NCBI RefSeq assembly: GCF_004103825.1
Contig: NZ_RYFI01000004.1
Coordinates: 1 to 57,318, forward strand
From: Hansschlegelia zhihuaiae
GTDB taxonomy: Bacteria > Pseudomonadota > Alphaproteobacteria > Rhizobiales > Methylopilaceae
DNA length: 57,318 nucleotides
Direction of reading: 5' to 3'
Shown: positions 1-57,318 of the stretch, in pieces
How the letters are laid out: every line of letters starts with the position of its first letter
How positions within the stretch are numbered: position 1 is the first letter of the stretch
Notes under the pieces: generated by a model
The model's database searches: none
The model's input: the letters and a program-made list of their open reading frames with translations, nothing else
What the model was told of the DNA's origin: nothing
Program-made: the position numbers and the translations under genes

Positions 1-45
1 GCAAATATGGCGACACGCAGCGTAACTTGACCCAAAACACGGAAG

Positions 46-72
46 ATGCCCGGATCAAGTCCGGGCATGACG
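46..72. repeat. short palindromic repeat (family C)
   Basis: A near-perfect hairpin, ATGCCCGGATC-AAG-TCCGGGCATGA, lies just downstream of the sulP stop codon. The same core recurs at about 15525-15554 and 53655-53680. It is a dispersed element that could also terminate transcription leaving sulP. Confidence 0.7.
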
Positions 73-101
73 CCGAACGACGCGCCCCTCACCGCCTGCC
101 C

Positions 102-1925
102 TCACGTATAGGCGATCGCGTCCTCGGGCTTTTTCTGCCGCTTGTCGTCGGGGCGGTCGAAGCATTCGCGGAAGACCCGCGCAGGGCAGGTCCGGCAGAT
201 CTCGGGGTCGAGCTGCGGGACGATCTTCTCGATCGCGTGGCCTTTGGAGTCGATCACGTTGTCCGGTCCCAGCACGTCCAGGACGTGGAAGCGCTCGAGC
301 GTCTTCACGAGCGGCGGGAAGCGCGCGATGAGATAGAGGTCGCCGCCCGCCGCACGCCGCCGCTTCGCTTCGGAGATGAGGAGCTCCGCACCCGGCAGGT
401 CGACGTCGCCGGTGCCGCGCAGGATCACGCCGAGACGCTTCTGATGCGGCCGCGTCGTCCGCAGCCTGTCGAACTCGCGCTCGAGATAGTCGACCGAGCC
501 GAAATAAAGCGGTCCCTCGAGCCGCGCGAAGGCGAGCTGCGGGCATTCCGGCAGGCCGTAGACCTCGGAGTTGCGGAACGGCCGGTGCGCCTGGTTCTGG
601 TCCGGCGCGCCGATCGAGAGCGCGGGCTTGGCGGTCCGCGAAAGAAAGATCAGCAGCGAGACGATGACGCCGCCATAGACCGCGAATTCGAGATTGACGA
701 ACAGGCCCGCGCAGAAGGTGACGGCGGTGATGATCGTCTCGGTCCGGCTGGTCGCGAGGATGTGGCGGATCGCCCTCACGTCGATCAGCCGGTAGGCGAC
801 ATAGAGGATGACGCCCGCGACCGCCGGGATCGGCACCTCGCCGAACAGCGGGGCCACGACCAAGAGGATCGCGAGCAGGAAGCCCGAGGACAGGATCGCC
901 GACAGCGGCGTCGCGGCGCCGGCCTCGTAGTTCACGCCCGAGCGGGTGAAGGAGCCCGAGGCCGGGTAGCACTGGAACAGGCCGCCGACGACGTTGGACA
1001 CGCCCTGCGCCGCGATCTCGCGATTGGCGTCGAAATGGCGGCCCTGCTTCAGCCCGAAGGCGCGGCCGATCGAGATCGCCTCGACAAGCCCGAGCAGCGC
1101 GATTGCGAAGGCGCCCTCTGAGAGCTGGTGGAGATAGTCGAAGGAGAAGGGCGGCGGCGTCAGCGCCGGGGTGATCGAGGGCAGCGCGCCGACCATCTTG
1201 ACGCCGAGCGCCTCGGCGTCGATCGCGACGCCGATCAGGCTGCCGACGCCGAGCGCGATGATGAAGGCGGGAAGCTTCGGCGCGAAGATCTTGAACAGCA
1301 CGAGGGTCGCGAGCGTCGACGCGGCGATGCCGACCGCGGCGAAGTTGATCGCGTCGAACGAGGCCGCGAGCCTCGCGACCTGCTGGAAGATGCTGTGGCC
1401 CCGCTCGACCGCGACGCCGAGCGCGTCCTTGAGCTGGCTCACGGTGATCAGCAGCGCGGCCGCCGCCGTGAAGCCGATCATCACCGAATGTGAAATGAAA
1501 TTCACGAAGCGGCCGAGCCGGAGCGCGCCGAACGCGCATTGCAGCAGGCCAACATAGAGCGTCAGGAACATCGCCATGGCGACGAACTGAGCCGAGAACG
1601 GTTCGGCGAGCGGCGCCAGCGCGCTCGAGGTCAGCGCCGAGATCACCAGCGTCGGGCCCGACACCATGACCCAGGACGAGCCGAACAGGCCGGCGACGAT
1701 CGGGGTCACGATCGCGGTGTAGAAGCCGTATTGCGGCGGCAGGCCCGCGATCGCCGCGAAGGCGACCGCCTGCGGCAGCACAACGGTCGCGCTGGTCAGC
1801 CCCGCAAGGGCGTCGGCCTTCAGGGTGCGGGGCGTGACGGAAGACAGCCACACCGGCCGCACGGCCTGGCCGAGCTCCGACCAGAACCGGCCGATCGGCG
1901 CGGCGGGATGCGGCTGATCCGTCAC
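102..1925 (-). CDS. SulP family anion (sulfate) transporter with STAS domain
   Basis: A protein of 607 residues in the inner membrane. The first ~400 residues are a multi-helix SulP domain with the signature PPQYGFYTA near the first helices. The last ~150 residues form a cytoplasmic STAS domain and end in a Cys cluster, CRTCPARVFREC, seen in many bacterial SulP proteins. The GTG start at 1925 overlaps the stop of the DmsC-like gene (GTGA). The frame stays open far upstream, but that extension is arginine-rich shadow sequence. As the last gene of a probable sulfite-oxidation operon, it could move sulfate (export or uptake) or another anion such as a sulfonate. The direction of transport cannot be read from sequence. 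The family call is sure; the substrate is inferred from context. Confidence 0.9.
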   Translation of the reverse strand: MTDQPHPAAPIGRFWSELGQAVRPVWLSSVTPRTLKADALAGLTSATVVLPQAVAFAAIAGLPPQYGFYTAIVTPIVAGLFGSSWVMVSGPTLVISALTSSALAPLAEPFSAQFVAMAMFLTLYVGLLQCAFGALRLGRFVNFISHSVMIGFTAAAALLITVSQLKDALGVAVERGHSIFQQVARLAASFDAINFAAVGIAASTLATLVLFKIFAPKLPAFIIALGVGSLIGVAIDAEALGVKMVGALPSITPALTPPPFSFDYLHQLSEGAFAIALLGLVEAISIGRAFGLKQGRHFDANREIAAQGVSNVVGGLFQCYPASGSFTRSGVNYEAGAATPLSAILSSGFLLAILLVVAPLFGEVPIPAVAGVILYVAYRLIDVRAIRHILATSRTETIITAVTFCAGLFVNLEFAVYGGVIVSLLIFLSRTAKPALSIGAPDQNQAHRPFRNSEVYGLPECPQLAFARLEGPLYFGSVDYLEREFDRLRTTRPHQKRLGVILRGTGDVDLPGAELLISEAKRRRAAGGDLYLIARFPPLVKTLERFHVLDVLGPDNVIDSKGHAIEKIVPQLDPEICRTCPARVFRECFDRPDDKRQKKPEDAIAYT

Positions 1926-2866
1926 GCGGCCCTCGCGCCGTAGAACAGCGTCACGACATGGGTCGCCTCGGCGAAGAACAGCCAGCGCTCGACCAGCACG
2001 CCGGCGCCGGCGGAGATCACCGCGAGAACCGCGGCGAAGCCCGCGATCCAGCCTCCGGCGAGAAGCGCGATGAGCGTCAGCAGCAGCGGCGCGCCGAACA
2101 GCGCCGCGAGGCAGAGCCGGCGGAGCTTGGCGGCGTGCTTGCGCGCGATGGAGAAGCCCATCTCGCGCATCAGGTAGTTCTCTTCGGTGTGCGGCGCCTC
2201 GAACAGGCGCACCGTCCCGAAGCCCCCGAGGCCGGTCGCGCTTTCGGCCGTGCTCGCGCCCCTGCCCTCGATCGAGCGCCAGTAAGCGAGCTTGAGCGCA
2301 AGCGTGGCCGCCCCCACAACCAGGACGGCGATATCGACCGCGACGGTCTCGCGTCCGAACAGCCGCAGGATCGCGGCGAACAGCAGCGCGCCGGTGAACA
2401 GGCCGAGCGCGTAATAGTTCGGCACGGTGAAGCGGTTGCGCCACTGCCGCACGGTCTTCAGCGAGGCGTAGATCATCGCCGTGCAATAGGTCGTGGCGAG
2501 CGCGGCCGGGATCATGAGCAGGGCGGGCAGGATGGCGACGCCGCCGGGCCTCGGCCAGACGATCCAGGCGAGCGCCAGAAGGCCCGCCGGGACATAGGCC
2601 GCGATCGCCGCGACGCCCTCGCGAGAGAGCCAGGAGGTGCGCCACTGCGAGAGCGCGCGCCAGGCGCGCTCGGGACGGCCGAGATGCAGCGTGGACGAGC
2701 CGAGGCCCGCGCTCACCAGCGCAAGTCCGAACAGCAGAGTCGTCAGCGCGAGCGGCCGGTCGATCCAGTCTGGCGCGGCCAGCGAGCAGAGCGCGAACCA
2801 GAGCAGCAGGCCGTAGCCCGCGCCGGACGCGGTCGTGAACAGGATGACGGAAAAAGCGGGATGCAT
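1922..2866 (-). CDS. soeC: DmsC/SoeC-type membrane anchor subunit
   Basis: A 314-residue polytopic protein of the DmsC (NrfD-like) anchor family, with about eight hydrophobic helices and the motif STLHLGRPERAWRAL typical of DmsC. It would pass electrons between the Fe-S subunit and the quinone pool. I chose the ATG at 2866, giving MHPAFSVILF; a longer frame to 2932 would overlap the end of soeB. The gene lies 13 bp after soeB and overlaps sulP by 4 bp. Neighbouring sulfonate genes that release sulfite make SoeC (sulfite dehydrogenase, quinone) the best guess. Anchors of DMSO, thiosulfate or polysulfide reductases look alike, so the symbol is by context. Confidence 0.75.
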   Translation of the reverse strand: MHPAFSVILFTTASGAGYGLLLWFALCSLAAPDWIDRPLALTTLLFGLALVSAGLGSSTLHLGRPERAWRALSQWRTSWLSREGVAAIAAYVPAGLLALAWIVWPRPGGVAILPALLMIPAALATTYCTAMIYASLKTVRQWRNRFTVPNYYALGLFTGALLFAAILRLFGRETVAVDIAVLVVGAATLALKLAYWRSIEGRGASTAESATGLGGFGTVRLFEAPHTEENYLMREMGFSIARKHAAKLRRLCLAALFGAPLLLTLIALLAGGWIAGFAAVLAVISAGAGVLVERWLFFAEATHVVTLFYGARAA

Positions 2867-2879
2867 CGCGCGCGGGCCC

Positions 2880-3695
2880 TCAGCGAGACAGCACGCGGTC
2901 GGCCCAGCGCAGGAAGGCCGCGCCCTTGCCATCCGCCTTGGCCAAGGTCGGCTCCGCGCCGGTCTTCACCGCGATCTCGTCCTTGGCCGCGCGGCGCTCC
3001 GCGAGGTCGATCAGCGAGAACTCCTCGCTGGCCTTCGACCCGCAGGACGCGCCGGTCTTCTTCGGCCGGGGCGGCAGGTATTTGTTGACGGGCTTGTAGC
3101 CCATCTCGGGCATCAAATCGTAGCCGCCGCGCTCCGCGACGAGCTTCGACACCTTGGAGTTGGGATCGCCCAGGTCGCCGAAATGGCGCGCGCTCGCGGG
3201 ACAGGTCGCGACGCAGGCCGGCTGGCGGTCCTCCTCGGGGAGGTTCTCGTTGTAGATCTTGTCGACGCAGAGCGTGCATTTCTTCATCACGCCGTCGTCT
3301 TCGTCGAACTCGCGCGCGCCGTAGGGGCAGGCCCAGGAGCACAGCTTGCAGCCGATGCAGGTGTCGGCGTTGACCAGCACGATGCCGTCCTCGGCGCGCT
3401 TGTAGGAGGCGCCGGTCGGGCAGACGGTGACGCAGGCCGGCTCCTCGCAGTGCAGGCAGGAGCGCGGGAAATGCACGGTGCGCGACGCCTCGCCCTCGCC
3501 CGCCTCGTAGGTGTGGACGCGGTTGAACCAGACGCCGTCGGACTTCGCCTCGAAGTCGGAGAGCGGTCCGGAATGCCCGCTCGCGTTCCACTCCTTGCAG
3601 TTCACCGCGCAGGCGTGGCAGCCGACGCAGGTGTCGAGGTCGATGACGAGGCCGAGCTTCTTCTGCCCCGGAAAGGGCGCGGGCAGGCAGGTCAC
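2880..3695 (-). CDS. soeB: SoeB/DmsB-type iron-sulfur electron-transfer subunit
   Basis: A 271-residue ferredoxin-like protein. Four cysteine groups for four [4Fe-4S] clusters are visible: CVGCHACAVNC, CLHCEEPACVTVC, CIGCKLCSWAC and CTLC...CVATC. There is no signal peptide, so it should lie on the cytoplasmic side, as in SoeABC. The C-terminal ~90 residues extend beyond the Fe-S core. Its ATG overlaps the stop of the frame-restored soeA by 4 bp (ATGA), and soeC follows at 13 bp, so A-B-C are translationally coupled. The Fe-S subunit role is certain; sulfite as donor is an inference from the locus. Confidence 0.8.
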   Translation of the reverse strand: MTCLPAPFPGQKKLGLVIDLDTCVGCHACAVNCKEWNASGHSGPLSDFEAKSDGVWFNRVHTYEAGEGEASRTVHFPRSCLHCEEPACVTVCPTGASYKRAEDGIVLVNADTCIGCKLCSWACPYGAREFDEDDGVMKKCTLCVDKIYNENLPEEDRQPACVATCPASARHFGDLGDPNSKVSKLVAERGGYDLMPEMGYKPVNKYLPPRPKKTGASCGSKASEEFSLIDLAERRAAKDEIAVKTGAEPTLAKADGKGAAFLRWADRVLSR

Positions 3696-6600
3696 GAGGC
3701 GGCCCTCCGGCCGGCGCGCGGATCGGGGCGCCGGTCCCAGGGCTGCTTGCGGCCGCCGGCCTCGAAGCGCAGCACGTCGGGCCGGTCCGGCATGCCCGGC
3801 GGCCTCTCGAGCGGCGGGAAGCTCGGGTCGCAGGCCTGCTCGGTCTCGGCCGCCTTCTCGATCCGGACGCGCAGATCGTACCAGGCGGCCTGCCCGGTCA
3901 CCGGGTCGGAGTTCGAGTAGCGGTAGCCGTCCTTCTCGGGCGGCAGCAGCTCGGAGATGGTGTGGTTGAGCAGGAAGCCCTGTTCGCCCTCGGGCGCGTC
4001 CTTCGGCAGGTTCCAGGCGCCCTTGCGCTTGCCGATCGCGTTCCAGGTCCAGACCGTGTTGGGGTTGACGCCCTCCATCGTGCGCACCGGCACCTTGATG
4101 CGTGAATGGTGGCTCGTGACCCAGACGAAATCGCCGTCGACGAGGCCGTGCTTCTCGGCCGTCGCGCGGTTCATGTAGAGGAAGTTCTTCGAGAAGATCT
4201 GGCGAGCCAGGCGTTCTGCGAGTGCCAGGAATGGTACATCGCCATCGGTCGCTGGGTCAGCGCCGACAAAGGAAAATCGTCGAGCGCGATCTTCTGCTCC
4301 TCGAGCGGCTGGTACCAGATCGGCAGCGGGTCGAAATAGGTCCTGACCCGCTCGCGGTCGCGCTCCGGCGGCTGGATCGCGCCGTGGCCCTCGGCCGCCA
4401 GCCGGAACTTCTGCAACGGCTCGCAATAGAGCTGCAGGACGATCTGGTCGGCCTTGTCGATCATGCCGAGCTTCACGGCGTGGTCGAGATAGCCCTTGTT
4501 GGAGTGCTTGAAGTAGGCCTCGTCATGCGGCAGCTCGAGCCGCCAGAAGCTCTTATTGGCGATGTAGGCCTCGAGCTGGCCCTTGTTGGGCGCGCCCTTC
4601 CCGGGCGTCTGTCCGTCCTCGCCGCGGAAGCCGGCGAGCGGGCCGATGCCGGGCTTGCGCTGATGATTGACGATGTAGTCCGAATAGCCCCCCGGGAACT
4701 TGGGCGAGCCGTCCTCATTGGTGAAGCCCGGCAGGCCGAGCCGCGCGCCGAGGTCGATCATCACGTCCTGGAACGGCCTGACGTCTCGGTCGGGCTTCAG
4801 CACCGGGCGGCGGATGGCGTCCGCGGGCCCGTGCGCGCTGCCGATCGGCCGGTCGAGCAGAGAGATGCAGTCCCAGCGCTCGAGATAGGTCGTGTCCGGC
4901 AGCACGAGGTCGGCGTAGGAGACCATCTCGGAGGCATAGGCGTCCGAATAGATGATCTTCGGGATCTTGTAGGACCCGTCCGGATGCTTGTCGGTCAGCA
5001 TCTTCATGGTCCCCGCCGTGTTCATCGACGAGTTCCAGGCCATGTTGGCCATGTACATGAAGAGCACGTCGACGGGGTACGGGTCGCCCGCCCAGGCGTT
5101 GTGGATCGCCATGTGCATCAGCCCGTGGGCCGACAGCGGCGCCTCCCAGGAATAGGCCTTGTCGAGCCGCTTCGGCGTCCCGTCGGCCTCGACCAGGAGG
5201 TCCTCCGGACCCATGGTGAAGCCGAGCGGCATGCCGCTGAGCGGCGTGTTGGGCGCGGTCGTCTTGCCGCCCGGCGGCGGGCCGCCGGGGATCGGCTTCG
5301 GATACGGCGCCTTGTAGCGCCAGGAGCCCGGCGTATCGATCGCGCCGATCAGCATCTGCAGCACGTGGATCGCGCGGCAGGTGTGGAAGCCGTTCGAATG
5401 GGCCGAGATGCCCCGCATGCCGTGCATCGCCACGGGACGGCCGATCATCTTCTCATGCCGGCGGCCGGCCCAGTCGGTCCAGGGCTGGTCGAGCACGATC
5501 TCCTCCTGGAACGCCGCATGGGCGATCTCAGCCGCGATGCGGCGGATGCGCTCGGCCGTCAGCCCGCAACGCTCCGCGACCGCCTCGGGGGCGTATTGCT
5601 TGTCCAGATAGCGCTCGGCGAGCAGCTGGAAGGACGGGACCGCCTTGCGGCCATCGGCCAAGTCGAACGTCCCGACGACAGCGGGCGAGATGTCGGCGCG
5701 GCTCGACGCCGCGGCTGCGCCCTCGGTCTTGTCCCAAGCGAGCGGGACGCCGTTCGCGTCGCGCGCGAACAGGCCGTGGTCCGGCCCGCCGGGGTTCTGC
5801 ACCACGAGCCAGGTCGCATTGGTGTATCGGGCGAGGAAGTCGAAATCGATCGCGTCGGCTTCGAGCAGCGCGTGGATCAGCGCGAAGACGAACAGGCCGT
5901 CGGTTCCCGGCGTCAGCCCGACCCACTCGTCGGCGACGGCCGAATAGCCGGTCTTGACCGGGTTGACGGAGACGAATTTGGCGCCGTTCGCCTTGAGCTT
6001 CGACAGGCCGATCTTGATCGGGTTCGAGTCGTGGTCTTCCGCCACGCCGAACATCACGAAGTAGCGGGCGTGGTCCCAATCCGGCTCGCCGAACTCCCAG
6101 AAGGCGCCGCCCATCGAATAGAGCCCGGCGGCCGCCATGTTGACCGAGCAGAAGCCGCCATGGGCGGCGAAGTTCGGCGTGCCGAACTGCATCGCCCACC
6201 AGCCGGTGAGCGACTGGCTCTGGTCGCGGCCGGTGAAGAAGGCGAGCTTCTTCGGATCGGTCCGGCGGATCTCGCCGAGCCAGTCGGTCGCGAGGCGCAT
6301 CGCCTCGTCCCACTCGATCTCCTTGAACTCGCCGGAGCCGCGCTCGCCGGTCCGGAGCAGCGGCTTGCGGAGCTTCGCGGGCGAATATTGCTGCATGATG
6401 CCGGCGGAGCCCTTGCCGCACAGCACGCCCCGGTTCACCGGGTGGTCCCTGTTGCCCTCGATGTAGCGGATCTTGCCGTCCTTGAGATGGACTTTGATCC
6501 CGCAGCGGCAGGCGCACATGTAGCAGGTGGTGTACTTCACCTCGTCGCCGACCGTGGGCGAGGTCTCCACGACTTCGGGCGGGCCGGCGAGCGCCTCAAG

Positions 6601-6705
6601 GGGATCACGCCTCGCTCGAGCCGCCGGCCGCGCCGGCGCTTCGGTCAGCGCCATGCGGCGGAACAGGCGGCCCGCCTGACCAAGGGCGTCGGCGATCAGC
6701 GCCAT
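3692..6705 (-). CDS. soeA: SoeA-type molybdopterin oxidoreductase, with a one-base frameshift
   Basis: Catalytic subunit of the DMSO-reductase/CISM family. It has an N-terminal [4Fe-4S] ligand set, CYMCACRC followed by LCGKG, and no Tat signal, so it is predicted cytoplasmic like SoeA (sulfite to sulfate, electrons to quinone). The reading frame from ATG 6705 continues to MYHSWHSQNAWL, then breaks near 4205 and stops at 4171. The rest (QIFSKNFLYMNRATAEKHG through DPVTGQAAWYDLRVRI) continues in the neighbouring frame to 3692. One added base in CTCGCCAG would restore about 1004 residues, close to the usual SoeA size. It is either a sequencing or assembly error or a recent mutation. Thiosulfate or polysulfide reductase is the alternative. 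Xsc and a YeiE-like regulator nearby favour sulfite. Confidence 0.75.
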
Positions 6706-7167
6706 CGAGATAAGAACCCTTCCGGTCGGGGCCCGAAAGCGGGCCTGGAACGAGGGCTTAGATTACCGAGACGACCGCGTGTATTCTAACGCCAAAAATC
6801 GATCAGAACGTTCGGCGAAGCTCATTACAGTCATAAAAATACGTCTTTGCTGAGTATAATACTGATTATTCACATTCTATATGTGCAATGAAATTGAATG
6901 CGCGCGACATCCGCGGACAATGCGTTCGTTCAATATGTCTCCCGCCGCCGGTCGAGGGTCCGGCCAAGATCAATTTTGGGAAAGACACGAAACCTGAAGT
7001 GACGCCGGTCCGGGATCAGGCTGAAGACTTCGCCGCGAATTGATCGTCTGCGCAGAACGACCACCCTTGAACAATCGCCGGGAAAGAACGAATGTCACCT
7101 GCATGACGGGGACGATGGTCTCCGGCCCCGGCGCGGCCGCCGGTCTGGCGCTCTGCAGGCTTCCCCG
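6706..7167. other. divergent intergenic region between soeA and the LysR gene
   Basis: These 462 bp hold no credible gene; the reading frame at 6970-7245 on the minus strand is a shadow of the LysR start region. Positions about 6820-6900 are clearly AT-richer than the surroundings, as expected for promoters. I could not fix -35/-10 boxes with confidence. Confidence 0.6.
6871..6885. promoter_or_regulatory. candidate LysR-type operator
   Basis: CACAT-TCTAT-ATGTG is a 15-bp interrupted palindrome with perfect 5-bp arms. It lies in the AT-rich part of the soeA/lysR divergent region, 166 bp upstream of the soeA start. Spacing and symmetry suit a LysR-family site. That it binds the adjacent regulator is inference. 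Confidence 0.35.
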
Positions 7168-8064
7168 ATGACTCTCGAACAGCTCCGCATCTTCGTCGCC
7201 GTCGCGGAGCTCGAGCACGTCACCCGAGCCGCGGCCGAGCTGCATCTGACCCAGTCAGCGACCAGCGCCGCGGTCGCGGCGCTCGAGGCGCGCTACGCCA
7301 CCAGGCTGTTCGACCGCATCGGCCGCCGCATCGCGCTGACCGACGCCGGCCGCCAGTTCCTGCACGAGGCCCGGGCGGTGCTGGCGCGGGCCTCCGCGGC
7401 CGAGACGGTGCTGGCCGATCTCGCCGGCCTCAAGAAAGGCAGGCTGGCGCTCGGCGCGAGCCAGACCGTCGCGAGCTACTGGCTGCCCGCCTATATCCAC
7501 CGCTTCCAGGAACGCTTTCCCGGCGTCGCCGTCACGCTCACCATCGGCAACACCGAAGCCATCGCGGCGCTCGCGCATGACGGTGCGGTCGATCTCGGCG
7601 TGGTGGAGGGCGAGGTCGACGATCCTGCGCTGAGCGTGACGCCGGTGGCCGACGACGAGCTCGCTCTGGTCGTCGCGCCCGACCATCCCTGGGCCGCGGC
7701 CGGCATGATCGGCCCCGGTGGGCTCACGGCCACGCGTTGGGTGCTGCGGGAGCAGGGCTCCGGCACGCGCTCGATCCTCGAGGAGGCGGTCGCGGCCGCG
7801 GGGCTTTCGGTGGCCGACCTAGACGTCGCGCTGGAGCTCCCGTCGAACGAGGCGGTGCGCGCCGCCGTCGAGGCCGGCGCCGGGGCGAGCGTCATGTCGA
7901 AGCTCGTCGCCGCCGCTTCGCTGCGCGCGGGCTCGCTAGTCGCCGTGGAGCTGCCGCTACCGACCCGCCGCTTCCTCGCGCTCCGTCATGTCGAGCGCTA
8001 CGCCACCAAGGCGACCCAGACGATGCTGGCGTCGTTCAGCGAAGGCCACGTCGGCGCAGGCTGA
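7168..8064 (+). CDS. LysR-family regulator, YeiE-like
   Basis: A 298-residue LTTR. It has an N-terminal winged HTH (MTLEQLRIFVAVAELEHVTR, then LTQSATSAAVAALE) and a C-terminal effector domain. Segments such as WVLREQGSGTRSIL, LPSNEAVRAAVEAGAG and VELPLPTRR follow the order and wording of the YeiE subfamily. Members of that subfamily in enterobacteria have been reported to sense sulfite. It is divergent from the soeABC-sulP operon, the usual layout for an LTTR and its target. I infer a sulfite-responsive activator of sulfite oxidation. CbbR- or CysB-like roles are less likely from these motifs. Confidence 0.8.
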   Translation: MTLEQLRIFVAVAELEHVTRAAAELHLTQSATSAAVAALEARYATRLFDRIGRRIALTDAGRQFLHEARAVLARASAAETVLADLAGLKKGRLALGASQTVASYWLPAYIHRFQERFPGVAVTLTIGNTEAIAALAHDGAVDLGVVEGEVDDPALSVTPVADDELALVVAPDHPWAAAGMIGPGGLTATRWVLREQGSGTRSILEEAVAAAGLSVADLDVALELPSNEAVRAAVEAGAGASVMSKLVAAASLRAGSLVAVELPLPTRRFLALRHVERYATKATQTMLASFSEGHVGAG

Positions 8065-8142
8065 CCGGCAGTTTCGGCGACGTGCACGCCATGTCGCCCA
8101 GTCTGCGCATCGTGCGCCACGCGGCTCGACGTCACGCCGCGC

Positions 8143-9930
8143 TCAGTTCGGCGCGGCGCAGCGTCGCGCCGCGGACGGCCGCCCCCCGTCGCAGCGTTCG
8201 TAGAACAGGGCGTAGAGGATGTTGTCGGCGACGCGGTCGACGGTCTCTCCCGCCTCGGCGGCGTCGGCCGGTCGCGAGTTCATGAACACGACCACGCCGA
8301 GGCCGTGCTTCGGCATCACGGCGACGGCGCTCCAGTAGCCCGGCAGCCCGCCGATCTTTGAAAAGATCGGTGCCACGCCATTGACGCGGTCGCGGGGCGC
8401 CGCCATCCAGGCGAGCGCGGACCGCGTGGCGCCGGCCGGACAGGTCTTCAGGCTTGGCGGGTTCTCCGTCCCCTGGCAGGCATACGGCGTCTGCGCCACG
8501 CGGAAGCCTTCCAGCAGCAAAGCAGGGACCGTCGGCGCCGGCCGTCTCATGGCGGCGCGGGCGAACTTCGCCATGTCTTCGAGCGTGGACGACAGAGCGC
8601 CCGCCGGAGCCCAGGCCGGGATGGCGGCGGCGGGGACCGGTTTCCCGGGAGCGATCACGACTGTGAGCGGCTCGACATAGCCGGCGCCCGGATCGTCGAC
8701 CGACACGTAGCTGACTGCGCCGTTCGACACATGCGCCGTGGCGGAAGCCGCCCGGCCCCCGGGGCCGAGACCGCCGACGACCGTCACCGTCGGGATCCGC
8801 TGGTAGCCGGCGCCGCCATGCCGGATCCTGACGCCTATGATCGTCCCATCGGCGATGACCGCCTCGGCATCGGCGGTGATCGTCGAGCCGCCGTCGGTGA
8901 ACACCACCTGCGGCGGCGGGAGATAGCCCTGGCCGGGCGCCGTCACCGCGATCGAGCCGACGGCGCGGCCCTCGAGAGTGGCGACCGCCGTCGCGCCCGA
9001 CCCGTTTCCGCCGGTGATGGCGACCTGCGGGGCGACGAGGTAGTCGCCGCCGGGATTGACGAGCGTGACGCCCGTGATCGCGCCGTCCGTCACCTGCGCC
9101 AGCGCGGTCGCCCGGTCGTAACCTGATACGCGCCTGTCCGCCAACCGGGCCGGGATCTTGAGGAAGGTGTCCCGCATCGCGAGCGGCTTGAAGATGTCGG
9201 ACTGCACGGCGTCGAACCAGCCGCGGACGGCGCCGTCGCCAAGCGGCTTGTCCGGCGCGCCTCCCAGCAGGAGGCCCAGCATCCCGACGCTGAAGTTTGA
9301 ATAGAGGTAGGGCGCCGGAGCGCGCGTGGCCTCCGGTGGCGTCACGGAGAAGTCGAGAGGCACAATGGCGCGAAAATAGGCCGCCATGTCGCCCGGGCCG
9401 TAGGCCTCGATGGTCGGACGCTCGGACGGCATGCATCCAGGCGTCGGCGGGGCGCCGCACAGGGGCGCGCTGTTGGCGACGCCCGCCGTGAAGTCTCCAA
9501 GCTCCTTCAGCGTTATGCGGCCTGTTGCTGGCTTTAGCTGTCCGAGTTGCGCGGCGAAGCCGGACAGTGGGTCGCCGAGGCGGAGCTCCCCCGCCGCCAC
9601 GCGCTGGCCGAGCAGGTTCGTGGTGAAGAGCTTCGTGTTCGAGCCGATCTCGAACAGCATATCGGCGCGGAAAGGCCTCGGCGGCGCGCCGTCGGCGGCG
9701 ACGGTCGCGTCGCCATAGGCGAAGAATTTCGGTTCGCGGTCGCCCTCGAGGATCGCGACCGCTATGCCGGGCGTCTGGCCCGACGTCACCAGCGGCCTGG
9801 CCTGGGCGCGCGCGATGTCGCCGACAGACATCGGCTCGGCCGCTCTCGCCGAGACCGGAAGCAGGATCGCGAGCGTCACCGCGGCGATGCGCTTGCGACG
9901 AATGAAAGCGCGATGGTGAAGCCGCGTCAT
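8143..9930 (-). CDS. secreted serine beta-lactamase/DD-peptidase family protein with an inserted beta-repeat region
   Basis: A 595-residue protein with a signal peptide (RRKR then a hydrophobic stretch ending SARAAEP). Class C beta-lactamase/esterase motifs are present: S97-N-T-K100 (SxxK), Y210-S-N212 (YxN) and K525-I-G-G near the KTG position. Between about residues 277 and 430 lies a run of roughly four glycine-rich repeats. Each has a PGGDY, PGQGY, GGAGY or PGAGY turn followed by a P-x-V strand, and this type is known from beta-structured surface or tail proteins. After it the peptidase fold resumes (ALSSTLEDMAKFARAAM). RBS GGGAAGG lies 6 bp before the ATG. It may bind or modify cell wall, or be an esterase. 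Substrate unknown. Confidence 0.8.
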   Translation of the reverse strand: MTRLHHRAFIRRKRIAAVTLAILLPVSARAAEPMSVGDIARAQARPLVTSGQTPGIAVAILEGDREPKFFAYGDATVAADGAPPRPFRADMLFEIGSNTKLFTTNLLGQRVAAGELRLGDPLSGFAAQLGQLKPATGRITLKELGDFTAGVANSAPLCGAPPTPGCMPSERPTIEAYGPGDMAAYFRAIVPLDFSVTPPEATRAPAPYLYSNFSVGMLGLLLGGAPDKPLGDGAVRGWFDAVQSDIFKPLAMRDTFLKIPARLADRRVSGYDRATALAQVTDGAITGVTLVNPGGDYLVAPQVAITGGNGSGATAVATLEGRAVGSIAVTAPGQGYLPPPQVVFTDGGSTITADAEAVIADGTIIGVRIRHGGAGYQRIPTVTVVGGLGPGGRAASATAHVSNGAVSYVSVDDPGAGYVEPLTVVIAPGKPVPAAAIPAWAPAGALSSTLEDMAKFARAAMRRPAPTVPALLLEGFRVAQTPYACQGTENPPSLKTCPAGATRSALAWMAAPRDRVNGVAPIFSKIGGLPGYWSAVAVMPKHGLGVVVFMNSRPADAAEAGETVDRVADNILYALFYERCDGGRPSAARRCAAPN

Positions 9931-10074
9931 CGCAGTCCTTCCCTCAGCGGACGGCGACGACCGCCGCCGACGCTCGCAATCAGTAGCCGATGATCATTAA
10001 CGCGGAGTCCATGCCCATCCCAAGAGCTCCGCCCCCCGGGTCTCTTCACCGTGCTTCCGGGTCGGGGATCCGAG

Positions 10075-10857
10075 CTAGCCGAGCAGCGTCGCGGCCAGTT
10101 TCCCCGCCGCCGCCCGCAGGGTGGGCAGGTGCCGGCGGGCGTCGTCGAGGTCGAAGCGGGCGCTCGGGCCGTGGCAGGCGACCGCGGCGAGCGTCGCGCC
10201 GTCCCGCCCCACCACCGGGGCCGAGATCGCCACCAGGCCGAGCAGGAACTCCTCGCGGTCCTCGCTGAAGCCCTGTTTTCTGATCCTCGCGAGCTCGGTC
10301 TCCAGCGCAGTTCGGTCGGTGATGGTCGAAGGCGTGAAGGCGGCGAGGTCGATCGCGTCGAGCATGCGGGCGCGCCGCGCCGGCGTCATGGCGGCGAGGA
10401 ACAGCTTGCCGCTCGCCGTGCAATGCAGCGGCACGCGCGAGCCAGGCTCGAGATGCATCCGGAGCGGCCAGCGCGCCTCGACGCGCTCGAGATAGACCAC
10501 CTCATGGCCGACCAGCGTGGTGAAGTTGCAAGTCTCGCCGATCTCGCGGACGACCTCCTCCAGCACCGCCCTCCGGTCGGCGCCGATACCAGAGCGCAGC
10601 GCGTCGAGACCCATGCGCAACAGCCTCGGACCGGCCGCGAAGCGCCGGCCGCCGGGCTCCCGCGCGAGATAGCCCTCCGCCTCGAGCCGCTGGCAGAGGC
10701 GGTGCGCCGTGGGCTTCGGCAGCGAGAGCTTGTGGCAGAGCTCGGCGACGGTCGGCGCCTCGGCCGCGGCCGCCACGGTCTCCAGAAGCTCGAGCGAGCG
10801 CGTCAGCGCCGAACCGGCCGGCTGTCGGTCGCCATCCTCGTCCTGGGCCAAAGCCAT
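10075..10857 (-). CDS. IclR-family regulator, divergent from the isethionate genes
   Basis: A 260-residue protein with an N-terminal winged HTH (ALTRSLELLETVA, LSLPKPTAHRLCQRLE) and a C-terminal IclR effector domain including HCTASGKLFLA. I chose the ATG at 10857 because GGAAGG stands 6-7 bp upstream. A longer start at 10923 has no RBS and would run into the operator region. It is divergent from the GMC dehydrogenase/MFS operon and is the likely regulator of it, with isethionate or a related sulfonate as a plausible effector. The effector domain closely resembles that of the IclR at 25344. Confidence 0.85.
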   Translation of the reverse strand: MALAQDEDGDRQPAGSALTRSLELLETVAAAAEAPTVAELCHKLSLPKPTAHRLCQRLEAEGYLAREPGGRRFAAGPRLLRMGLDALRSGIGADRRAVLEEVVREIGETCNFTTLVGHEVVYLERVEARWPLRMHLEPGSRVPLHCTASGKLFLAAMTPARRARMLDAIDLAAFTPSTITDRTALETELARIRKQGFSEDREEFLLGLVAISAPVVGRDGATLAAVACHGPSARFDLDDARRHLPTLRAAAGKLAATLLG

Positions 10858-10925
10858 GCCGCCTTCCGCCGCGCTGATCCGATGATCTAGGCCCAGCTTC
10901 CCGATCGCGGAAGGGCCACGCATTC

Positions 10926-10973
10926 AGACGAAAGTCTCATCCGCTATCTCATTCAGTGAGACATTTCGTCTCA
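10926..10973. promoter_or_regulatory. clustered operator repeats between iclR and iseJ
   Basis: Two inverted copies of one motif: TGAGACATTTCGTCTCA at 10957-10973, a palindrome with 6-bp arms, and AGACGAAAGTCTCA at 10926-10939, its near reverse complement. A third overlapping palindrome, TCTCATTCAGTGAGA, spans 10947-10961. The block sits in the divergent promoter and fits tandem binding of the adjacent IclR protein. Binding itself is inference. Confidence 0.6.
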
Positions 10974-10986
10974 ATATGGCGTTGAC

Positions 10987-10998
10987 TATCGGCCGATA
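10987..10998. promoter_or_regulatory. perfect 12-bp palindrome in the iseJ promoter
   Basis: TATCGGCCGATA follows a TTGACT that could be a -35 box (10982-10987) and lies 34 bp before the dehydrogenase start. It may be a second operator or chance. Confidence 0.3.
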
Positions 10999-11032
10999 GG
11001 AACTCAGCATCACGCCGCTGAGGAAACGTCGC

Positions 11033-12685
11033 ATGGCCAAAAAGAAAATGGACGACGAGTTCGACTTCATCATCGTGGGCGCCGGTTCGTCCGGCTGCGT
11101 GCTCGCGAACCGTCTGTCCGAGAACGGCCGTTACAGCGTCGCGCTGCTCGAAGCCGGGCCGCGCGACCGGAGCTTCTGGATTCATCTGCCCATCGGCTAC
11201 GGCAAGACGATGTGGCACGAAAAGCTGAACTGGCGTTTCTACACCGAGCCCGACGACAACATGGACGGCCGGCGGATCTACTGGCCGCGCGGCCGGGTGC
11301 TGGGCGGCTGCTCGTCGATCAACGGCCTGATCGTGATCCGCGGCCAGCGCGAGGATTACGACGGCTGGGCGCGGATGGGCGCGCGCGGCTGGGGCTGGGC
11401 CGACGTGCTGCCCTATTTCGTCAAGCTCGAGACCAACCCCGACCTCGCCGACGACCGCCAGCTCCACGGCGCGCACGGGCCGCTGCATGTCAGCAGCATC
11501 CCCGTCCGTCACGAGCTGATCGAGGCCGTGATCGGGGCCGCCGAGGCCAATGGCGTCAAGCGCACCCGCGACTTCAACGGCCCCGAGCAGGAAGGCGTCG
11601 GCTATTTCCAGCTGACGACCAAGGATGGCTGGCGCATGAGCGCCGCCAAGGCCTATCTCAAGCCCGCCGAGAAGCGCGACAATCTCGCGATCGTCACCGA
11701 CGCGCACGCCACCGAGGTGCTGTTCACGCAAGGCCGCGCGACCGGCGTCGCCTATCGCCAGGGCGGCGAGACGCGCCGCGCCGTCGCGCGCCGCGGCGTG
11801 GTGTTGTCGGCCGGCGCGCTGCAGTCGCCGCAGTTGCTGATGCTGTCGGGCCTCGGCCCCGCGGAGCATCTCCGCGAGCACGGCTTGGCCGTGAGGGCCA
11901 ACCTCCCCGGCGTCGGCCAGAACCTGCAGGACCATCTGCAGTTCCGCCTGACCTATCGCTGCGCCAAGCCGATCACGACCAATGACGCGCTGAACTCGCT
12001 GTTCGGACGGGCGCGGATGGGGCTGCAATGGCTGTTCACGAGGGGCGGCCCGCTCTCGATCGGCATCAATCAGGGCGGGATCTTCACCCGCGTCCTGCCG
12101 GAGTCCGACACTCCCGACGTGCAATTCCACGTCGGGACGCTGTCGGCCGACATGGCGGGCGGCAAGGTCCACGATCATCCGGGCTTCACGCTGTCGGTCT
12201 GCCAGCTGAGGCCGGAGAGCCGCGGCGAGGTCATGCTGGCCTCCGCCGACCCGCTGGCCGCCCCGCGCATGCGCTCGAACTATCTGTCGGCCGAGCTCGA
12301 CCGGCGCTGCGCCGTCGCCGCGATCCGCTTCGCGCGCAAGCTCGCCGCGACCGAGCCGCTCCGCAGCTATGTGGCGGCCGAGCTCCAGCCCGGCCCCGAG
12401 GTCGGCGGCTCCGACGAGGAGCTTCTCGCCTTCGCGCGCCGCAACGGCGCGACCATCTTCCACCCCTCCGGCACCTGCCGGATGGGGCGCGACGACGACC
12501 CCATGACGGTCGTCGACAACCGACTCCGGGTGCGCGGCGTCGACGGCCTCTGGGTCGTCGACTGCTCGGTCATGCCGACCCTCGTATCCGGCAACACGAA
12601 CGTCCCCGCGATCATGATGGGCGAGAAAGCCGCCGACATGATCCGAGAGGACGTCGAAAGAGGAAACGCGAGGAGAGCGGCATGA
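11033..12685 (+). CDS. iseJ: GMC-family FAD alcohol dehydrogenase, probable isethionate dehydrogenase
   Basis: A 550-residue choline-dehydrogenase-like flavoprotein. The N-terminal dinucleotide motif IIVGAGSSGCVLANRLSE binds FAD. The GMC signature GRVLGGCSSINGLIVIRG follows, and the C-terminal HPSGTCRMG...SVMPTLVSGNTN carries the catalytic His region. RBS GAGGAAA precedes the ATG. It overlaps the MFS gene by 4 bp (ATGA) and faces an IclR gene. In sulfonate degraders, IseJ (GMC family, membrane-associated) oxidises isethionate to sulfoacetaldehyde and is paired with an MFS uptake gene. That layout plus xsc 11 kb away makes IseJ the best call. A dehydrogenase for choline or another alcohol cannot be excluded. 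Confidence 0.7.
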   Translation: MAKKKMDDEFDFIIVGAGSSGCVLANRLSENGRYSVALLEAGPRDRSFWIHLPIGYGKTMWHEKLNWRFYTEPDDNMDGRRIYWPRGRVLGGCSSINGLIVIRGQREDYDGWARMGARGWGWADVLPYFVKLETNPDLADDRQLHGAHGPLHVSSIPVRHELIEAVIGAAEANGVKRTRDFNGPEQEGVGYFQLTTKDGWRMSAAKAYLKPAEKRDNLAIVTDAHATEVLFTQGRATGVAYRQGGETRRAVARRGVVLSAGALQSPQLLMLSGLGPAEHLREHGLAVRANLPGVGQNLQDHLQFRLTYRCAKPITTNDALNSLFGRARMGLQWLFTRGGPLSIGINQGGIFTRVLPESDTPDVQFHVGTLSADMAGGKVHDHPGFTLSVCQLRPESRGEVMLASADPLAAPRMRSNYLSAELDRRCAVAAIRFARKLAATEPLRSYVAAELQPGPEVGGSDEELLAFARRNGATIFHPSGTCRMGRDDDPMTVVDNRLRVRGVDGLWVVDCSVMPTLVSGNTNVPAIMMGEKAADMIREDVERGNARRAA

Positions 12686-14019
12686 AAGAGGAAATAGCCG
12701 AAGCGGCGGCCCAACAGCCGACCAAGGAAGACATCAGACGCGTGGTGATGGCGAGCGTCATCGGCGCGACCATCGAGTGGTACGACTTCTTCCTCTACGG
12801 GATCGTGGCGGGAATCGTCTTCAACAAGCTGTTCTTCCCGGCCGGCGATCCGGTGGTCGGGATCATGCTCGCCTACACCACATTCGCGATCGGCTTCGTG
12901 GCGCGGCCGCTCGGCGGCGTTATCTTCGGCCATTTCGGCGACAAGATCGGCCGCAAGAGCATGCTGGTCCTGACGCTCATGATCATGGGCGTCGCGACGG
13001 TTCTGATCGGCCTTCTGCCGACCTACCAGCAGATCGGCCTCGCGGCGCCCGTCCTGCTGCTCGTTCTGCGCATCGCGCAGGGCATCGGCATCGGCGGCGA
13101 ATGGGGCGGCGCGGTGCTGATGGCCTATGAATACGCGCCGGAGAACAAGCGCGGCTTCTACGCCAGCCTGCCGCAGATCGGCCTCGCCATCGGGCTCTGC
13201 CTCGCCTCCGGGGTCGTCGCGATCATGTCGAGCCTGCCCGACGAGCAGTTCATGGCATGGGGCTGGCGCGTCGGCTTCGTCGCCAGCATCATCCTGGTCG
13301 CGGTCGGCCTCTACATCCGCCTGAAGATCCTCGAGACGCCGGAATTCGCCAAGGTCAAGGCGTCGCAGGCCGAGGTGAAGATCCCCTTCGTCGAGATGAT
13401 CACCCGCTATCCGAAGAACATCCTGCTCGGCATGGGCGCACGCTACATCGACGGCGTGTTCTTCAACGTCTTCGCTGTGTTCTCGGTCGTTTACCTGTCG
13501 AACTACGTGAAGATGCCGCGCACCACGGCGCTCTGGCTGGTGACGCTCGCGGCCTTCGTGATGATCTTCGCGATCCCGTTCTTCGGGCGGCTGTCCGACA
13601 AATGGGGACGGCCGAAGACCTATGCGATCGGCTCGTTCCTGCTCGCGCTCTGCGCCTTCCCGTCGTTCTGGCTGCTGAGCTCGGGCGATCCTCTGCTGGT
13701 CGCGCTCGCGATCGTCGTGCCGTTCGGCATCGTCTACGCGATGTGCTACGGGCCGGAGGCCGCCCTGTTCTCCGACCTGTTCGACGCGCGGGTGCGCTAC
13801 ACCGGCATCTCGTTCGTCTACCAGTTCTCGGGGATCTTCGCCTCGGGGCTGACGCCGATCATCGCCACCTGGCTGCTGGCGAAGGGCGGCGGCCAGCCCT
13901 GGCTGATCTGCGCCTATGTGGTGTTCGCGGCGCTGGTCAGCATGTTCTCCGCGCTCGCGATCCGCTCGCCTGCGCCAAAGCAGGTCGAAAGCCCAAGCCG
14001 CGTCGGCGCCGCTGCCTGA
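12682..14019 (+). CDS. MFS transporter, metabolite:H+ symporter type (possible isethionate uptake)
   Basis: A 445-residue, 12-helix permease of the MHS branch (ShiA/ProP-like), shown by GATIEWYDFFLYG in helix 1 and GRPLG/GHFGDKIGRKS-like loop residues (FGHFGDKIGRKSMLVL). The ATG at 12682 overlaps the stop of the dehydrogenase, so the two are translationally coupled. The open frame runs back to 12028 in a shadow of the dehydrogenase, so the long form is rejected. It probably imports the substrate of the neighbouring dehydrogenase, comparable to IseU. Other carboxylate or sulfonate substrates are possible. Confidence 0.85.
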   Translation: MKEEIAEAAAQQPTKEDIRRVVMASVIGATIEWYDFFLYGIVAGIVFNKLFFPAGDPVVGIMLAYTTFAIGFVARPLGGVIFGHFGDKIGRKSMLVLTLMIMGVATVLIGLLPTYQQIGLAAPVLLLVLRIAQGIGIGGEWGGAVLMAYEYAPENKRGFYASLPQIGLAIGLCLASGVVAIMSSLPDEQFMAWGWRVGFVASIILVAVGLYIRLKILETPEFAKVKASQAEVKIPFVEMITRYPKNILLGMGARYIDGVFFNVFAVFSVVYLSNYVKMPRTTALWLVTLAAFVMIFAIPFFGRLSDKWGRPKTYAIGSFLLALCAFPSFWLLSSGDPLLVALAIVVPFGIVYAMCYGPEAALFSDLFDARVRYTGISFVYQFSGIFASGLTPIIATWLLAKGGGQPWLICAYVVFAALVSMFSALAIRSPAPKQVESPSRVGAAA

Positions 14020-14086
14020 CGCCCAAGCGCCACGTCCGGCCCGCGTGACCACGTGGGCCGGGCGATCCCTCGATCGCTCCGCCGGC

Positions 14087-14181
14087 CGTCATGCCCGCGC
14101 GCAGCGCGGGTATCCACGACTTGGGCGTCGAGCTCTTCGCCCGAGTAAGTCGTGGATGCCCGACTGCCGTCGGGCATGACG
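14087..14181. repeat. long palindromic repeat (family B)
   Basis: An imperfect ~95-bp palindrome. Outer arms are GTCATGCCCG/CGGGCATGAC, inner arms TATCCACGACTT/AAGTCGTGGATG. It lies between convergent MFS and ackA genes and could act as a two-way terminator. A second copy is at 43742-43839. Confidence 0.8.
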
Positions 14182-14222
14182 GGCGCGACAGCGTCTTGTC
14201 GGTCGAAGGGTCCCGAGCCGCC

Positions 14223-15425
14223 TCAGAGCGCCGGTTCGCGAGCCGCCGCGACAAGCGCGAGCGTCTCCTCGGCGATCACCCGCTCCTCGTCGGTCGGCAG
14301 CACCAGCGTCGCGACCTTGCCGCCGGGCGAGCTGATGCGCTCCGCGGCCGCCTCATTGGCCTCTTCGTCGAGCGCGACGCCGAGCCATTCGAGGCCACGG
14401 CAGACTCGCGCGCGGATCTCCGCCGACCGCTCGCCGATACCCGCCGTGAAGATCAGCGCGTCGAGGCCGCCAAGGATCGAGGTCAGCGCGCCGACCTCGC
14501 GGACGATCCGGTAGACGAACTGGTCGGCGGCGAGCCGCGCCTCGGGCGCGTCGCTCGCCAGCACCGCCCGCATGTCGGCGCTGACGCCCGACAGTCCGAG
14601 CAGCCCGCCACGGCGGTAGAGCAGCTCCTCGAGGCTTGCGGCCTCATAGCCGTCGCGCAGCAGATAGAGCAGCACGCCGGGATCGAGCGACCCGCAGCGC
14701 GTGCCCATCATGAGCCCGTCGAGCGCCGAAAACCCCATGGTGGTCTCGACCGACCGACCGTCGCGCATCGCGCAAAGGCTCGCCCCGTTGCCGAGATGGG
14801 CGACGACGACGCGTCCGCGCTCGGCCTCGGAGAGACGCTCGGGCAGCAGGCTCGCGATGTAGGAATAGGAGATGCCGTGGAAGCCGTAGCGCCGCAGCCC
14901 CTTGTCGCGGAGCTCGCGCGGCAGCGCGATGGTGCTCGCGACCGCGGGGATCGTGCGGTGGAAGCTGGTGTCGAAACATGCGATCTGCGGCAGCTCCGGC
15001 GCGACTTCCGCCACGGCGCGGACGCCAGCGATGTTGTGCGGCTGATGGAGCGGCGCGAGCGGAACCAGCCGATCGAGTTCCGCCAGCACCTCCGCGCCGA
15101 TCCGCGCCGGCCCATCGAAGACCGCTCCGCCATGGACCACGCGGTGCCCGGCGGCGAGCAGGCGCTCGCGGCCGAACAGCTCGAACAGGCGTTCGAGCGC
15201 GATCTTCAGCGCGCTGGCATGGTCGCCGACGCCGCTCGCCTTGAGCCGCTCGCCGTCGACGATGCGACGGCCGTCCTCGCTGACCGTGAGCGCCGGATCG
15301 CCCGGTATGCCCTCGACCTGCCCGCGCCATTTCGCCTGGGCGAAGCCTTCGCCCTCCGCCTCATAGGCCGCGAACTTGACGCTGGAGGAGCCGGCGTTGA
15401 GGACGAGAACGATCGGGGGCGCCAT
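14223..15425 (-). CDS. ackA: acetate kinase
   Basis: A 400-residue enzyme of full family length that interconverts acetyl phosphate and ADP with acetate and ATP in the cytoplasm. The N-terminal phosphate-binding motif VLNAGSSSVKF, the second signature region around FDTSFHRTIPAVA, and GNGASLCAMRDGRSV are all clear. I chose the ATG at 15425 (MAPPIVLVL); a start at 15482 adds an unlikely tail overlapping a repeat. It lies 177 bp downstream of the acyl-CoA ligase pair on the same strand. Acetyl phosphate is the product of Xsc in this locus, so AckA can turn that energy into ATP. No phosphotransacetylase gene is present in the window. Confidence 0.95.
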   Translation of the reverse strand: MAPPIVLVLNAGSSSVKFAAYEAEGEGFAQAKWRGQVEGIPGDPALTVSEDGRRIVDGERLKASGVGDHASALKIALERLFELFGRERLLAAGHRVVHGGAVFDGPARIGAEVLAELDRLVPLAPLHQPHNIAGVRAVAEVAPELPQIACFDTSFHRTIPAVASTIALPRELRDKGLRRYGFHGISYSYIASLLPERLSEAERGRVVVAHLGNGASLCAMRDGRSVETTMGFSALDGLMMGTRCGSLDPGVLLYLLRDGYEAASLEELLYRRGGLLGLSGVSADMRAVLASDAPEARLAADQFVYRIVREVGALTSILGGLDALIFTAGIGERSAEIRARVCRGLEWLGVALDEEANEAAAERISSPGGKVATLVLPTDEERVIAEETLALVAAAREPAL

Positions 15426-15477
15426 CGTGGACCTGATGCCTGTCTGGATAGGAAACGCGATCCGGCCAGAATGAACC

Positions 15478-15554
15478 GTCATTGCCGGGCCTGGCCCGGC
15501 ACTCCATCTCCTTGGTGAAAGGGATGGATGCCCGGATCAAGTCCCGGCATGACA
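15478..15554. repeat. palindromic repeat (family C)
   Basis: Two hairpins, TTGCCGGGC-CTG-GCCCGGCA at 15482-15501 and ATGCCCGGATC-AAG-TCCCGGCAT at about 15528-15550, bounded by CGTCAT and ATGAC. It separates the ligase genes from ackA and could attenuate read-through. Confidence 0.7.
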
Positions 15555-15602
15555 GAAACGTCTCGATTCAAACGAGATTTGCCGTCGGAGGCGCCCTTCG
15601 CC

Positions 15603-16472
15603 TTAGGCGTAGACGTCAGCCAGCGCGAGGGCGATCTCGTGCGGCGTGTCGACCACCTTGACGCCCGCGCGCTCCAGCGCCTCGCGCTTGGAGGCGTAGC
15701 CGCCCTTGCCGCCGGTCACGATGGCGCCAGCGTGGCCCATCTTCTTGTCGGGCGGCGACGAGCGGCCGGCGATGAAGGCCGCGATCGGCTTCTTCATCCC
15801 GGCCGCGTATTCGGCGGCCGCCTCCTCCATGGTCCCGCCGATCTCGCCCACCATGGCGATCGCGTGGGTGCGGTCGTCGCGGTCGAGCGCCTCCAGCGCG
15901 TCGCGCGTCGTCGTGCCGATCATCGGATCGCCGCCAATGCCGATAAAGGCCGACTGGCCGAGCTTGGCGCGGGTGAGGTTGAGGCAGATCAGCGTGCCGA
16001 GGCTTCCCGAGCGCGAGATCACGCCGACATGGCCGGGCTGGAAGATGTTGGGGTTGTGGCCCGGCATGATGCCGACGAAGCCCTCGCCCGGCGTCACGAT
16101 GCCGGCCGTGTTCGGGCCGACGATGCGGCAACCGGCGCGCTTGGCGCGGGCGTGGATCTCCAGCACGTGCTGCGCCGGGATGTGCTCGGTGAGCACGACG
16201 ACGGTGGCGATCCCGGCGTCGATCGCGTCGACGATCGCGTCGCGCGCGAGCACGGGCGGCACGAAAATCACCGAGACGTCGCAGGGCGTCGATTTCGTCG
16301 CCTCCACGGCCGTGCCGTAGACCGGCACGCCGAGATGGGTCTCGCCGGCGCGCTTCGGGTTGACGCCCGCCACGACCTTCGTGCCCGTCTCCATCATCTT
16401 CTGGGCCCAGAAGGTGCCCTGCTTGCCGGTGATCCCCTGGACGAGGACCCGTTGACCGCTGCGATAGATCAT
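15603..16472 (-). CDS. SucD-like alpha subunit of an ADP/GDP-forming acyl-CoA ligase (probable sulfoacetate-CoA ligase)
   Basis: A 289-residue protein with the succinyl-CoA synthetase alpha fold. It has the CoA-binding N-terminus (VLVQGITGKQGT) and the phosphohistidine loop KKMGHAGAIVTGGKGG. It overlaps its beta partner by 4 bp, and both follow an acylating aldehyde dehydrogenase. In that setting the ligase should make sulfoacetyl-CoA from sulfoacetate, the role called SauD in SauCD-type systems. Ordinary succinate-CoA or malate-CoA ligase is the alternative, but TCA-cycle sucCD would normally sit with mdh/sucAB, which are absent. Confidence 0.75.
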   Translation of the reverse strand: MIYRSGQRVLVQGITGKQGTFWAQKMMETGTKVVAGVNPKRAGETHLGVPVYGTAVEATKSTPCDVSVIFVPPVLARDAIVDAIDAGIATVVVLTEHIPAQHVLEIHARAKRAGCRIVGPNTAGIVTPGEGFVGIMPGHNPNIFQPGHVGVISRSGSLGTLICLNLTRAKLGQSAFIGIGGDPMIGTTTRDALEALDRDDRTHAIAMVGEIGGTMEEAAAEYAAGMKKPIAAFIAGRSSPPDKKMGHAGAIVTGGKGGYASKREALERAGVKVVDTPHEIALALADVYA

Positions 16473-17596
16473 TGCGCCGCCTCGACCGCCGCCTTCACGG
16501 CGTCCTCCATAAGATCGTAAGGCTCGATGCCGAGCCGGCTGCGGACGAGCTCGACCGCCTCGTCCTCTCCCGTGCCGTGGATCGAGAAGAAGACCGGGAC
16601 ATCGGGCTTCAGCGCCTCCCAGGCCTTGACCACGCCCTCGGCCATGACGTCGGTGCGCGCGAAGGCGCCGCAGAAGTTCACGACAAGGCTTTTGACGCCG
16701 GGGTTCGACAGCACGAGGTCAAGGGCGATCTCGGCCTTGGTGTAGGCCTCGCCACCGATCTCGAGGAAGTTCGCCGGCCGTCCCCCAAAATGGTTGACCA
16801 CGTCCATGGTGGTCATGGTGAGGCCTGCGCCGTTGGCCAGAAGGCCGACATTGCCGTCGAGCTGGATGAACTTGAGCCCGGCCTCCGCGCCGCGCTTTTC
16901 GAGCTCGGTCTGCCTGTCGGGCGTCGCGGCCGCGGCGATCTCGGGCTGGCGGTCGCGCGAGGCGTCGTCGCCCACGAACTTGCAGTCGAGCGCCATGACG
17001 CGCCCGTCCTTGAGCTCGGCCAGCGGGTTGATCTCGACCAGCTCGGCGTCGCGCTCGCGGAAAATCGCATAGAGCTGCGCAAGAAGCTTCGCGACGCCGT
17101 CCTCTGCGGCGCCGAGACCAAGGCCTTTGAGCATCGCCCGGGCCTCGGCCTCGCCGAAGCCCTCGAGCACGTCGACCACATGGCGGCGGATCGCGTCGGG
17201 CCGCTCCGCCGCGACCTCCTCGATGTCCATGCCGCCCTCTGTCGAGAACAGCACCAGCGGGCTTCGGTTCACGACGTCGATCAGCACCGCGGCGTAGAAC
17301 TCGCGCGCGATCTCGGCCTTCTCCTCGACCAGCACGCGCTCCACGACGTCGCCGCCGATCGTCATGCCGAGGATTTTTCGCGCGACCTCGGCGCCCTCTT
17401 CGGGCGTGTCAGCGCCCTTGATGCCGCCGGCCTTGCCGCGCTTGCCCGTCGGCACCTGCGCCTTGACCACCGATGGGCCGATCTCGCGGACCGCGTCCGC
17501 GACCTCCTCGGGCGTCGCGCAGAGACGCGAGTTCCCGACCGGCGCGCCGGCCGGCCGCAGAACGACCGCCTTCGCCGCATGTTCTTCGAGTTTCAT
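16469..17596 (-). CDS. SucC-like beta subunit of an ADP/GDP-forming acyl-CoA ligase (probable sulfoacetate-CoA ligase)
   Basis: A 375-residue ATP-grasp subunit. VPTGKRGKAGGIK is the nucleotide-binding region, LVEINPLAELKDG and ALDCKFVGDD the metal-binding acids, and LEIGGEAYTKAEIALDLVLS the CoA-ligase half. It diverges from true SucC: the N-terminus is shorter and lacks the usual HEYQAK start, having EEHAAK instead. The gene starts 7 bp after the aldehyde dehydrogenase stop and overlaps the alpha subunit. Together they would activate sulfoacetate with ATP. The pairing is certain, the substrate is inferred. Confidence 0.75.
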   Translation of the reverse strand: MKLEEHAAKAVVLRPAGAPVGNSRLCATPEEVADAVREIGPSVVKAQVPTGKRGKAGGIKGADTPEEGAEVARKILGMTIGGDVVERVLVEEKAEIAREFYAAVLIDVVNRSPLVLFSTEGGMDIEEVAAERPDAIRRHVVDVLEGFGEAEARAMLKGLGLGAAEDGVAKLLAQLYAIFRERDAELVEINPLAELKDGRVMALDCKFVGDDASRDRQPEIAAAATPDRQTELEKRGAEAGLKFIQLDGNVGLLANGAGLTMTTMDVVNHFGGRPANFLEIGGEAYTKAEIALDLVLSNPGVKSLVVNFCGAFARTDVMAEGVVKAWEALKPDVPVFFSIHGTGEDEAVELVRSRLGIEPYDLMEDAVKAAVEAAQ

Positions 17597-17603
17597 CTTG
17601 GTC

Positions 17604-19028
17604 TTACTTTCCGTACTTGGCCCAATGCGGCCCGAATAGCTCCTCCTCCGAAGGCCTGTCTTCGGGGATCGGCGTCACGAGGTGCGTGATGTTGAGGAAA
17701 TGGCGGTAATTGAGGTTCTCGGAGATCGAGTTCTTCTGCCAGGAGCCGCAGCCCATGGTGAGGGTGAATTCGAGCCCGCTGTCGAAGCCGCCGCCATTGC
17801 CAAAGGTGTGGGCGAAGTTGACCAGCACCCGGACCACGTCCATGTCCTCGGCGAGCTCACGCGCGCGGTCGAGATTTGTGGTGTGCAGGCCGAGCGAATG
17901 GCCCTTGCCCTGGAAGTCGAGGATCTCGCCGACCTTGGTCTTGGCGGAGGCGAAGTCCGGGGCGCGGTAGACGGTCAGCACCAGCGCGAGCTTCTCGCCC
18001 GACAGCGGATAGCCGCGCCCGACGCCAGTCTCCTCGACCATGAAGAACTTAGCTTCTTGCGCCTCCTCCGGCAGGCCGAACGCCTTGGCGAGCAGCGGCG
18101 CCTCGCGCGCCAGCAAATGGCGGTTGAGCTTGCCGTTCTTCCAGAGCTCGGTGATCACCCTGTCCTTGCGGGCGGGCTCGATCAGGTAGCCCCCTACCCG
18201 CTCAAGCGCCGCGATCGCCTGGTCGTAGACAGCGTCGACGATGACGACGGCGTTTTCCGACGAGCACGAGGTCGCGTTGTCGAAGATCTTGGACGCGCAG
18301 ATCTTGCGCGCCGCGGCGTCGAGGTCGGCGGTCTCGTCGATGATGACCGGCACGTTGCCCGCGCCGACGCCGATCGCCGGCGTCCCGCTCGAATAGGCGC
18401 GCCGGACATTGTCCTGCGAGCCGGTGACGACCACGAGGTCGACGGCGTTCATCAGCGCCTGGGTCGTCTCCTTGGTGACGGGCGCCGGGATGATCTGCAC
18501 GAGGTCTTCGGGCAGGCCGATGCGTTTCAGCTCGGCGCGCATGTAGTCCACGACCTTCTGAGTCGTGCGATAACCGAGCGGCGACGGCGCGATGATGATG
18601 GCGTTGCGCCCCTTGATCGCCATCATGGCCTTGTTGACAGGCGTCGCGCCCGGATTGGTCGAGGGAGTCACCGCCCCGACCACGCCCATGGGCTTGGCGA
18701 ATTTCACGAGGCCGCGCTTCTCGTCGCGCTCGATCTCGCCGACCGACTTCGCTCTCAAGAGGTCGCGCAGCGTGCCGAACGTCTTGCGCTGCTTTTTCAC
18801 CACCTTGTCCGGCACATTGCCGAGACCGGTGTCCTCGACCGCAAGCTCCGCGAGCTCCTGCGCCCGCTCCGGCTTGTAAAGCGCCCAGGCGAGCGCCCGG
18901 ACCGCCTCGTCGGCGCGCTCCTGGTCGACATTCGCGAAGGCCTTCTGGGCGGCCCTAGCCCGCGCCATCAGCTCGGCGACGGGGCTCTGTTCGTCGGAAG
19001 CGACGGAAAGTGCTGCGGCGCTGGACAT
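17604..19028 (-). CDS. sauS: CoA-acylating aldehyde dehydrogenase, probable sulfoacetaldehyde dehydrogenase
   Basis: A 474-residue enzyme of the acylating aldehyde dehydrogenase family (EutE/AdhE-N/SauS). The catalytic cysteine is in DNATSCSSENAVV, and the nucleotide site is near GVGAGNVPVIIDETAD. It is predicted to reduce sulfoacetyl-CoA to sulfoacetaldehyde with NAD(P)H, or the reverse. I chose the ATG at 19028 because AGGAG lies 8 bp upstream; the in-frame opening to 20345 is a shadow of tctA. It sits between tctA (56 bp) and the ligase pair (7 bp). Acetaldehyde as substrate is the main alternative, but no ethanolamine or microcompartment genes are seen and xsc is near. Confidence 0.75.
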   Translation of the reverse strand: MSSAAALSVASDEQSPVAELMARARAAQKAFANVDQERADEAVRALAWALYKPERAQELAELAVEDTGLGNVPDKVVKKQRKTFGTLRDLLRAKSVGEIERDEKRGLVKFAKPMGVVGAVTPSTNPGATPVNKAMMAIKGRNAIIIAPSPLGYRTTQKVVDYMRAELKRIGLPEDLVQIIPAPVTKETTQALMNAVDLVVVTGSQDNVRRAYSSGTPAIGVGAGNVPVIIDETADLDAAARKICASKIFDNATSCSSENAVVIVDAVYDQAIAALERVGGYLIEPARKDRVITELWKNGKLNRHLLAREAPLLAKAFGLPEEAQEAKFFMVEETGVGRGYPLSGEKLALVLTVYRAPDFASAKTKVGEILDFQGKGHSLGLHTTNLDRARELAEDMDVVRVLVNFAHTFGNGGGFDSGLEFTLTMGCGSWQKNSISENLNYRHFLNITHLVTPIPEDRPSEEELFGPHWAKYGK

Positions 19029-19084
19029 TTCAAAGGCTCCTGACATGGAGGAAGATGGCCGCCCGCCGCCTGCGGACGGCGCTG

Positions 19085-20629
19085 TCATCGTGCTGCGGGT
19101 TCCGCGGGGATCGACGTGCCGCCCGGCGTCGGATCGCCGGACCGCCGGCCGCGGATCATCCCGATGATCGGCAGCAGCAGGGTCACGGCCGCGAGCGCCA
19201 TCACCGTTCCGGCGATCGGCCGGGTGAAGAACACCGTCCAGTCGTTCGAGAAGGAGATCATCGAGTTCATGAACGACTCCTCGGCGAGCGGGCCGAGGAT
19301 GACGCCGAGAACCAGCGGCGCGATCGGGAACCGGAACCGCTCGAACAGATATCCGAGCACGCCGAAGCCGATCATCAGCCAGAGATCCGTGACGTTGCTG
19401 CGGATCGCGAGCGCGCCCACGAAGCAGAACAGCATCACGAAGGCCGACACGATCGACTCGGGGAAGTCGAGGATCTTCACGAGCGGCCGGATCGCGAAGT
19501 ATCCCAGCACGCACATCACGATGATGCCGATGAAGATCGACGCGAAGATGGTGTAGACCATGGCCGAGGACGACGCCATGATCTGCGGGCCCGGCTGAAT
19601 GCCGTGCAGCATGAAGGCGCCGAGGATGACGGCGGTCGCGCCGCTCCCCGGGATGCCGAGCGCGAGCAGCGGGATCAGCGCGCCGCCGACCGAGGCGGTC
19701 GCCGCGCTCTGCGGAGCCACGATGCCCTCGACGACGCCCGATCCCATCTCGCGCTTGCGGCGGCCGAACTGGGATTCGACGCCGTAGGCCACGAAGGACG
19801 CGACGGTGGCCCCCGCCCCCGGCACGATGCCGATGATGTGCCCGAGCACGCTCGAGCGCAGCAGCATGCCTTTGACTTTCATGACCTCGGAGAAGCTCGG
19901 CAGTTCGGTCCTGGTGGTCCCGGCCTCCGAGAGCGGCTTGCTCGAGAAGCCGCGCTCGAGCCGCGACAGCACCTCGCCGACGCCGTAGGCCCCGACCATC
20001 ACCACCAGGAACTCGATGCCGTCCGCGAGGATCGGCAGGTCGAAGGTGAAGCGGTATGCGCCGTAGATCGCGTCGGTGCCGACCGAGGCGATCAGCAGTC
20101 CGAGCGCCAGGCTGATCAGCGCGTTGGCGAGCGAACCGCTGCCGAGCGCGATGACGCTGCAGAGTCCGAACACCAGGATCGCGAAATATTCCGGCGAGGA
20201 GAAGCTGAGCGCGAACTGCGCGACGGGCTTGGTCAGCACCACCATCGCCACGGCCGACAGCAACCCGCCGACCAGCGCCGCGATCAGCGTCCAGCCGAGC
20301 GCCCGGGCGGGCTGGCCCTTGCGGGCCATCGCATAACCGTCCCACAGCAGCGGCACATGGATCGGCTCGCCGGGAATCCGAAACAGGATGGAGGTGAAGG
20401 CGCCGCCATAGGTGCCCGATACATACATCGCGCTCAGCAGCACGATCGCGTTGGTCACGTCCATCTTGTAGGTGAAGGGCAGGAACAGCACGACGCCCAT
20501 GACGAGCGTCAGGCCAGGCAGCACGCCGACCAGCAGGCCGACGATGATGCCGAGCACGAGCATCAGCATCGTGAGCGGGTGGAGGCAGGCGAGGAAGCCG
20601 CTTCCGAGCTGGGTGAGGACGTCGATCAT
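19085..20629 (-). CDS. tctA: tripartite tricarboxylate transporter large membrane subunit TctA
   Basis: A 514-residue TctA-family permease with about 12 helices. Signatures are GVLPGLTLVMGVV near residue 35 and GIVPGAGATVASFVAYG near residue 265. It is the channel subunit of a TTT system driven by the ion gradient. TctB is 26 bp upstream and sauS follows, so transporter and catabolic genes form one operon. The substrate should match the pathway, so sulfoacetate is my inference. TTT systems for citrate, terephthalate or tartrate look the same at this level. Confidence 0.9.
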   Translation of the reverse strand: MIDVLTQLGSGFLACLHPLTMLMLVLGIIVGLLVGVLPGLTLVMGVVLFLPFTYKMDVTNAIVLLSAMYVSGTYGGAFTSILFRIPGEPIHVPLLWDGYAMARKGQPARALGWTLIAALVGGLLSAVAMVVLTKPVAQFALSFSSPEYFAILVFGLCSVIALGSGSLANALISLALGLLIASVGTDAIYGAYRFTFDLPILADGIEFLVVMVGAYGVGEVLSRLERGFSSKPLSEAGTTRTELPSFSEVMKVKGMLLRSSVLGHIIGIVPGAGATVASFVAYGVESQFGRRKREMGSGVVEGIVAPQSAATASVGGALIPLLALGIPGSGATAVILGAFMLHGIQPGPQIMASSSAMVYTIFASIFIGIIVMCVLGYFAIRPLVKILDFPESIVSAFVMLFCFVGALAIRSNVTDLWLMIGFGVLGYLFERFRFPIAPLVLGVILGPLAEESFMNSMISFSNDWTVFFTRPIAGTVMALAAVTLLLPIIGMIRGRRSGDPTPGGTSIPAEPAAR

Positions 20630-20655
20630 GTCCGCTGTCTCCGGCTTCTCATGGC

Positions 20656-21213
20656 TCAGAAGCCGGTGATCAGGTCGGCGACGCGGTCGAAGGGCGCCGC
20701 GCCGCGGGGCAGCGAGACATAGACGACCTTCAAGAGCAGCACGGTGACGAGCAGCACACCGACGACGCTCGACGCCCAGATCGCGAGATGGCTGCGCGAG
20801 CCGCCGAGATACATGAAGGCGACCAGAAACGCCGTCGTCGCGAGCGGAAAGCCGATCGTGTTCAGGACGAGTCCATAGGCGATCGTCAGGCCGATCCCGG
20901 CGAGCAACAGAACAGGCTGGCGCGGCGCGTCGTCCTCGTCTTCTTCCGTCACGAGCTGGGCGCCGACGCCGCGCGCCCCGGCTTCCGCTCCTGCGAACAG
21001 AGTCGTGACGATCTGGAGCAGGGAAAGCGCGCCCATCATGACCAGGGCGGCGCGCGGCCAGAAGCTCGGGCCGAGCTCGCCCGGCCGCGCGTCATATTCG
21101 ATCCCGTCGGCGACGGTCCAAAGCCAGACCGTCGCCACGAGGAGGAGGATGTAGGGAAGAGCCTGCGCGAGCCTCCCGCCGACGCCCTGTTCTCTGGCCG
21201 GAGCCGAGCTCAT
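20656..21213 (-). CDS. tctB: tripartite tricarboxylate transporter small membrane subunit TctB
   Basis: A 185-residue protein with four hydrophobic helices, the normal TctB layout. The cytoplasmic loop around EEDEDDAPRQP is acidic. It starts 3 bp after the tctC stop and lies 26 bp before tctA. Sequence conservation in TctB is weak, so the call rests on length, topology and position. Confidence 0.85.
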   Translation of the reverse strand: MSSAPAREQGVGGRLAQALPYILLLVATVWLWTVADGIEYDARPGELGPSFWPRAALVMMGALSLLQIVTTLFAGAEAGARGVGAQLVTEEDEDDAPRQPVLLLAGIGLTIAYGLVLNTIGFPLATTAFLVAFMYLGGSRSHLAIWASSVVGVLLVTVLLLKVVYVSLPRGAAPFDRVADLITGF

Positions 21214-21216
21214 CGC

Positions 21217-22173
21217 TCAGCTCGCCTGTTTGATGGCGGACTTCATATCCTCGAGCTGCTTGGCCACGAAGGCCCCGGCGCCCGACTGATCGATGAAGCT
21301 GTTGGCGTCCGCGAACTGCTCCTTCAGGAACGCCTTGTAGCCGTCGCTCGCCGCGACCTTGGCGAGGGCGTCGGACAGCTTCTTGATGTTCTCCGGCGGC
21401 GTGCCGCCGCGCACCACGAGCGAGCGGAACTGCGGCAGCGCGATGTCGAAGCCGACCTCCTTGGAGCACGGCGTGTCCGGGAACGCCTCGAAACGCTTGG
21501 CGCCGAAGACAAGAAGCGGACGCATCTGCTTGCCGTTGAGGAAGCTGCCGACGTCGCCGGCCTGCTCGTAGAGCGCGTCCGCATGGCCGCCGAGGATCGA
21601 GACGTAGCGCTCGCTCGGCTTCGAGAACGGCACCTGGTTGACCTTCACGCCCTTCGACCCGAGGAAGCTCAGCGTAAAGTCGTCGACGCTGCCGAAGCCG
21701 AGCGTCGCGACCTTCAGCGCGCCGGCCTTCTCCTTGGCTTCCTTGGCGAAGTCGTCCCAGGTCTTGAAGCGGCTGTCCTGCGCCACGAAGATGAAGGACG
21801 GCGCCTGGATCAGAACCGCGACCGGCGCGATGTCGTCCATCGTCCAGCGCGGGTTCTTGCCGGCGAGCAGCGCGTGGCTGTCGGCGATATAGATCGCCGC
21901 CGTCTGGCCGTCGGCCGGGTTGGCGAGCAGCTTAGCCATGCCGGTCGCGCCAGTGCCGCCCGGAATGTTCACCACCGGCATCGGCTTGCCGATCTCCGGC
22001 TCGCCGAGCTGGGCGATCTTGCGCGCAAGCTGGTCGGCGCCGCCGCCCGGACCCCACGGCACCACGAGTTCGATCGGCCGGCTCGGATAGTCCTGCGCCC
22101 GAACTCCGCCGGCCGCCGTCATGGCGACCAAAGCAGCGCCGCCGGCAAGCACGTCCCGTCTGCTGAGATGCAT
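21217..22173 (-). CDS. tctC: tripartite tricarboxylate transporter periplasmic receptor TctC
   Basis: A 318-residue substrate-binding protein of the Bug/TctC family. A Tat-like or Sec signal (MHLSRRDVLAGGAALVAMTA, then AAGGVRAQ) precedes YPSRPIELVVPWGPGGGADQLAR, the usual TctC opening, and VNIPGGTGATGM. I chose the ATG at 22173 for its strong RBS GGGAGG; the longer frame to 22353 adds an arginine-rich shadow. It is the first gene of the operon, divergent from a LysR gene. It probably captures sulfoacetate or a related organosulfonate. Confidence 0.9.
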   Translation of the reverse strand: MHLSRRDVLAGGAALVAMTAAGGVRAQDYPSRPIELVVPWGPGGGADQLARKIAQLGEPEIGKPMPVVNIPGGTGATGMAKLLANPADGQTAAIYIADSHALLAGKNPRWTMDDIAPVAVLIQAPSFIFVAQDSRFKTWDDFAKEAKEKAGALKVATLGFGSVDDFTLSFLGSKGVKVNQVPFSKPSERYVSILGGHADALYEQAGDVGSFLNGKQMRPLLVFGAKRFEAFPDTPCSKEVGFDIALPQFRSLVVRGGTPPENIKKLSDALAKVAASDGYKAFLKEQFADANSFIDQSGAGAFVAKQLEDMKSAIKQAS

Positions 22174-22354
22174 GGTTTCCTCCCTTGAGCGTGCGGGTCT
22201 CCGCCGGGTTGTCCCGGTCCGTCGCCGCATCGCATGGCCCTTATTGAGCCTTATCGCGGAAGTCTGCGCCAGAACCGCAGGGCGAAAAGCCTGCTTCTGG
22301 AGTCGAACCTTCTGCGTTTCGACGAAGGTTACAGGCGCAATTCGCCGCAACAAA

Positions 22355-22382
22355 GTTCATTATGTGCATATCGATCATGAAC
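22355..22382. promoter_or_regulatory. candidate LysR operator between tctC and lysR
   Basis: GTTCAT at 22355-22360 is mirrored by ATGAAC at 22377-22382, in the only AT-rich patch of the 222-bp divergent region and 14 bp before the lysR start. This would suit autoregulation by the LysR protein and control of the tct-sau operon. Confidence 0.4.
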
Positions 22383-22395
22383 AGGCTTCATCGAT

Positions 22396-23280
22396 ATGAC
22401 CGACCTCGACCTGTCGCTGCTGAGGACCTTTGTGGCGATCGTGGACACCGGCGGCGTCACCTCGGCCGGGCGCGCGGTCGGCCGGACGCAGTCCGCCATC
22501 ACTCATCAGATCAACCGGCTCGAGGCGCAGCTCGGCCGCCCGGTGTTCCACCAGAACCGCCGCGCCATAACGTTGACGGCCGACGGCGAGATTCTGCTGG
22601 AATATGCCCGCGCGATGCTGCGCCTGTCCGAGGAGGCGAAGGCGCGCTTCGCCGCGCCCGGCATCGCCGGCCAGGTGACGCTCGGCACGCCGGACCTCTA
22701 CGCCGCCTATCTGCTGCCCGAGGTGCTCGGCCGCTTCTCGCGCGCCTATCCGGAGATCGAGATCCAGCTTCACTGCCGGCGGAGCGTGCATCTGCATGCC
22801 GAGCTCGCGCGAGACAAACTCGACATCGCGATCCTGACCGAGCAGCCGGACCTGCACGCGGGCGAGATCGTGCGCGCCGAGCCGCTGATCTGGGTCGCCG
22901 CGCGCGGCGCGCGCCCCGAGCTCGACGACCCGATCCCGCTCGCGGTGCTGCCGTCGGGAAGCGTCTATCGACAGCGCGCGCTCGAGGCGCTCGGCGCGGC
23001 CGGCCGGCGCTGGGCGATCCGCTCCGTCAGCGACACCATCGCGGGGCTGCAGGCGGCGGTGTTCGCCCGGCTCGCTGTCTCGGTCTTTCCGCTATGCGCG
23101 ATGGCCCTCGGCATGCGGCGCCTCGGCGAGGACGAGGGCATGCCGAAGCTCCCTGACATCAATCTCGTTCTGCTTCGGCGTCCCGCCGGGATCTCGGACG
23201 CGGCCGAGCACCTCGCGCAATACATCTCGCGCGAGCTCCAATCCGCGGCGCCGTTCCGCCCTCCGCTCCGCGAGGCGTGA
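22396..23280 (+). CDS. LysR-family regulator of the tct-sau operon
   Basis: A 294-residue LTTR. The N-terminal HTH (DLSLLRTFVAIVDTGGVTSA, RTQSAITHQINRLE) is clear, followed by an effector-binding domain. It is divergent from tctC, so it probably activates uptake and activation of the pathway substrate. It does not share the YeiE-type motifs of the LTTR at 7168 and so likely responds to a different ligand, perhaps sulfoacetate or sulfoacetyl-CoA. Confidence 0.85.
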   Translation: MTDLDLSLLRTFVAIVDTGGVTSAGRAVGRTQSAITHQINRLEAQLGRPVFHQNRRAITLTADGEILLEYARAMLRLSEEAKARFAAPGIAGQVTLGTPDLYAAYLLPEVLGRFSRAYPEIEIQLHCRRSVHLHAELARDKLDIAILTEQPDLHAGEIVRAEPLIWVAARGARPELDDPIPLAVLPSGSVYRQRALEALGAAGRRWAIRSVSDTIAGLQAAVFARLAVSVFPLCAMALGMRRLGEDEGMPKLPDINLVLLRRPAGISDAAEHLAQYISRELQSAAPFRPPLREA

Positions 23281-23309
23281 CGTGGAAGGGGCGCGCGACG
23301 CCCTCTCCA

Positions 23310-23397
23310 CCGTCGTCCTCCGGCTTGACCGGAGGACCCATCGTCGGCGTCGAGCGCAGGATCGACATGGATGGTCCGGTCAGCCGGACCATGACGG
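23310..23397. repeat. palindromic repeat between convergent lysR and xsc
   Basis: TCCTCCGGCTTGACCGGAGGA forms a hairpin at about 23313-23333, and GGTCCGGTCAGCCGGACC another near 23372-23389. It is related in layout to the family C and D elements and may serve as a terminator for both genes. Confidence 0.6.
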
Positions 23398-23406
23398 AAG
23401 CGCCCG

Positions 23407-25191
23407 TCAGCTTGCGAAGGCGCCAGCCTGCGGGCGCATGTCCTCGCGGCGGATGCCGGCGACCTTCACCGGCTTTTTCATCGCGTCGCGGCGGAACGGC
23501 TCGCCAAGCTCCTGATTGAGCACGACCTCGATGAAGGTCGTGATCCGCTTCTTCTGGTCCTCGCAGGATTGCCGAAGCGCGTCGGTCAGTTCCTGCTGCG
23601 TGCGCGCCACCACGCCCTTGAAGCCGCAACCCTCGGCGACCTTGGCGTAGCTCAGATGCGGGTCGAGCTCGGTGCCGACGAAATTGTCGTCGTACCAGAG
23701 GATCGAGTTCCGCTTCTCCGCGCCCCACTGGTAGTTGCGGAAGATCACCATGGTGATGCCCGGCCACTCCTCGCGGCCGATCGAGCTCATCTCGCTCATC
23801 GAGATGCCGAAGGCGCCGTCGCCCGCGAAGCCCACGCAGGGCGTGTCCGGATTGCCGATCTTCGCGCCGATGATCGACGGGAAGCCGTAGCCGCAGGGGC
23901 CGAACAGGCCGGGCGCGAGATATTTCCGCGGGCTGTCGAAGGTCGGGTAGGCGTTGCCGATCGCGCAGTTGTTGCCGATGTCGGACGAGATGATCGCGTC
24001 CTTCGGCAGGCCGGCCTGGATGGCGCGCCAGGCCTGGCGCGGCGACATGCGGTCCGCGTCGCGCTTGCGGGCCTCGGCGTTCCACACGGTGCCCTCGTCG
24101 TCGTCCTCGTGGTCCATGCTGGAGAGCGTCTGGAGCCAGTGCGACTTGGTCTGGTGGATCAACGCCTTGCGCTCGTCGCGCCCGGCGTCGCCGGCCGTGT
24201 CGGAGAGCTTCGACAGGATGCCGCGCGCCACCGCGGCCGCGTCGCCGCAGATCCCGACCGTGACCGGCTTGGTCAGGCCGATGCGGTCGGCGTTGATGTC
24301 GACCTGGATGATCTTCGCATCCTTCGGCCAGTAGTCGATGCCGTAGCCCGGAAGCGTCGAGAACGGGTTCAGCCTCGTGCCGAGCGCCAGCACTACGTCG
24401 GCCTTGGCGACCAGCTCCATCGCGGCCTTCGAGCCGTTGTAGCCGAGCGGTCCGACGGCGAGCCGGTGCGAGCCCGGGAAGCTGTCATTGTGCTGGTAGT
24501 TGTTGCAGACCGGCGCGTCGAGGCGCTCGGCGAGCGCGACGCAATCGGGGATCGCGTTGCCGATGACGACCCCCGCGCCCGACAGGATGACCGGGAACTT
24601 CGCCTCGGACAGCAGCCTGGCGGCCTCGGCGACCGCTTTTTCGCCGCCCGAGGGCCGCTCGAACTCGACGATCGCCGGCAGGTTGACGTCGATCACCTGC
24701 GTCCAGAAATCGCGCGGAATGTTGAGCTGGGCGGGCGCCGACAGCCGCTTCGCCTTCAGGATGACGCGGTTCAGCACCTCAGCGACGCGCGACGGGTCGC
24801 GCACCTCCTCCTGGTAGCAGACCATGTCGCGGAACAGCGCCATCTGCTCGACTTCCTGGAAGCCGCCCTGCCCGATCGTCTTGTTGGCCGCCTGCGGCGT
24901 CACCAGCAGCATCGGCGTGTGGTTCCAGTACGCGGTTTTGATCGCGGTGACGAAGCCGGTGATGCCCGGCCCATTCTGCGCGATCGCCATCGCGATCTTG
25001 CCGGTGGTGCGGGTGTAGCCGTCGCAGATCAGCCCGCCATTGGTCTCGTGCGCGACGTCCCAGAACGTGATGCCGGCCTCGGGGAACAGGTCGGAGATCG
25101 GCATGAAGGCCGAGCCGATGATGCCGAAGGCGTGCTCGATGCCATGCATCTGGAGCACTTTCACGAAGGCTTCCTCGGTCGTCATCTTCAT
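23407..25191 (-). CDS. xsc: sulfoacetaldehyde acetyltransferase
   Basis: A 594-residue thiamine-diphosphate enzyme that converts sulfoacetaldehyde and phosphate to acetyl phosphate and sulfite. It opens MKMTTEEAFVKVLQMHGIEH as Xsc proteins do, with the catalytic Glu in DVAHETNGG (about E49) and the TPP/Mg motif GDGAFGISMSE. The phrases IGQGGFQEVEQMA and VCYQEEVRDPSR are Xsc-specific and separate it from acetolactate synthase. I chose the ATG at 25191 with AAGG 8 bp upstream. It is the C-S cleaving step of the locus and links the isethionate and sulfoacetate branches to sulfite oxidation and AckA. Confidence 0.95.
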   Translation of the reverse strand: MKMTTEEAFVKVLQMHGIEHAFGIIGSAFMPISDLFPEAGITFWDVAHETNGGLICDGYTRTTGKIAMAIAQNGPGITGFVTAIKTAYWNHTPMLLVTPQAANKTIGQGGFQEVEQMALFRDMVCYQEEVRDPSRVAEVLNRVILKAKRLSAPAQLNIPRDFWTQVIDVNLPAIVEFERPSGGEKAVAEAARLLSEAKFPVILSGAGVVIGNAIPDCVALAERLDAPVCNNYQHNDSFPGSHRLAVGPLGYNGSKAAMELVAKADVVLALGTRLNPFSTLPGYGIDYWPKDAKIIQVDINADRIGLTKPVTVGICGDAAAVARGILSKLSDTAGDAGRDERKALIHQTKSHWLQTLSSMDHEDDDEGTVWNAEARKRDADRMSPRQAWRAIQAGLPKDAIISSDIGNNCAIGNAYPTFDSPRKYLAPGLFGPCGYGFPSIIGAKIGNPDTPCVGFAGDGAFGISMSEMSSIGREEWPGITMVIFRNYQWGAEKRNSILWYDDNFVGTELDPHLSYAKVAEGCGFKGVVARTQQELTDALRQSCEDQKKRITTFIEVVLNQELGEPFRRDAMKKPVKVAGIRREDMRPQAGAFAS

Positions 25192-25287
25192 CGCTTCGAT
25201 CCTTCTGACGGGCGGCGCCCGGCTTGGCGCGGCGGCGTTTCGCTCGCCGTCTCCCATGACACGCCTCGCATCAGATCGCAACAGCGA

Positions 25288-25301
25288 GATCGATTTCGAT
25301 C
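25288..25301. promoter_or_regulatory. candidate operator between xsc and iclR
   Basis: GATCGA-TT-TCGATC is a perfect 14-bp palindrome in the AT-richer part of the 152-bp divergent region. It lies about 97 bp upstream of xsc and 43 bp before the iclR start. A site for the adjacent IclR protein is plausible. Confidence 0.4.
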
Positions 25302-25343
25302 ATTTTCATTTCACTTTCCGAGATAATCGTGCATTTTGTCGCC

Positions 25344-26102
25344 ATGGATGATCTCGCTGGCGGCCTCAAGCCCATCGCCCTTCTGGAACGCGTCGCCGCG
25401 ATGGAGCATCCGGTGACGCTCGCCGAGCTCGCGGTCGGCTCCGACGTGCCGCGCCCCACTCTGCACCGCTGGCTGAACGCGCTGACCGCCGCAGGCCTGC
25501 TCCAGCGCGCGCCCGACGGACGGCGCTTCGAGCTCGCGCCGCGCGCCTCGCAGCTCGCCTTTTCGATCCTGTCGAACCAGCCGGGCGCGGCGCTCCGCCA
25601 CGGCCTGCTGGAGAAGGTCGTGCGGACGGTCGGGGAGTCCTGCAATCTCACCGTGCTGCACGGGACGGAGGTGACCTATATCGACCGCGTCGAGGCGATG
25701 TGGCCGCTCCGGATCACGTTCCAGCGCGGCTCGCGCGTGCCGGCGCACTGTTCGGCCAGCGGCAAGCTGTTCCTCGCGCTGATGCCGCCGGCGAAACGCG
25801 ACCGGATGCTGCGCGACCTCTCCTACGAAGGGTTCACGGAGAACACGATCACCGACCGCGACGCGCTGCTCGCGGAGCTCGCCGCCGTGCGCAAGCAGCG
25901 CTACGCGCTCGACCGGGAGGAGTATCTGTCGGGATTGGTCTGTCTCGCGGTCCCGGTCATCCAGCGGATCGGGCGTTCGCCCGCCTGCATCGCGGCGCTC
26001 GCCATGCAGGCCCCGGTGTCGCGGCTGTCATGCGACGCGATGATCGAGAAGCTGCCTGCGCTGCAGGACGCCGCGCAGGCGATGTCGGGCACGCTGGAAT
26101 AG
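25344..26102 (+). CDS. IclR-family regulator, divergent from xsc
   Basis: About 252 residues. The HTH is ALLERVAAMEHPVTLAELA with VPRPTLHRWLNALTAAG, and the effector domain includes VPAHCSASGKLFLALM. An in-frame GTG at 25329 would add five residues, and neither start has a clear RBS; I prefer the ATG. The effector domain is strikingly like that of the IclR at 10075 (WPLRI/WPLRM, RGSRVPAH/PGSRVPLH, CSASGKLFLA/CTASGKLFLA). Both may therefore sense related sulfonates. It probably regulates xsc. Confidence 0.85.
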   Translation: MDDLAGGLKPIALLERVAAMEHPVTLAELAVGSDVPRPTLHRWLNALTAAGLLQRAPDGRRFELAPRASQLAFSILSNQPGAALRHGLLEKVVRTVGESCNLTVLHGTEVTYIDRVEAMWPLRITFQRGSRVPAHCSASGKLFLALMPPAKRDRMLRDLSYEGFTENTITDRDALLAELAAVRKQRYALDREEYLSGLVCLAVPVIQRIGRSPACIAALAMQAPVSRLSCDAMIEKLPALQDAAQAMSGTLE

Positions 26103-26118
26103 ACTGCGCGGCGTCCGC

Positions 26119-26256
26119 TCCCTCTCCCCTCAGGGGAGGGTAAGGGTGGGGATGACGGCGGCGCGATATCCGGATTCGCAGGGACCGCGCGGCCATTCTG
26201 AAAAGGCGCCGCCCGCACCCCCACCTCCGACCCCTCCCCTCAAGGGGGAGGGGAGA
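26119..26256. repeat. palindromic repeat with C-rich/G-rich arms (family E)
   Basis: TCCCTCTCCCCTCAGGGGAGGG at one end and CCCCTCCCCTCAAGGGGGAGGGG at the other, with complementary inner arms (AGGGTGGGG and CCCCCACC). It lies between convergent iclR and the reductase gene. It is the only copy of this family in the window. Confidence 0.65.
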
Positions 26257-26264
26257 AAGAGCCT

Positions 26265-27152
26265 TCAGCTCTTCTTCGTGATCTCGTGCCCCGAGAGCCG
26301 CTCGATCGCCTTGCACATGATCGAGTCGTCCTCGTCGAGCTCGCCGGCGGCGACGCAGGAGTTGAACATCTGCTGGGCGAGCGCCGTGCCCGGCAGCGAG
26401 ACGCCGAGCGCGCGGGCGTTGGACAGCGCGACCTCGAGGTCCTTCATGTGCAGCCTGGTGCGGAAGCCCGGCTTGAAGGTGCGGTTGATCATGCGCTCGG
26501 CGTGGACCTCGAGCACCCGCGAATTGGCGAAGCCGCCCATCAGCGCCTGACGCACGCGCACCGGATCGGCGCCTGCCTTGGAGGCGAACACCAGCGCCTC
26601 GGACACCGCCTCGATGTTGAGCGCCACGATGATCTGGTTCGCGACCTTGCAGGTCTGGCCCGAGCCGACGTCGCCGACCAGCGTGATCGTCTTGCCCATC
26701 GCCTCGAACAGCGGCCTGGCGCGCTCGAAATCCGTCTCCGACGCGCCGACCATGATGGTCAGTGTCGCGGCCTTGGCCCCGATGTCGCCGCCGGAGACCG
26801 GCGCGTCCACATAGCCGCAGCCGAGCTCGCCGATGCGCTTCGCGAAGTCCTTGGTGGCGACCGGCGAGATCGAGCTCATGTCGATGACGAGCTTGCCGGA
26901 CGAAAGCCCGGACGCGACGCCGTTTTCGCCGAACAGCACCTTTTCGACGTCGGGCGTGTCCGGGACCATCGTGATCACGGCCTCGGCCTTCGAGGCGACC
27001 TCGGCCGGGCTCCCGCAGGCCGTCATGCCCTCGCCCTGCAGATCTGCCGGGACGCCGGAGCGGCTGTGCAGGAAGAGCTCGTGGCCGGCCTTGCGCAGGT
27101 TCTGCGCCATGGGCAGGCCCATGAGCCCCAGACCGATGAACCCGACTTTCAT
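26265..27152 (-). CDS. 2-hydroxy-3-oxopropionate reductase / 3-hydroxyisobutyrate dehydrogenase family protein
   Basis: A 295-residue NAD(P)-dependent beta-hydroxyacid dehydrogenase. It has an N-terminal Rossmann motif (VGFIGLGLMGLPMAQNLRKAG), the substrate motif DAPVSGGDIGAKAATLTIMV, and the catalytic-Lys region GQTCKVANQIIVALNIEAV. The wording is closest to GlxR/GarR tartronate semialdehyde reductases. RBS AAAGGA is 7 bp before the ATG. It stands alone between repeats. In a sulfonate locus a reductase of this family could also act on sulfolactaldehyde or a similar semialdehyde, but nothing in the sequence shows it. Confidence 0.8.
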   Translation of the reverse strand: MKVGFIGLGLMGLPMAQNLRKAGHELFLHSRSGVPADLQGEGMTACGSPAEVASKAEAVITMVPDTPDVEKVLFGENGVASGLSSGKLVIDMSSISPVATKDFAKRIGELGCGYVDAPVSGGDIGAKAATLTIMVGASETDFERARPLFEAMGKTITLVGDVGSGQTCKVANQIIVALNIEAVSEALVFASKAGADPVRVRQALMGGFANSRVLEVHAERMINRTFKPGFRTRLHMKDLEVALSNARALGVSLPGTALAQQMFNSCVAAGELDEDDSIMCKAIERLSGHEITKKS

Positions 27153-27282
27153 GGCGCGTCCTTTCCGCAGGATGGGGAGGGCCGCGAGGCGCGGCCGATG
27201 GAACCGCCTTCGCTCTAGCGAAGCGCCGCGACGATCGCCAGCCCGGCCGGACGTTTCGAAGGGATCTTGAGAGGCGGACGCC

Positions 27283-27573
27283 TCAGGCTGCGCCGGCGCG
27301 CTCGCGGTCCATGCGCGCGGCGCGGTAGGCGTCGGGCAGCGACAGCGCCCAGACGAAGAAGCCGCCGGCGTGGCGGCCGATGAAGGATGCGTCGGGGTCT
27401 GCGAATTTGGAGGTGAGCCAGAAGCCGATCGCTGCGAAGAACGCGAATCCGAGGCCGCGCGCGGCGCGCCCGATCATCACATGGCCCATCCCGGGCAGCA
27501 GCGCCGCGACCAGCAGCACGAGCCGCGGATCAGGCGGCGCGGACGTCGTCTTGGGCATCTGGCTCTTGGGCAT
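27283..27573 (-). CDS. small membrane protein of unknown function
   Basis: About 96 residues with two hydrophobic segments (LVLLVAALLPGMGHVMIG and GLGFAFFAAIGFWL). It overlaps the 3' end of the preceding gene by some 44 bp in another frame. The start is uncertain: ATGs at 27573 and 27558 sit inside a direct repeat of ATGCCCAAG. It is the last gene of the APC permease operon. I do not recognise it. Confidence 0.55.
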   Translation of the reverse strand: MPKSQMPKTTSAPPDPRLVLLVAALLPGMGHVMIGRAARGLGFAFFAAIGFWLTSKFADPDASFIGRHAGGFFVWALSLPDAYRAARMDRERAGAA

Positions 27574-28246
27574 CTGACTTTCGGGCGTCGGAGTTCTGGG
27601 CGGCGAGCCGCAGGGCGATCGCCGCCGCAAGCTCGAGCGCGGCCTCCGCGTCGGAGACCGAGATCCGCTTCGCGAAACGCGACTCGCGGAACAGCAGGTA
27701 CGATGCCCGCTCGCCCTGCGCCGCCTGCCGGACGACCCGCACGCCGCGTGGCGTGACGGCGACCGATTTCAGCTTCGGATCGGAAAGCGGCTCAGCGAGC
27801 AGCGGCCCAAGTTCGGCGAGCAGCGAAGATGCGTCGCCGGAGCCGCGCACCGCCGTGTCCTGAGGCCAGTGGGGCGGCGGCGTATAGGCGAGCGGCAATG
27901 CGCCGGCGCCCGTGAAGAACTCCGTTCCCGTCGGCCGCCGGACGATCTCGACGGCCCGTCCGTCGGCGGCCGGCCTCGCGACGTCGGCCGCGATCCAGAG
28001 CTGCGGCAGCCGGCGAAACACGAGCGCCTCGGAGATCGGGACGAGCCGGGCGGACAGACCGCCGAACCGCCCGCGGAGCTCGCCATAGCCGGACGGCGCG
28101 ATCTTGCGGACGACGCCGTCGAGCAGCCCCTCGCAGTCCGCCAGCGCCGACCGCCGTAAGGCCGCCTCGCGCCGCCCCGCCCGCAGAATCGCGGCGAGGG
28201 CCGCGCCTGCGGACAGGAGGGCGAGGAGGACGGCGAACGCGGTCAC
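27530..28246 (-). CDS. membrane-anchored protein of unknown function
   Basis: A 238-residue protein starting at GTG 28246 with GAGG 8 bp upstream. One N-terminal helix (AVLLALLSAGAALAAIL) anchors a soluble domain rich in Ala, Arg and Leu. The C-terminus ends in a charged tail with repeats of the type SDA/PDA (NSDARKSDAQEPDAQ). It starts 9 bp after the APC permease stop. No family is recognised. Confidence 0.65.
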   Translation of the reverse strand: MTAFAVLLALLSAGAALAAILRAGRREAALRRSALADCEGLLDGVVRKIAPSGYGELRGRFGGLSARLVPISEALVFRRLPQLWIAADVARPAADGRAVEIVRRPTGTEFFTGAGALPLAYTPPPHWPQDTAVRGSGDASSLLAELGPLLAEPLSDPKLKSVAVTPRGVRVVRQAAQGERASYLLFRESRFAKRISVSDAEAALELAAAIALRLAAQNSDARKSDAQEPDAQDDVRAA

Positions 28247-28255
28247 CAGAGAGCC

Positions 28256-29683
28256 TCAGTACCCCTTGGGCTTCGGCCAGGGCATCGTGAACTGGTCGCC
28301 GCGCCGACAGTATTTGTAGCGGTGCAGAACGAACCAGGCGGACGCGAAGATGTAGAACGCCATCATGGCGAGCAGCTGCGTGCCATAGCCGAGGAACACC
28401 GCGAGATAGGTCACGGCGCAGAGCCCGAGCAGCAGGATCGCCGGCAGCGGGTGCAGCGGGTGCACATAGCCCCGCGCGATCGAGCCCAGCGGCCATTTGC
28501 GGCGGAACATCATCACGCCGATCGCCATGATGGTGTAGCCGAGCAGGCCGGACAGGATCGACAGCGTGATGGTCTGGTCGAGCGGGGTCGAGACCGCGAA
28601 CAGGATCGCGATCGGCACGAAGAACAGGATCGACCGGTAGGGCGTGTGGTAGCGCGGATGCACCGCGCCGAACCACACCGGCATGTAGCGGTCGCGGCCC
28701 ATCGCGAACCAGGCGCGCGACGCGTCGTTGATGCAGCCATTGGCCGACGCGAGAGTGGCGAACAATGTGCCGACAAAGAGGAAGAGCTCGAGCGGCAGGC
28801 TACCGGTCAGCCTAGCTGCGTCGTAGAGCGGCGTGATGGCCTGGCCGAGATACTCCCAGGGCATCAGGCCGGTGCCGATGTACCACGTCAGCGTCGCGGC
28901 GATCAGCAGCGTCATGATGCCGGTCAGCGTGCCGAGCGGCAGGGAGCGGGCGGGCGAGCGCACCTCCTCGGCCGCCTGGGTGGTGCCCTCGATGCCGAGA
29001 TAGAACCACAGGCCGAAATGCATGGCGGCCAGGATGCCGAGCCCGCCATAGGGCAGCCCGGTCAGCAGCTGGTCGTGCATCACCGTGGCGCCGGGCGTCA
29101 GCGGGTTGACGGCCACGAACAGCGCGAGGATCGCCGCGAAGGCGATCGCGGTGATGATGTAGTTGAGCGTTAGCGTCGCCAGCACGCCGCGATAGTTGAG
29201 CCAGGCCAGGAACACGATGGTCAGCGTCATGTAAGCGCGTTTGTCGACCTCGCCCGCAAGGCCCATATTGGCCGCGAAGGCCTGGATCAGGTCGCCGGTG
29301 ACGATCGCGTTCGAAACCTCGAGCATAGTGTAGGCCATGACGAGGTAGAGCCCGACATTGAAGGCCGCGAGCGGGCCGATGATGTGCTTGGCCTGGGCGT
29401 ATTGCCCGCCGGCGGCCGCGACCGTCGAGGTCACCTCCGAATCGATCATGGCGACGCAGGTGTAGAGGATGCCGGCGAGCCAGCAGGCGGTCAGCGCGGC
29501 GATCGCGCCGCCCTTTCCGACCGCGAAGTTCCAGCCCATGAACTCGCCGACGAGCACGATGCCGACGCCCAGTCCCCAGACATGGGCGGGCCCGAGCACC
29601 CGCTTCAGCGCGACGCGCTTGGACGAGGAGTCGGCGGCGGAGGCCGGCGCCGCTGCGCCGGGAACGTTGGCGACGTCGACCAT
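28256..29683 (-). CDS. APC-family amino acid/amine permease
   Basis: A 475-residue, roughly 12-helix transporter of the amino acid-polyamine-organocation superfamily. GIVLVGEFMGWNFAVGKGG in helix 1 and SANGCINDASRAWFAMGRD in helix 8 recall the ethanolamine/amino acid (EAT) branch. The start ATG 29683 overlaps the stop of a 56-residue membrane protein (TGATG); a GTG three bases earlier is possible. Three small membrane proteins precede it and two unknown proteins follow, an unusual setting for an APC carrier. Substrate unknown; an amine or small zwitterion is plausible. Confidence 0.85.
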   Translation of the reverse strand: MVDVANVPGAAAPASAADSSSKRVALKRVLGPAHVWGLGVGIVLVGEFMGWNFAVGKGGAIAALTACWLAGILYTCVAMIDSEVTSTVAAAGGQYAQAKHIIGPLAAFNVGLYLVMAYTMLEVSNAIVTGDLIQAFAANMGLAGEVDKRAYMTLTIVFLAWLNYRGVLATLTLNYIITAIAFAAILALFVAVNPLTPGATVMHDQLLTGLPYGGLGILAAMHFGLWFYLGIEGTTQAAEEVRSPARSLPLGTLTGIMTLLIAATLTWYIGTGLMPWEYLGQAITPLYDAARLTGSLPLELFLFVGTLFATLASANGCINDASRAWFAMGRDRYMPVWFGAVHPRYHTPYRSILFFVPIAILFAVSTPLDQTITLSILSGLLGYTIMAIGVMMFRRKWPLGSIARGYVHPLHPLPAILLLGLCAVTYLAVFLGYGTQLLAMMAFYIFASAWFVLHRYKYCRRGDQFTMPWPKPKGY

Positions 29684-29853
29684 CACCGCCCCGCCGCCGT
29701 CTCGCCGATCTCGGCGTCGATGATCTCGCCCTCGGCGGACGAGGTCAGATAGGCCTCGCTATAGGCCCGGTTGGTGGACAGCATGTCCCACAGCATCCAG
29801 AGCGCGAGCGCGGCGGACACGCCCCACGCCGCGTAGTTCATGATGGCGATCAT
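29683..29853 (-). CDS. 56-residue single-helix membrane protein upstream of the APC permease
   Basis: The frame opens at ATG 29853 (MIAIMNYAAWG) with AAGGAC 7 bp upstream. It holds one hydrophobic helix (WGVSAALALWMLWDML) and an acidic tail (SSAEGEIIDAEIGET). It stops in a TGATG overlap with the permease, so the two are translated together and may form a complex. No family is recognised. Confidence 0.65.
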   Translation of the reverse strand: MIAIMNYAAWGVSAALALWMLWDMLSTNRAYSEAYLTSSAEGEIIDAEIGETAAGR

Positions 29854-29878
29854 CGATGTCGTCCTTGAACAGGCGGGG

Positions 29879-30292
29879 TCAGGCGGTCGGGCCGCGCGGA
29901 TCGGCCTTGGCGTCGTCGCCGAAACGTTCGGCGATGACGTCGCGGTATTCCTTCTCCGACCACCGCAGCATCCCGACGAAATAGCCGACGATCACGAGGG
30001 CGGTGACGGCGAGCGCGACCCAGGAAAACTCGTAGTCGAAGCGCTTGCCGATGATCTCGGAGGCCTTTGCGGGGTCGAAGCCGAGCTTCTCCCACTGCGC
30101 GGCCATCGTTGCGTTCTGGCCGAGCGCCTCCCAGGTCGGGGCGTCGAAGGTCTTGACCGTCGTGCCGCCGCCCGCGAGGCCGAGCAGTAGCGGCAGATAG
30201 AGGATGACCAGCACCAGCGCGAGCATCAGGAAGGCGTCGACCACCTGCCCGAAGACCGACTGGGTCGGCGGCTCGTAAGGCGCGCGTTTCAT
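29879..30292 (-). CDS. small membrane protein with two helices, APC operon
   Basis: A 137-residue protein. Helices lie near residues 18-42 (VVDAFLMLALVLVILYLPLL) and 91-112 (SWVALAVTALVIVGYFVGML), separated by a ~45-residue soluble loop. The charged C-terminus includes WSEKEYRDVIAERFGDD. The ATG at 30292 overlaps the stop of the preceding gene by 4 bp. No family is recognised. Tight coupling suggests a subunit or assembly factor of the permease. Confidence 0.65.
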   Translation of the reverse strand: MKRAPYEPPTQSVFGQVVDAFLMLALVLVILYLPLLLGLAGGGTTVKTFDAPTWEALGQNATMAAQWEKLGFDPAKASEIIGKRFDYEFSWVALAVTALVIVGYFVGMLRWSEKEYRDVIAERFGDDAKADPRGPTA

Positions 30293-30591
30293 GACCGCGC
30301 CCTCCGCTCGGCCGCGATGCGGTCGAGATAGTAGATGTCGGTGCCGTAGATCGCCGCCCTGTCCTCGCGGTAGTGGCGGATCAGCGCGACCACGGCGGCG
30401 GTGTTGAGCAGCAGCACGAGGCTGGCCAGCACGAGCATCAGGGCCGTCAGGCCGCTCGCGGCGATGTGGTCGGCCATTCGCCAGAAGATGAAGAGGTATA
30501 CGGCCCATACCGCGACGACGCAGATATAGGCGGCGAACTTGTCGCGCGAATACATCGCGTCGACCCGGGCGTCCCGGCTTGCAGCGTTCAT
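30289..30591 (-). CDS. small membrane protein with two helices, first gene of the APC operon
   Basis: A 100-residue protein. After a short cytoplasmic start (ARVDAMYSRDK) come two helices (FAAYICVVAVWAVYLFIFW and LMLVLASLVLLLNTAAVVAL), then a charged tail with a Tyr cluster (YGTDIYYLDRIAAERR). It overlaps the next gene by ATGA. An AT-rich leader lies upstream (30592-30680). No family is recognised. Confidence 0.65.
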   Translation of the reverse strand: MNAASRDARVDAMYSRDKFAAYICVVAVWAVYLFIFWRMADHIAASGLTALMLVLASLVLLLNTAAVVALIRHYREDRAAIYGTDIYYLDRIAAERRARS

Positions 30592-30732
30592 CCCTCACCC
30601 CCGAATTTTTCTTAGGAGGATATTTTTGCTCTTAGGGCGAAAGTGAACGCCTAAAATCAGGGCGTCAAGCGCCTATTCATTGTGCAGCGCGGCATTTCAG
30701 AACTTGATGCAGAGGACGAGGGCGACGGTATT
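30592..30732. other. AT-rich leader/promoter region of the APC operon
   Basis: These bases hold no gene. On the minus strand a TTGACG (30668-30663) could be a -35 box for the operon starting at 30591; a matching -10 is not clear. The rest of the gap to 30891 is filled by the palindromic repeat. Confidence 0.4.
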
Positions 30733-30847
30733 GCGTGCTTCGAGACGCGCCTTTGGCGCTCCTCAGCATGAGGACCGTTGAGGATGCCAAGGCACAAACT
30801 TCCTCATGCTGAGGAGCCGTCCGTCAGGACGGCGTCTCGAAGCACGC
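30733..30847. repeat. long palindromic repeat (family A, copy 1)
   Basis: A 115-bp imperfect palindrome. Outer arms are GCGTGCTTCGAGACGC/GCGTCTCGAAGCACGC, inner arms GCTCCTCAGCATGAGGA/CCTCATGCTGAGGAGC. It lies between the APC operon and ada. Two more copies are in the urea locus (42868-42986, 47565-47681). Confidence 0.85.
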
Positions 30848-30891
30848 AGGACATGGGTGCGGGAGAAGCCTTCCAGACCCCTCGCCCCTCA

Positions 30892-31995
30892 TCAGCCTGC
30901 ACGCTCTTTGGCGAGCAGCGCACGCTTGCGCTCGACGCCCCAGCGGTATCCCGACAGCGCCCCGTCCGTCCGCACCACCCTGTGGCAGGGGATGGCGACC
31001 GCAAGCGCGTTGGCCGCGCAGGCGCCCGCGACGGCGCGCACCGCCTGCGGCGCGCCGATCGCTTCGGCGATCTCGGCGTAGCTCGCAGTTTCGCCCGCGG
31101 GAATTTCGCGCAGCGCCCGCCAGACCCGCTGCTGGAAGGCCGTGCCCCGAATGTCGAGCGGCAGTCCCAGACCGAGCGCCGGCTGCTCCACGAAGCGCAC
31201 GACCTCGGCGACCAGCCGCTGGAAGTCCCGATCGCCGCCGATCAGCTCGGCCCTGGGGAAACGTCCCCGTAGATCGCGGGCGAGCGCCGCAGAATCGTCG
31301 CCGAGCAGGATCGCACAGACGCCCCTCTGGCTCGCCGCTACGAGGATCGCGCCGAGCGAACTCTCTGCGACCGCATGACGGATCACGGCGCCCGCGCCGC
31401 CCGCGCGGTAGTCGCTCGGCGTCATGCCAAGCATCTCGTCCGAACTCTCGTAAAAGCGGCCGTTGGAGTTGAAGCCGGCGTCGTAGATCGCTTCGGTGAC
31501 GGAGGCGCTGCGCCCCGCGAGCCCCTCCCGCACGCGCTTCGCCCGCTCAGCCGCGGCGTAGGCCTTCGGCGTCACGCCCGTCGCCGCCTTGAACTGGCGG
31601 TGGAAGTGGAACGGGCTGACGCCCGCGCGCCGGGCGAGCGCAGCGAGGCTCGGCGCCTCCTCGGCCCGTTCGATGAAGCGGCAGGCCTCCGCCACCGTCG
31701 CGGCGCGCTGCTCGGCGAGGCCCACGCCATCCGGCCGACAGCGCTTGCACGGCCGGAACCCCGCGCGTTCCGCGGCCTCGGGGCTTGCATGGAAGGCGAC
31801 GTGCTCCGGCCGCGCGCGCCGCGCCGGGCAGGACGGCCGGCAGTAGATTCCGGTGCTCGCGACCGAGAACACGAAGGCGCCGTCGGCCGACGCGTCGCGC
31901 GCGAGCACGGATGCCCAGCGCGGATCGCGTTCGACGGCTGCGGCTTGTTCGGAGGAATGTCTGGTCATCGGTCGCGCGTCCCGTCTGGCGGTCAT
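30892..31995 (-). CDS. ada: Ada: methylphosphotriester/O6-methylguanine-DNA methyltransferase and regulator
   Basis: A 367-residue three-part repair and control protein. The N-terminal zinc domain has Cys at about 52, 56, 83 and 86 (STGIYCRPSC, PCKRCRPD); methyl transfer to one of these turns Ada into an activator. An AraC-type HTH follows (LARRAGVSPFHFHRQFKAATG). The C-terminal alkyltransferase carries the active-site IPCHRVV (Cys about 337). The start at 31995 has AGGG upstream; an ATG at 31968 is a possible shorter start. It repairs alkylated DNA in the cytoplasm. Confidence 0.93.
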   Translation of the reverse strand: MTARRDARPMTRHSSEQAAAVERDPRWASVLARDASADGAFVFSVASTGIYCRPSCPARRARPEHVAFHASPEAAERAGFRPCKRCRPDGVGLAEQRAATVAEACRFIERAEEAPSLAALARRAGVSPFHFHRQFKAATGVTPKAYAAAERAKRVREGLAGRSASVTEAIYDAGFNSNGRFYESSDEMLGMTPSDYRAGGAGAVIRHAVAESSLGAILVAASQRGVCAILLGDDSAALARDLRGRFPRAELIGGDRDFQRLVAEVVRFVEQPALGLGLPLDIRGTAFQQRVWRALREIPAGETASYAEIAEAIGAPQAVRAVAGACAANALAVAIPCHRVVRTDGALSGYRWGVERKRALLAKERAG

Positions 31996-32044
31996 GCCGC
32001 CCTGCTATCGCGCCCCCGCAGCCTTCGCGCTCCGGCTCTTGCGG

Positions 32045-32746
32045 TCAAATCAGGCGGAGCTGGACCTGCCTCGGCTCAGGGCCCGGCGCGGGCTCGGCGC
32101 CGTCCTCCCGCTCGCCGCGCGCGACGACGCGCAGCAGGCCGTCGGCGAGCGGGCGCTGGAGGGCCGCCGCCTCCGGCCAGTCGGCCTGCAGCCAGACATC
32201 GACCTCCCCGGACGTCGTCAGAACGACCGGCATCGCCTTCGGGTGGACCGGCGCGACCACCGCGTTCGGCTCCGTGGTGAGGAAGCCGAAGAGGTCGGCC
32301 GTGACCTCCCCCTCCCGCACCTTCCGCACGCTCGTCCAGCGCGCCCAGAGACCGGCGAAGAAGGCGATCGGCCGGCTCTCGTCGAGCGCGAACCAGACCG
32401 GGACCTTCCGCCCGTCCGGCGCCGTCTCATATTCGGAGAAGCTCGTGAACGGCGCGACGCAGCGATTCGCCGGCCCGAGCCAGCGCCGCCAATGCGGGCT
32501 CGCCACGTTGCGGATGTTGGTCACGCCCGGATCGGCGTTGCGGCCCTTCAGGACGGAAAGCGGCGACGGCATCCCCCACCGCGCGAGGGCGAGTTCACGC
32601 CCTTCGTCGCCGGTCCGGACGATCGGGGCCGGGTAGTCCGGAAAAATCGCCGGCATGGGCGGCAGGTTGCCGGTCCGGTCGACCATCGCCCGGGCGAGCT
32701 GGCGGATCGCCGCCTGCCCCCTTGTCAGGGAGTAAAGATTGCACAT
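32045..32746 (-). CDS. SRAP-domain protein (YedK/HMCES family)
   Basis: A 233-residue SOS-response-associated peptidase-like protein that crosslinks to abasic sites in single-stranded DNA. The start MCNLYSLT places the essential Cys at position 2, exposed after Met removal. NIRNVASPHWRRWLG supplies the conserved Asn and basic residues, and the conserved PFTSFSEYE holds the active-site Glu. A later HPKAMPVVLT carries the family His. I therefore reject the longer frame from 32821. It lies about 50 bp upstream of ada on the same strand, forming a small DNA-repair pair. Confidence 0.9.
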   Translation of the reverse strand: MCNLYSLTRGQAAIRQLARAMVDRTGNLPPMPAIFPDYPAPIVRTGDEGRELALARWGMPSPLSVLKGRNADPGVTNIRNVASPHWRRWLGPANRCVAPFTSFSEYETAPDGRKVPVWFALDESRPIAFFAGLWARWTSVRKVREGEVTADLFGFLTTEPNAVVAPVHPKAMPVVLTTSGEVDVWLQADWPEAAALQRPLADGLLRVVARGEREDGAEPAPGPEPRQVQLRLI

Positions 32747-32756
32747 GAAGCCCGGT

Positions 32757-33518
32757 TCAGCAGTGCACGACGAGGCGGAACGGCGCATTGTCATAGTTGC
32801 GTCCGAACTCGGTGTACGCAAGCATTCGAACGCCGATCTGCGCCCATCCGCGTGGGAATTCCACAGACGTGTCGATGAACGCTGTCGTGTCGACGCCGTC
32901 GACTGTCAGAATTGGGATACAATTTCTGACGTCACGATCAAATGTTATGCGATACCCTCCAAGCAGAATGCGCTCCGCGTTCAAGACTCGGCTGGTGCCC
33001 GCTAGGATCTGCCCTTCGGCGCCGATATGGGCGACGAGTTGCGGCGCGTAATAACCAGTAATCGTTCCCTTGGCGCCTGCCGCCTTGCGCGAGAAAAGGC
33101 CGAGCCTGCCCGCCCCAAGCGGAGCCGTCACCCCGGAGCTGACCGAGGTCGATTCCAGATAGACCATCGACTCCGCGTCGGGCTTCGCGGCGCCTGCGGC
33201 GAACGCCGTGAAGTGGCCGTCGGCCGCCGGGTGGACCGCCGTCAGTTGAAGCGCGACCGCCGCCGCGGACGCCGGCACGCCGCATCCGTTGGCCTGGCCG
33301 CCCTGCGTGTCGAACCCGGTCGTGCCGGTGATCTGGAAGTTGCGCGTCTTGTTGGCGCGGATGCGCCCGCCCGCGCCGGGCGCTTCGGTGTCAAAGGCCC
33401 GGCACGGCGTGATCGGCGTGTAGATCAGTTCCGGCCCCGGCGACTGCGCCGCTGCCGACGTCGCGGCGAACACGGCCGACGTCATGACGAACGATGCGAA
33501 AAGTCCTCGCGAGAGCAT
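32757..33518 (-). CDS. secreted protein with a PxR-x-DTR-like beta domain
   Basis: A 253-residue protein with a signal peptide (LFASFVMTSAVFAATSAAAQ). The mature part opens ITPCRAFDTEAPGAGG and continues with VPASAAAVALQLTAVHP. This is the pattern of a beta domain common in secreted actinobacterial proteins (TPxRxxDTR, VPxxAxAVxLNxT). Cys residues in PCRA, GCGV, NCIP and the terminal VHC could form disulfides. RBS AGGGG lies 8 bp before the ATG at 33518. It ends 10 bp before the SRAP gene. Function unknown. Confidence 0.65.
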   Translation of the reverse strand: MLSRGLFASFVMTSAVFAATSAAAQSPGPELIYTPITPCRAFDTEAPGAGGRIRANKTRNFQITGTTGFDTQGGQANGCGVPASAAAVALQLTAVHPAADGHFTAFAAGAAKPDAESMVYLESTSVSSGVTAPLGAGRLGLFSRKAAGAKGTITGYYAPQLVAHIGAEGQILAGTSRVLNAERILLGGYRITFDRDVRNCIPILTVDGVDTTAFIDTSVEFPRGWAQIGVRMLAYTEFGRNYDNAPFRLVVHC

Positions 33519-33776
33519 TGGCGGCCCCTGACCGGAACGTTCAAGAATTGGATTGTCGCGCATGACGTCAAGCGACGCATTCGTAGAACCACTTACCATC
33601 TCGATTCGAGCGCGAAACGTGCAGTCAACAAGTAGAGAGGGATGTCGGTCGACCCGCGCCTCAGTCGGGCCGACTCGCCACACGCGCTTTTCCGCCCGCC
33701 GAAGACGCCGACGTTTCCAAGGCGGTCTTCTCAGGACCGCGGAATGACGTCCACGCCGTTCCCGGGGGCCGCCCGG

Positions 33777-34646
33777 TCAGGGAATCCGGAACGCCAGCAG
33801 CTTCCCCGCCTTGTTGAGCGGCACGAAGGCTGTGCGGCTCGCCGGATCGAAACTCAGATCCGCGCTCCCCGGCGGCAGTTCGGCGAGAACCTCGAAGGAG
33901 CCCTTCGCGTCGATCAGATAAAGCGGCCCCTTCAGATAGTCGGTCGCGAGATATTTGCCGCCGCCGAGCGCGACCAGCCCGTCGAGCGCGCCGACCGGCG
34001 AGCCGTCGCCGAGGTCGCGCGCGGTCTCGCCCGACAGCGGGGCCTCGACGAGGTTGCCGGGAACGGCCGCCTGCCCGTCCGAGGGCGGCTTGCCGAAGCC
34101 CGCCACGATCATGCCGTCGCCTTCCACCGTGAGCCCGTTCGGTCCCTTGAGCGCGTCATGCTTCAGCCAGGGCTTCATCTCGCCGCCCTGCAGGGTCCAG
34201 ATCGTGTTGGTCATGGTGTCGGAGACGAAGACGCGGCCCGCAGGATCGGACGCGACGTCGTTCAGAAAGATCGCGCCCGGCACGGGGTGGCGCGCGACGA
34301 TCCTGGCCGAGGCGATTTCGATCTCGACCAGCTGGTCGATGTCCGCGACATAGAGCTTGCCGCCGGACAGCGCGAGGCCCTTGGGCGCGTCGAGGCCCGT
34401 GACCCAGTCGGCCTCGACCATCTTGCCGTCGGGCGAGACCTTCGAGATCGCCCCGACGCCGTCCTTGGCCCGCATGTCGCCGACGACTTCGCTGACATAG
34501 ATCACCCCGCCGGAGGCGTCGAAGAGCGCGGACTCCGGCTGCCTGAGGCCGTCGAGCTCCCAGAGCTTCTGCGGTTCGGCCGCCGCGGGACCGGCCGCGA
34601 CGGCGGCGCCCGCGAGGATCGAGGCGGCGACGAGGAGGGCGCGCAT
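33777..34646 (-). CDS. periplasmic SMP-30/gluconolactonase-like beta-propeller protein
   Basis: A 289-residue protein with a signal peptide (MRALLVAASILAGAAVAAG, cut near AAAEPQ). The repeating pattern PESALFDASGGVIYVSEVVGD, ISKVSPDGKM and LYVADIDQLVEIE is that of SMP-30/YvrE or NHL propellers. I chose the ATG at 34646 because it begins the signal peptide. It may hydrolyse a sugar lactone or simply bind a ligand. It is 195 bp downstream of hupE and may not be in that operon. Confidence 0.7.
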   Translation of the reverse strand: MRALLVAASILAGAAVAAGPAAAEPQKLWELDGLRQPESALFDASGGVIYVSEVVGDMRAKDGVGAISKVSPDGKMVEADWVTGLDAPKGLALSGGKLYVADIDQLVEIEIASARIVARHPVPGAIFLNDVASDPAGRVFVSDTMTNTIWTLQGGEMKPWLKHDALKGPNGLTVEGDGMIVAGFGKPPSDGQAAVPGNLVEAPLSGETARDLGDGSPVGALDGLVALGGGKYLATDYLKGPLYLIDAKGSFEVLAELPPGSADLSFDPASRTAFVPLNKAGKLLAFRIP

Positions 34647-34841
34647 GGATCTTGCTCCGGCTCGTGGACAGGAGCCCGCCATATAAGGCGCGGCCTCCGC
34701 AGCGGACGTGCCGCCGCGCAAGCCTCCGGGGCGCCCCGCGCACGATCCGACCGCCGTTCCACGGCCCGCGAGGCCACGCGGATGATCGAGCTCGCGGGGC
34801 CGGCGCGGTCTATGTCCGCCGCGTGGTCTTCAAGTGACCGG

Positions 34842-35441
34842 TCAGATCGCCCCAACCAGGATCGCGACCCCCGCGAGGCTCGCGGCTGCGCCGGCGAGAC
34901 GAGCGATCATCGGCCCTCTCGCCTCGCTGACGCGCCCGATCAGGAAGCCGACGCCGACGCCGACGGCGTGGAGGGCGGCGGTGGCCAGCAGGAAGCCCGC
35001 CGCATAGGCGGCGCCGTCCGCGGTCTCGGGCATTTCCGCGCCATGGGCGTGGCCATGAAAGACCGCGAACACGCCGACCAGCGCCGTCGCGACGGCGACC
35101 GGCGCCTTGACGCCGAACGCCACCGCCGCGCCCAGGGCCACGATCGACAGCGCGATGCCGGTCTCGACGAACGGCCCCTCGACGCCCGCGACGCCGAGCG
35201 CGCCGCCGAGCGCCATCACGAGCACGAAGGTCGCGGGCACGAGCCAGACCGCCCTCCCGCCGAGCCGCCAGGCGAAGAGGCCGACCATCACCATCGCGAG
35301 CACATGGTCGAGGCCGCCGATCGGATGACCGAAGCCGGCCGTGAAGCCGACCGCGTCGCCGTGGCCGACATGGGCGAAGGCCGCGCCCGGCAGGAGCGCG
35401 AAGGCGGCCGCAAGGGCGGGACGGAGAAGACGGAGCGTCAT
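34842..35441 (-). CDS. hupE: HupE/UreJ-family nickel permease
   Basis: A 199-residue membrane protein with a signal-like first helix ending FAHVGHGD, then six further helices. Family motifs HPIGGLDHVLAMVMVGLFAW (metal-binding His) and VFAVFHGHAHGAEMP are both present. It should import Ni2+, needed by urease and by nickel-dependent guanidine hydrolase. It is the third gene after the riboswitch-controlled hydrolase, 30 bp behind the His-rich gene. Confidence 0.9.
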   Translation of the reverse strand: MTLRLLRPALAAAFALLPGAAFAHVGHGDAVGFTAGFGHPIGGLDHVLAMVMVGLFAWRLGGRAVWLVPATFVLVMALGGALGVAGVEGPFVETGIALSIVALGAAVAFGVKAPVAVATALVGVFAVFHGHAHGAEMPETADGAAYAAGFLLATAALHAVGVGVGFLIGRVSEARGPMIARLAGAAASLAGVAILVGAI

Positions 35442-35471
35442 GGGGCGGTTCTCCCGGAATGCGGCGCGGCG

Positions 35472-36002
35472 TCAGCCGGCGGATGTCTCGAACGAGGCGG
35501 CGCCGGAGCGGTCGGCGAGCGCCCGGACGGCTGCGAAATCAAGGCGCTGCACGGCGTTTCCGTCGTGATACAGGAAGGAGAGGCGCCGCCGCCGCGAGGC
35601 CATCTTGGCGGGCAGCGGATCGTATCGCATCGCGCCGCCGCCGATCAGCGGCGCGACCGAGCCGACATCCACCATCGTCTCGGTCTCGACCCTCAGGAGA
35701 TGGAGCCGGCGGCCGTCCGGCGCCTCGCCCACGAAGGGCACGCCCGCGACGCGCAGGAAGCTCGTGACGTCGGTCGCCGTCGTGAACGCCTCCACGAAGG
35801 CCGCCTCGACCAGGTCGAGGTCGTGCTCGTGCGGCGCGTCGTCGGGATGCGCATGGTCGTGCGGCAGATGCGGCGTCTGCCACTGGACGGCCTTCGCGTG
35901 CGGCTGGTTGTGGCCGTGATGGTGATGATGGCCGGGATGGTGACCGTTCTTGGCGCGCGGACCGCCGCCGAACCCCTCGTCATGGTCGTGACCGAGATGC
36001 AT
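35472..36002 (-). CDS. histidine-rich protein, candidate nickel chaperone or store
   Basis: A 176-residue protein with 18 His in the first 60 residues, including a run of five (PGHHHHHGH) and many HxH/HD pairs, then an unfamiliar ~115-residue domain (LVEAAFVEAFTTATDVTSFL onward). It has no signal peptide, so it is cytoplasmic. It lies 23 bp after the guanidine hydrolase and 30 bp before hupE. By analogy with the His tails of UreE and HypB it may hold or deliver Ni2+, but it is not HypA, HypB or UreE. I do not recognise the C-terminal domain. Confidence 0.65.
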   Translation of the reverse strand: MHLGHDHDEGFGGGPRAKNGHHPGHHHHHGHNQPHAKAVQWQTPHLPHDHAHPDDAPHEHDLDLVEAAFVEAFTTATDVTSFLRVAGVPFVGEAPDGRRLHLLRVETETMVDVGSVAPLIGGGAMRYDPLPAKMASRRRRLSFLYHDGNAVQRLDFAAVRALADRSGAASFETSAG

Positions 36003-36025
36003 GGCCGAAGTCTCCCTTCAGGGCC

Positions 36026-37231
36026 TCAGTAGCTCACCGGCTTGTCGATGATGGACTTGTGCTTGCCGAGCGTGCCGTGCGCGACCATCGAGCCGAGCGC
36101 CTCGACGATGACTCGGACGCCGAACAGCGCGGTGATGTCGGAGGTGTCGTAGGGCGGCGAGACCTCCACGACCTCGAGGCCGCAGAGCCCCGGCGCGCAG
36201 ACCAGGCCGAGGATCTTCAGCGCCTCGCGCGGCAGGAAGCCGCCGGGCTCCGGCCAGCCGGTGCCCGGCACGAAGCCGCAGTCGATCGAATCCACGTCGA
36301 ACGAGATGTAGACCGCGTCGGTCCCCTCCCAGGCGAGGTCGAGCGCGATCTCGGCGGTCTTCTCCAGCCCGTATTTCTCGATGTCCTCGATGGTCAGCAC
36401 GTTTGTGTCGCGCCGGCGCGCCTCGGACACGCCGTAGCGCGGCACCTGCCAGCCGCCGATGCCGAGTTGCACGAGGTTCCTAGGGGACACGTTTGGCAGG
36501 TTCGTCGCCCAGAACCACGGCGTGGTGTGCATCCGCTCGTCCAGGTCCTTCTCCTGGATGTCGATGTGCCGGTCGAAATGGATGATGCCGATCTTCTTCG
36601 AGGTGCATTCCGCGATGCCGCGCACGCAGGGGAAGCCGATCGAATGGTCGCCGCCGATCATCACCGGCAGCGCGCCCGACGAGGCGACGTGCGCGACGCC
36701 GCGGGTGATCTGGTCGAAGCTCTTTTCGAGATTGGCCGGCAGGCAGAACACGTCGCCGGCGTCGCACAGCGTCATCTGCTCCCGCAGGTCCACGCCCATT
36801 TCGTAATTGTAGGGGGTGTAGAGCGCCGAGATGCGGCGCACGCCCTGCGGCCCGAAGCGCGTTCCGGGCCGGTAGGTTGTGCCGCTGTCGAACGGGATGC
36901 CGAGCACCGCGGCGTCGTACTTCCCGACGTCGCGCACGTTCTCGACATAGGGCGCCTTCATGAAGGTGTTGATGCCGGCGAAATGCGGAAGCTCGCCGCG
37001 CGCGAAGGTCGGGATCGTCTTGTCGGTGATGGAGTCGGCGCCGGGCAGGCCCATGTCGAGCGCCCATTGCTGCTCCTTCCGCCACATGGTCTCGGGCAGG
37101 CGGCCTTCGGCGTCGAGCGCCTTCCAGCCCTGCGTGTCCATCTTGGAGAAGTCGGGATGGTGGGCGCGCAGGCGCCCCTTCGACGGCGCGAGGCCTGCGG
37201 CGCGGCGGCGGCGGCGAGGCGAAAAGGTCAT
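36026..37231 (-). CDS. gdmH: ureohydrolase of the nickel-dependent guanidine hydrolase (GdmH) type
   Basis: A 401-residue protein of the arginase/agmatinase fold. Metal ligands are H196 (GGDHS), D220/H222/D224 (FDRHID) and D312/D314 (FDVDSID). It differs from agmatinase in DRHID for DAHxD, in the ~95-residue N-terminal extension, and in DERMHTTPWFWATN and LVQLGIGGWQVPR, which match the guanidine hydrolase group. The reaction is guanidine to urea and ammonia in the cytoplasm. A guanidine-I riboswitch directly upstream, HupE downstream and the urea/urease genes on the other side agree with it. The ATG at 37231 has GAGGAG upstream. Guanidinobutyrase-like activity is the alternative. Confidence 0.85.
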   Translation of the reverse strand: MTFSPRRRRRAAGLAPSKGRLRAHHPDFSKMDTQGWKALDAEGRLPETMWRKEQQWALDMGLPGADSITDKTIPTFARGELPHFAGINTFMKAPYVENVRDVGKYDAAVLGIPFDSGTTYRPGTRFGPQGVRRISALYTPYNYEMGVDLREQMTLCDAGDVFCLPANLEKSFDQITRGVAHVASSGALPVMIGGDHSIGFPCVRGIAECTSKKIGIIHFDRHIDIQEKDLDERMHTTPWFWATNLPNVSPRNLVQLGIGGWQVPRYGVSEARRRDTNVLTIEDIEKYGLEKTAEIALDLAWEGTDAVYISFDVDSIDCGFVPGTGWPEPGGFLPREALKILGLVCAPGLCGLEVVEVSPPYDTSDITALFGVRVIVEALGSMVAHGTLGKHKSIIDKPVSY

Positions 37232-37337
37232 TCGGCAGGCTCCTCGGGTCTCGTCCGTGCGCCCGAGATGGGCGGACGTTCGGTTTCGGGAGCTCGCCGC
37301 GCGCAAGGGAGGTCGGTCCGCGGCGGCGAACCCGTGC

Positions 37338-37446
37338 AGTGACCTCCCGGGATTTTGCCCCGCCGTGTCTCCCCGCCTGGCGAGCGGGGAGCGCGTCTCT
37401 CGGACCAGCGCCGGCTCTTGCGAACCGGCCGGAACCCTAGACGCGC
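37338..37446 (-). ncRNA. guanidine-I (ykkC) riboswitch
   Basis: Read on the minus strand from 37446, the leader shows the conserved ykkC blocks in order: CTAGGGTTCCG, CTGGTCCGAGAGAC, a variable GC hairpin (CTCCCCGC/GCGGGGAG), then ACACGGCGGG-CAAAA-TCCCGGGAG. Spacing and order match the guanidine-I class. It lies about 110 bases before the guanidine hydrolase ATG, so guanidine should switch on gdmH-His-rich-hupE. I did not resolve whether the expression platform acts on transcription or translation. Confidence 0.9.
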
Positions 37447-37570
37447 TGCACCGCGCCACCGCAGCAAGCGGCGAGGCCCGGGTCAAGCCCAAAGGTCGCG
37501 CGGCCAAGGAGACCCTTACAGGTAATTGGACACCTCATATCTGCTTAATTCGTCATCTCACGCCCAGATA

Positions 37571-37587
37571 TGCATAACATTTATGCA
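37571..37587. promoter_or_regulatory. candidate NtrC-type enhancer site upstream of urtA
   Basis: TGCATAA-CAT-TTATGCA is a perfect 17-bp interrupted palindrome of the form TGCA-N9-TGCA, as in NtrC sites. It lies 72 bp upstream of the -24 element of the sigma-54-type promoter at 37643. It might instead bind a GntR-family protein. Confidence 0.45.
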
Positions 37588-37642
37588 CCTGATCGATTGA
37601 TGACCGGCCCTCGAGGACTTGAAACGGCTCTGCCTCTCCAAG

Positions 37643-37657
37643 TGGCGCCGCGCTTGC
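37643..37657 (+). promoter_or_regulatory. sigma-54 (-24/-12) promoter of urtA
   Basis: TGGCGCCGCGCTTGC has GG and GC separated by exactly 10 bases, matching TGGCAC-N5-TTGC at all core positions. It ends 53 bp before the urtA ATG. With the TGCA-N9-TGCA palindrome upstream it points to nitrogen-limitation control of urea uptake. Confidence 0.6.
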
Positions 37658-37710
37658 CTGCTATCGCAGGATGGGCGCGACGGCGCCCCAATCCATCAGG
37701 GGAGATGGCA

Positions 37711-38997
37711 ATGAAAAAATTCTTCCGGGGCGCTCTGATCGCCGGCGCGTTCGCCGCCGCCGCGATCACGGCGGCGCCCGCCCGCGCCGAGGAGACCATC
37801 AAGATCGGCATCCTCCATTCGCTTTCCGGCACCATGGCGATCAGCGAGACCACGCTGAAGGACGCCATGCTCATGCTGATCGAGGAGCAGAACAAGAAGG
37901 GCGGCGTGCTGGGCAAGAAGCTCGAGCCGGTCGTGGTCGACCCGGCCTCCAACTGGCCCCTGTTCGCCGAGAAGGCCCGCGAGCTGATCTCGAACCAGAA
38001 GGTCGCAGTCGTGTTCGGCTGCTGGACCTCGGTCAGCCGCAAATCCGTCCTGCCGGTCTTCAAGGAGCTCGACAGCGTGCTGTTCTACCCGGTCCAGTAT
38101 GAGGGCGAGGAGAGCGAGCGGAACGTGTTCTACACCGGCGCCGCGCCCAACCAGCAGGCGATCCCGGCCGTCGACTACCTGATGAAGGAAGAGGGAGTGC
38201 AGCGCTGGGTGCTGGCCGGCACCGACTACGTTTATCCGCGCACCACCAACAAGATCCTCGAGGCCTATCTCAAAGACAAGGGCGTGGCGCAGGAGGACAT
38301 CCTGATCAACTACACGCCGTTCGGCCATTCCGACTGGCAGACGATCGTCTCCGACATCAAGAAGTTCGGCTCCACGGGCAAGAAGACCGCGGTGGTCTCG
38401 ACGATCAACGGCGACGCCAACGTGCCGTTCTACAAGGAGCTCGGCAACCAGGGCATCAAGGCGACCGACATCCCGGTGGTGGCGTTCTCGGTCGGCGAAG
38501 AGGAGCTCGCCGGCATCGACACCAAGCCGCTGGTCGGACACCTCGCGGCCTGGAACTACTTCCAGAGCGTCGACACGCCGGACAACAAGGCGTTCATCGA
38601 GAAGTGGCAGGCCTTCACCAAAAACCCGAAGCGCGTCACCAACGACCCGATGGAGGCCCACTACATCGGCTTCAACATGTGGGTGAAGGCCGCCGAGAAG
38701 GCCGGCTCCGTCGAGCCCGACAAGGTGATCGACGCGCTGCCCGGCATCGAGCAGGCGAACCTGACGGGCGGCGTCTCCAAGATGCTGCCGAACCACCACA
38801 TCACCAAGCCGGTGCTGATCGGCGAGATCAAGGACGACGGGCAGTTCGACGTCGTGGAGAAGACCGACGACCTGGTGCCCGGCGACGCCTGGTCGGACTT
38901 CCTGCCCGGCTCCAAGGACCTCGAGGCCGACTGGGTGGCCAAGAAGTGCGGCAACTTCAACACCAAGACAGGCAAGTGCGGCGGCCAGGGCAGCTGA
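37711..38997 (+). CDS. urtA: urea ABC transporter substrate-binding protein
   Basis: A 428-residue periplasmic receptor. Signal peptide MKKFFRGALIAGAFAAAA is cut near ARAEE. ETIKIGILHSLSGTMAISE, WTSVSRKSVLPVFKE and LFYPVQYEGEE are typical of UrtA (FmdD-like) rather than branched-chain amino acid receptors. I chose the second ATG (37711), which places GGGGAG about 6 bp upstream; ATG 37705 adds two residues. It is first in urtABC-DE. Urea is the expected ligand; short amides are the alternative. Confidence 0.93.
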   Translation: MKKFFRGALIAGAFAAAAITAAPARAEETIKIGILHSLSGTMAISETTLKDAMLMLIEEQNKKGGVLGKKLEPVVVDPASNWPLFAEKARELISNQKVAVVFGCWTSVSRKSVLPVFKELDSVLFYPVQYEGEESERNVFYTGAAPNQQAIPAVDYLMKEEGVQRWVLAGTDYVYPRTTNKILEAYLKDKGVAQEDILINYTPFGHSDWQTIVSDIKKFGSTGKKTAVVSTINGDANVPFYKELGNQGIKATDIPVVAFSVGEEELAGIDTKPLVGHLAAWNYFQSVDTPDNKAFIEKWQAFTKNPKRVTNDPMEAHYIGFNMWVKAAEKAGSVEPDKVIDALPGIEQANLTGGVSKMLPNHHITKPVLIGEIKDDGQFDVVEKTDDLVPGDAWSDFLPGSKDLEADWVAKKCGNFNTKTGKCGGQGS

Positions 38998-39027
38998 GTT
39001 TCAGCCGCTCCCGCGCATGAGCCCCAG

Positions 39028-39060
39028 CGGAGGGCGGCGACTCCTCCCCGCCGCCCTCCG
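39028..39060 (+). other. intra-operon stem-loop after urtA
   Basis: CGGAGGGCGGCG, a 9-base loop and CGCCGCCCTCCG form a perfect 12-bp stem 31 bp after the urtA stop and before urtB. There is no T-run, so it probably stabilises the 3' end of the urtA message or partly blocks read-through, raising the receptor-to-permease ratio. Confidence 0.6.
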
Positions 39061-39141
39061 CGCCCAATGCGGCCAAGCCGCCGACAGACGCTCCGGCAGG
39101 CTGAGCCCCGCCGGTCCTCCGCGACACAACCTGGCCCACCC

Positions 39142-40767
39142 ATGCGATTGATCGGACTTCGCGGCGCGACGCTCGGGCTGCTCATCGCCATCGCGACGCT
39201 CCTCGGCGGGCCGGCGTCGCCGGCCTCGGCCGACCCCGTCGACGACGCGCTCGCCCGCTTCGCGGCGGACAAATATGACGAGACCGACAAGGCGATCGAA
39301 GGCCTGGTGGCCGCGAGCGCCCAGAACGGCCAGGCGATCTTCGAGGCGATGAGCGCCGGCCGACTGCTCTACGATCCGGAGAGCAAAACGGTCCTGATCA
39401 AGGACGCGGGCGGCGCGCTCGTGCTCGCCAAGACCGGCGACCCCGCGCCGCAGGCGCTCGCCGCCAAGCCTCTGAAAACGGTTCGCCTCAACAACCGCGT
39501 GCGGCGCTCTCTCGAGGCCGCCTCCGGCGCCTTCGCGCTGCAGGCCCCGGACCCGCAGAAGCGCATCGGCGCGGCGCGCGCGATCTTCAAGACCCGCGAG
39601 CCGACCGCGCTTCCGGCGATCGAGGCGGCGCTCGCCAAGGAGAAGGACGCAAGCGCCAAGCAGGCGCTCGAGGCCGCGAAAGCCGCCATCATCCTGGCCA
39701 GGCAGGACGCCCCCGAAGCCGACCGGATCGCGGCCGCCGACATCGTGGCGGCCGTAGGCGACCAGGACGCGCTCGCGGCGCTCCGCACGCTGCCGGCAAA
39801 TACGCCCCCCGCCGTCAAGCAGGCGGCCGAGGCCGGCGTCGCCTCGATCGAGCGCTGGCTCGGCGTCGCCAATGTCGTCCAGGACGTGACCTACGGCGTC
39901 TCGCTCGGCTCCGTGCTGCTGCTCGCCGCGATCGGGCTCGCCATCACGTTCGGCGTCATGGGCGTCATCAACATGGCGCATGGCGAGATGGTGATGATCG
40001 GCGCCTATGCGACCTTCCTGACGCAAGGGTTCATCCGAGACTACGTCCCGGCGCTCTCTGGCGCCTCGCTGATCCTCGCGATCCCGGTCGCCTTCCTGGT
40101 CGCGGGCGCGGTCGGGGTGCTGATCGAGCGCACGGTGATCCGCTTCCTCTATGGCCGCCCGCTCGAGACGCTGCTCGCGACCTGGGGCGTCAGCCTCATC
40201 CTGCAGCAGGCGGTGCGCTCGGTGTTCGGACCGACCAACCGCGAGGTCCAGACGCCCGAATGGCTGCAGGGCTCGGTGTCTTTCCTCGGCGTGTCGCTGA
40301 CCTGGAACCGCATCGCCATCGTGCTGTTCGCGATGGCCGTGTTCTTCGCGCTGATGCTGCTCCTGAAGCGCACCAGTCTCGGCCTCCGGGTCCGGGCGGT
40401 CACGCAGAACCGGCGCATGGCGGCCTCGATGGGCATCCGCACGCCCTGGGTCGACGCCATGACCTTCGGGCTCGGCTCCGGCGTCGCCGGCATCGCCGGC
40501 GTTGCGCTCAGCCAGATCGACAACGTCTCGCCCAATCTCGGGCAGAGCTACATCATCGACAGTTTCCTGGTCGTGGTGTTCGGCGGCGTCGGCAATCTCT
40601 GGGGCACGCTGGTCGGCGCGCTGTCGATCGGCGTCGCAAACAAGCTGCTCGAGCCGTTCGCGGGCGCGGTGCTCGGCAAGATCATCCTGCTGGTCGCCAT
40701 CATCCTGTTCATCCAGAAGAAGCCCCGCGGCCTGTTCGCGCTCAAGGGCCGGGCGGTGGAGGCGTGA
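39142..40767 (+). CDS. urtB: urea ABC transporter permease UrtB
   Basis: A 541-residue LivH-type permease with the long UrtB-specific N-terminal region. A signal sequence (ending PASPASAD) leads into ~220 periplasmic residues of helical repeats, then the ~290-residue membrane domain begins at YGVSLGSVLLLAAIGLAITF. GVINMAHGEMVMIGAYATF and GVGNLWGTLVGALSIG are the usual LivH motifs. It pairs with UrtC. The ATG at 39142 is chosen for the signal peptide; no strong RBS is visible. Confidence 0.93.
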   Translation: MRLIGLRGATLGLLIAIATLLGGPASPASADPVDDALARFAADKYDETDKAIEGLVAASAQNGQAIFEAMSAGRLLYDPESKTVLIKDAGGALVLAKTGDPAPQALAAKPLKTVRLNNRVRRSLEAASGAFALQAPDPQKRIGAARAIFKTREPTALPAIEAALAKEKDASAKQALEAAKAAIILARQDAPEADRIAAADIVAAVGDQDALAALRTLPANTPPAVKQAAEAGVASIERWLGVANVVQDVTYGVSLGSVLLLAAIGLAITFGVMGVINMAHGEMVMIGAYATFLTQGFIRDYVPALSGASLILAIPVAFLVAGAVGVLIERTVIRFLYGRPLETLLATWGVSLILQQAVRSVFGPTNREVQTPEWLQGSVSFLGVSLTWNRIAIVLFAMAVFFALMLLLKRTSLGLRVRAVTQNRRMAASMGIRTPWVDAMTFGLGSGVAGIAGVALSQIDNVSPNLGQSYIIDSFLVVVFGGVGNLWGTLVGALSIGVANKLLEPFAGAVLGKIILLVAIILFIQKKPRGLFALKGRAVEA

Positions 40768-40790
40768 GGCAGACCGAAGAGCGCAGACGC

Positions 40791-40920
40791 CATGTCCCGG
40801 CCTTGAGCCGGGACCCATTCGCGCATCGTGATGCAGGAAAGAACTGCGCGCCGCCTAGAGCGTCCTTCGACCTTGGCGGATATGGGTCCCGGCTCTCCGC
40901 TTCGCTGCGGCCGGGACATG
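40791..40920. repeat. long palindromic repeat (family D) between urtB and urtC
   Basis: Outer arms CATGTCCCGGCC/GGCCGGGACATG-like and inner arms CCGGGACCCAT/ATGGGTCCCGG make a ~130-bp imperfect palindrome inside the operon. It may modulate read-through. Confidence 0.75.
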
Positions 40921-40936
40921 GCGGGGAGCCTCGCCC

Positions 40937-42082
40937 ATGAGCCGCTACCGCTTCCTCGACGGCGCGGGGATGATCTTCCTCGCCGTCGTGCTCGCCATGG
41001 CGGCGCTGATCCCCGCCTCGAACCTGCTGCTGCCGCCGGACTCCTGGCTCCATGTGCCGGACCACATGGTGCCGCTGCTCGGCAAGTACCTCGCCTTCGC
41101 GATGCTCGCGCTCGCGCTCGACCTGGTGTGGGGCTATTGCGGGATCCTGTCGCTCGGCCATGGCGCGTTCTTCGCGCTCGGCGGCTACGCGATGGGCATG
41201 TACCTGATGCGCCAGATCGGGCCGCGCGGCGTCTACGGCAATCCGGTCCTGCCGGACTTCATGGTGTTCCTGAACTGGACCGAGCTGCCGTGGTTCTGGC
41301 TCGGCTTCGACCATTTCTGGTTCGCGCTCCTGATGGTCGTGCTCGTCCCCGGGGCGCTGGCCTTCTGCTTCGGCTGGCTCGCCTTCCGCTCGCGCGTCAC
41401 CGGCGTCTACCTCTCGATCATCACCCAGGCGCTGACCTTCGCGCTGATGCTCGCCTTCTTCCGCAACGACATGGGGTTCGGGGGCAACAACGGCCTCACC
41501 GACTTCAAGGACATCCTCGGCTTCCCCGTGCAGGCGCAGGGCACCCGCGCGGCGCTGTTCGCGCTCACCGCGTTCGCGCTCGCGGGCAGCTATCTGCTGT
41601 CGCGCTGGGTCGTGACCTCGAAGCTCGGCAAGGTCGTGGTCGCGATCCGCGACGCCGAGAGCCGCTCGCGCTTCATCGGCTACCGGGTCGAGCACTACAA
41701 GCTCGTGGTGTTCACGCTGTCGGCGATGCTCGCAGGGATCGCCGGGGCGCTCTACGTGCCGCAGGTCGGCATCATCAACCCGTCGGAATTCGCGCCCGCC
41801 AACTCGATCGAGGCGGTGATCTGGGTCGCGGTCGGCGGCCGCGGCACGCTGGTCGGCGCAGCGCTTGGCGCTTTCCTGGTCAACGCCGGCAAGACCTGGT
41901 TCACGGGCGTTCTGCCCTCGATGTGGCTGTTCGCGCTCGGCGGCCTGTTCGTGCTGACCACGCTGCTGCTGCCGAAGGGAGTGGTCGGGCTGATCACCGA
42001 CCTCTTCGGGATCAGGCGGAAGTCCGAGCTGCCGGCCCCGACGGCGCCGGCCGCGCCCGCCAAAGCTGCGCCTGCGGAGTGA
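40937..42082 (+). CDS. urtC: urea ABC transporter permease UrtC
   Basis: A 381-residue LivM-type permease. DLVWGYCGILSLGHGAFFALGGYAMGMYL is the LivM/UrtC signature region near residue 60, and GVYLSIITQALTFALMLAFFRNDMGFGGNNGLTDF is typical of UrtC. About ten helices are expected, ending in a short Pro/Ala-rich tail. GGGGAG precedes the ATG. It is 4 bp from urtD. Confidence 0.95.
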   Translation: MSRYRFLDGAGMIFLAVVLAMAALIPASNLLLPPDSWLHVPDHMVPLLGKYLAFAMLALALDLVWGYCGILSLGHGAFFALGGYAMGMYLMRQIGPRGVYGNPVLPDFMVFLNWTELPWFWLGFDHFWFALLMVVLVPGALAFCFGWLAFRSRVTGVYLSIITQALTFALMLAFFRNDMGFGGNNGLTDFKDILGFPVQAQGTRAALFALTAFALAGSYLLSRWVVTSKLGKVVVAIRDAESRSRFIGYRVEHYKLVVFTLSAMLAGIAGALYVPQVGIINPSEFAPANSIEAVIWVAVGGRGTLVGAALGAFLVNAGKTWFTGVLPSMWLFALGGLFVLTTLLLPKGVVGLITDLFGIRRKSELPAPTAPAAPAKAAPAE

Positions 42083-42086
42083 GTTG

Positions 42087-42845
42087 ATGGCGATCGGCGG
42101 ACTGACCACCAACGCGCTGCTCTATCTCGACAACGTCTCGGTGACGTTCGACGGCTTCCGGGCGCTGAACGCGCTGTCGCTGTCGATCGACGCGCAGGAG
42201 ATGCGCGCCATCATCGGCCCGAACGGCGCCGGCAAGACCACGATGATGGACGTGATCACCGGCAAGACGCGCCCCAACCAGGGCGTCGCGGTGTTCGAGG
42301 CGAGCCACGACCTGACCAAGCTCGACGAGGCCTCGATCGCCGAGCTCGGCATCGGCCGCAAGTTCCAGACCCCGACCGTGTTCGAGATGCACACCGTCGA
42401 GGACAACATCCTGCTCGCGCTGAAGACCGACCGCCGGCCTTTCCCCACACTGTTCTCGAAGCGCACCAAGGCCGAGAAGGAGCGCATCGACGCCCTGCTG
42501 GAGCGCGTGCGCCTCACCGGCAGCCGCGACCGCAAGGCGGGCGAACTCAGCCATGGCCAGAAGCAGTGGCTCGAGATCGGCATGCTGCTCGCCCAGGAGC
42601 CGAAGCTGCTGCTGGTCGACGAGCCGGCCGCCGGCATGACCGACCAGGAGACCGCCGACACCGCCGACCTCCTGCGCGAGATCGCCAAGACCGCCTCGGT
42701 CGTCGTGGTCGAGCACGACATGGTCTTCGTGCGGGATCTGGGCGTGAAGGTCACCTGTCTGCACGAGGGCTCGGTGCTGGCCGAAGGCTCGCTCGACGCG
42801 GTGTCGACCAATGAACGCGTCGTCGAAGTCTATCTGGGGCGGTGA
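42087..42845 (+). CDS. urtD: urea ABC transporter ATPase UrtD
   Basis: A 252-residue LivG-type ATPase. Walker A is GPNGAGKTT, the signature LSHGQKQWLEIGM, and Walker B LLLVDEPAAGM. The H-loop is VVVEHDMVFVRDLG. The ATG at 42087 is preceded by an in-frame TTG. It works with UrtE on the cytoplasmic face of UrtBC. Confidence 0.95.
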   Translation: MAIGGLTTNALLYLDNVSVTFDGFRALNALSLSIDAQEMRAIIGPNGAGKTTMMDVITGKTRPNQGVAVFEASHDLTKLDEASIAELGIGRKFQTPTVFEMHTVEDNILLALKTDRRPFPTLFSKRTKAEKERIDALLERVRLTGSRDRKAGELSHGQKQWLEIGMLLAQEPKLLLVDEPAAGMTDQETADTADLLREIAKTASVVVVEHDMVFVRDLGVKVTCLHEGSVLAEGSLDAVSTNERVVEVYLGR

Positions 42846-42867
42846 GGATGCGAGGCGGCGACCGAGT

Positions 42868-42986
42868 GCGTGCTTCGAGACGGCGCTGCGCGCCTCCTCA
42901 GCATGAGGAACGTTTGAGTTTCCTCGCTTCCTCAACGGTCCTCATGCTGAGGAGCGGCGGCGAAGCCGGCGCGTCTCGAAGCACGC
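42868..42986. repeat. long palindromic repeat (family A, copy 2)
   Basis: A 119-bp copy between urtD and urtE with the same outer (GCGTGCTTCGAGAC) and inner (CTCCTCAGCATGAGGA) arms as 30733-30847. It lies within the operon, so it must be transcribed and could fold into a long hairpin. Confidence 0.85.
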
Positions 42987-43014
42987 AGTCCGGCCGTGAG
43001 CGGAGGTCTCTCCC

Positions 43015-43710
43015 ATGCTGAGCGTCGAGGACGTCTCGCTCTATTACGGCTCGTCCCGCGCGCTGCGCGGGGTCTCGGTGACGGCCGCGGCCGGCGAGGT
43101 CACCTGCGTGCTCGGCCGCAACGGCGTCGGCAAGAGCTCGCTCTTGCGCGCCATCACCGGCCAGCGGCCGATCTCGGGCGGGCGCATCACGCTCGAGGGC
43201 AAGGAGATCGACGGCTTGAGGCCCTACGACCGCGCGGCGCTCGGCGTGGCCTATGTCCCGCAGGGCCGCGAGATCTTCCCGCTGCTCACCGTGAAGGAAA
43301 ATCTCGAAACCGGCTTCGCGCCGCTGAAGCGCAAGGACAGGTCGATCCCCGAGGACGTGTTTGACCTCTTCCCGGTGCTGAAGTCGATGCTCGGGCGGCG
43401 CGGCGGCGATCTTTCGGGCGGCCAGCAGCAGCAGCTCGCGATCGGTCGGGCGCTGGTCACGCGGCCGAAGCTGCTGGTGCTCGACGAGCCGACCGAGGGC
43501 ATCCAGCCGTCGATCATCAAGGACATCGGCCGCGCCATCCGCTACCTCAGGGACAAGGGCACCATGGCCATCGTGCTGGTCGAGCAGTATTTCGACTTCG
43601 CGCAGGAGCTCGCGGACCGGTTCATCGTCATGGAGCGAGGCGAGGTGGTCGAATCCGGCGACGCCAAGGCGCTCGAGGGGGACGATGTCCGTCAGCGCCT
43701 GCATTTCTGA
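43015..43710 (+). CDS. urtE: urea ABC transporter ATPase UrtE
   Basis: A 231-residue LivF-type ATPase. Walker A is GRNGVGKSS, the signature LSGGQQQQLAIGRAL, and Walker B LLVLDEPTEGIQP. GVAYVPQGREIFPLLTVKEN is the Q-loop region typical of UrtE. The C-terminus ends RLHF as is usual for UrtE. GGAGG is 8 bp before the ATG. Its last 26 bp overlap the ureD start. Confidence 0.95.
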   Translation: MLSVEDVSLYYGSSRALRGVSVTAAAGEVTCVLGRNGVGKSSLLRAITGQRPISGGRITLEGKEIDGLRPYDRAALGVAYVPQGREIFPLLTVKENLETGFAPLKRKDRSIPEDVFDLFPVLKSMLGRRGGDLSGGQQQQLAIGRALVTRPKLLVLDEPTEGIQPSIIKDIGRAIRYLRDKGTMAIVLVEQYFDFAQELADRFIVMERGEVVESGDAKALEGDDVRQRLHF

Positions 43711-44659
43711 ACCGATCGACGGAAAGGCGAGCGATCCTCGCCCGTCATGCCCGCGCGAAGCGCGGGTATCCACGACTTCGTCGACCCCGCCCGTGACAAC
43801 AAAAATCGTGGATACCCAGCCTTTGGCCGGGCATGACGGCGAGGATGCGGCGCCCGCCCTCCGCAGACAGCGCGCGGAGGGGCGGATCGCTCTGCGCGTC
43901 GAGGCCCGCGGCGGCCTGCCCCGCGTGACGCGCCTGGCCGAGAGCGGCTCGTCGCGGCTGCGATTCCCGAAGGCCGAGCACGGGCTAGACGGCGTGATGC
44001 TCAACATCGCGGGCGGCCTCGCCTGCGGCGACCGGATGTCCGTCGAGGCAGAGGTCGGGCCGGGCGCGGCGCTCGCGCTCTCCACCCCCGGCGCCGAGCG
44101 CGTCTACCGCTCCGACGGACCTGACACGCGGGTTTCCACCCGCCTCGCCGTCGAGGCCGGCGGCGCGGTCGTCTGGGCGCCGCAGGAGACTATTTTGTTC
44201 GACCGCGCCCGGCTCGCCCGCACGCTGGACGCCGAGGTCGCGCCGGACGCGGCCCTAACGGTCTATGAGGCGGTCGCCTTCGGCCGGCAGGCGCGCGGCG
44301 AGACCGTCGAACACGGGCTGATCGAGGACCGCTGGCGCGTCCGCCGTGGTGGTCGTCTGGTTTTTGCCGAGACGCTTCGGCTCTTCGGACCGATCCGGGA
44401 CCTGCTCGCCAAGGGAACCGTCGCGGGCGGCGCGACCTCTCTCGCCACCATCTTGCATGTCGCGCCGGACGCCGAGGCGCGGCTCGACGCGGTCCGCGAG
44501 GTTCTCGCGGGCCACGACGTCGAGGCCGGCGCCACGGCCTGGAACGGCGTTTTGGTCGTGCGTATGCTCGCCCGCCTGTCGGAGGCGCTGCGCGACGCCG
44601 CGCGCGCCGTGCTGCCGATCCTGATCGGCCGCCCCCTCCCCCGCGTCTGGACCTGCTGA
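43685..44659 (+). CDS. ureD: urease accessory protein UreD (UreH) with a repeat-derived N-terminal stretch
   Basis: A 324-residue urease maturation scaffold that acts with UreF and UreG on apo-urease. Conserved parts are [49 protein letters not shown] and FGRQARGE. From ATG 43685 the first ~60 residues run through a family B palindrome and are unlike any UreD. The homologous part begins near [19 protein letters not shown] at 43808 is a possible later start but has no RBS. It ends in a TGATG overlap with ureAB. Confidence 0.88.
43742..43839. repeat. long palindromic repeat (family B, copy 2) inside the 5' end of ureD
   Basis: Outer arms CCGTCATGCCCG/CGGGCATGACGG and inner arms GTATCCACGA/TCGTGGATAC match the copy at 14087. 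Here the element lies in the open frame of ureD, so it is either translated or marks a displaced start. Confidence 0.85.
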
Positions 44660-45279
44660 TGAACCTCACGCCTCGCGAAAAGGACAAGCTGCTGATCGCG
44701 ATGGCCGCGATCGTCGCGAGGAGCCGCCTCGCCCGCGGGGTGAAGCTCAACCATCCAGAGGCGATCGCGCTGATCACCGATTTCGTGGTCGAGGGCGCGC
44801 GAGACGGACGGACAGTGGCGGAGCTGATGGAGGCGGGCGCGGGCGTTCTCGCCGCCGACCAGGTGATGGACGGAGTCCCGGAGATGATCCACGACATCCA
44901 GGTCGAGGCGACGTTCCCGGACGGCACCAAGCTCGTCACGGTGCATCACCCGATCCGCGGCGAGGCCTCGTCGGTCGCGGCCGGCGAGGTCGTCACGCCG
45001 CCAGGCGACATCGAACTCAACGCCGGCGCCGAGACCGTCACAGTCACGGTCGCCAACACCGGCGACCGGCCGATCCAGGTCGGCAGCCACTACCATTTCT
45101 TCGAGACCAACCCGGCGCTGGAGTTCGACCGCGCGGCCGTCCGCGGCATGCGGCTCGACATCGCCTCCGGCACCGCCGTGCGCTTCGAGCCGGGCCAGAC
45201 CCGCACTGTGACGCTCGTGCCGTTCTCGGGCACGCGGAAGGTGTTCGGCTTCCGCCAGGACGTGATGGGCGAGCTATAG
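44659..45279 (+). CDS. ureAB: urease gamma-beta fusion subunit
   Basis: A 206-residue fusion. Residues 1-100 are UreA ([38 protein letters not shown]). Residues ~105-206 are UreB ([45 protein letters not shown]). The single-chain form is known in Helicobacter and some alphaproteobacteria, where separate ureA and ureB are the more common state. It forms the cytoplasmic trimer with UreC. The start overlaps ureD, and a foreign-looking gene separates it from ureC. Confidence 0.95.
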
Positions 45280-45295
45280 CTTCAACGAGGCTCCG

Positions 45296-45826
45296 ATGGA
45301 GTTTGGCGACGGAATTTCCATCGTAGCGCTCATTGTTTCGTTGGTTGCAGCCTGGTTCGCGTGGCATCAACAGCAGGCGTCGTTCCGTCTAGCGTGGTAT
45401 GAGCAAGTCGTTACTTGGGCACGTGAATGCGTCCGTACATTCTCCGGAGCGCATGAGTTGCTGTCCATAACCGCCAGCGACGCAGAGGAGGTGAACAAGC
45501 GCAAATTGATACTGATGGAGTCTTTTAGTAGCCTTATAGATGAAGGTAGATTTATCTTCGAAAATGACAAGACGGCAGAATTAGGCGCATCAAAACCATA
45601 CGCCTACATAGGCATACGCCCAGACGTTCTAGACTACTTGGTAGGCGCATATATTTCTCTCAAGGAATTTGATGCACAGAATGTTATAGATCGGGAAAGA
45701 ACACGTAATTATATTATCGATCTCAAACGCCACTTTGTATCAGATGTCGTTCAAGTAATAGAGCCAAACTGGTTCTCACGTCGGGCAAAGACTACACCAA
45801 AGAACTCAAAAATCACGCGAATCTAA
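45296..45826 (+). CDS. AT-rich unknown membrane-anchored protein inserted in the urease operon
   Basis: A 176-residue protein. One N-terminal helix (ISIVALIVSLVAAWFAW) is followed by a soluble helical domain (WARECVRTFSGAHELLS, RKLILMESFSSLIDEGRFIF). GAGG precedes the ATG. It starts 16 bp after ureAB and ends 9 bp before ureC, and its tail supplies the ureC RBS. Codon use (AATGTTATA, TTAGTAGCC, TATATT) and GC content are far below the neighbours, a clear sign of transfer. It is not a known urease protein. No function can be assigned. Confidence 0.75.
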   Translation: MEFGDGISIVALIVSLVAAWFAWHQQQASFRLAWYEQVVTWARECVRTFSGAHELLSITASDAEEVNKRKLILMESFSSLIDEGRFIFENDKTAELGASKPYAYIGIRPDVLDYLVGAYISLKEFDAQNVIDRERTRNYIIDLKRHFVSDVVQVIEPNWFSRRAKTTPKNSKITRI

Positions 45827-45835
45827 GGTAAAACC

Positions 45836-47548
45836 ATGCCCGCCAGGATCTCCCGCGCCGCCTATGCGGACATGTTCGGGCCGACGACCGGAGACCGCAT
45901 CCGGCTCGCCGACACGACGCTGATCATCGAGGTCGAGCGGGACTTCACCATTTATGGTGAGGAGGTGAAGTTCGGCGGCGGCAAGACGATCCGCGACGGC
46001 ATGGGGCAGAGCCAGCACACGCGAGCGCAAGGGGCGGTCGACACGGTCATCACCAACGCCGTGGTGCTCGACCATTCCGGCGTCTTCAAATGCGACATCG
46101 GCATTTTGGGCGGCCATATCGTCAAGCTCGGCAAGGCCGGCAATCCGGACGTCCAGCCCGGCGTCGACATCGTGGTCGGGCCCGGCACCGAGGTGATCGC
46201 CGGCGAAGGCAAGATCGTCACGGCCGGCGGCTTCGACAGCCACATCCACTTCATCTGCCCGCAGCAGATCGAGGAGGCGCTGAACTCCGGCGTCACCTCC
46301 ATGCTCGGCGGCGGCACGGGGCCTGCGACCGGCACCAACGCCACCACCTGCACGCCCGGCCCCTGGCACCTCGCCCGGATGATCGAGGCCGCCGACGCCT
46401 TCCCGATGAATCTGGGCTTCGCGGGCAAGGGCAACGCCTCGCTACCGGCAGGGCTCGAGGAGCAGGTCCGCGGCGGCGCCTGCGCATTAAAACTTCACGA
46501 GGACTGGGGCACGACGCCGGCCGCGATCGACTGCTGCCTTTCGGTCGCGGACGCGCTCGACGTCCAGGTGATGATCCACTCGGACACGCTGAACGAGAGC
46601 GGCTTCGTCGAGGACACGATCGCGGCCTTCAAGGACCGCACGATCCACGCCTTCCACACCGAGGGCGCCGGCGGCGGCCACGCGCCCGACATCATGAAGG
46701 TGGCGGGGCTCGCCAACGTGCTGCCCTCCTCCACCAACCCGACGCGGCCCTATACGCGCAACACCATCGACGAGCATCTCGACATGCTGATGGTGTGCCA
46801 CCACCTCGACCCGTCGATTCCCGAGGACCTCGCTTTCGCGGAGAGCCGCATCCGCAAGGAGACGATCGCGGCCGAGGACATCCTGCACGATCTCGGCGCG
46901 CTCTCGATGATGTCCTCCGACAGCCAGGCGATGGGCCGCGTCGGCGAGGTGATCATCCGCACCTGGCAGACCGCCGACAAGATGAAGCGGCAGCGCGGCG
47001 CGCTGCCGGGCGAGACCGGCGACAACGACAATCTCCGCGCCCGCCGCTACGTCGCGAAATACACCATCAACCCGGCGATCGCGCACGGCGTGTCGCGGCA
47101 TGTCGGCTCGGTGGAGGCCGGCAAGCTCGCGGACCTCGTGGTCTGGACGCCGGCCTTCTTCGGCGTGAAGCCCGATCTCGTCATCAAGGGCGGCGTGATC
47201 GCCGCGGCCCCGATGGGCGACCCCAACGCCTCGATCCCGACGCCGCAGCCGGCGCATTATCGGCCGATGTTCGCGGCCTTCGGCGCTGGGCCGATCGCGA
47301 CCTCGCTGACTTTCGTGTCGAAGGCCGCGCTCGAGGACGGGCTGCCCGACAAGGTGCTGGCGCGGAAGCCGATGGTCGCGGTCGAGAACGTCCGCGGAGG
47401 CATCTCCAAGAAATCCATGGTGCTGAACGACGCGACGCCCGTCATCGAGATCGACGCCGAGACCTACGACGTGCGGGCCGACGGGGAGCTTCTGGTCTGC
47501 GAACCGGCCGAGGTGCTGCCGATGGCGCAGCGGTATTTTCTGTTCTGA
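45836..47548 (+). CDS. ureC: urease alpha (catalytic) subunit
   Basis: A 570-residue enzyme that hydrolyses urea to ammonia and carbamate at a dinickel centre. [11 protein letters not shown] gives the first His pair, [11 protein letters not shown] the carbamylated Lys, [12 protein letters not shown] further His ligands, and [20 protein letters not shown] the mobile flap Cys-His. The length is normal. It begins [20 protein letters not shown]. It is out of its usual tight coupling with ureAB because of the inserted gene. Confidence 0.98.
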
Positions 47549-47564
47549 AGGTTGGGGCAAGGCT

Positions 47565-47681
47565 GCGTGCTTCGAGACGCGCCTTCGGCGCTCCTCAGCA
47601 TGAGGAGGACTTGCGCCTGCCATCCTCCACGTTCCTCATGCTGAGGAGCTTCGGCGCGAGCCGAAGCGTCTCGAAGCACGC
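47565..47681. repeat. long palindromic repeat (family A, copy 3) between ureC and ureE
   Basis: A 117-bp palindrome with arms GCGTGCTTCGAGACGC and GCTCCTCAGCATGAGGA, as in the two other copies. It fills almost all of the ureC-ureE gap. Confidence 0.85.
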
Positions 47682-47699
47682 GAATCGCGTCCGCCAGCC

Positions 47700-48146
47700 A
47701 TGACCCGTGCCACCAACGTCGTCCGCCGCCCCGCCGTGAAGCCCGCCGCTGTCGCCGACCGCATCACGCTCGACCACGAGGCGCGCGGGGGCCGGCGGCT
47801 CGCCATGACGGCGGATGGCGGCCTCGCCTTCCTGCTCGACCTGCCCCGCCCCATGGGCCTCAACGACGGCGACGCGCTGGCGCTCGAAGACGGGCGATTG
47901 ATCGAGGTGCGGGCGGCCGAGGAGGAGCTGATCGAGATCACCGCCGCGACGCCGCTGCGGCTCGCCAAGATCGCCTGGCACCTCGGCAACCGCCACACGC
48001 CGGCCGAGGTGACCGGAGACGCGATCTATGTCGCGCCCGACCATGTGCTGGTCGAGATGGTGCGGGGCCTGGGGGGCGCCTCACGGCCCGTCAGGCGCCC
48101 GTTCCGGCCCGAGCAGGGCGCCTATCACGGCCACGACCATGGGTGA
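47700..48146 (+). CDS. ureE: urease accessory nickel metallochaperone UreE
   Basis: A 148-residue protein. The N-terminal peptide-binding half ends near [20 protein letters not shown]. The metal-binding half has LAWHLGNRH-like [15 protein letters not shown] and the conserved [12 protein letters not shown]. The C-terminus carries a short His tail, YHGHDHG. It delivers Ni2+ to the UreDFG complex. Its last 8 bp overlap ureF. Confidence 0.95.
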
Positions 48147-48813
48147 CGCCGTCACCCTCCTCGCATGGCTGTCGCCCGCCTTCCCGGTCGGCGGCTACGC
48201 CTACAGCCACGGGCTCGAACAGGCGGTCGAGGACGGCGAGGTCTCGGACGAGGCCTCGCTCGAGGCGTGGCTCCGCGACGCGCTCGCGCTCGGCTTCGGC
48301 AGGAACGACGCGATCCTGCTGCAGGCGGCGCATCGCGCAGCGGCCGCCGGCGACGCCGCGGCTCTCGCGGAGGTCAACGACCTCGCGCTCGCCTTCGCGC
48401 CGACCAAGGAGCTGCATCTCGAGACCAGCCAGCAGGGCCGCAGCTTCCTGGACGCCGTCCGCGCCGCCTGGCCGAACGAGCGGGTCAACGGCGTAGCAAT
48501 GGCGCTGCCCGGCGCGGTCGCCTATCCGGTCGCGGTCGGGGCCGCGGCGGCCGCGCATGGGATCGACGCGCGCGAGACGGCGGCCGCCTTCCTCGTCGCC
48601 GTCGCGCAGGCGCTGGTCTCGGCCGCGGTCCGGCTCGCCCCGATCGGCCAGACGGCCGGCGCGCGGATCGTCGCGCGGCTCGCTCCCCTCGCCCGATCTC
48701 TCCCCGACGAGGCGTCGGCGCTGTCCATCGACGATCTCGCCAACGCGACCTTCAGGCTCGATCTCGGCTCCGCCCGCCACGAGACCCAGTACACGAGGCT
48801 TTTCCGCTCATGA
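48139..48813 (+). CDS. ureF: urease accessory protein UreF
   Basis: A 224-residue all-helical protein. [22 protein letters not shown] is the UreF signature, and [16 protein letters not shown] and [13 protein letters not shown] follow. I chose the ATG at 48139; the longer open frame is a shadow of ureE. It forms the UreD-UreF-UreG maturation complex in the cytoplasm and overlaps both neighbours. Confidence 0.95.
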
Positions 48814-49430
48814 GCTCTTCGAACGGTCCCTTGCGCGTCGGCGTCGGCGGCCCCGTCGGCTCCGGCAAGACGGCGCTGATGGAGGCGCTCTGCCGGCGCT
48901 TCCGCGAGACCTACGAGATCTGCGCCATCACCAACGACATCTACACCAAGGAGGACGCCCGCATCCTGGTCGAGGCCGGCGCGCTGCCGGAGGAGCGCAT
49001 CATGGGGGTGGAGACCGGCGGCTGCCCGCACACCGCGGTCCGCGAGGACGCCTCCATCAACCTCGCGGCGGTGGCGGAGATGTCGGCGCGCTTCCCCGGC
49101 CTCGACCTGATCCTGATCGAGAGCGGCGGCGACAACCTCGCCGCGACCTTCTCGCCGGAGCTCGCCGACGTGACCGTCTACGTCATCGACGTCGCGGGCG
49201 GCGAGAAGATTCCGCGCAAGGGCGGGCCCGGCATCACCCGCTCCGACATGCTGGTGGTGAACAAGACCGACCTCGCGCCGATGGTCGGCGCGGATTTGTC
49301 GGTGATGGAGGCCGACACGATCCGCATGCGCAAGGGCGGGGCTTACGTATTCGCCAGCGTCCGCAACGGCGAGGGCGTCGACGAGGTCGCGCGCTTCATT
49401 GAGCGCGCCGGCGGTCTCGGCCGGGGCTAG
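48810..49430 (+). CDS. ureG: urease accessory GTPase UreG
   Basis: A 206-residue SIMIBI GTPase. The P-loop is [28 protein letters not shown] is the CPH metal-binding motif, [16 protein letters not shown] the switch region, and NKTDL the base-recognition motif. GTP hydrolysis drives nickel insertion. ATGA overlap with ureF. Last gene of the urease operon. Confidence 0.98.
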
Positions 49431-49562
49431 CGGCCGGTCGGCGGCGATGCGACGAAGCGGCCCCCGAGCCGCAACCACTGGGCGCGAGGCTCGGCCTCCG
49501 CAGTTTCCCGAATGGCGCCCCGGTCACATTTTGTTAACCATGCACGCCCGAAGGGGCGCTTC

Positions 49563-49721
49563 ATGGATTTCTCGTCGGGTCATTTCGCCGGGTCGAACGA
49601 GCCGCGGTTCCAGGCGGCGCGGACATTTCTCGCGTATTCAGTATTGCTTACCGGCCTCGTGGGCACGCTCTCGGTCGCGCCGCTCGCGATCTGGGCGCTG
49701 ACCTCGGTGGGTTTCCGCTGA
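49563..49721 (+). CDS. 52-residue single-helix membrane protein
   Basis: Starts MDFSSGHFAGSNEPRFQAAR with AAGGGG 7 bp upstream, then one helix (FLAYSVLLTGLVGTLSVAPLAIWAL). No family is recognised. It lies 132 bp after ureG, in the gap before the ABC transporter, and a similar-sized protein follows. Confidence 0.5.
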   Translation: MDFSSGHFAGSNEPRFQAARTFLAYSVLLTGLVGTLSVAPLAIWALTSVGFR

Positions 49722-49810
49722 GGCGACCGCGCGCCGGCTTACGTATCTCTACGTATTGTCGCCTCGGAAGCGTCATCCTCCAATTCCGGCCGCTTCACGG
49801 GACCGTCCCC

Positions 49811-49975
49811 ATGGACAGGCTGACGACGATCGGAGCCGAGTTCGCGCGCCAGGCGGGCGGGCGCCGCAACCTCGTCGCCGCGCTGCGCGCCGCGGCGGGC
49901 CTGATCGCGCTTTCGCTGTCGATCCTCGCGGCGCCGATCACCCTTTACGTGGCGGCCACGCGGCTCGTCGAGTGA
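49811..49975 (+). CDS. 54-residue single-helix membrane protein
   Basis: An open frame MDRLTTIGAEFARQAGGRRN, then a hydrophobic helix (LIALSLSILAAPITLYVAAT). It has the same layout as the previous small gene (polar start of ~20 residues, one helix, a few residues after), but the sequences are not clearly alike. No strong RBS is visible, so coding status is tentative. Confidence 0.4.
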   Translation: MDRLTTIGAEFARQAGGRRNLVAALRAAAGLIALSLSILAAPITLYVAATRLVE

Positions 49976-50201
49976 TCCGATCGGGCCACCCCGGCGTTCG
50001 CGCGAAGACTTCTAAGCGGCGGGTTTTTCCGTCGATTTCGCACAGCATCTGCGCAACCGCAGACGCCTCTTTAGGCGCCGCTCAAAAACCCGGCGCGCAC
50101 GCTTGACGGCGACTGTCGTTTGGTGCGGCATTGTCATGGAAGCGGGGCCGCGGACGACCGCGGAGGGGGCCAACGCGCACTGACGGTTGAGGAACAATCA
50201 T

Positions 50202-51005
50202 ATGAAGAAGCTCGTCATCGCCTCCCTCGCGCTGCTCGCGGCGAGCGCGGCGCCCGCCTTGGCGGACCAGATGGACCAGGTCAAGCAGCGGGGCACGCTC
50301 ATCGTCGGCGTCAAGGCCGACTACAAGCCTTTCGGCTTCCGCGACCCGTCCGGGCAGATCGTCGGCATCGAGCCGGACCTCGCCGCCGACGTCGCCAAGC
50401 GCCTGGGCGTCAAGCTCGAGCTGGTGCCGGTCGTGTCCGCCAACCGCATCGAATTCCTGCAGCAGGGCAAGATCGACATCGTCATCGCCACGATGTCGGA
50501 CAAACCGGAGCGCCGGAAGAGCGTGCTGGCCGTCGATCCGCAGTACTATTCGGACTCGGTCAACATCCTGATGTCCAAGAAGGCCAAGTACACGAAGTGG
50601 GAGGACCTCAAGGGCAAGACGCTCTGCGGCACCTCCGGCGCGTTCTACAACAAGGACGTCTCGTCGAAATACGGCGCCGAGGTGAAGGCCTTCGACGGCT
50701 CGGAGAAGCCGCTCTTCGCGCTGAAGCAGGGCGAGTGCATCGGCTACCTTTACGATCAGACCTTCATCCAGGGCAAACTCCTCGACAAGGACTGGTCCGA
50801 AGGTTACGGCATGCCGCTGCCCGGCATCCTCGAGACGCCGTGGATCATGGCCGTGAAGAACGGAGAAGACGCCTTCGCGAAATACCTGTCCGACGTCACG
50901 GTCGACTGGATGAAGTCCGGCGCGATCGTCGACCTCGAGAAGAAATACGGCATCACGCCGACCGACTACGCCAAGCGCATGCATGAGGAGAAGGCGAAGA
51001 GCTGA
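50202..51005 (+). CDS. polar amino acid ABC transporter substrate-binding protein
   Basis: A 267-residue periplasmic receptor of the HisJ/GlnH family. Signal peptide MKKLVIASLALLAASAAPA is cut near ALADQ. GTLIVGVKADYKPFGFRD and GIEPDLAADVAKRLG are the family opening. GAGGA lies upstream of the ATG. The ligand is not readable from sequence; an acidic or polar amino acid is likely. It heads a four-gene operon. Confidence 0.9.
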   Translation: MKKLVIASLALLAASAAPALADQMDQVKQRGTLIVGVKADYKPFGFRDPSGQIVGIEPDLAADVAKRLGVKLELVPVVSANRIEFLQQGKIDIVIATMSDKPERRKSVLAVDPQYYSDSVNILMSKKAKYTKWEDLKGKTLCGTSGAFYNKDVSSKYGAEVKAFDGSEKPLFALKQGECIGYLYDQTFIQGKLLDKDWSEGYGMPLPGILETPWIMAVKNGEDAFAKYLSDVTVDWMKSGAIVDLEKKYGITPTDYAKRMHEEKAKS

Positions 51006-51018
51006 CGGGCTCTTGGCC

Positions 51019-51043
51019 GGGCGGGCCGCGCGGCGGCCCGCCC
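51019..51043 (+). other. intra-operon stem-loop after the receptor gene
   Basis: GGGCGGGCCGC-GCG-GCGGCCCGCCC is a perfect 11-bp stem 13 bp after the receptor stop and before the permease genes. It has no T-run and probably stabilises the receptor message or reduces read-through, as after urtA. Confidence 0.65.
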
Positions 51044-51123
51044 TTCGTCGTCGCTCACCGCGTCATTGGGAGCTTGGACGTGATGGTCTGTAGGACGCCC
51101 GCTTCGCCGGAGCCCGCGCGCTG

Positions 51124-51885
51124 ATGGAAGGCGCCGTCGCCGACTTCGGCCGCTCGCTCTACGAATCCACCGGGATCAACCTGACGATCCTGTATGACGA
51201 GTTCGATCAGAAGCGGTTCATCTCGGGTCTCGGGATGACCATCTATCTGAGCTCCCTCAGCCTGATCTTCAGCCTGATCATCGGCATCGTCGGCGCCTGG
51301 GCGCAGGGCTCGCCGAGCCGGGTGCTGCGCTATTCGATCAACGGCTTCATCACGGTCTTCCGCAACACGCCGCCGCTGGTCCAGATCTTCTTCTTCTATT
51401 TCGGCCTCGGCGCGATCCTGCCGCGCGTCGAGGACGCCGACGGCATGATGGGGCCGCTGTTCACCAATGTGCAGTGGGCGATCTTTTCGCTGTCGCTGTT
51501 CGCGGGCGCCTTCAACATCGAAATCTTCCGTTCCGGCATCGAGGCGGTGCCGAACTCCACCAAGGAGGCCGCGACCGCGCTCGGCTACACCCGGCTCGGC
51601 ACCTATCGGCACATCGTGCTGCCGCTCGCGATCCGGGTCTGCCTGCCGGCGCTCAACAACAACCTCGTCAACCTGCTGAAGACCACCTCGCTCGCCTACG
51701 CCATCGCGGTGCCCGAGATCACCTACGTCTCCAAGCAGATCTGGACCGACAGCCAGAACGTCCCGACCATGATGACGCTGCTGCTCATCACCTATGTGTC
51801 GCTGGTCGGCGTGCTGGTCTTCGTCATGAATCGGTGGGAGCGCTCGCTCGCGATCCCGGGCTACGGTCAGGGAGGCGGCAAGTGA
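51124..51885 (+). CDS. polar amino acid ABC transporter permease 1
   Basis: A 253-residue HisM/GlnP-family permease with about five helices. The cytoplasmic EAA loop that contacts the ATPase is EAATALGYTRLGTYRHIVLPLA. NTPPLVQIFFFYFGLG is the typical helix-2 motif. The second permease overlaps it by 4 bp (GTGA). Confidence 0.93.
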   Translation: MEGAVADFGRSLYESTGINLTILYDEFDQKRFISGLGMTIYLSSLSLIFSLIIGIVGAWAQGSPSRVLRYSINGFITVFRNTPPLVQIFFFYFGLGAILPRVEDADGMMGPLFTNVQWAIFSLSLFAGAFNIEIFRSGIEAVPNSTKEAATALGYTRLGTYRHIVLPLAIRVCLPALNNNLVNLLKTTSLAYAIAVPEITYVSKQIWTDSQNVPTMMTLLLITYVSLVGVLVFVMNRWERSLAIPGYGQGGGK

Positions 51886-52772
51886 GCGACGCATTCGCCT
51901 CCCCCGGCCGCCCCATGGCCGTGCTGCTGCCGCCGCGCGCGCCGGAGCCGATCGGCTTTCCGCGCCTGACATGGCGCCACGGCCTGTTCTTCGTGGTCGC
52001 CGCCGTGCTGATCGCCAGCATGGCGACCGCCCAGACCCCGCCCGCCCAGCCGCCGGCGTCGGCGGCCGAGGCGCTCTCCACGGCGCCCGCCACGCCCTTC
52101 TCGGTCATCATCAAATGGTCTCCGCTGCTGCTGAAGGGCTTCGCGTTCAACATCGTGATCTCGATCGCGGCGATGACGCTCGGCACGGTGACGGGCGTGA
52201 TCCTCGGCCTCGGCCAGATCAGCGTCAACCCGATCGTGCGGAAGGTCTCGTGGTTCCTGACCCAGTTCTTCCGCAATTCGCCCTGGCTGGTGCTGCTGTT
52301 CTTCGCAATGTTCATGATCCCGTTCCAGTTCAACATCTTCGGCGTGATCATGCCGTTCCCGGACTGGGTGAAGGCGATCATCGGTTTCGCGCTGCCCGTG
52401 ATGGCGAATGTGTCGGAACTCCTCCGCGGAGCCATCCGCTCGATCCCGAACGGACAGTGGGAGGCCGCGACCTCGCTCGGCTTCACGCGCACGCAGACGA
52501 TCTGGCAGATCGTGCTGCCGCAATGCGTGAAGCGCATGCTGCCGCCCTGGATGAACCTCTATTCGCTGATCACCATGGCGACGGTGCTCGCCTCGGTGGT
52601 CGGCGTCACCGAGATGCTGACGCTCACGGCCCAGGTCCACGCCGCCGAGGGCGGCCGGCCCGAACTGTTCGCTCCTCTCTACGGCTTCGCGGGCTTCTGC
52701 TTCTTCCTCTACTGCTACCCCATCGGTAAGCTGACGCAGCGCCTCGAGCGCCGCTTCAACGTCAAGACCTAA
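51882..52772 (+). CDS. polar amino acid ABC transporter permease 2
   Basis: A 296-residue permease partner with EAA loop EAATSLGFTRTQTIWQIVLPQ and RNSPWLVLLFFAMFMIP. It starts at GTG 51882 with GGAGG just upstream; ATG 51915 is an alternative. Compared with typical members it carries an N-terminal extension with an extra helix and a Pro/Ala-rich linker (TPPAQPPASAAEAL) before the core. Confidence 0.9.
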   Translation: MSDAFASPGRPMAVLLPPRAPEPIGFPRLTWRHGLFFVVAAVLIASMATAQTPPAQPPASAAEALSTAPATPFSVIIKWSPLLLKGFAFNIVISIAAMTLGTVTGVILGLGQISVNPIVRKVSWFLTQFFRNSPWLVLLFFAMFMIPFQFNIFGVIMPFPDWVKAIIGFALPVMANVSELLRGAIRSIPNGQWEAATSLGFTRTQTIWQIVLPQCVKRMLPPWMNLYSLITMATVLASVVGVTEMLTLTAQVHAAEGGRPELFAPLYGFAGFCFFLYCYPIGKLTQRLERRFNVKT

Positions 52773-52792
52773 ACCCAGCCAGGAGGCTCGAT

Positions 52793-53569
52793 TTGGCGAC
52801 TGCTCCCACCGCCGACGCCGCCCCGGCCTGGACGCCCGACCAGCCGATCGTCAGCGTCCGCGACGTCCACAAATCCTTCGGCGGCTTCGAGGTGCTGAAA
52901 GGCGTCTCGATGGACGTGAAGAAGGGCGAGGCGATCTGCATCATCGGCCCGTCGGGCTCCGGCAAGTCGACGCTGATCCGCTGCATCAACGCGCTGGTCG
53001 AGGTCACCAAGGGCTCCATCCTGGTCGAGGGCCAGGAGGTCAACGACCCGAAGCTCGACCAGCTCGCGCTGCGCCGCAAGGTCGGCATGGTGTTCCAGCA
53101 GTACAATCTGTTTCCGCACAAGACGGCGCTGCAGAACGTCATGATGGCGCCCATCAACGTGCTGAAGCAGGACAAGCGCGAGGTCGAGGAGCGGGCCCGC
53201 AAGCTGATCGCCAAGGTGCGGCTGACCGGCAAGGAGAACTCCTATCCGGGCGAGCTCTCGGGCGGCCAGCAACAGCGCGTGGCGATCGCCCGCTCGCTCT
53301 GCATGCGGCCCGACGTCATGCTGTTCGACGAGGTCACGGCCGCACTCGACCCCGAGACGGTCAAGGAGGTGCTGGTCACCATCCGCGAGCTCGCCGAGGA
53401 GGGCATGACCTGCATCCTCGTCACCCACGAGATGAAGTTCGCGCGCGACGTCGCGGACCACATCTATTTCACCGACAAGGGCGTCATCGTCGAGCATGCG
53501 CCGCCCGCCGAGTTCTTCGACAACGCCAAGGACGAGCGCACCAAGACGTTCCTGGGGCAGATTCTTTAG
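52793..53569 (+). CDS. polar amino acid ABC transporter ATP-binding protein
   Basis: A 258-residue GlnQ/HisP-type ATPase. Walker A is GPSGSGKST, signature LSGGQQQRVAIARSL, Walker B MLFDEVTAALDPE (DEVT where DEPT is usual), H-loop VTHEMKFARDV. The start is TTG at 52793, chosen because AGGAGG stands 6 bp before it and no ATG fits the N-terminus. Last gene of the operon. Confidence 0.93.
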   Translation: MATAPTADAAPAWTPDQPIVSVRDVHKSFGGFEVLKGVSMDVKKGEAICIIGPSGSGKSTLIRCINALVEVTKGSILVEGQEVNDPKLDQLALRRKVGMVFQQYNLFPHKTALQNVMMAPINVLKQDKREVEERARKLIAKVRLTGKENSYPGELSGGQQQRVAIARSLCMRPDVMLFDEVTAALDPETVKEVLVTIRELAEEGMTCILVTHEMKFARDVADHIYFTDKGVIVEHAPPAEFFDNAKDERTKTFLGQIL

Positions 53570-53591
53570 GGCGGCGTCGCGCCCGAGTGAA

Positions 53592-53680
53592 GCGTCATCG
53601 CCGGGCTTGACCCGGCGATCCATCGCTTCGGAGAGCATCTTCGCTCAGCGATGGAGCCCCGATCAAGTCCGGGCATGACG
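53592..53680. repeat. palindromic repeat (family C)
   Basis: CGTCATCGCCGGG-CTTGA-CCCGGCGATC at one end and GATCAAGTCCGGGCATGACG at the other, with inner arms around GATCCATCGCT/AGCGATGGA. It follows the ABC operon and may end its transcription. Confidence 0.75.
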
Positions 53681-53795
53681 TCGCGGTTTCGACGCTCCCG
53701 GGTTTCGCGCTATGCCGCCGCGGGCAGGCCGAGATCCTGGGCGAACCGCTCCAGCAGCCGTCCGAACCCTGCGCCCGTCGCGGACGTCCCGCCGC

Positions 53796-54278
53796 ATGCT
53801 CGACCGCCTGAAACGCGCCGCCTCCATCCCGCTCGCCGCGCTGATCCTCGCCTATGACGCGCTCGACGCTGTCTTCGGCCCGGTCGTCCGGCCGGTCATC
53901 GCGGCGCTCGCGCGGCTGCGGCCGTTCCAGCGCATCGGCGCGGCGATCGCGGCGCTGCCGCCCTACGGGGCGCTGGCGGTCTTCGCCGTGCCCTTCGCGA
54001 TCATCGAGCCGTTCAAGGCGCTCGCGGTCTATTGGATGGCGCACCATCTCGCCTCGGGCCTCGTGGCGCTTGGCGCCGCGCATCTCGGCAGCATCTTCAT
54101 CTGCGAGCGCATCTTCCACGTCGCGAAGCCGAAGCTGCTGACGATCGGCTGGTTCGCGCGCGGCTACGGCGTTGTCGTCGTGGTGCGGAACCGCGCGCTC
54201 GCCTGGGCGCGGGCGACCGCCGCGTGGCGGGCCGCCAAGGCGATCGCCGTCCGCGTCCGCGCGGCCCTCAGGGCCTGA
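53796..54278 (+). CDS. small membrane protein of unknown function
   Basis: A 160-residue protein with hydrophobic stretches SIPLAALILAYDALDAVFG and GALAVFAVPFAIIEPFKALAVYW, a helix near LVALGAAHLGSIFI, and a basic C-terminus. I chose the ATG at 53796; the longer frame begins in non-coding sequence. Its 3' end overlaps the convergent ATPase gene by 11 bp. No family is recognised with confidence. Confidence 0.65.
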   Translation: MLDRLKRAASIPLAALILAYDALDAVFGPVVRPVIAALARLRPFQRIGAAIAALPPYGALAVFAVPFAIIEPFKALAVYWMAHHLASGLVALGAAHLGSIFICERIFHVAKPKLLTIGWFARGYGVVVVVRNRALAWARATAAWRAAKAIAVRVRAALRA

Positions 54279-57200
54279 ACGGCTCGAGCTCAATCACGTC
54301 GGCCTCGTCGCCGAGCGCCCCGCGGGCGGCCTCGACCACGGCGCGATGATGGGTGAACAGGATCGGCTGCGCCCGGCCGCCGATCTCGGCGAGCGCCCTC
54401 AATCCCTGCGCAGTGCGGCCGTCGTCGAAGCTCGCGAACAGGTCGTCGGCGATGAAGGGCGGCGCCGCGGCGCGCGACGCGTAATCCTCGACCGCGGCGA
54501 GCCGGAGCGCGAGATAGAACTGATCGCGCGTGCCCTCGCTGAGGCCCGGAATCGCGACCTTCTCGCCCGACGCGCGGCGGGCGACGAGACGCGGCTCGTC
54601 CTTGTCGTAATCCTCCGCGAAGCCAGAAAAGGCGCCGCCGGTCAGCGTCCCGAACAGGCTCGCCGCGCGATCGAGCGTCGGGTTCCGGTCGGCCGCATGG
54701 GCCCGCTCGACCGCGGCGCCGAGCAGCAGTCCGGCGACCTTGAGCACCGCCCATTCGCGCGCCATCGCGCCGAGCGCGGCGCCGGCCGCGCGCTGCTCGG
54801 CGGCCGCCCGTTCGGCGTCGGCGCCGCCGAGCGCGTCGCGCCGCCGACGCTCGCGGTCGAGCTCGGCGAACACCTCGCGGTCCTCGACGGCGAGCCGCTC
54901 CTCCTCGACCTTGAGCGCCTCGATCGCGGCCGGCGCGGCGTCCGGATCGAAGCCTTCGAGCTCGGCCACGAGGGCGGCCTCGTCGGCGGCCCGGCCGACC
55001 TGAAGCAGATGGGCAAGACGCTCGCCAAGCGTCGCCCGCAGGCGCTCTCGCGCCGCGACCCGCGCAAGCAGCTCGCGCAGATCGACGTCCGCCGGAAGTC
55101 CGGCGCCGGCCTCCGCGAGTTCGAGCCGCGCGGCGTCGAGCTTGCGACGGGCCTCGGCGTCGCGCGTCGCCGCGTCGGCCCGCCTGCGCCGCGCCTCTCC
55201 GCGGCGGGTCTCAGCGTCGCGCGCGGCCGCCGCCCGCTCGTCGAGCCGCCGAAGCGCAGCGTCGGGCGGAAGGTCGCCGAGATCCGGCGCGATCTCCGCG
55301 ACGAGCCGACCGACGCCATCGGCGAAGGCTTCGGCGTCGCGCCGCATGCCGCGCACGCGGCTGGTCCGGTTCTGGCGCTCGGCGATCAGGCCCGGGGCCT
55401 CGCGCCAGGCCTCGAGCGCCGCCTCGGCGGCCGCGAAGGAGACGTCGGCGGGGAGACCGAGCGAAGGCAGCGCCGCCCGCCACCGCATGCGATGGGCCTG
55501 GGCGGCGAGCTCCGCGGCCCCCTCTTCCCGCTCGAGCCGCGCGACGCGTTCCTCGAGGTCGGCGATCTGGGCCGCGTCCCTGTCGGCCCGGCTCCATCGC
55601 TCGGCGAGGACAGAGAGCCCGCTTCCGATCCGGGCGGCGAGCGCGGCCGCGCCCTCCCCCGGTTCTTCCGCGAGGCCGCAGCCCTGCGCGAGACGCTCCA
55701 GCGAGGGACGCAAAGCGGCCTCCACGGCGTCGAGACGGGCGAGCATGGCGCGGCGCTCCTCGTTCTGCTCGCGACGCCCGAACAGCACGAGGAGCTCCCT
55801 GCGCCAGCCGTCCATCACCTCGGGAGACGCCGGCGCGACCCCAGAGGCGTCCCACGTCTCGACCCATGCCTGCCCGACGGCTTCGCGCCGCGAGGCGAGT
55901 TCGGCGAGGCGCGCGCGGGTGATTTCGGCGGCGCTGGAGAGCTCCATGCGGCGGCCCACGAGCTGGCTGCGGCGCGCCAGCCGGTCGGCGTCCTGGGCCA
56001 GCCGGTCGGCCAGCCGGTCGGCCGCCGCCGTCTCGCTGTCGAGGGCGGCGACGTGGTCGCGGAGCTCGTCGGCCGGCAGGGCCGCCGCCCCGAGCAGATG
56101 CGCTTTCAGCGGCGTCCAGGCGGCGTCGCGGGCCGCGCGGGCCGCCGCGACCGTCTCCGCCGACGCGATCGGCTCGCCCTCGGCCAGCACGGCTAGCCCG
56201 GCCTCCACCCGGACGATCTCGCCGAGGTCCTTGGCGAGCGCCTCGTCCGCGCGCGCGATCTCGGCCGCGAGCCGTTCGTCTTCGCGGCGCGCATGCGCGA
56301 TCGCCTCCGCGCCGGGCATGGGACGGGTCGCGAGCCGGTCGAGGTCGTCGACCGGCGGCGACAGCCGCGCCGCGGCCTCGGCGAGCCCGCGGGCCTCCCG
56401 CCCCGCCTCCGCCGCAAGCTCCTCGCGCCGCTCCAGAGGCTTAAGCCGCGGCTGAAGCGCCGCGAAGGCCTCCTGCAAGGGCCGCGGATCGACGGGTTGC
56501 TCCGACCCCCGCTCGGCCCGAAGCTTCTCAAGGCGCGCGCTTTCGCCCTCGAGGGCCTTGCGGCGTTCGGCGCCGGCGCGCGCGAGCTCGCGTCCCTCCT
56601 CGACGAGTTCCTTCAGCGCCGCAAGCGAGGCGTCGGCCGGCAGGGCGCGCTCGACAGCCTCCACGTCCGCGAGGCCGAGGCGCGTGGCGAGCCGCGCGAG
56701 CTGCTCCGCCAGCCCGTCGGCCTCGCGCTGGACGCGCGGCAGGTCGCGCTGATGCGCGAGATAGGCGCCCGAGAGTTCGACCAGCCCTTTGACCGCCTCC
56801 GCGGCCGCAAGCGCCGCGTCGTCGACCGCGGTCGCCGAAAGCTCGGCTTCGGAGCGCGCCAGCGCGTCGGCCGAACGCCCGGCCTCCGCCGCCGCGGCCG
56901 CGGCGGCGTCGAGGCGCCGGGCCAGCTCCTCGGCGAGGCGAGGCGCGATCTCGGGCGCGTCGCCACAGGCCGCGAGTTCGCGCCGGGCGGCCTCGACCGA
57001 CGCCGCCGCGCCATGCGCGAGCTGGAGCCGCTCGACGCGCGCCCGCTCCGTGCGCACCGTCCTAAGCCGGTCCGCGATCGCCGCGCAGCGCGCTTCCAGC
57101 GTCTCGATGCCGTCGTTCAGCCTCCGCCAGGCGCTCGCGCCGAGCTCGAGCTCGTGAAGACGCTTCCGGGCGGCGTCGTGGCGGCGGAGCAGGTCGTTGA

Positions 57201-57318
57201 ACGGCTTGGTGCGCGCCTGTGGACTGAACAGCGCGTCCGCCTCCGCATCCAGCGACCGGCGGAGCTCCTCGAGGCCGCGCAGCCCGGAGGACGCGGCGAA
57301 CAGGCTCCCGCCCCCCCC
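54268..57318 (-). CDS. YhaN-like SMC/Rad50-type ATPase, N-terminus beyond the window
   Basis: The frame is open to the window edge (1016 residues visible), passing through LFAASSGLRGLEELRRSL and ALFSPQARTKPFN as in YhaN proteins, so the methionine at 57057 is internal. A very long Ala/Arg/Glu-rich coiled coil follows. The C-terminal ATPase half has TGGAFSGFAEDY, the ABC-like signature LSEGTRDQFYLALRLA, Walker B PPFIADDLFASFD and the His switch FTHHRAVVE. Walker A lies outside. YhaN works with the YhaO/SbcD-type nuclease in DNA end processing, and that partner may be upstream of the window. Confidence 0.85.
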   Translation of the reverse strand, partial: GGGGSLFAASSGLRGLEELRRSLDAEADALFSPQARTKPFNDLLRRHDAARKRLHELELGASAWRRLNDGIETLEARCAAIADRLRTVRTERARVERLQLAHGAAASVEAARRELAACGDAPEIAPRLAEELARRLDAAAAAAAEAGRSADALARSEAELSATAVDDAALAAAEAVKGLVELSGAYLAHQRDLPRVQREADGLAEQLARLATRLGLADVEAVERALPADASLAALKELVEEGRELARAGAERRKALEGESARLEKLRAERGSEQPVDPRPLQEAFAALQPRLKPLERREELAAEAGREARGLAEAAARLSPPVDDLDRLATRPMPGAEAIAHARREDERLAAEIARADEALAKDLGEIVRVEAGLAVLAEGEPIASAETVAAARAARDAAWTPLKAHLLGAAALPADELRDHVAALDSETAAADRLADRLAQDADRLARRSQLVGRRMELSSAAEITRARLAELASRREAVGQAWVETWDASGVAPASPEVMDGWRRELLVLFGRREQNEERRAMLARLDAVEAALRPSLERLAQGCGLAEEPGEGAAALAARIGSGLSVLAERWSRADRDAAQIADLEERVARLEREEGAAELAAQAHRMRWRAALPSLGLPADVSFAAAEAALEAWREAPGLIAERQNRTSRVRGMRRDAEAFADGVGRLVAEIAPDLGDLPPDAALRRLDERAAAARDAETRRGEARRRRADAATRDAEARRKLDAARLELAEAGAGLPADVDLRELLARVAARERLRATLGERLAHLLQVGRAADEAALVAELEGFDPDAAPAAIEALKVEEERLAVEDREVFAELDRERRRRDALGGADAERAAAEQRAAGAALGAMAREWAVLKVAGLLLGAAVERAHAADRNPTLDRAASLFGTLTGGAFSGFAEDYDKDEPRLVARRASGEKVAIPGLSEGTRDQFYLALRLAAVEDYASRAAAPPFIADDLFASFDDGRTAQGLRALAEIGGRAQPILFTHHRAVVEAARGALGDEADVIELEPFRP

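What the first reader, a model, noticed from the sequence alone, without database searches (positions are those of the whole stretch)
34842..37446. Guanidine-I riboswitch in front of a guanidine-hydrolase-type gene with its own nickel genes
The leader on the minus strand carries the ykkC consensus blocks (CTAGGGTTCCG, CTGGTCCGAGAGAC, ACACGG, CCCGGGAG). The first gene has ureohydrolase metal ligands with the DRHID and IGGWQVPR features of nickel guanidine hydrolases, then a His-rich protein and HupE. Sequence and established riboswitch biology agree, so the gene is very unlikely to be a normal agmatinase.
Basis: partly seen in the sequence, partly recalled or inferred. Interest (0 to 1): 0.75.

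Follow-up and report, generated by a model that had tools for sequence, protein, structure and literature searches.

The report
Guanidine-sensing nickel guanidinase operon
A bacterium related to Methylopila carries an RNA switch that should turn on a nickel enzyme breaking guanidine into urea, together with a previously unnamed histidine-rich helper protein that may replace the usual nickel-loading proteins.

Summary
Confirmed. Rfam Guanidine-I matches 37451-37342(-) at 83.4 bits (cut-off 63, E 2e-13), the only one in the genome. The gene behind it (37231-36026) is closest in the PDB to two solved guanidinases (7esr/7oi1, 9fek), far above guanidinobutyrase. It has the published diagnostic T/H/W residues and six metal ligands and misses the NCBI agmatinase cut-offs. 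Urea importer and urease genes lie divergently beside it. All this is a new member of a known kind.

The 176-aa His-rich gene goes further. Its family has no convincing Pfam, NCBIfam, PDB or fold match. In three genome samples, all 34 genomes with a W-type guanidinase carry it next to gdmH; the two relatives lacking the Trp do not. In 79 of 80 named loci it follows gdmH. HypA and HypB, the known loaders, are absent from this genome and most tested. I infer a guanidinase-dedicated nickel accessory protein; untested. The importer genes that relatives carry here are deleted.

The parts
37342..37451 (-). Guanidine-I (ykkC) riboswitch aptamer
   Evidence: RF00442, 83.4 bits, cut-off 63, E 2e-13; only one in the genome
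37307..37348 (-). Possible expression platform: 37348-37341 (end of aptamer) can pair with 37314-37307, without a U-tract; inferred
   Evidence: 8-bp stem, loop 26, shuffle p 0.033 in the window, but p above 0.05 in several relatives; stem of 7 bp or more in 41 of 52 unique leaders, with varied pairs. Unconstrained fold of the window segment does not show it as minimum-energy state and is no more stable than shuffles, z -0.58
37250..37282 (-). Junction where relatives carry about 3.1 kb of ABC importer genes
   Evidence: blastn: 37451-37283 matches L077 before the importer gene, 37249-37100 matches L077, L080, L081 before gdmH; no close binding-protein match in this genome, present at this place in 18 of 20 relatives tested
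36026..37231 (-). gdmH: nickel guanidine hydrolase (guanidinase), 401 aa
   Evidence: PDB 7esr/7oi1 E 6.1e-162, 9fek E 4e-155; T119/H235/W326 and six metal ligands
35472..36002 (-). His-rich protein, 176 aa: low-confidence His-rich N-terminus with GHN motif plus about 105-residue folded core; nickel accessory role inferred
   Evidence: 20 His; no convincing Pfam/NCBIfam/PDB match in 47 members; AF2 core pLDDT 90-96; follows gdmH in 79 of 80 named loci
34842..35441 (-). HupE/UreJ-family membrane protein, likely Ni2+ uptake
   Evidence: PF04955, E 1.1e-54
37570..38997 (+). urtA urea ABC transporter binding protein (divergent; likely true start 37711, my choice)
   Evidence: TIGR03407 563.3 bits, cut-off 492.75
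39067..43710 (+). urtB, urtC, urtD, urtE
   Evidence: TIGR03409, TIGR03408, TIGR03411, TIGR03410 above cut-off
43685..49430 (+). ureD, ureAB fusion, unknown ORF, ureC, ureE, ureF, and a CobW/HypB/UreG-family gene read as ureG: urease for the urea product

Best explanation
This is a guanidine-inducible nickel guanidinase operon. Guanidine binds the Guanidine-I aptamer in the leader; this stabilises the aptamer's last helix and stops its 3' strand from joining a downstream hairpin that blocks expression, so gdmH, the His-rich gene and hupE are made (switching inferred from the family). HupE takes up Ni2+ (inferred from family). The His-rich protein binds Ni2+ with its flexible N-terminal histidines and, through its conserved core, hands it to GdmH without HypA/HypB (inferred from association, composition and the lack of those chaperones). 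Ni-GdmH hydrolyses guanidine to urea and ammonium (inferred from similarity and diagnostic residues). The neighbouring urease completes nitrogen release, and UrtABCDE takes up urea (inferred from families). In this lineage the riboswitch-linked ABC importer was deleted, joining the switch directly to gdmH (shown by comparison of one draft genome with relatives). The confidence given is for the riboswitch plus guanidinase reading; for the His-rich protein as a nickel accessory protein (delivery or buffering) I give 0.65.
For: RF00442 hit. Closest PDB relatives are the two solved guanidinases (named so in PMC11410670, passage); T119/H235/W326 match that paper's criteria. His-rich family: order sample 23 of 199, gdmH-like 23 of 199, 22 shared; class 12, 12 and 11 of 337; phylum 5, 5 and 5 of 319. 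Counted once, 36 genomes have a gdmH-like gene; the 34 with Trp have the partner within 221 bases of the gdmH match, and the 2 with Ser or Thr do not have it (in one of the 34, L024, position 119 lies beyond the contig end). Named loci: 132 relatives found, 80 kept, 79 of these with gdmH directly upstream on the same strand, at most 405 bases between matched parts. HypB above cut-off in 6 of 34 and HypA in 8 of 34 gdmH-like genomes tested, in none near gdmH by coordinates; neither in this genome. GdmH activation by GhaAB is stated in a passage of PMC11271267, activation of MefH/DmgH by HypA/HypB in one of PMC11399263. Guanidine-I model matches in 68 of the 80 loci, two cut by a contig end.
Against: No binding, expression or enzyme data. 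Metal binding by the His-rich protein rests on composition; it could be storage, or bind another metal. Comammox guanidinase is active although no loader was found in that genome (PMC11410670, passages), so a dedicated loader may not be needed. HupE is in only 35 of 80 named loci, so nickel uptake is not a fixed part. One locus (L124, Jiella endophytica) has the His-rich gene without gdmH in its 12.4 kb; G322 has a His-family fragment with a stop and no gdmH. The tool reports a stop in the matched His-rich stretch of G077, though a 171-aa frame is read there. Five named loci with over 4.5 kb upstream of gdmH have no riboswitch match.
Confidence: 0.9

Rival explanations
1. The His-rich protein is a nickel store or buffer (like Hpn-type proteins) that protects the cell or holds Ni for several enzymes; GdmH is loaded by the urease chaperones UreE/UreG, or takes nickel by itself.
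For: His-rich tails are known in storage proteins (recalled); ureE, ureF and a UreG-family gene lie beside the operon; 32 of 34 gdmH-like genomes have sub-cut-off TIGR00073 hits at E 1e-17 or better, which I read as UreG without testing each. Comammox guanidinase has no known loader (PMC11410670, passages).
Against: The His-rich gene tracks gdmH; a store for urease should also occur in urease genomes without gdmH, but I did not count urease genomes. A conserved 105-residue core with invariant residues suggests a specific partner. G031 (a MAG) has the gdmH/His-rich pair but no UreG-grade hit.
Confidence: 0.25
2. The enzyme's main substrate is another guanidino compound (agmatine, guanidinobutyrate, methylguanidine), and free guanidine is only a signal or side substrate.
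For: Ureohydrolase names are often wrong in both directions; the measured Km of the comammox enzyme for guanidine is 13.6 mM, and its authors raise this alternative (PMC11410670, passage).
Against: T119/H235/W326 all present; best matches are guanidinases by hundreds of bits; the riboswitch is reported as highly specific, and no urea came from several other guanidino compounds with the comammox enzyme (PMC11410670, passage).
Confidence: 0.06
3. The His-rich protein is a structural or regulatory subunit of GdmH rather than a metal carrier.
For: Near-fixed gene pairing; metformin hydrolase has a second subunit needed for activity (PMC11399263, passages).
Against: The N. inopinata guanidinase is a homohexamer resembling that of Synechocystis (PMC11410670, passage); the protein is no ureohydrolase; the His tail varies strongly in length and sequence.
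Confidence: 0.08

Closest known systems
Synechocystis GdmH (Sll1077) guanidinase operon with GhaA/GhaB and ABC importer
   Same: Guanidine-I riboswitch, Ni guanidinase with the same diagnostic residues; relatives of the window also have an NMT1-type ABC importer in the operon
   Different: No hypA/hypB in the operon or, in this genome; instead a His-rich protein without a P-loop; importer deleted in the window; HupE added
Nitrospira inopinata guanidinase (9fek)
   Same: Guanidine-I control, guanidinase, no nickel chaperone found in that genome
   Different: APC permease in the operon; no His-rich partner or HupE is mentioned in the passages I read
Metformin/dimethylguanidine hydrolase operons (MefH, DmgH; MetAB-CaCb)
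   Same: Ni ureohydrolase with hupE downstream; [quoted passage not shown]
   Different: Heteromeric enzyme with hypA and hypB in the operon; no guanidine-I riboswitch is mentioned in the passages read
HypB / UreE / Hpn-type His-rich nickel proteins
   Same: His-rich stretch likely to bind Ni2+
   Different: No GTPase domain, no UreE or HypB match; a core unmatched in PDB. Hpn is recalled, not compared

Membership tests
Guanidine-I riboswitch (RF00442) | Covariance-model score over the gathering cut-off, full length | tested here: met
   83.4 vs 63 bits, model 1-107
Guanidine-I riboswitch (RF00442) | Binds guanidine and changes expression | not testable with these tools
   needs in-line probing or a reporter
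Guanidinase (GdmH) | Thr, His and Trp at N. inopinata positions 105, 222, 313 (PMC11410670) | tested here: met
   T119, H235, W326; positions mapped through (chain numbering offset of 2 inferred), residues read
Guanidinase (GdmH) | Dinuclear ureohydrolase metal ligands | tested here: met
   H196, D220, H222, D224, D312, D314; ligand set recalled for the superfamily
Guanidinase (GdmH) | Ni2+-dependent hydrolysis of guanidine | not testable with these tools
   enzyme assay needed
Agmatinase (TIGR01230, NF002564) | Score over the curated cut-off | tested here: not met
   158.7 of 174.3 and 201.2 of 302 bits
HypA/HypB-type nickel chaperones | HypA or HypB domain, P-loop GTPase | tested here: not met
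   no Pfam or NCBIfam match to HypA or HypB in 47 members at E 0.1; a P-loop-like string in 1 of 47 full sequences and 0 of 47 cores
Nickel metallochaperone (functional class) | Binds Ni2+ and activates a client enzyme | not testable with these tools
   association and composition only
HupE/UreJ | PF04955 over its cut-off | tested here: met
   185.1 vs 23 bits

The most novel reading that the evidence does not exclude
The His-rich protein founds a new family of nickel metallochaperones dedicated to guanidinase in Alphaproteobacteria. It loads GdmH without GTP hydrolysis and replaces HypA/HypB (GhaA/GhaB); it arose with, and is kept only by, enzymes that have the guanidine-specifying Trp.
Probability: 0.45. 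Interest if true: 0.7.

Novelty: new variant of a known kind. Interest (0 to 1): 0.55.

Why it matters
Riboswitch-controlled guanidinase is known biology, and this is a well-supported case in Alphaproteobacteria, next to the urea importer and urease that finish the pathway. The new part is how the enzyme may get its nickel. Published Synechocystis guanidinase and metformin hydrolases are linked to HypA/HypB-type chaperones, and for comammox guanidinase the loading route is called unclear (PMC11410670, passage). Here an unnamed protein family, tied almost one to one to W-type guanidinase, is the obvious candidate and can be tested by co-expression with gdmH.

Tried and rejected
Agmatinase reading: rejected cut-offs and residues. 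His-rich gene as a HypB remnant: rejected, no GTPase domain. Chance neighbourhood of the His-rich gene: rejected. Intrinsic terminator as switch: an alternative stem exists in 41 of 52 unique leaders, but a U-tract in only 2 of the 41; the window's unconstrained fold prefers another hairpin, and in several leaders the stem is not unusual against shuffles (L077 p 0.157), so the read-out is left open. Viral relatives of gdmH: none confirmed. Fold matches: none with E 0.001 or better for the full model in PDB or for the core in PDB and viral models. PDB profile search: one chance-level hit, E 0.55. Weak library hits of the family: single members to four Pfam families (best E 0.014), three members to DmeF (best E 0.0054) and one to ZrgA, which I put down to histidine stretches. 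Hits against the pairing: G141 (E 5.6e-4, with a stop; I judge it unrelated), G322 (fragment), L124 (no gdmH). HupE as a fixed partner: rejected, 35 of 80; 39 loci lack it although over 2 kb from the His-rich match onward were held. One search was of little use: two of its L124 frames were not genes. Literature: searches listed no paper that I recognise as describing this protein; the founding GdmH paper (Funck 2022) and Nelson 2017 are not held and could mention it. Papers were read as passages only.

Full report
Observation. It is the only such match in the 4.6 Mb genome. Three genes follow on the same strand with short gaps: gdmH 37231-36026, a His-rich gene 36002-35472, and a HupE gene 35441-34842 (the gdmH start is my choice within a longer open frame). 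HupE is clear by Pfam (E 1.1e-54).

Enzyme. The first gene is a ureohydrolase (PF00491). Its best PDB relatives are 7esr/7oi1 (542 bits) and 9fek (520 bits); guanidinobutyrase follows at 173 bits. The PDB titles call the first two probable or putative agmatinase 2; PMC11410670 names them as the Synechocystis and N. inopinata guanidinases (passage). The gene misses the NCBI cut-offs for agmatinase. PMC11410670 (passage) requires Thr, His and Trp at three sites for a guanidinase; all three are present (T119, H235, W326), as are the six metal ligands. Hydrolysis of guanidine is therefore very likely, though not shown here.

Neighbours. On the other strand lie urtA (37570, divergent), urtB-E, and the urease set ureD, ureAB fusion, ureC, ureE, ureF and a UreG-family gene. 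The urea product has its urease next door. The organism is in the same genus as G170, whose gdmH contig has the length of a Methylopila sp. Yamaguchi contig (144129 bases); the name is inferred from that.

The His-rich gene. Over 47 members only scattered weak hits appear in Pfam and NCBIfam (best E 0.014 and 0.0054), and the profile finds no solved structure (one hit at E 0.55). The family has a variable N-terminus (5 to 27 His, median 13, before the core), an invariant GHN motif (47 of 47), and a core with few His (median 2) and at most one Cys. AlphaFold2 gives a confident core (block means 90-96 for residues 71-160 in the full model, mean 89 for the core alone) and a low-confidence tail. 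Foldseek finds nothing at E 0.001 in PDB or in viral models. No library of predicted cellular structures was at hand.

Association. In the order sample 23 of 199 genomes have a gdmH-like gene (E 1e-100 or better) and 23 a His-rich match (E 0.001); 22 share both. In the class sample (gdmH E 1e-90, His profile) the numbers are 12, 12 and 11 of 337; in the phylum sample 5, 5 and 5 of 319. The samples overlap; counted once, 36 genomes have a gdmH-like gene. The 34 with Trp at position 326 have the His-rich gene within 221 bases of the gdmH match, by the coordinates of these calls. The other two, G140 and G276 (53-55% identical), have Ser or Thr there and no His-rich match; they also carry a His-rich stretch inside the enzyme. 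More distant enzymes under the E limits would not be counted. The genome-contig scan found 132 relatives and kept 80; of these 79 have gdmH directly upstream on the same strand. The exception is L124, where no gdmH is found in 12.4 kb. The titles of the 80, where they name a class or lower group, are Alphaproteobacteria as I know them; L125 is titled only Pseudomonadota. The other 52 relatives were not seen.

No HypA/HypB. In 34 of the 36 gdmH-like genomes (32 of them W-type), HypB passes its cut-off in 6 and HypA in 8; this genome has neither. None of the passing hits lies near gdmH: in G010 and G058 they are 256 kb and 3.2 Mb away on the same contig, in the others on other contigs. Passages of two papers say that GdmH activation needs GhaAB and that metformin hydrolase depends on HypA/HypB-type chaperones when recombinant (PMC11399263) or in vivo (PMC11271267); the latter found them without effect in cell extracts. 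So another loader, or none, must serve here; the His-rich protein is the natural candidate. UreE/UreG remain a rival: sub-cut-off hits that I read as UreG occur in 32 of 34 genomes. G031, a MAG, has the gdmH/His-rich pair without such a hit, without a riboswitch match and without the importer's binding protein.

Riboswitch across the family and importer loss. A model from 15 aptamers (window included) finds the riboswitch in 68 of 80 named loci, two of them cut by a contig end. Of the 12 misses, 6 have under 2.5 kb upstream of gdmH, 5 have over 4.5 kb and still none, and 1 is L124. In a Methylopila relative a substrate-binding protein, permease and ATPase (NMT1, BPD_transp_1, ABC_tran) lie between switch and gdmH. 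The binding protein is found in 19 of 20 further gdmH genomes tested, in 18 of them close to gdmH by coordinates. Here the leader matches relatives' pre-importer leader down to 37283 and their pre-gdmH stretch from 37249, and the best match to the binding protein in this genome is only 36% identical and on another contig. The importer cassette, about 3.1 kb, was lost, as far as one draft assembly can show. G077 has the same direct layout, its binding-protein relative (51%) on another contig. How guanidine enters is unknown; UrtABCDE is a guess only.

Read-out. The aptamer's 3' end can pair with a downstream stretch (37348-37341 with 37314-37307). A stem of at least 7 bp with a 24-35 base loop is in 41 of 52 unique leaders, with differing base pairs (A-U or G-C at the same step), but only 2 of the 41 have a U-tract. 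The window's stem has shuffle p 0.033; several relatives' stems have p above 0.05. A plain fold of the window prefers another hairpin and is no more stable than shuffles (z -0.58). I infer a switch between aptamer helix and this stem, possibly with Rho; this is not settled.

Verdict. The finding is real and correctly read. By itself it is a new member of a known kind. The near-fixed His-rich partner, in a genome without HypA/HypB, makes it a new variant, with a clear experiment to decide it.

Noticed in passing
window 45990-46275 (-): Rfam 5_ureB_sRNA (RF02514, 91.6 bits) is called antisense inside ureC; probably reflects conserved coding sequence, though an antisense RNA is not excluded.
   Followed up: no
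window 45296-45826 (+): A 176-aa ORF without Pfam or NCBIfam match sits between the ureAB fusion and ureC; by eye it has an N-terminal membrane segment.
   Followed up: partly
G034, G111, G193 (same genus); L052, L066, L068: Three same-genus genomes have Guanidine-I matches (3, 1, 2) but no gdmH. By eye two lead into the same NMT1-like importer and one into genes resembling the carboxyguanidine deiminase route, so the genus seems to mix both guanidine pathways.
   Followed up: partly
L023, L179: Gdm-like enzymes with Ser/Thr instead of the guanidine Trp carry a His-rich insertion in the protein itself and lack the His-rich partner; perhaps a built-in version of the same metal function.
   Followed up: partly
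L124 5944-6408: Jiella endophytica has the His-rich gene apart from gdmH; by eye the gene directly upstream resembles an NAD-dependent epimerase and one further upstream a formate-dehydrogenase-type oxidoreductase.
   Followed up: partly
window 44659-45279 (+): Urease gamma and beta subunits are fused in one ORF.
   Followed up: no
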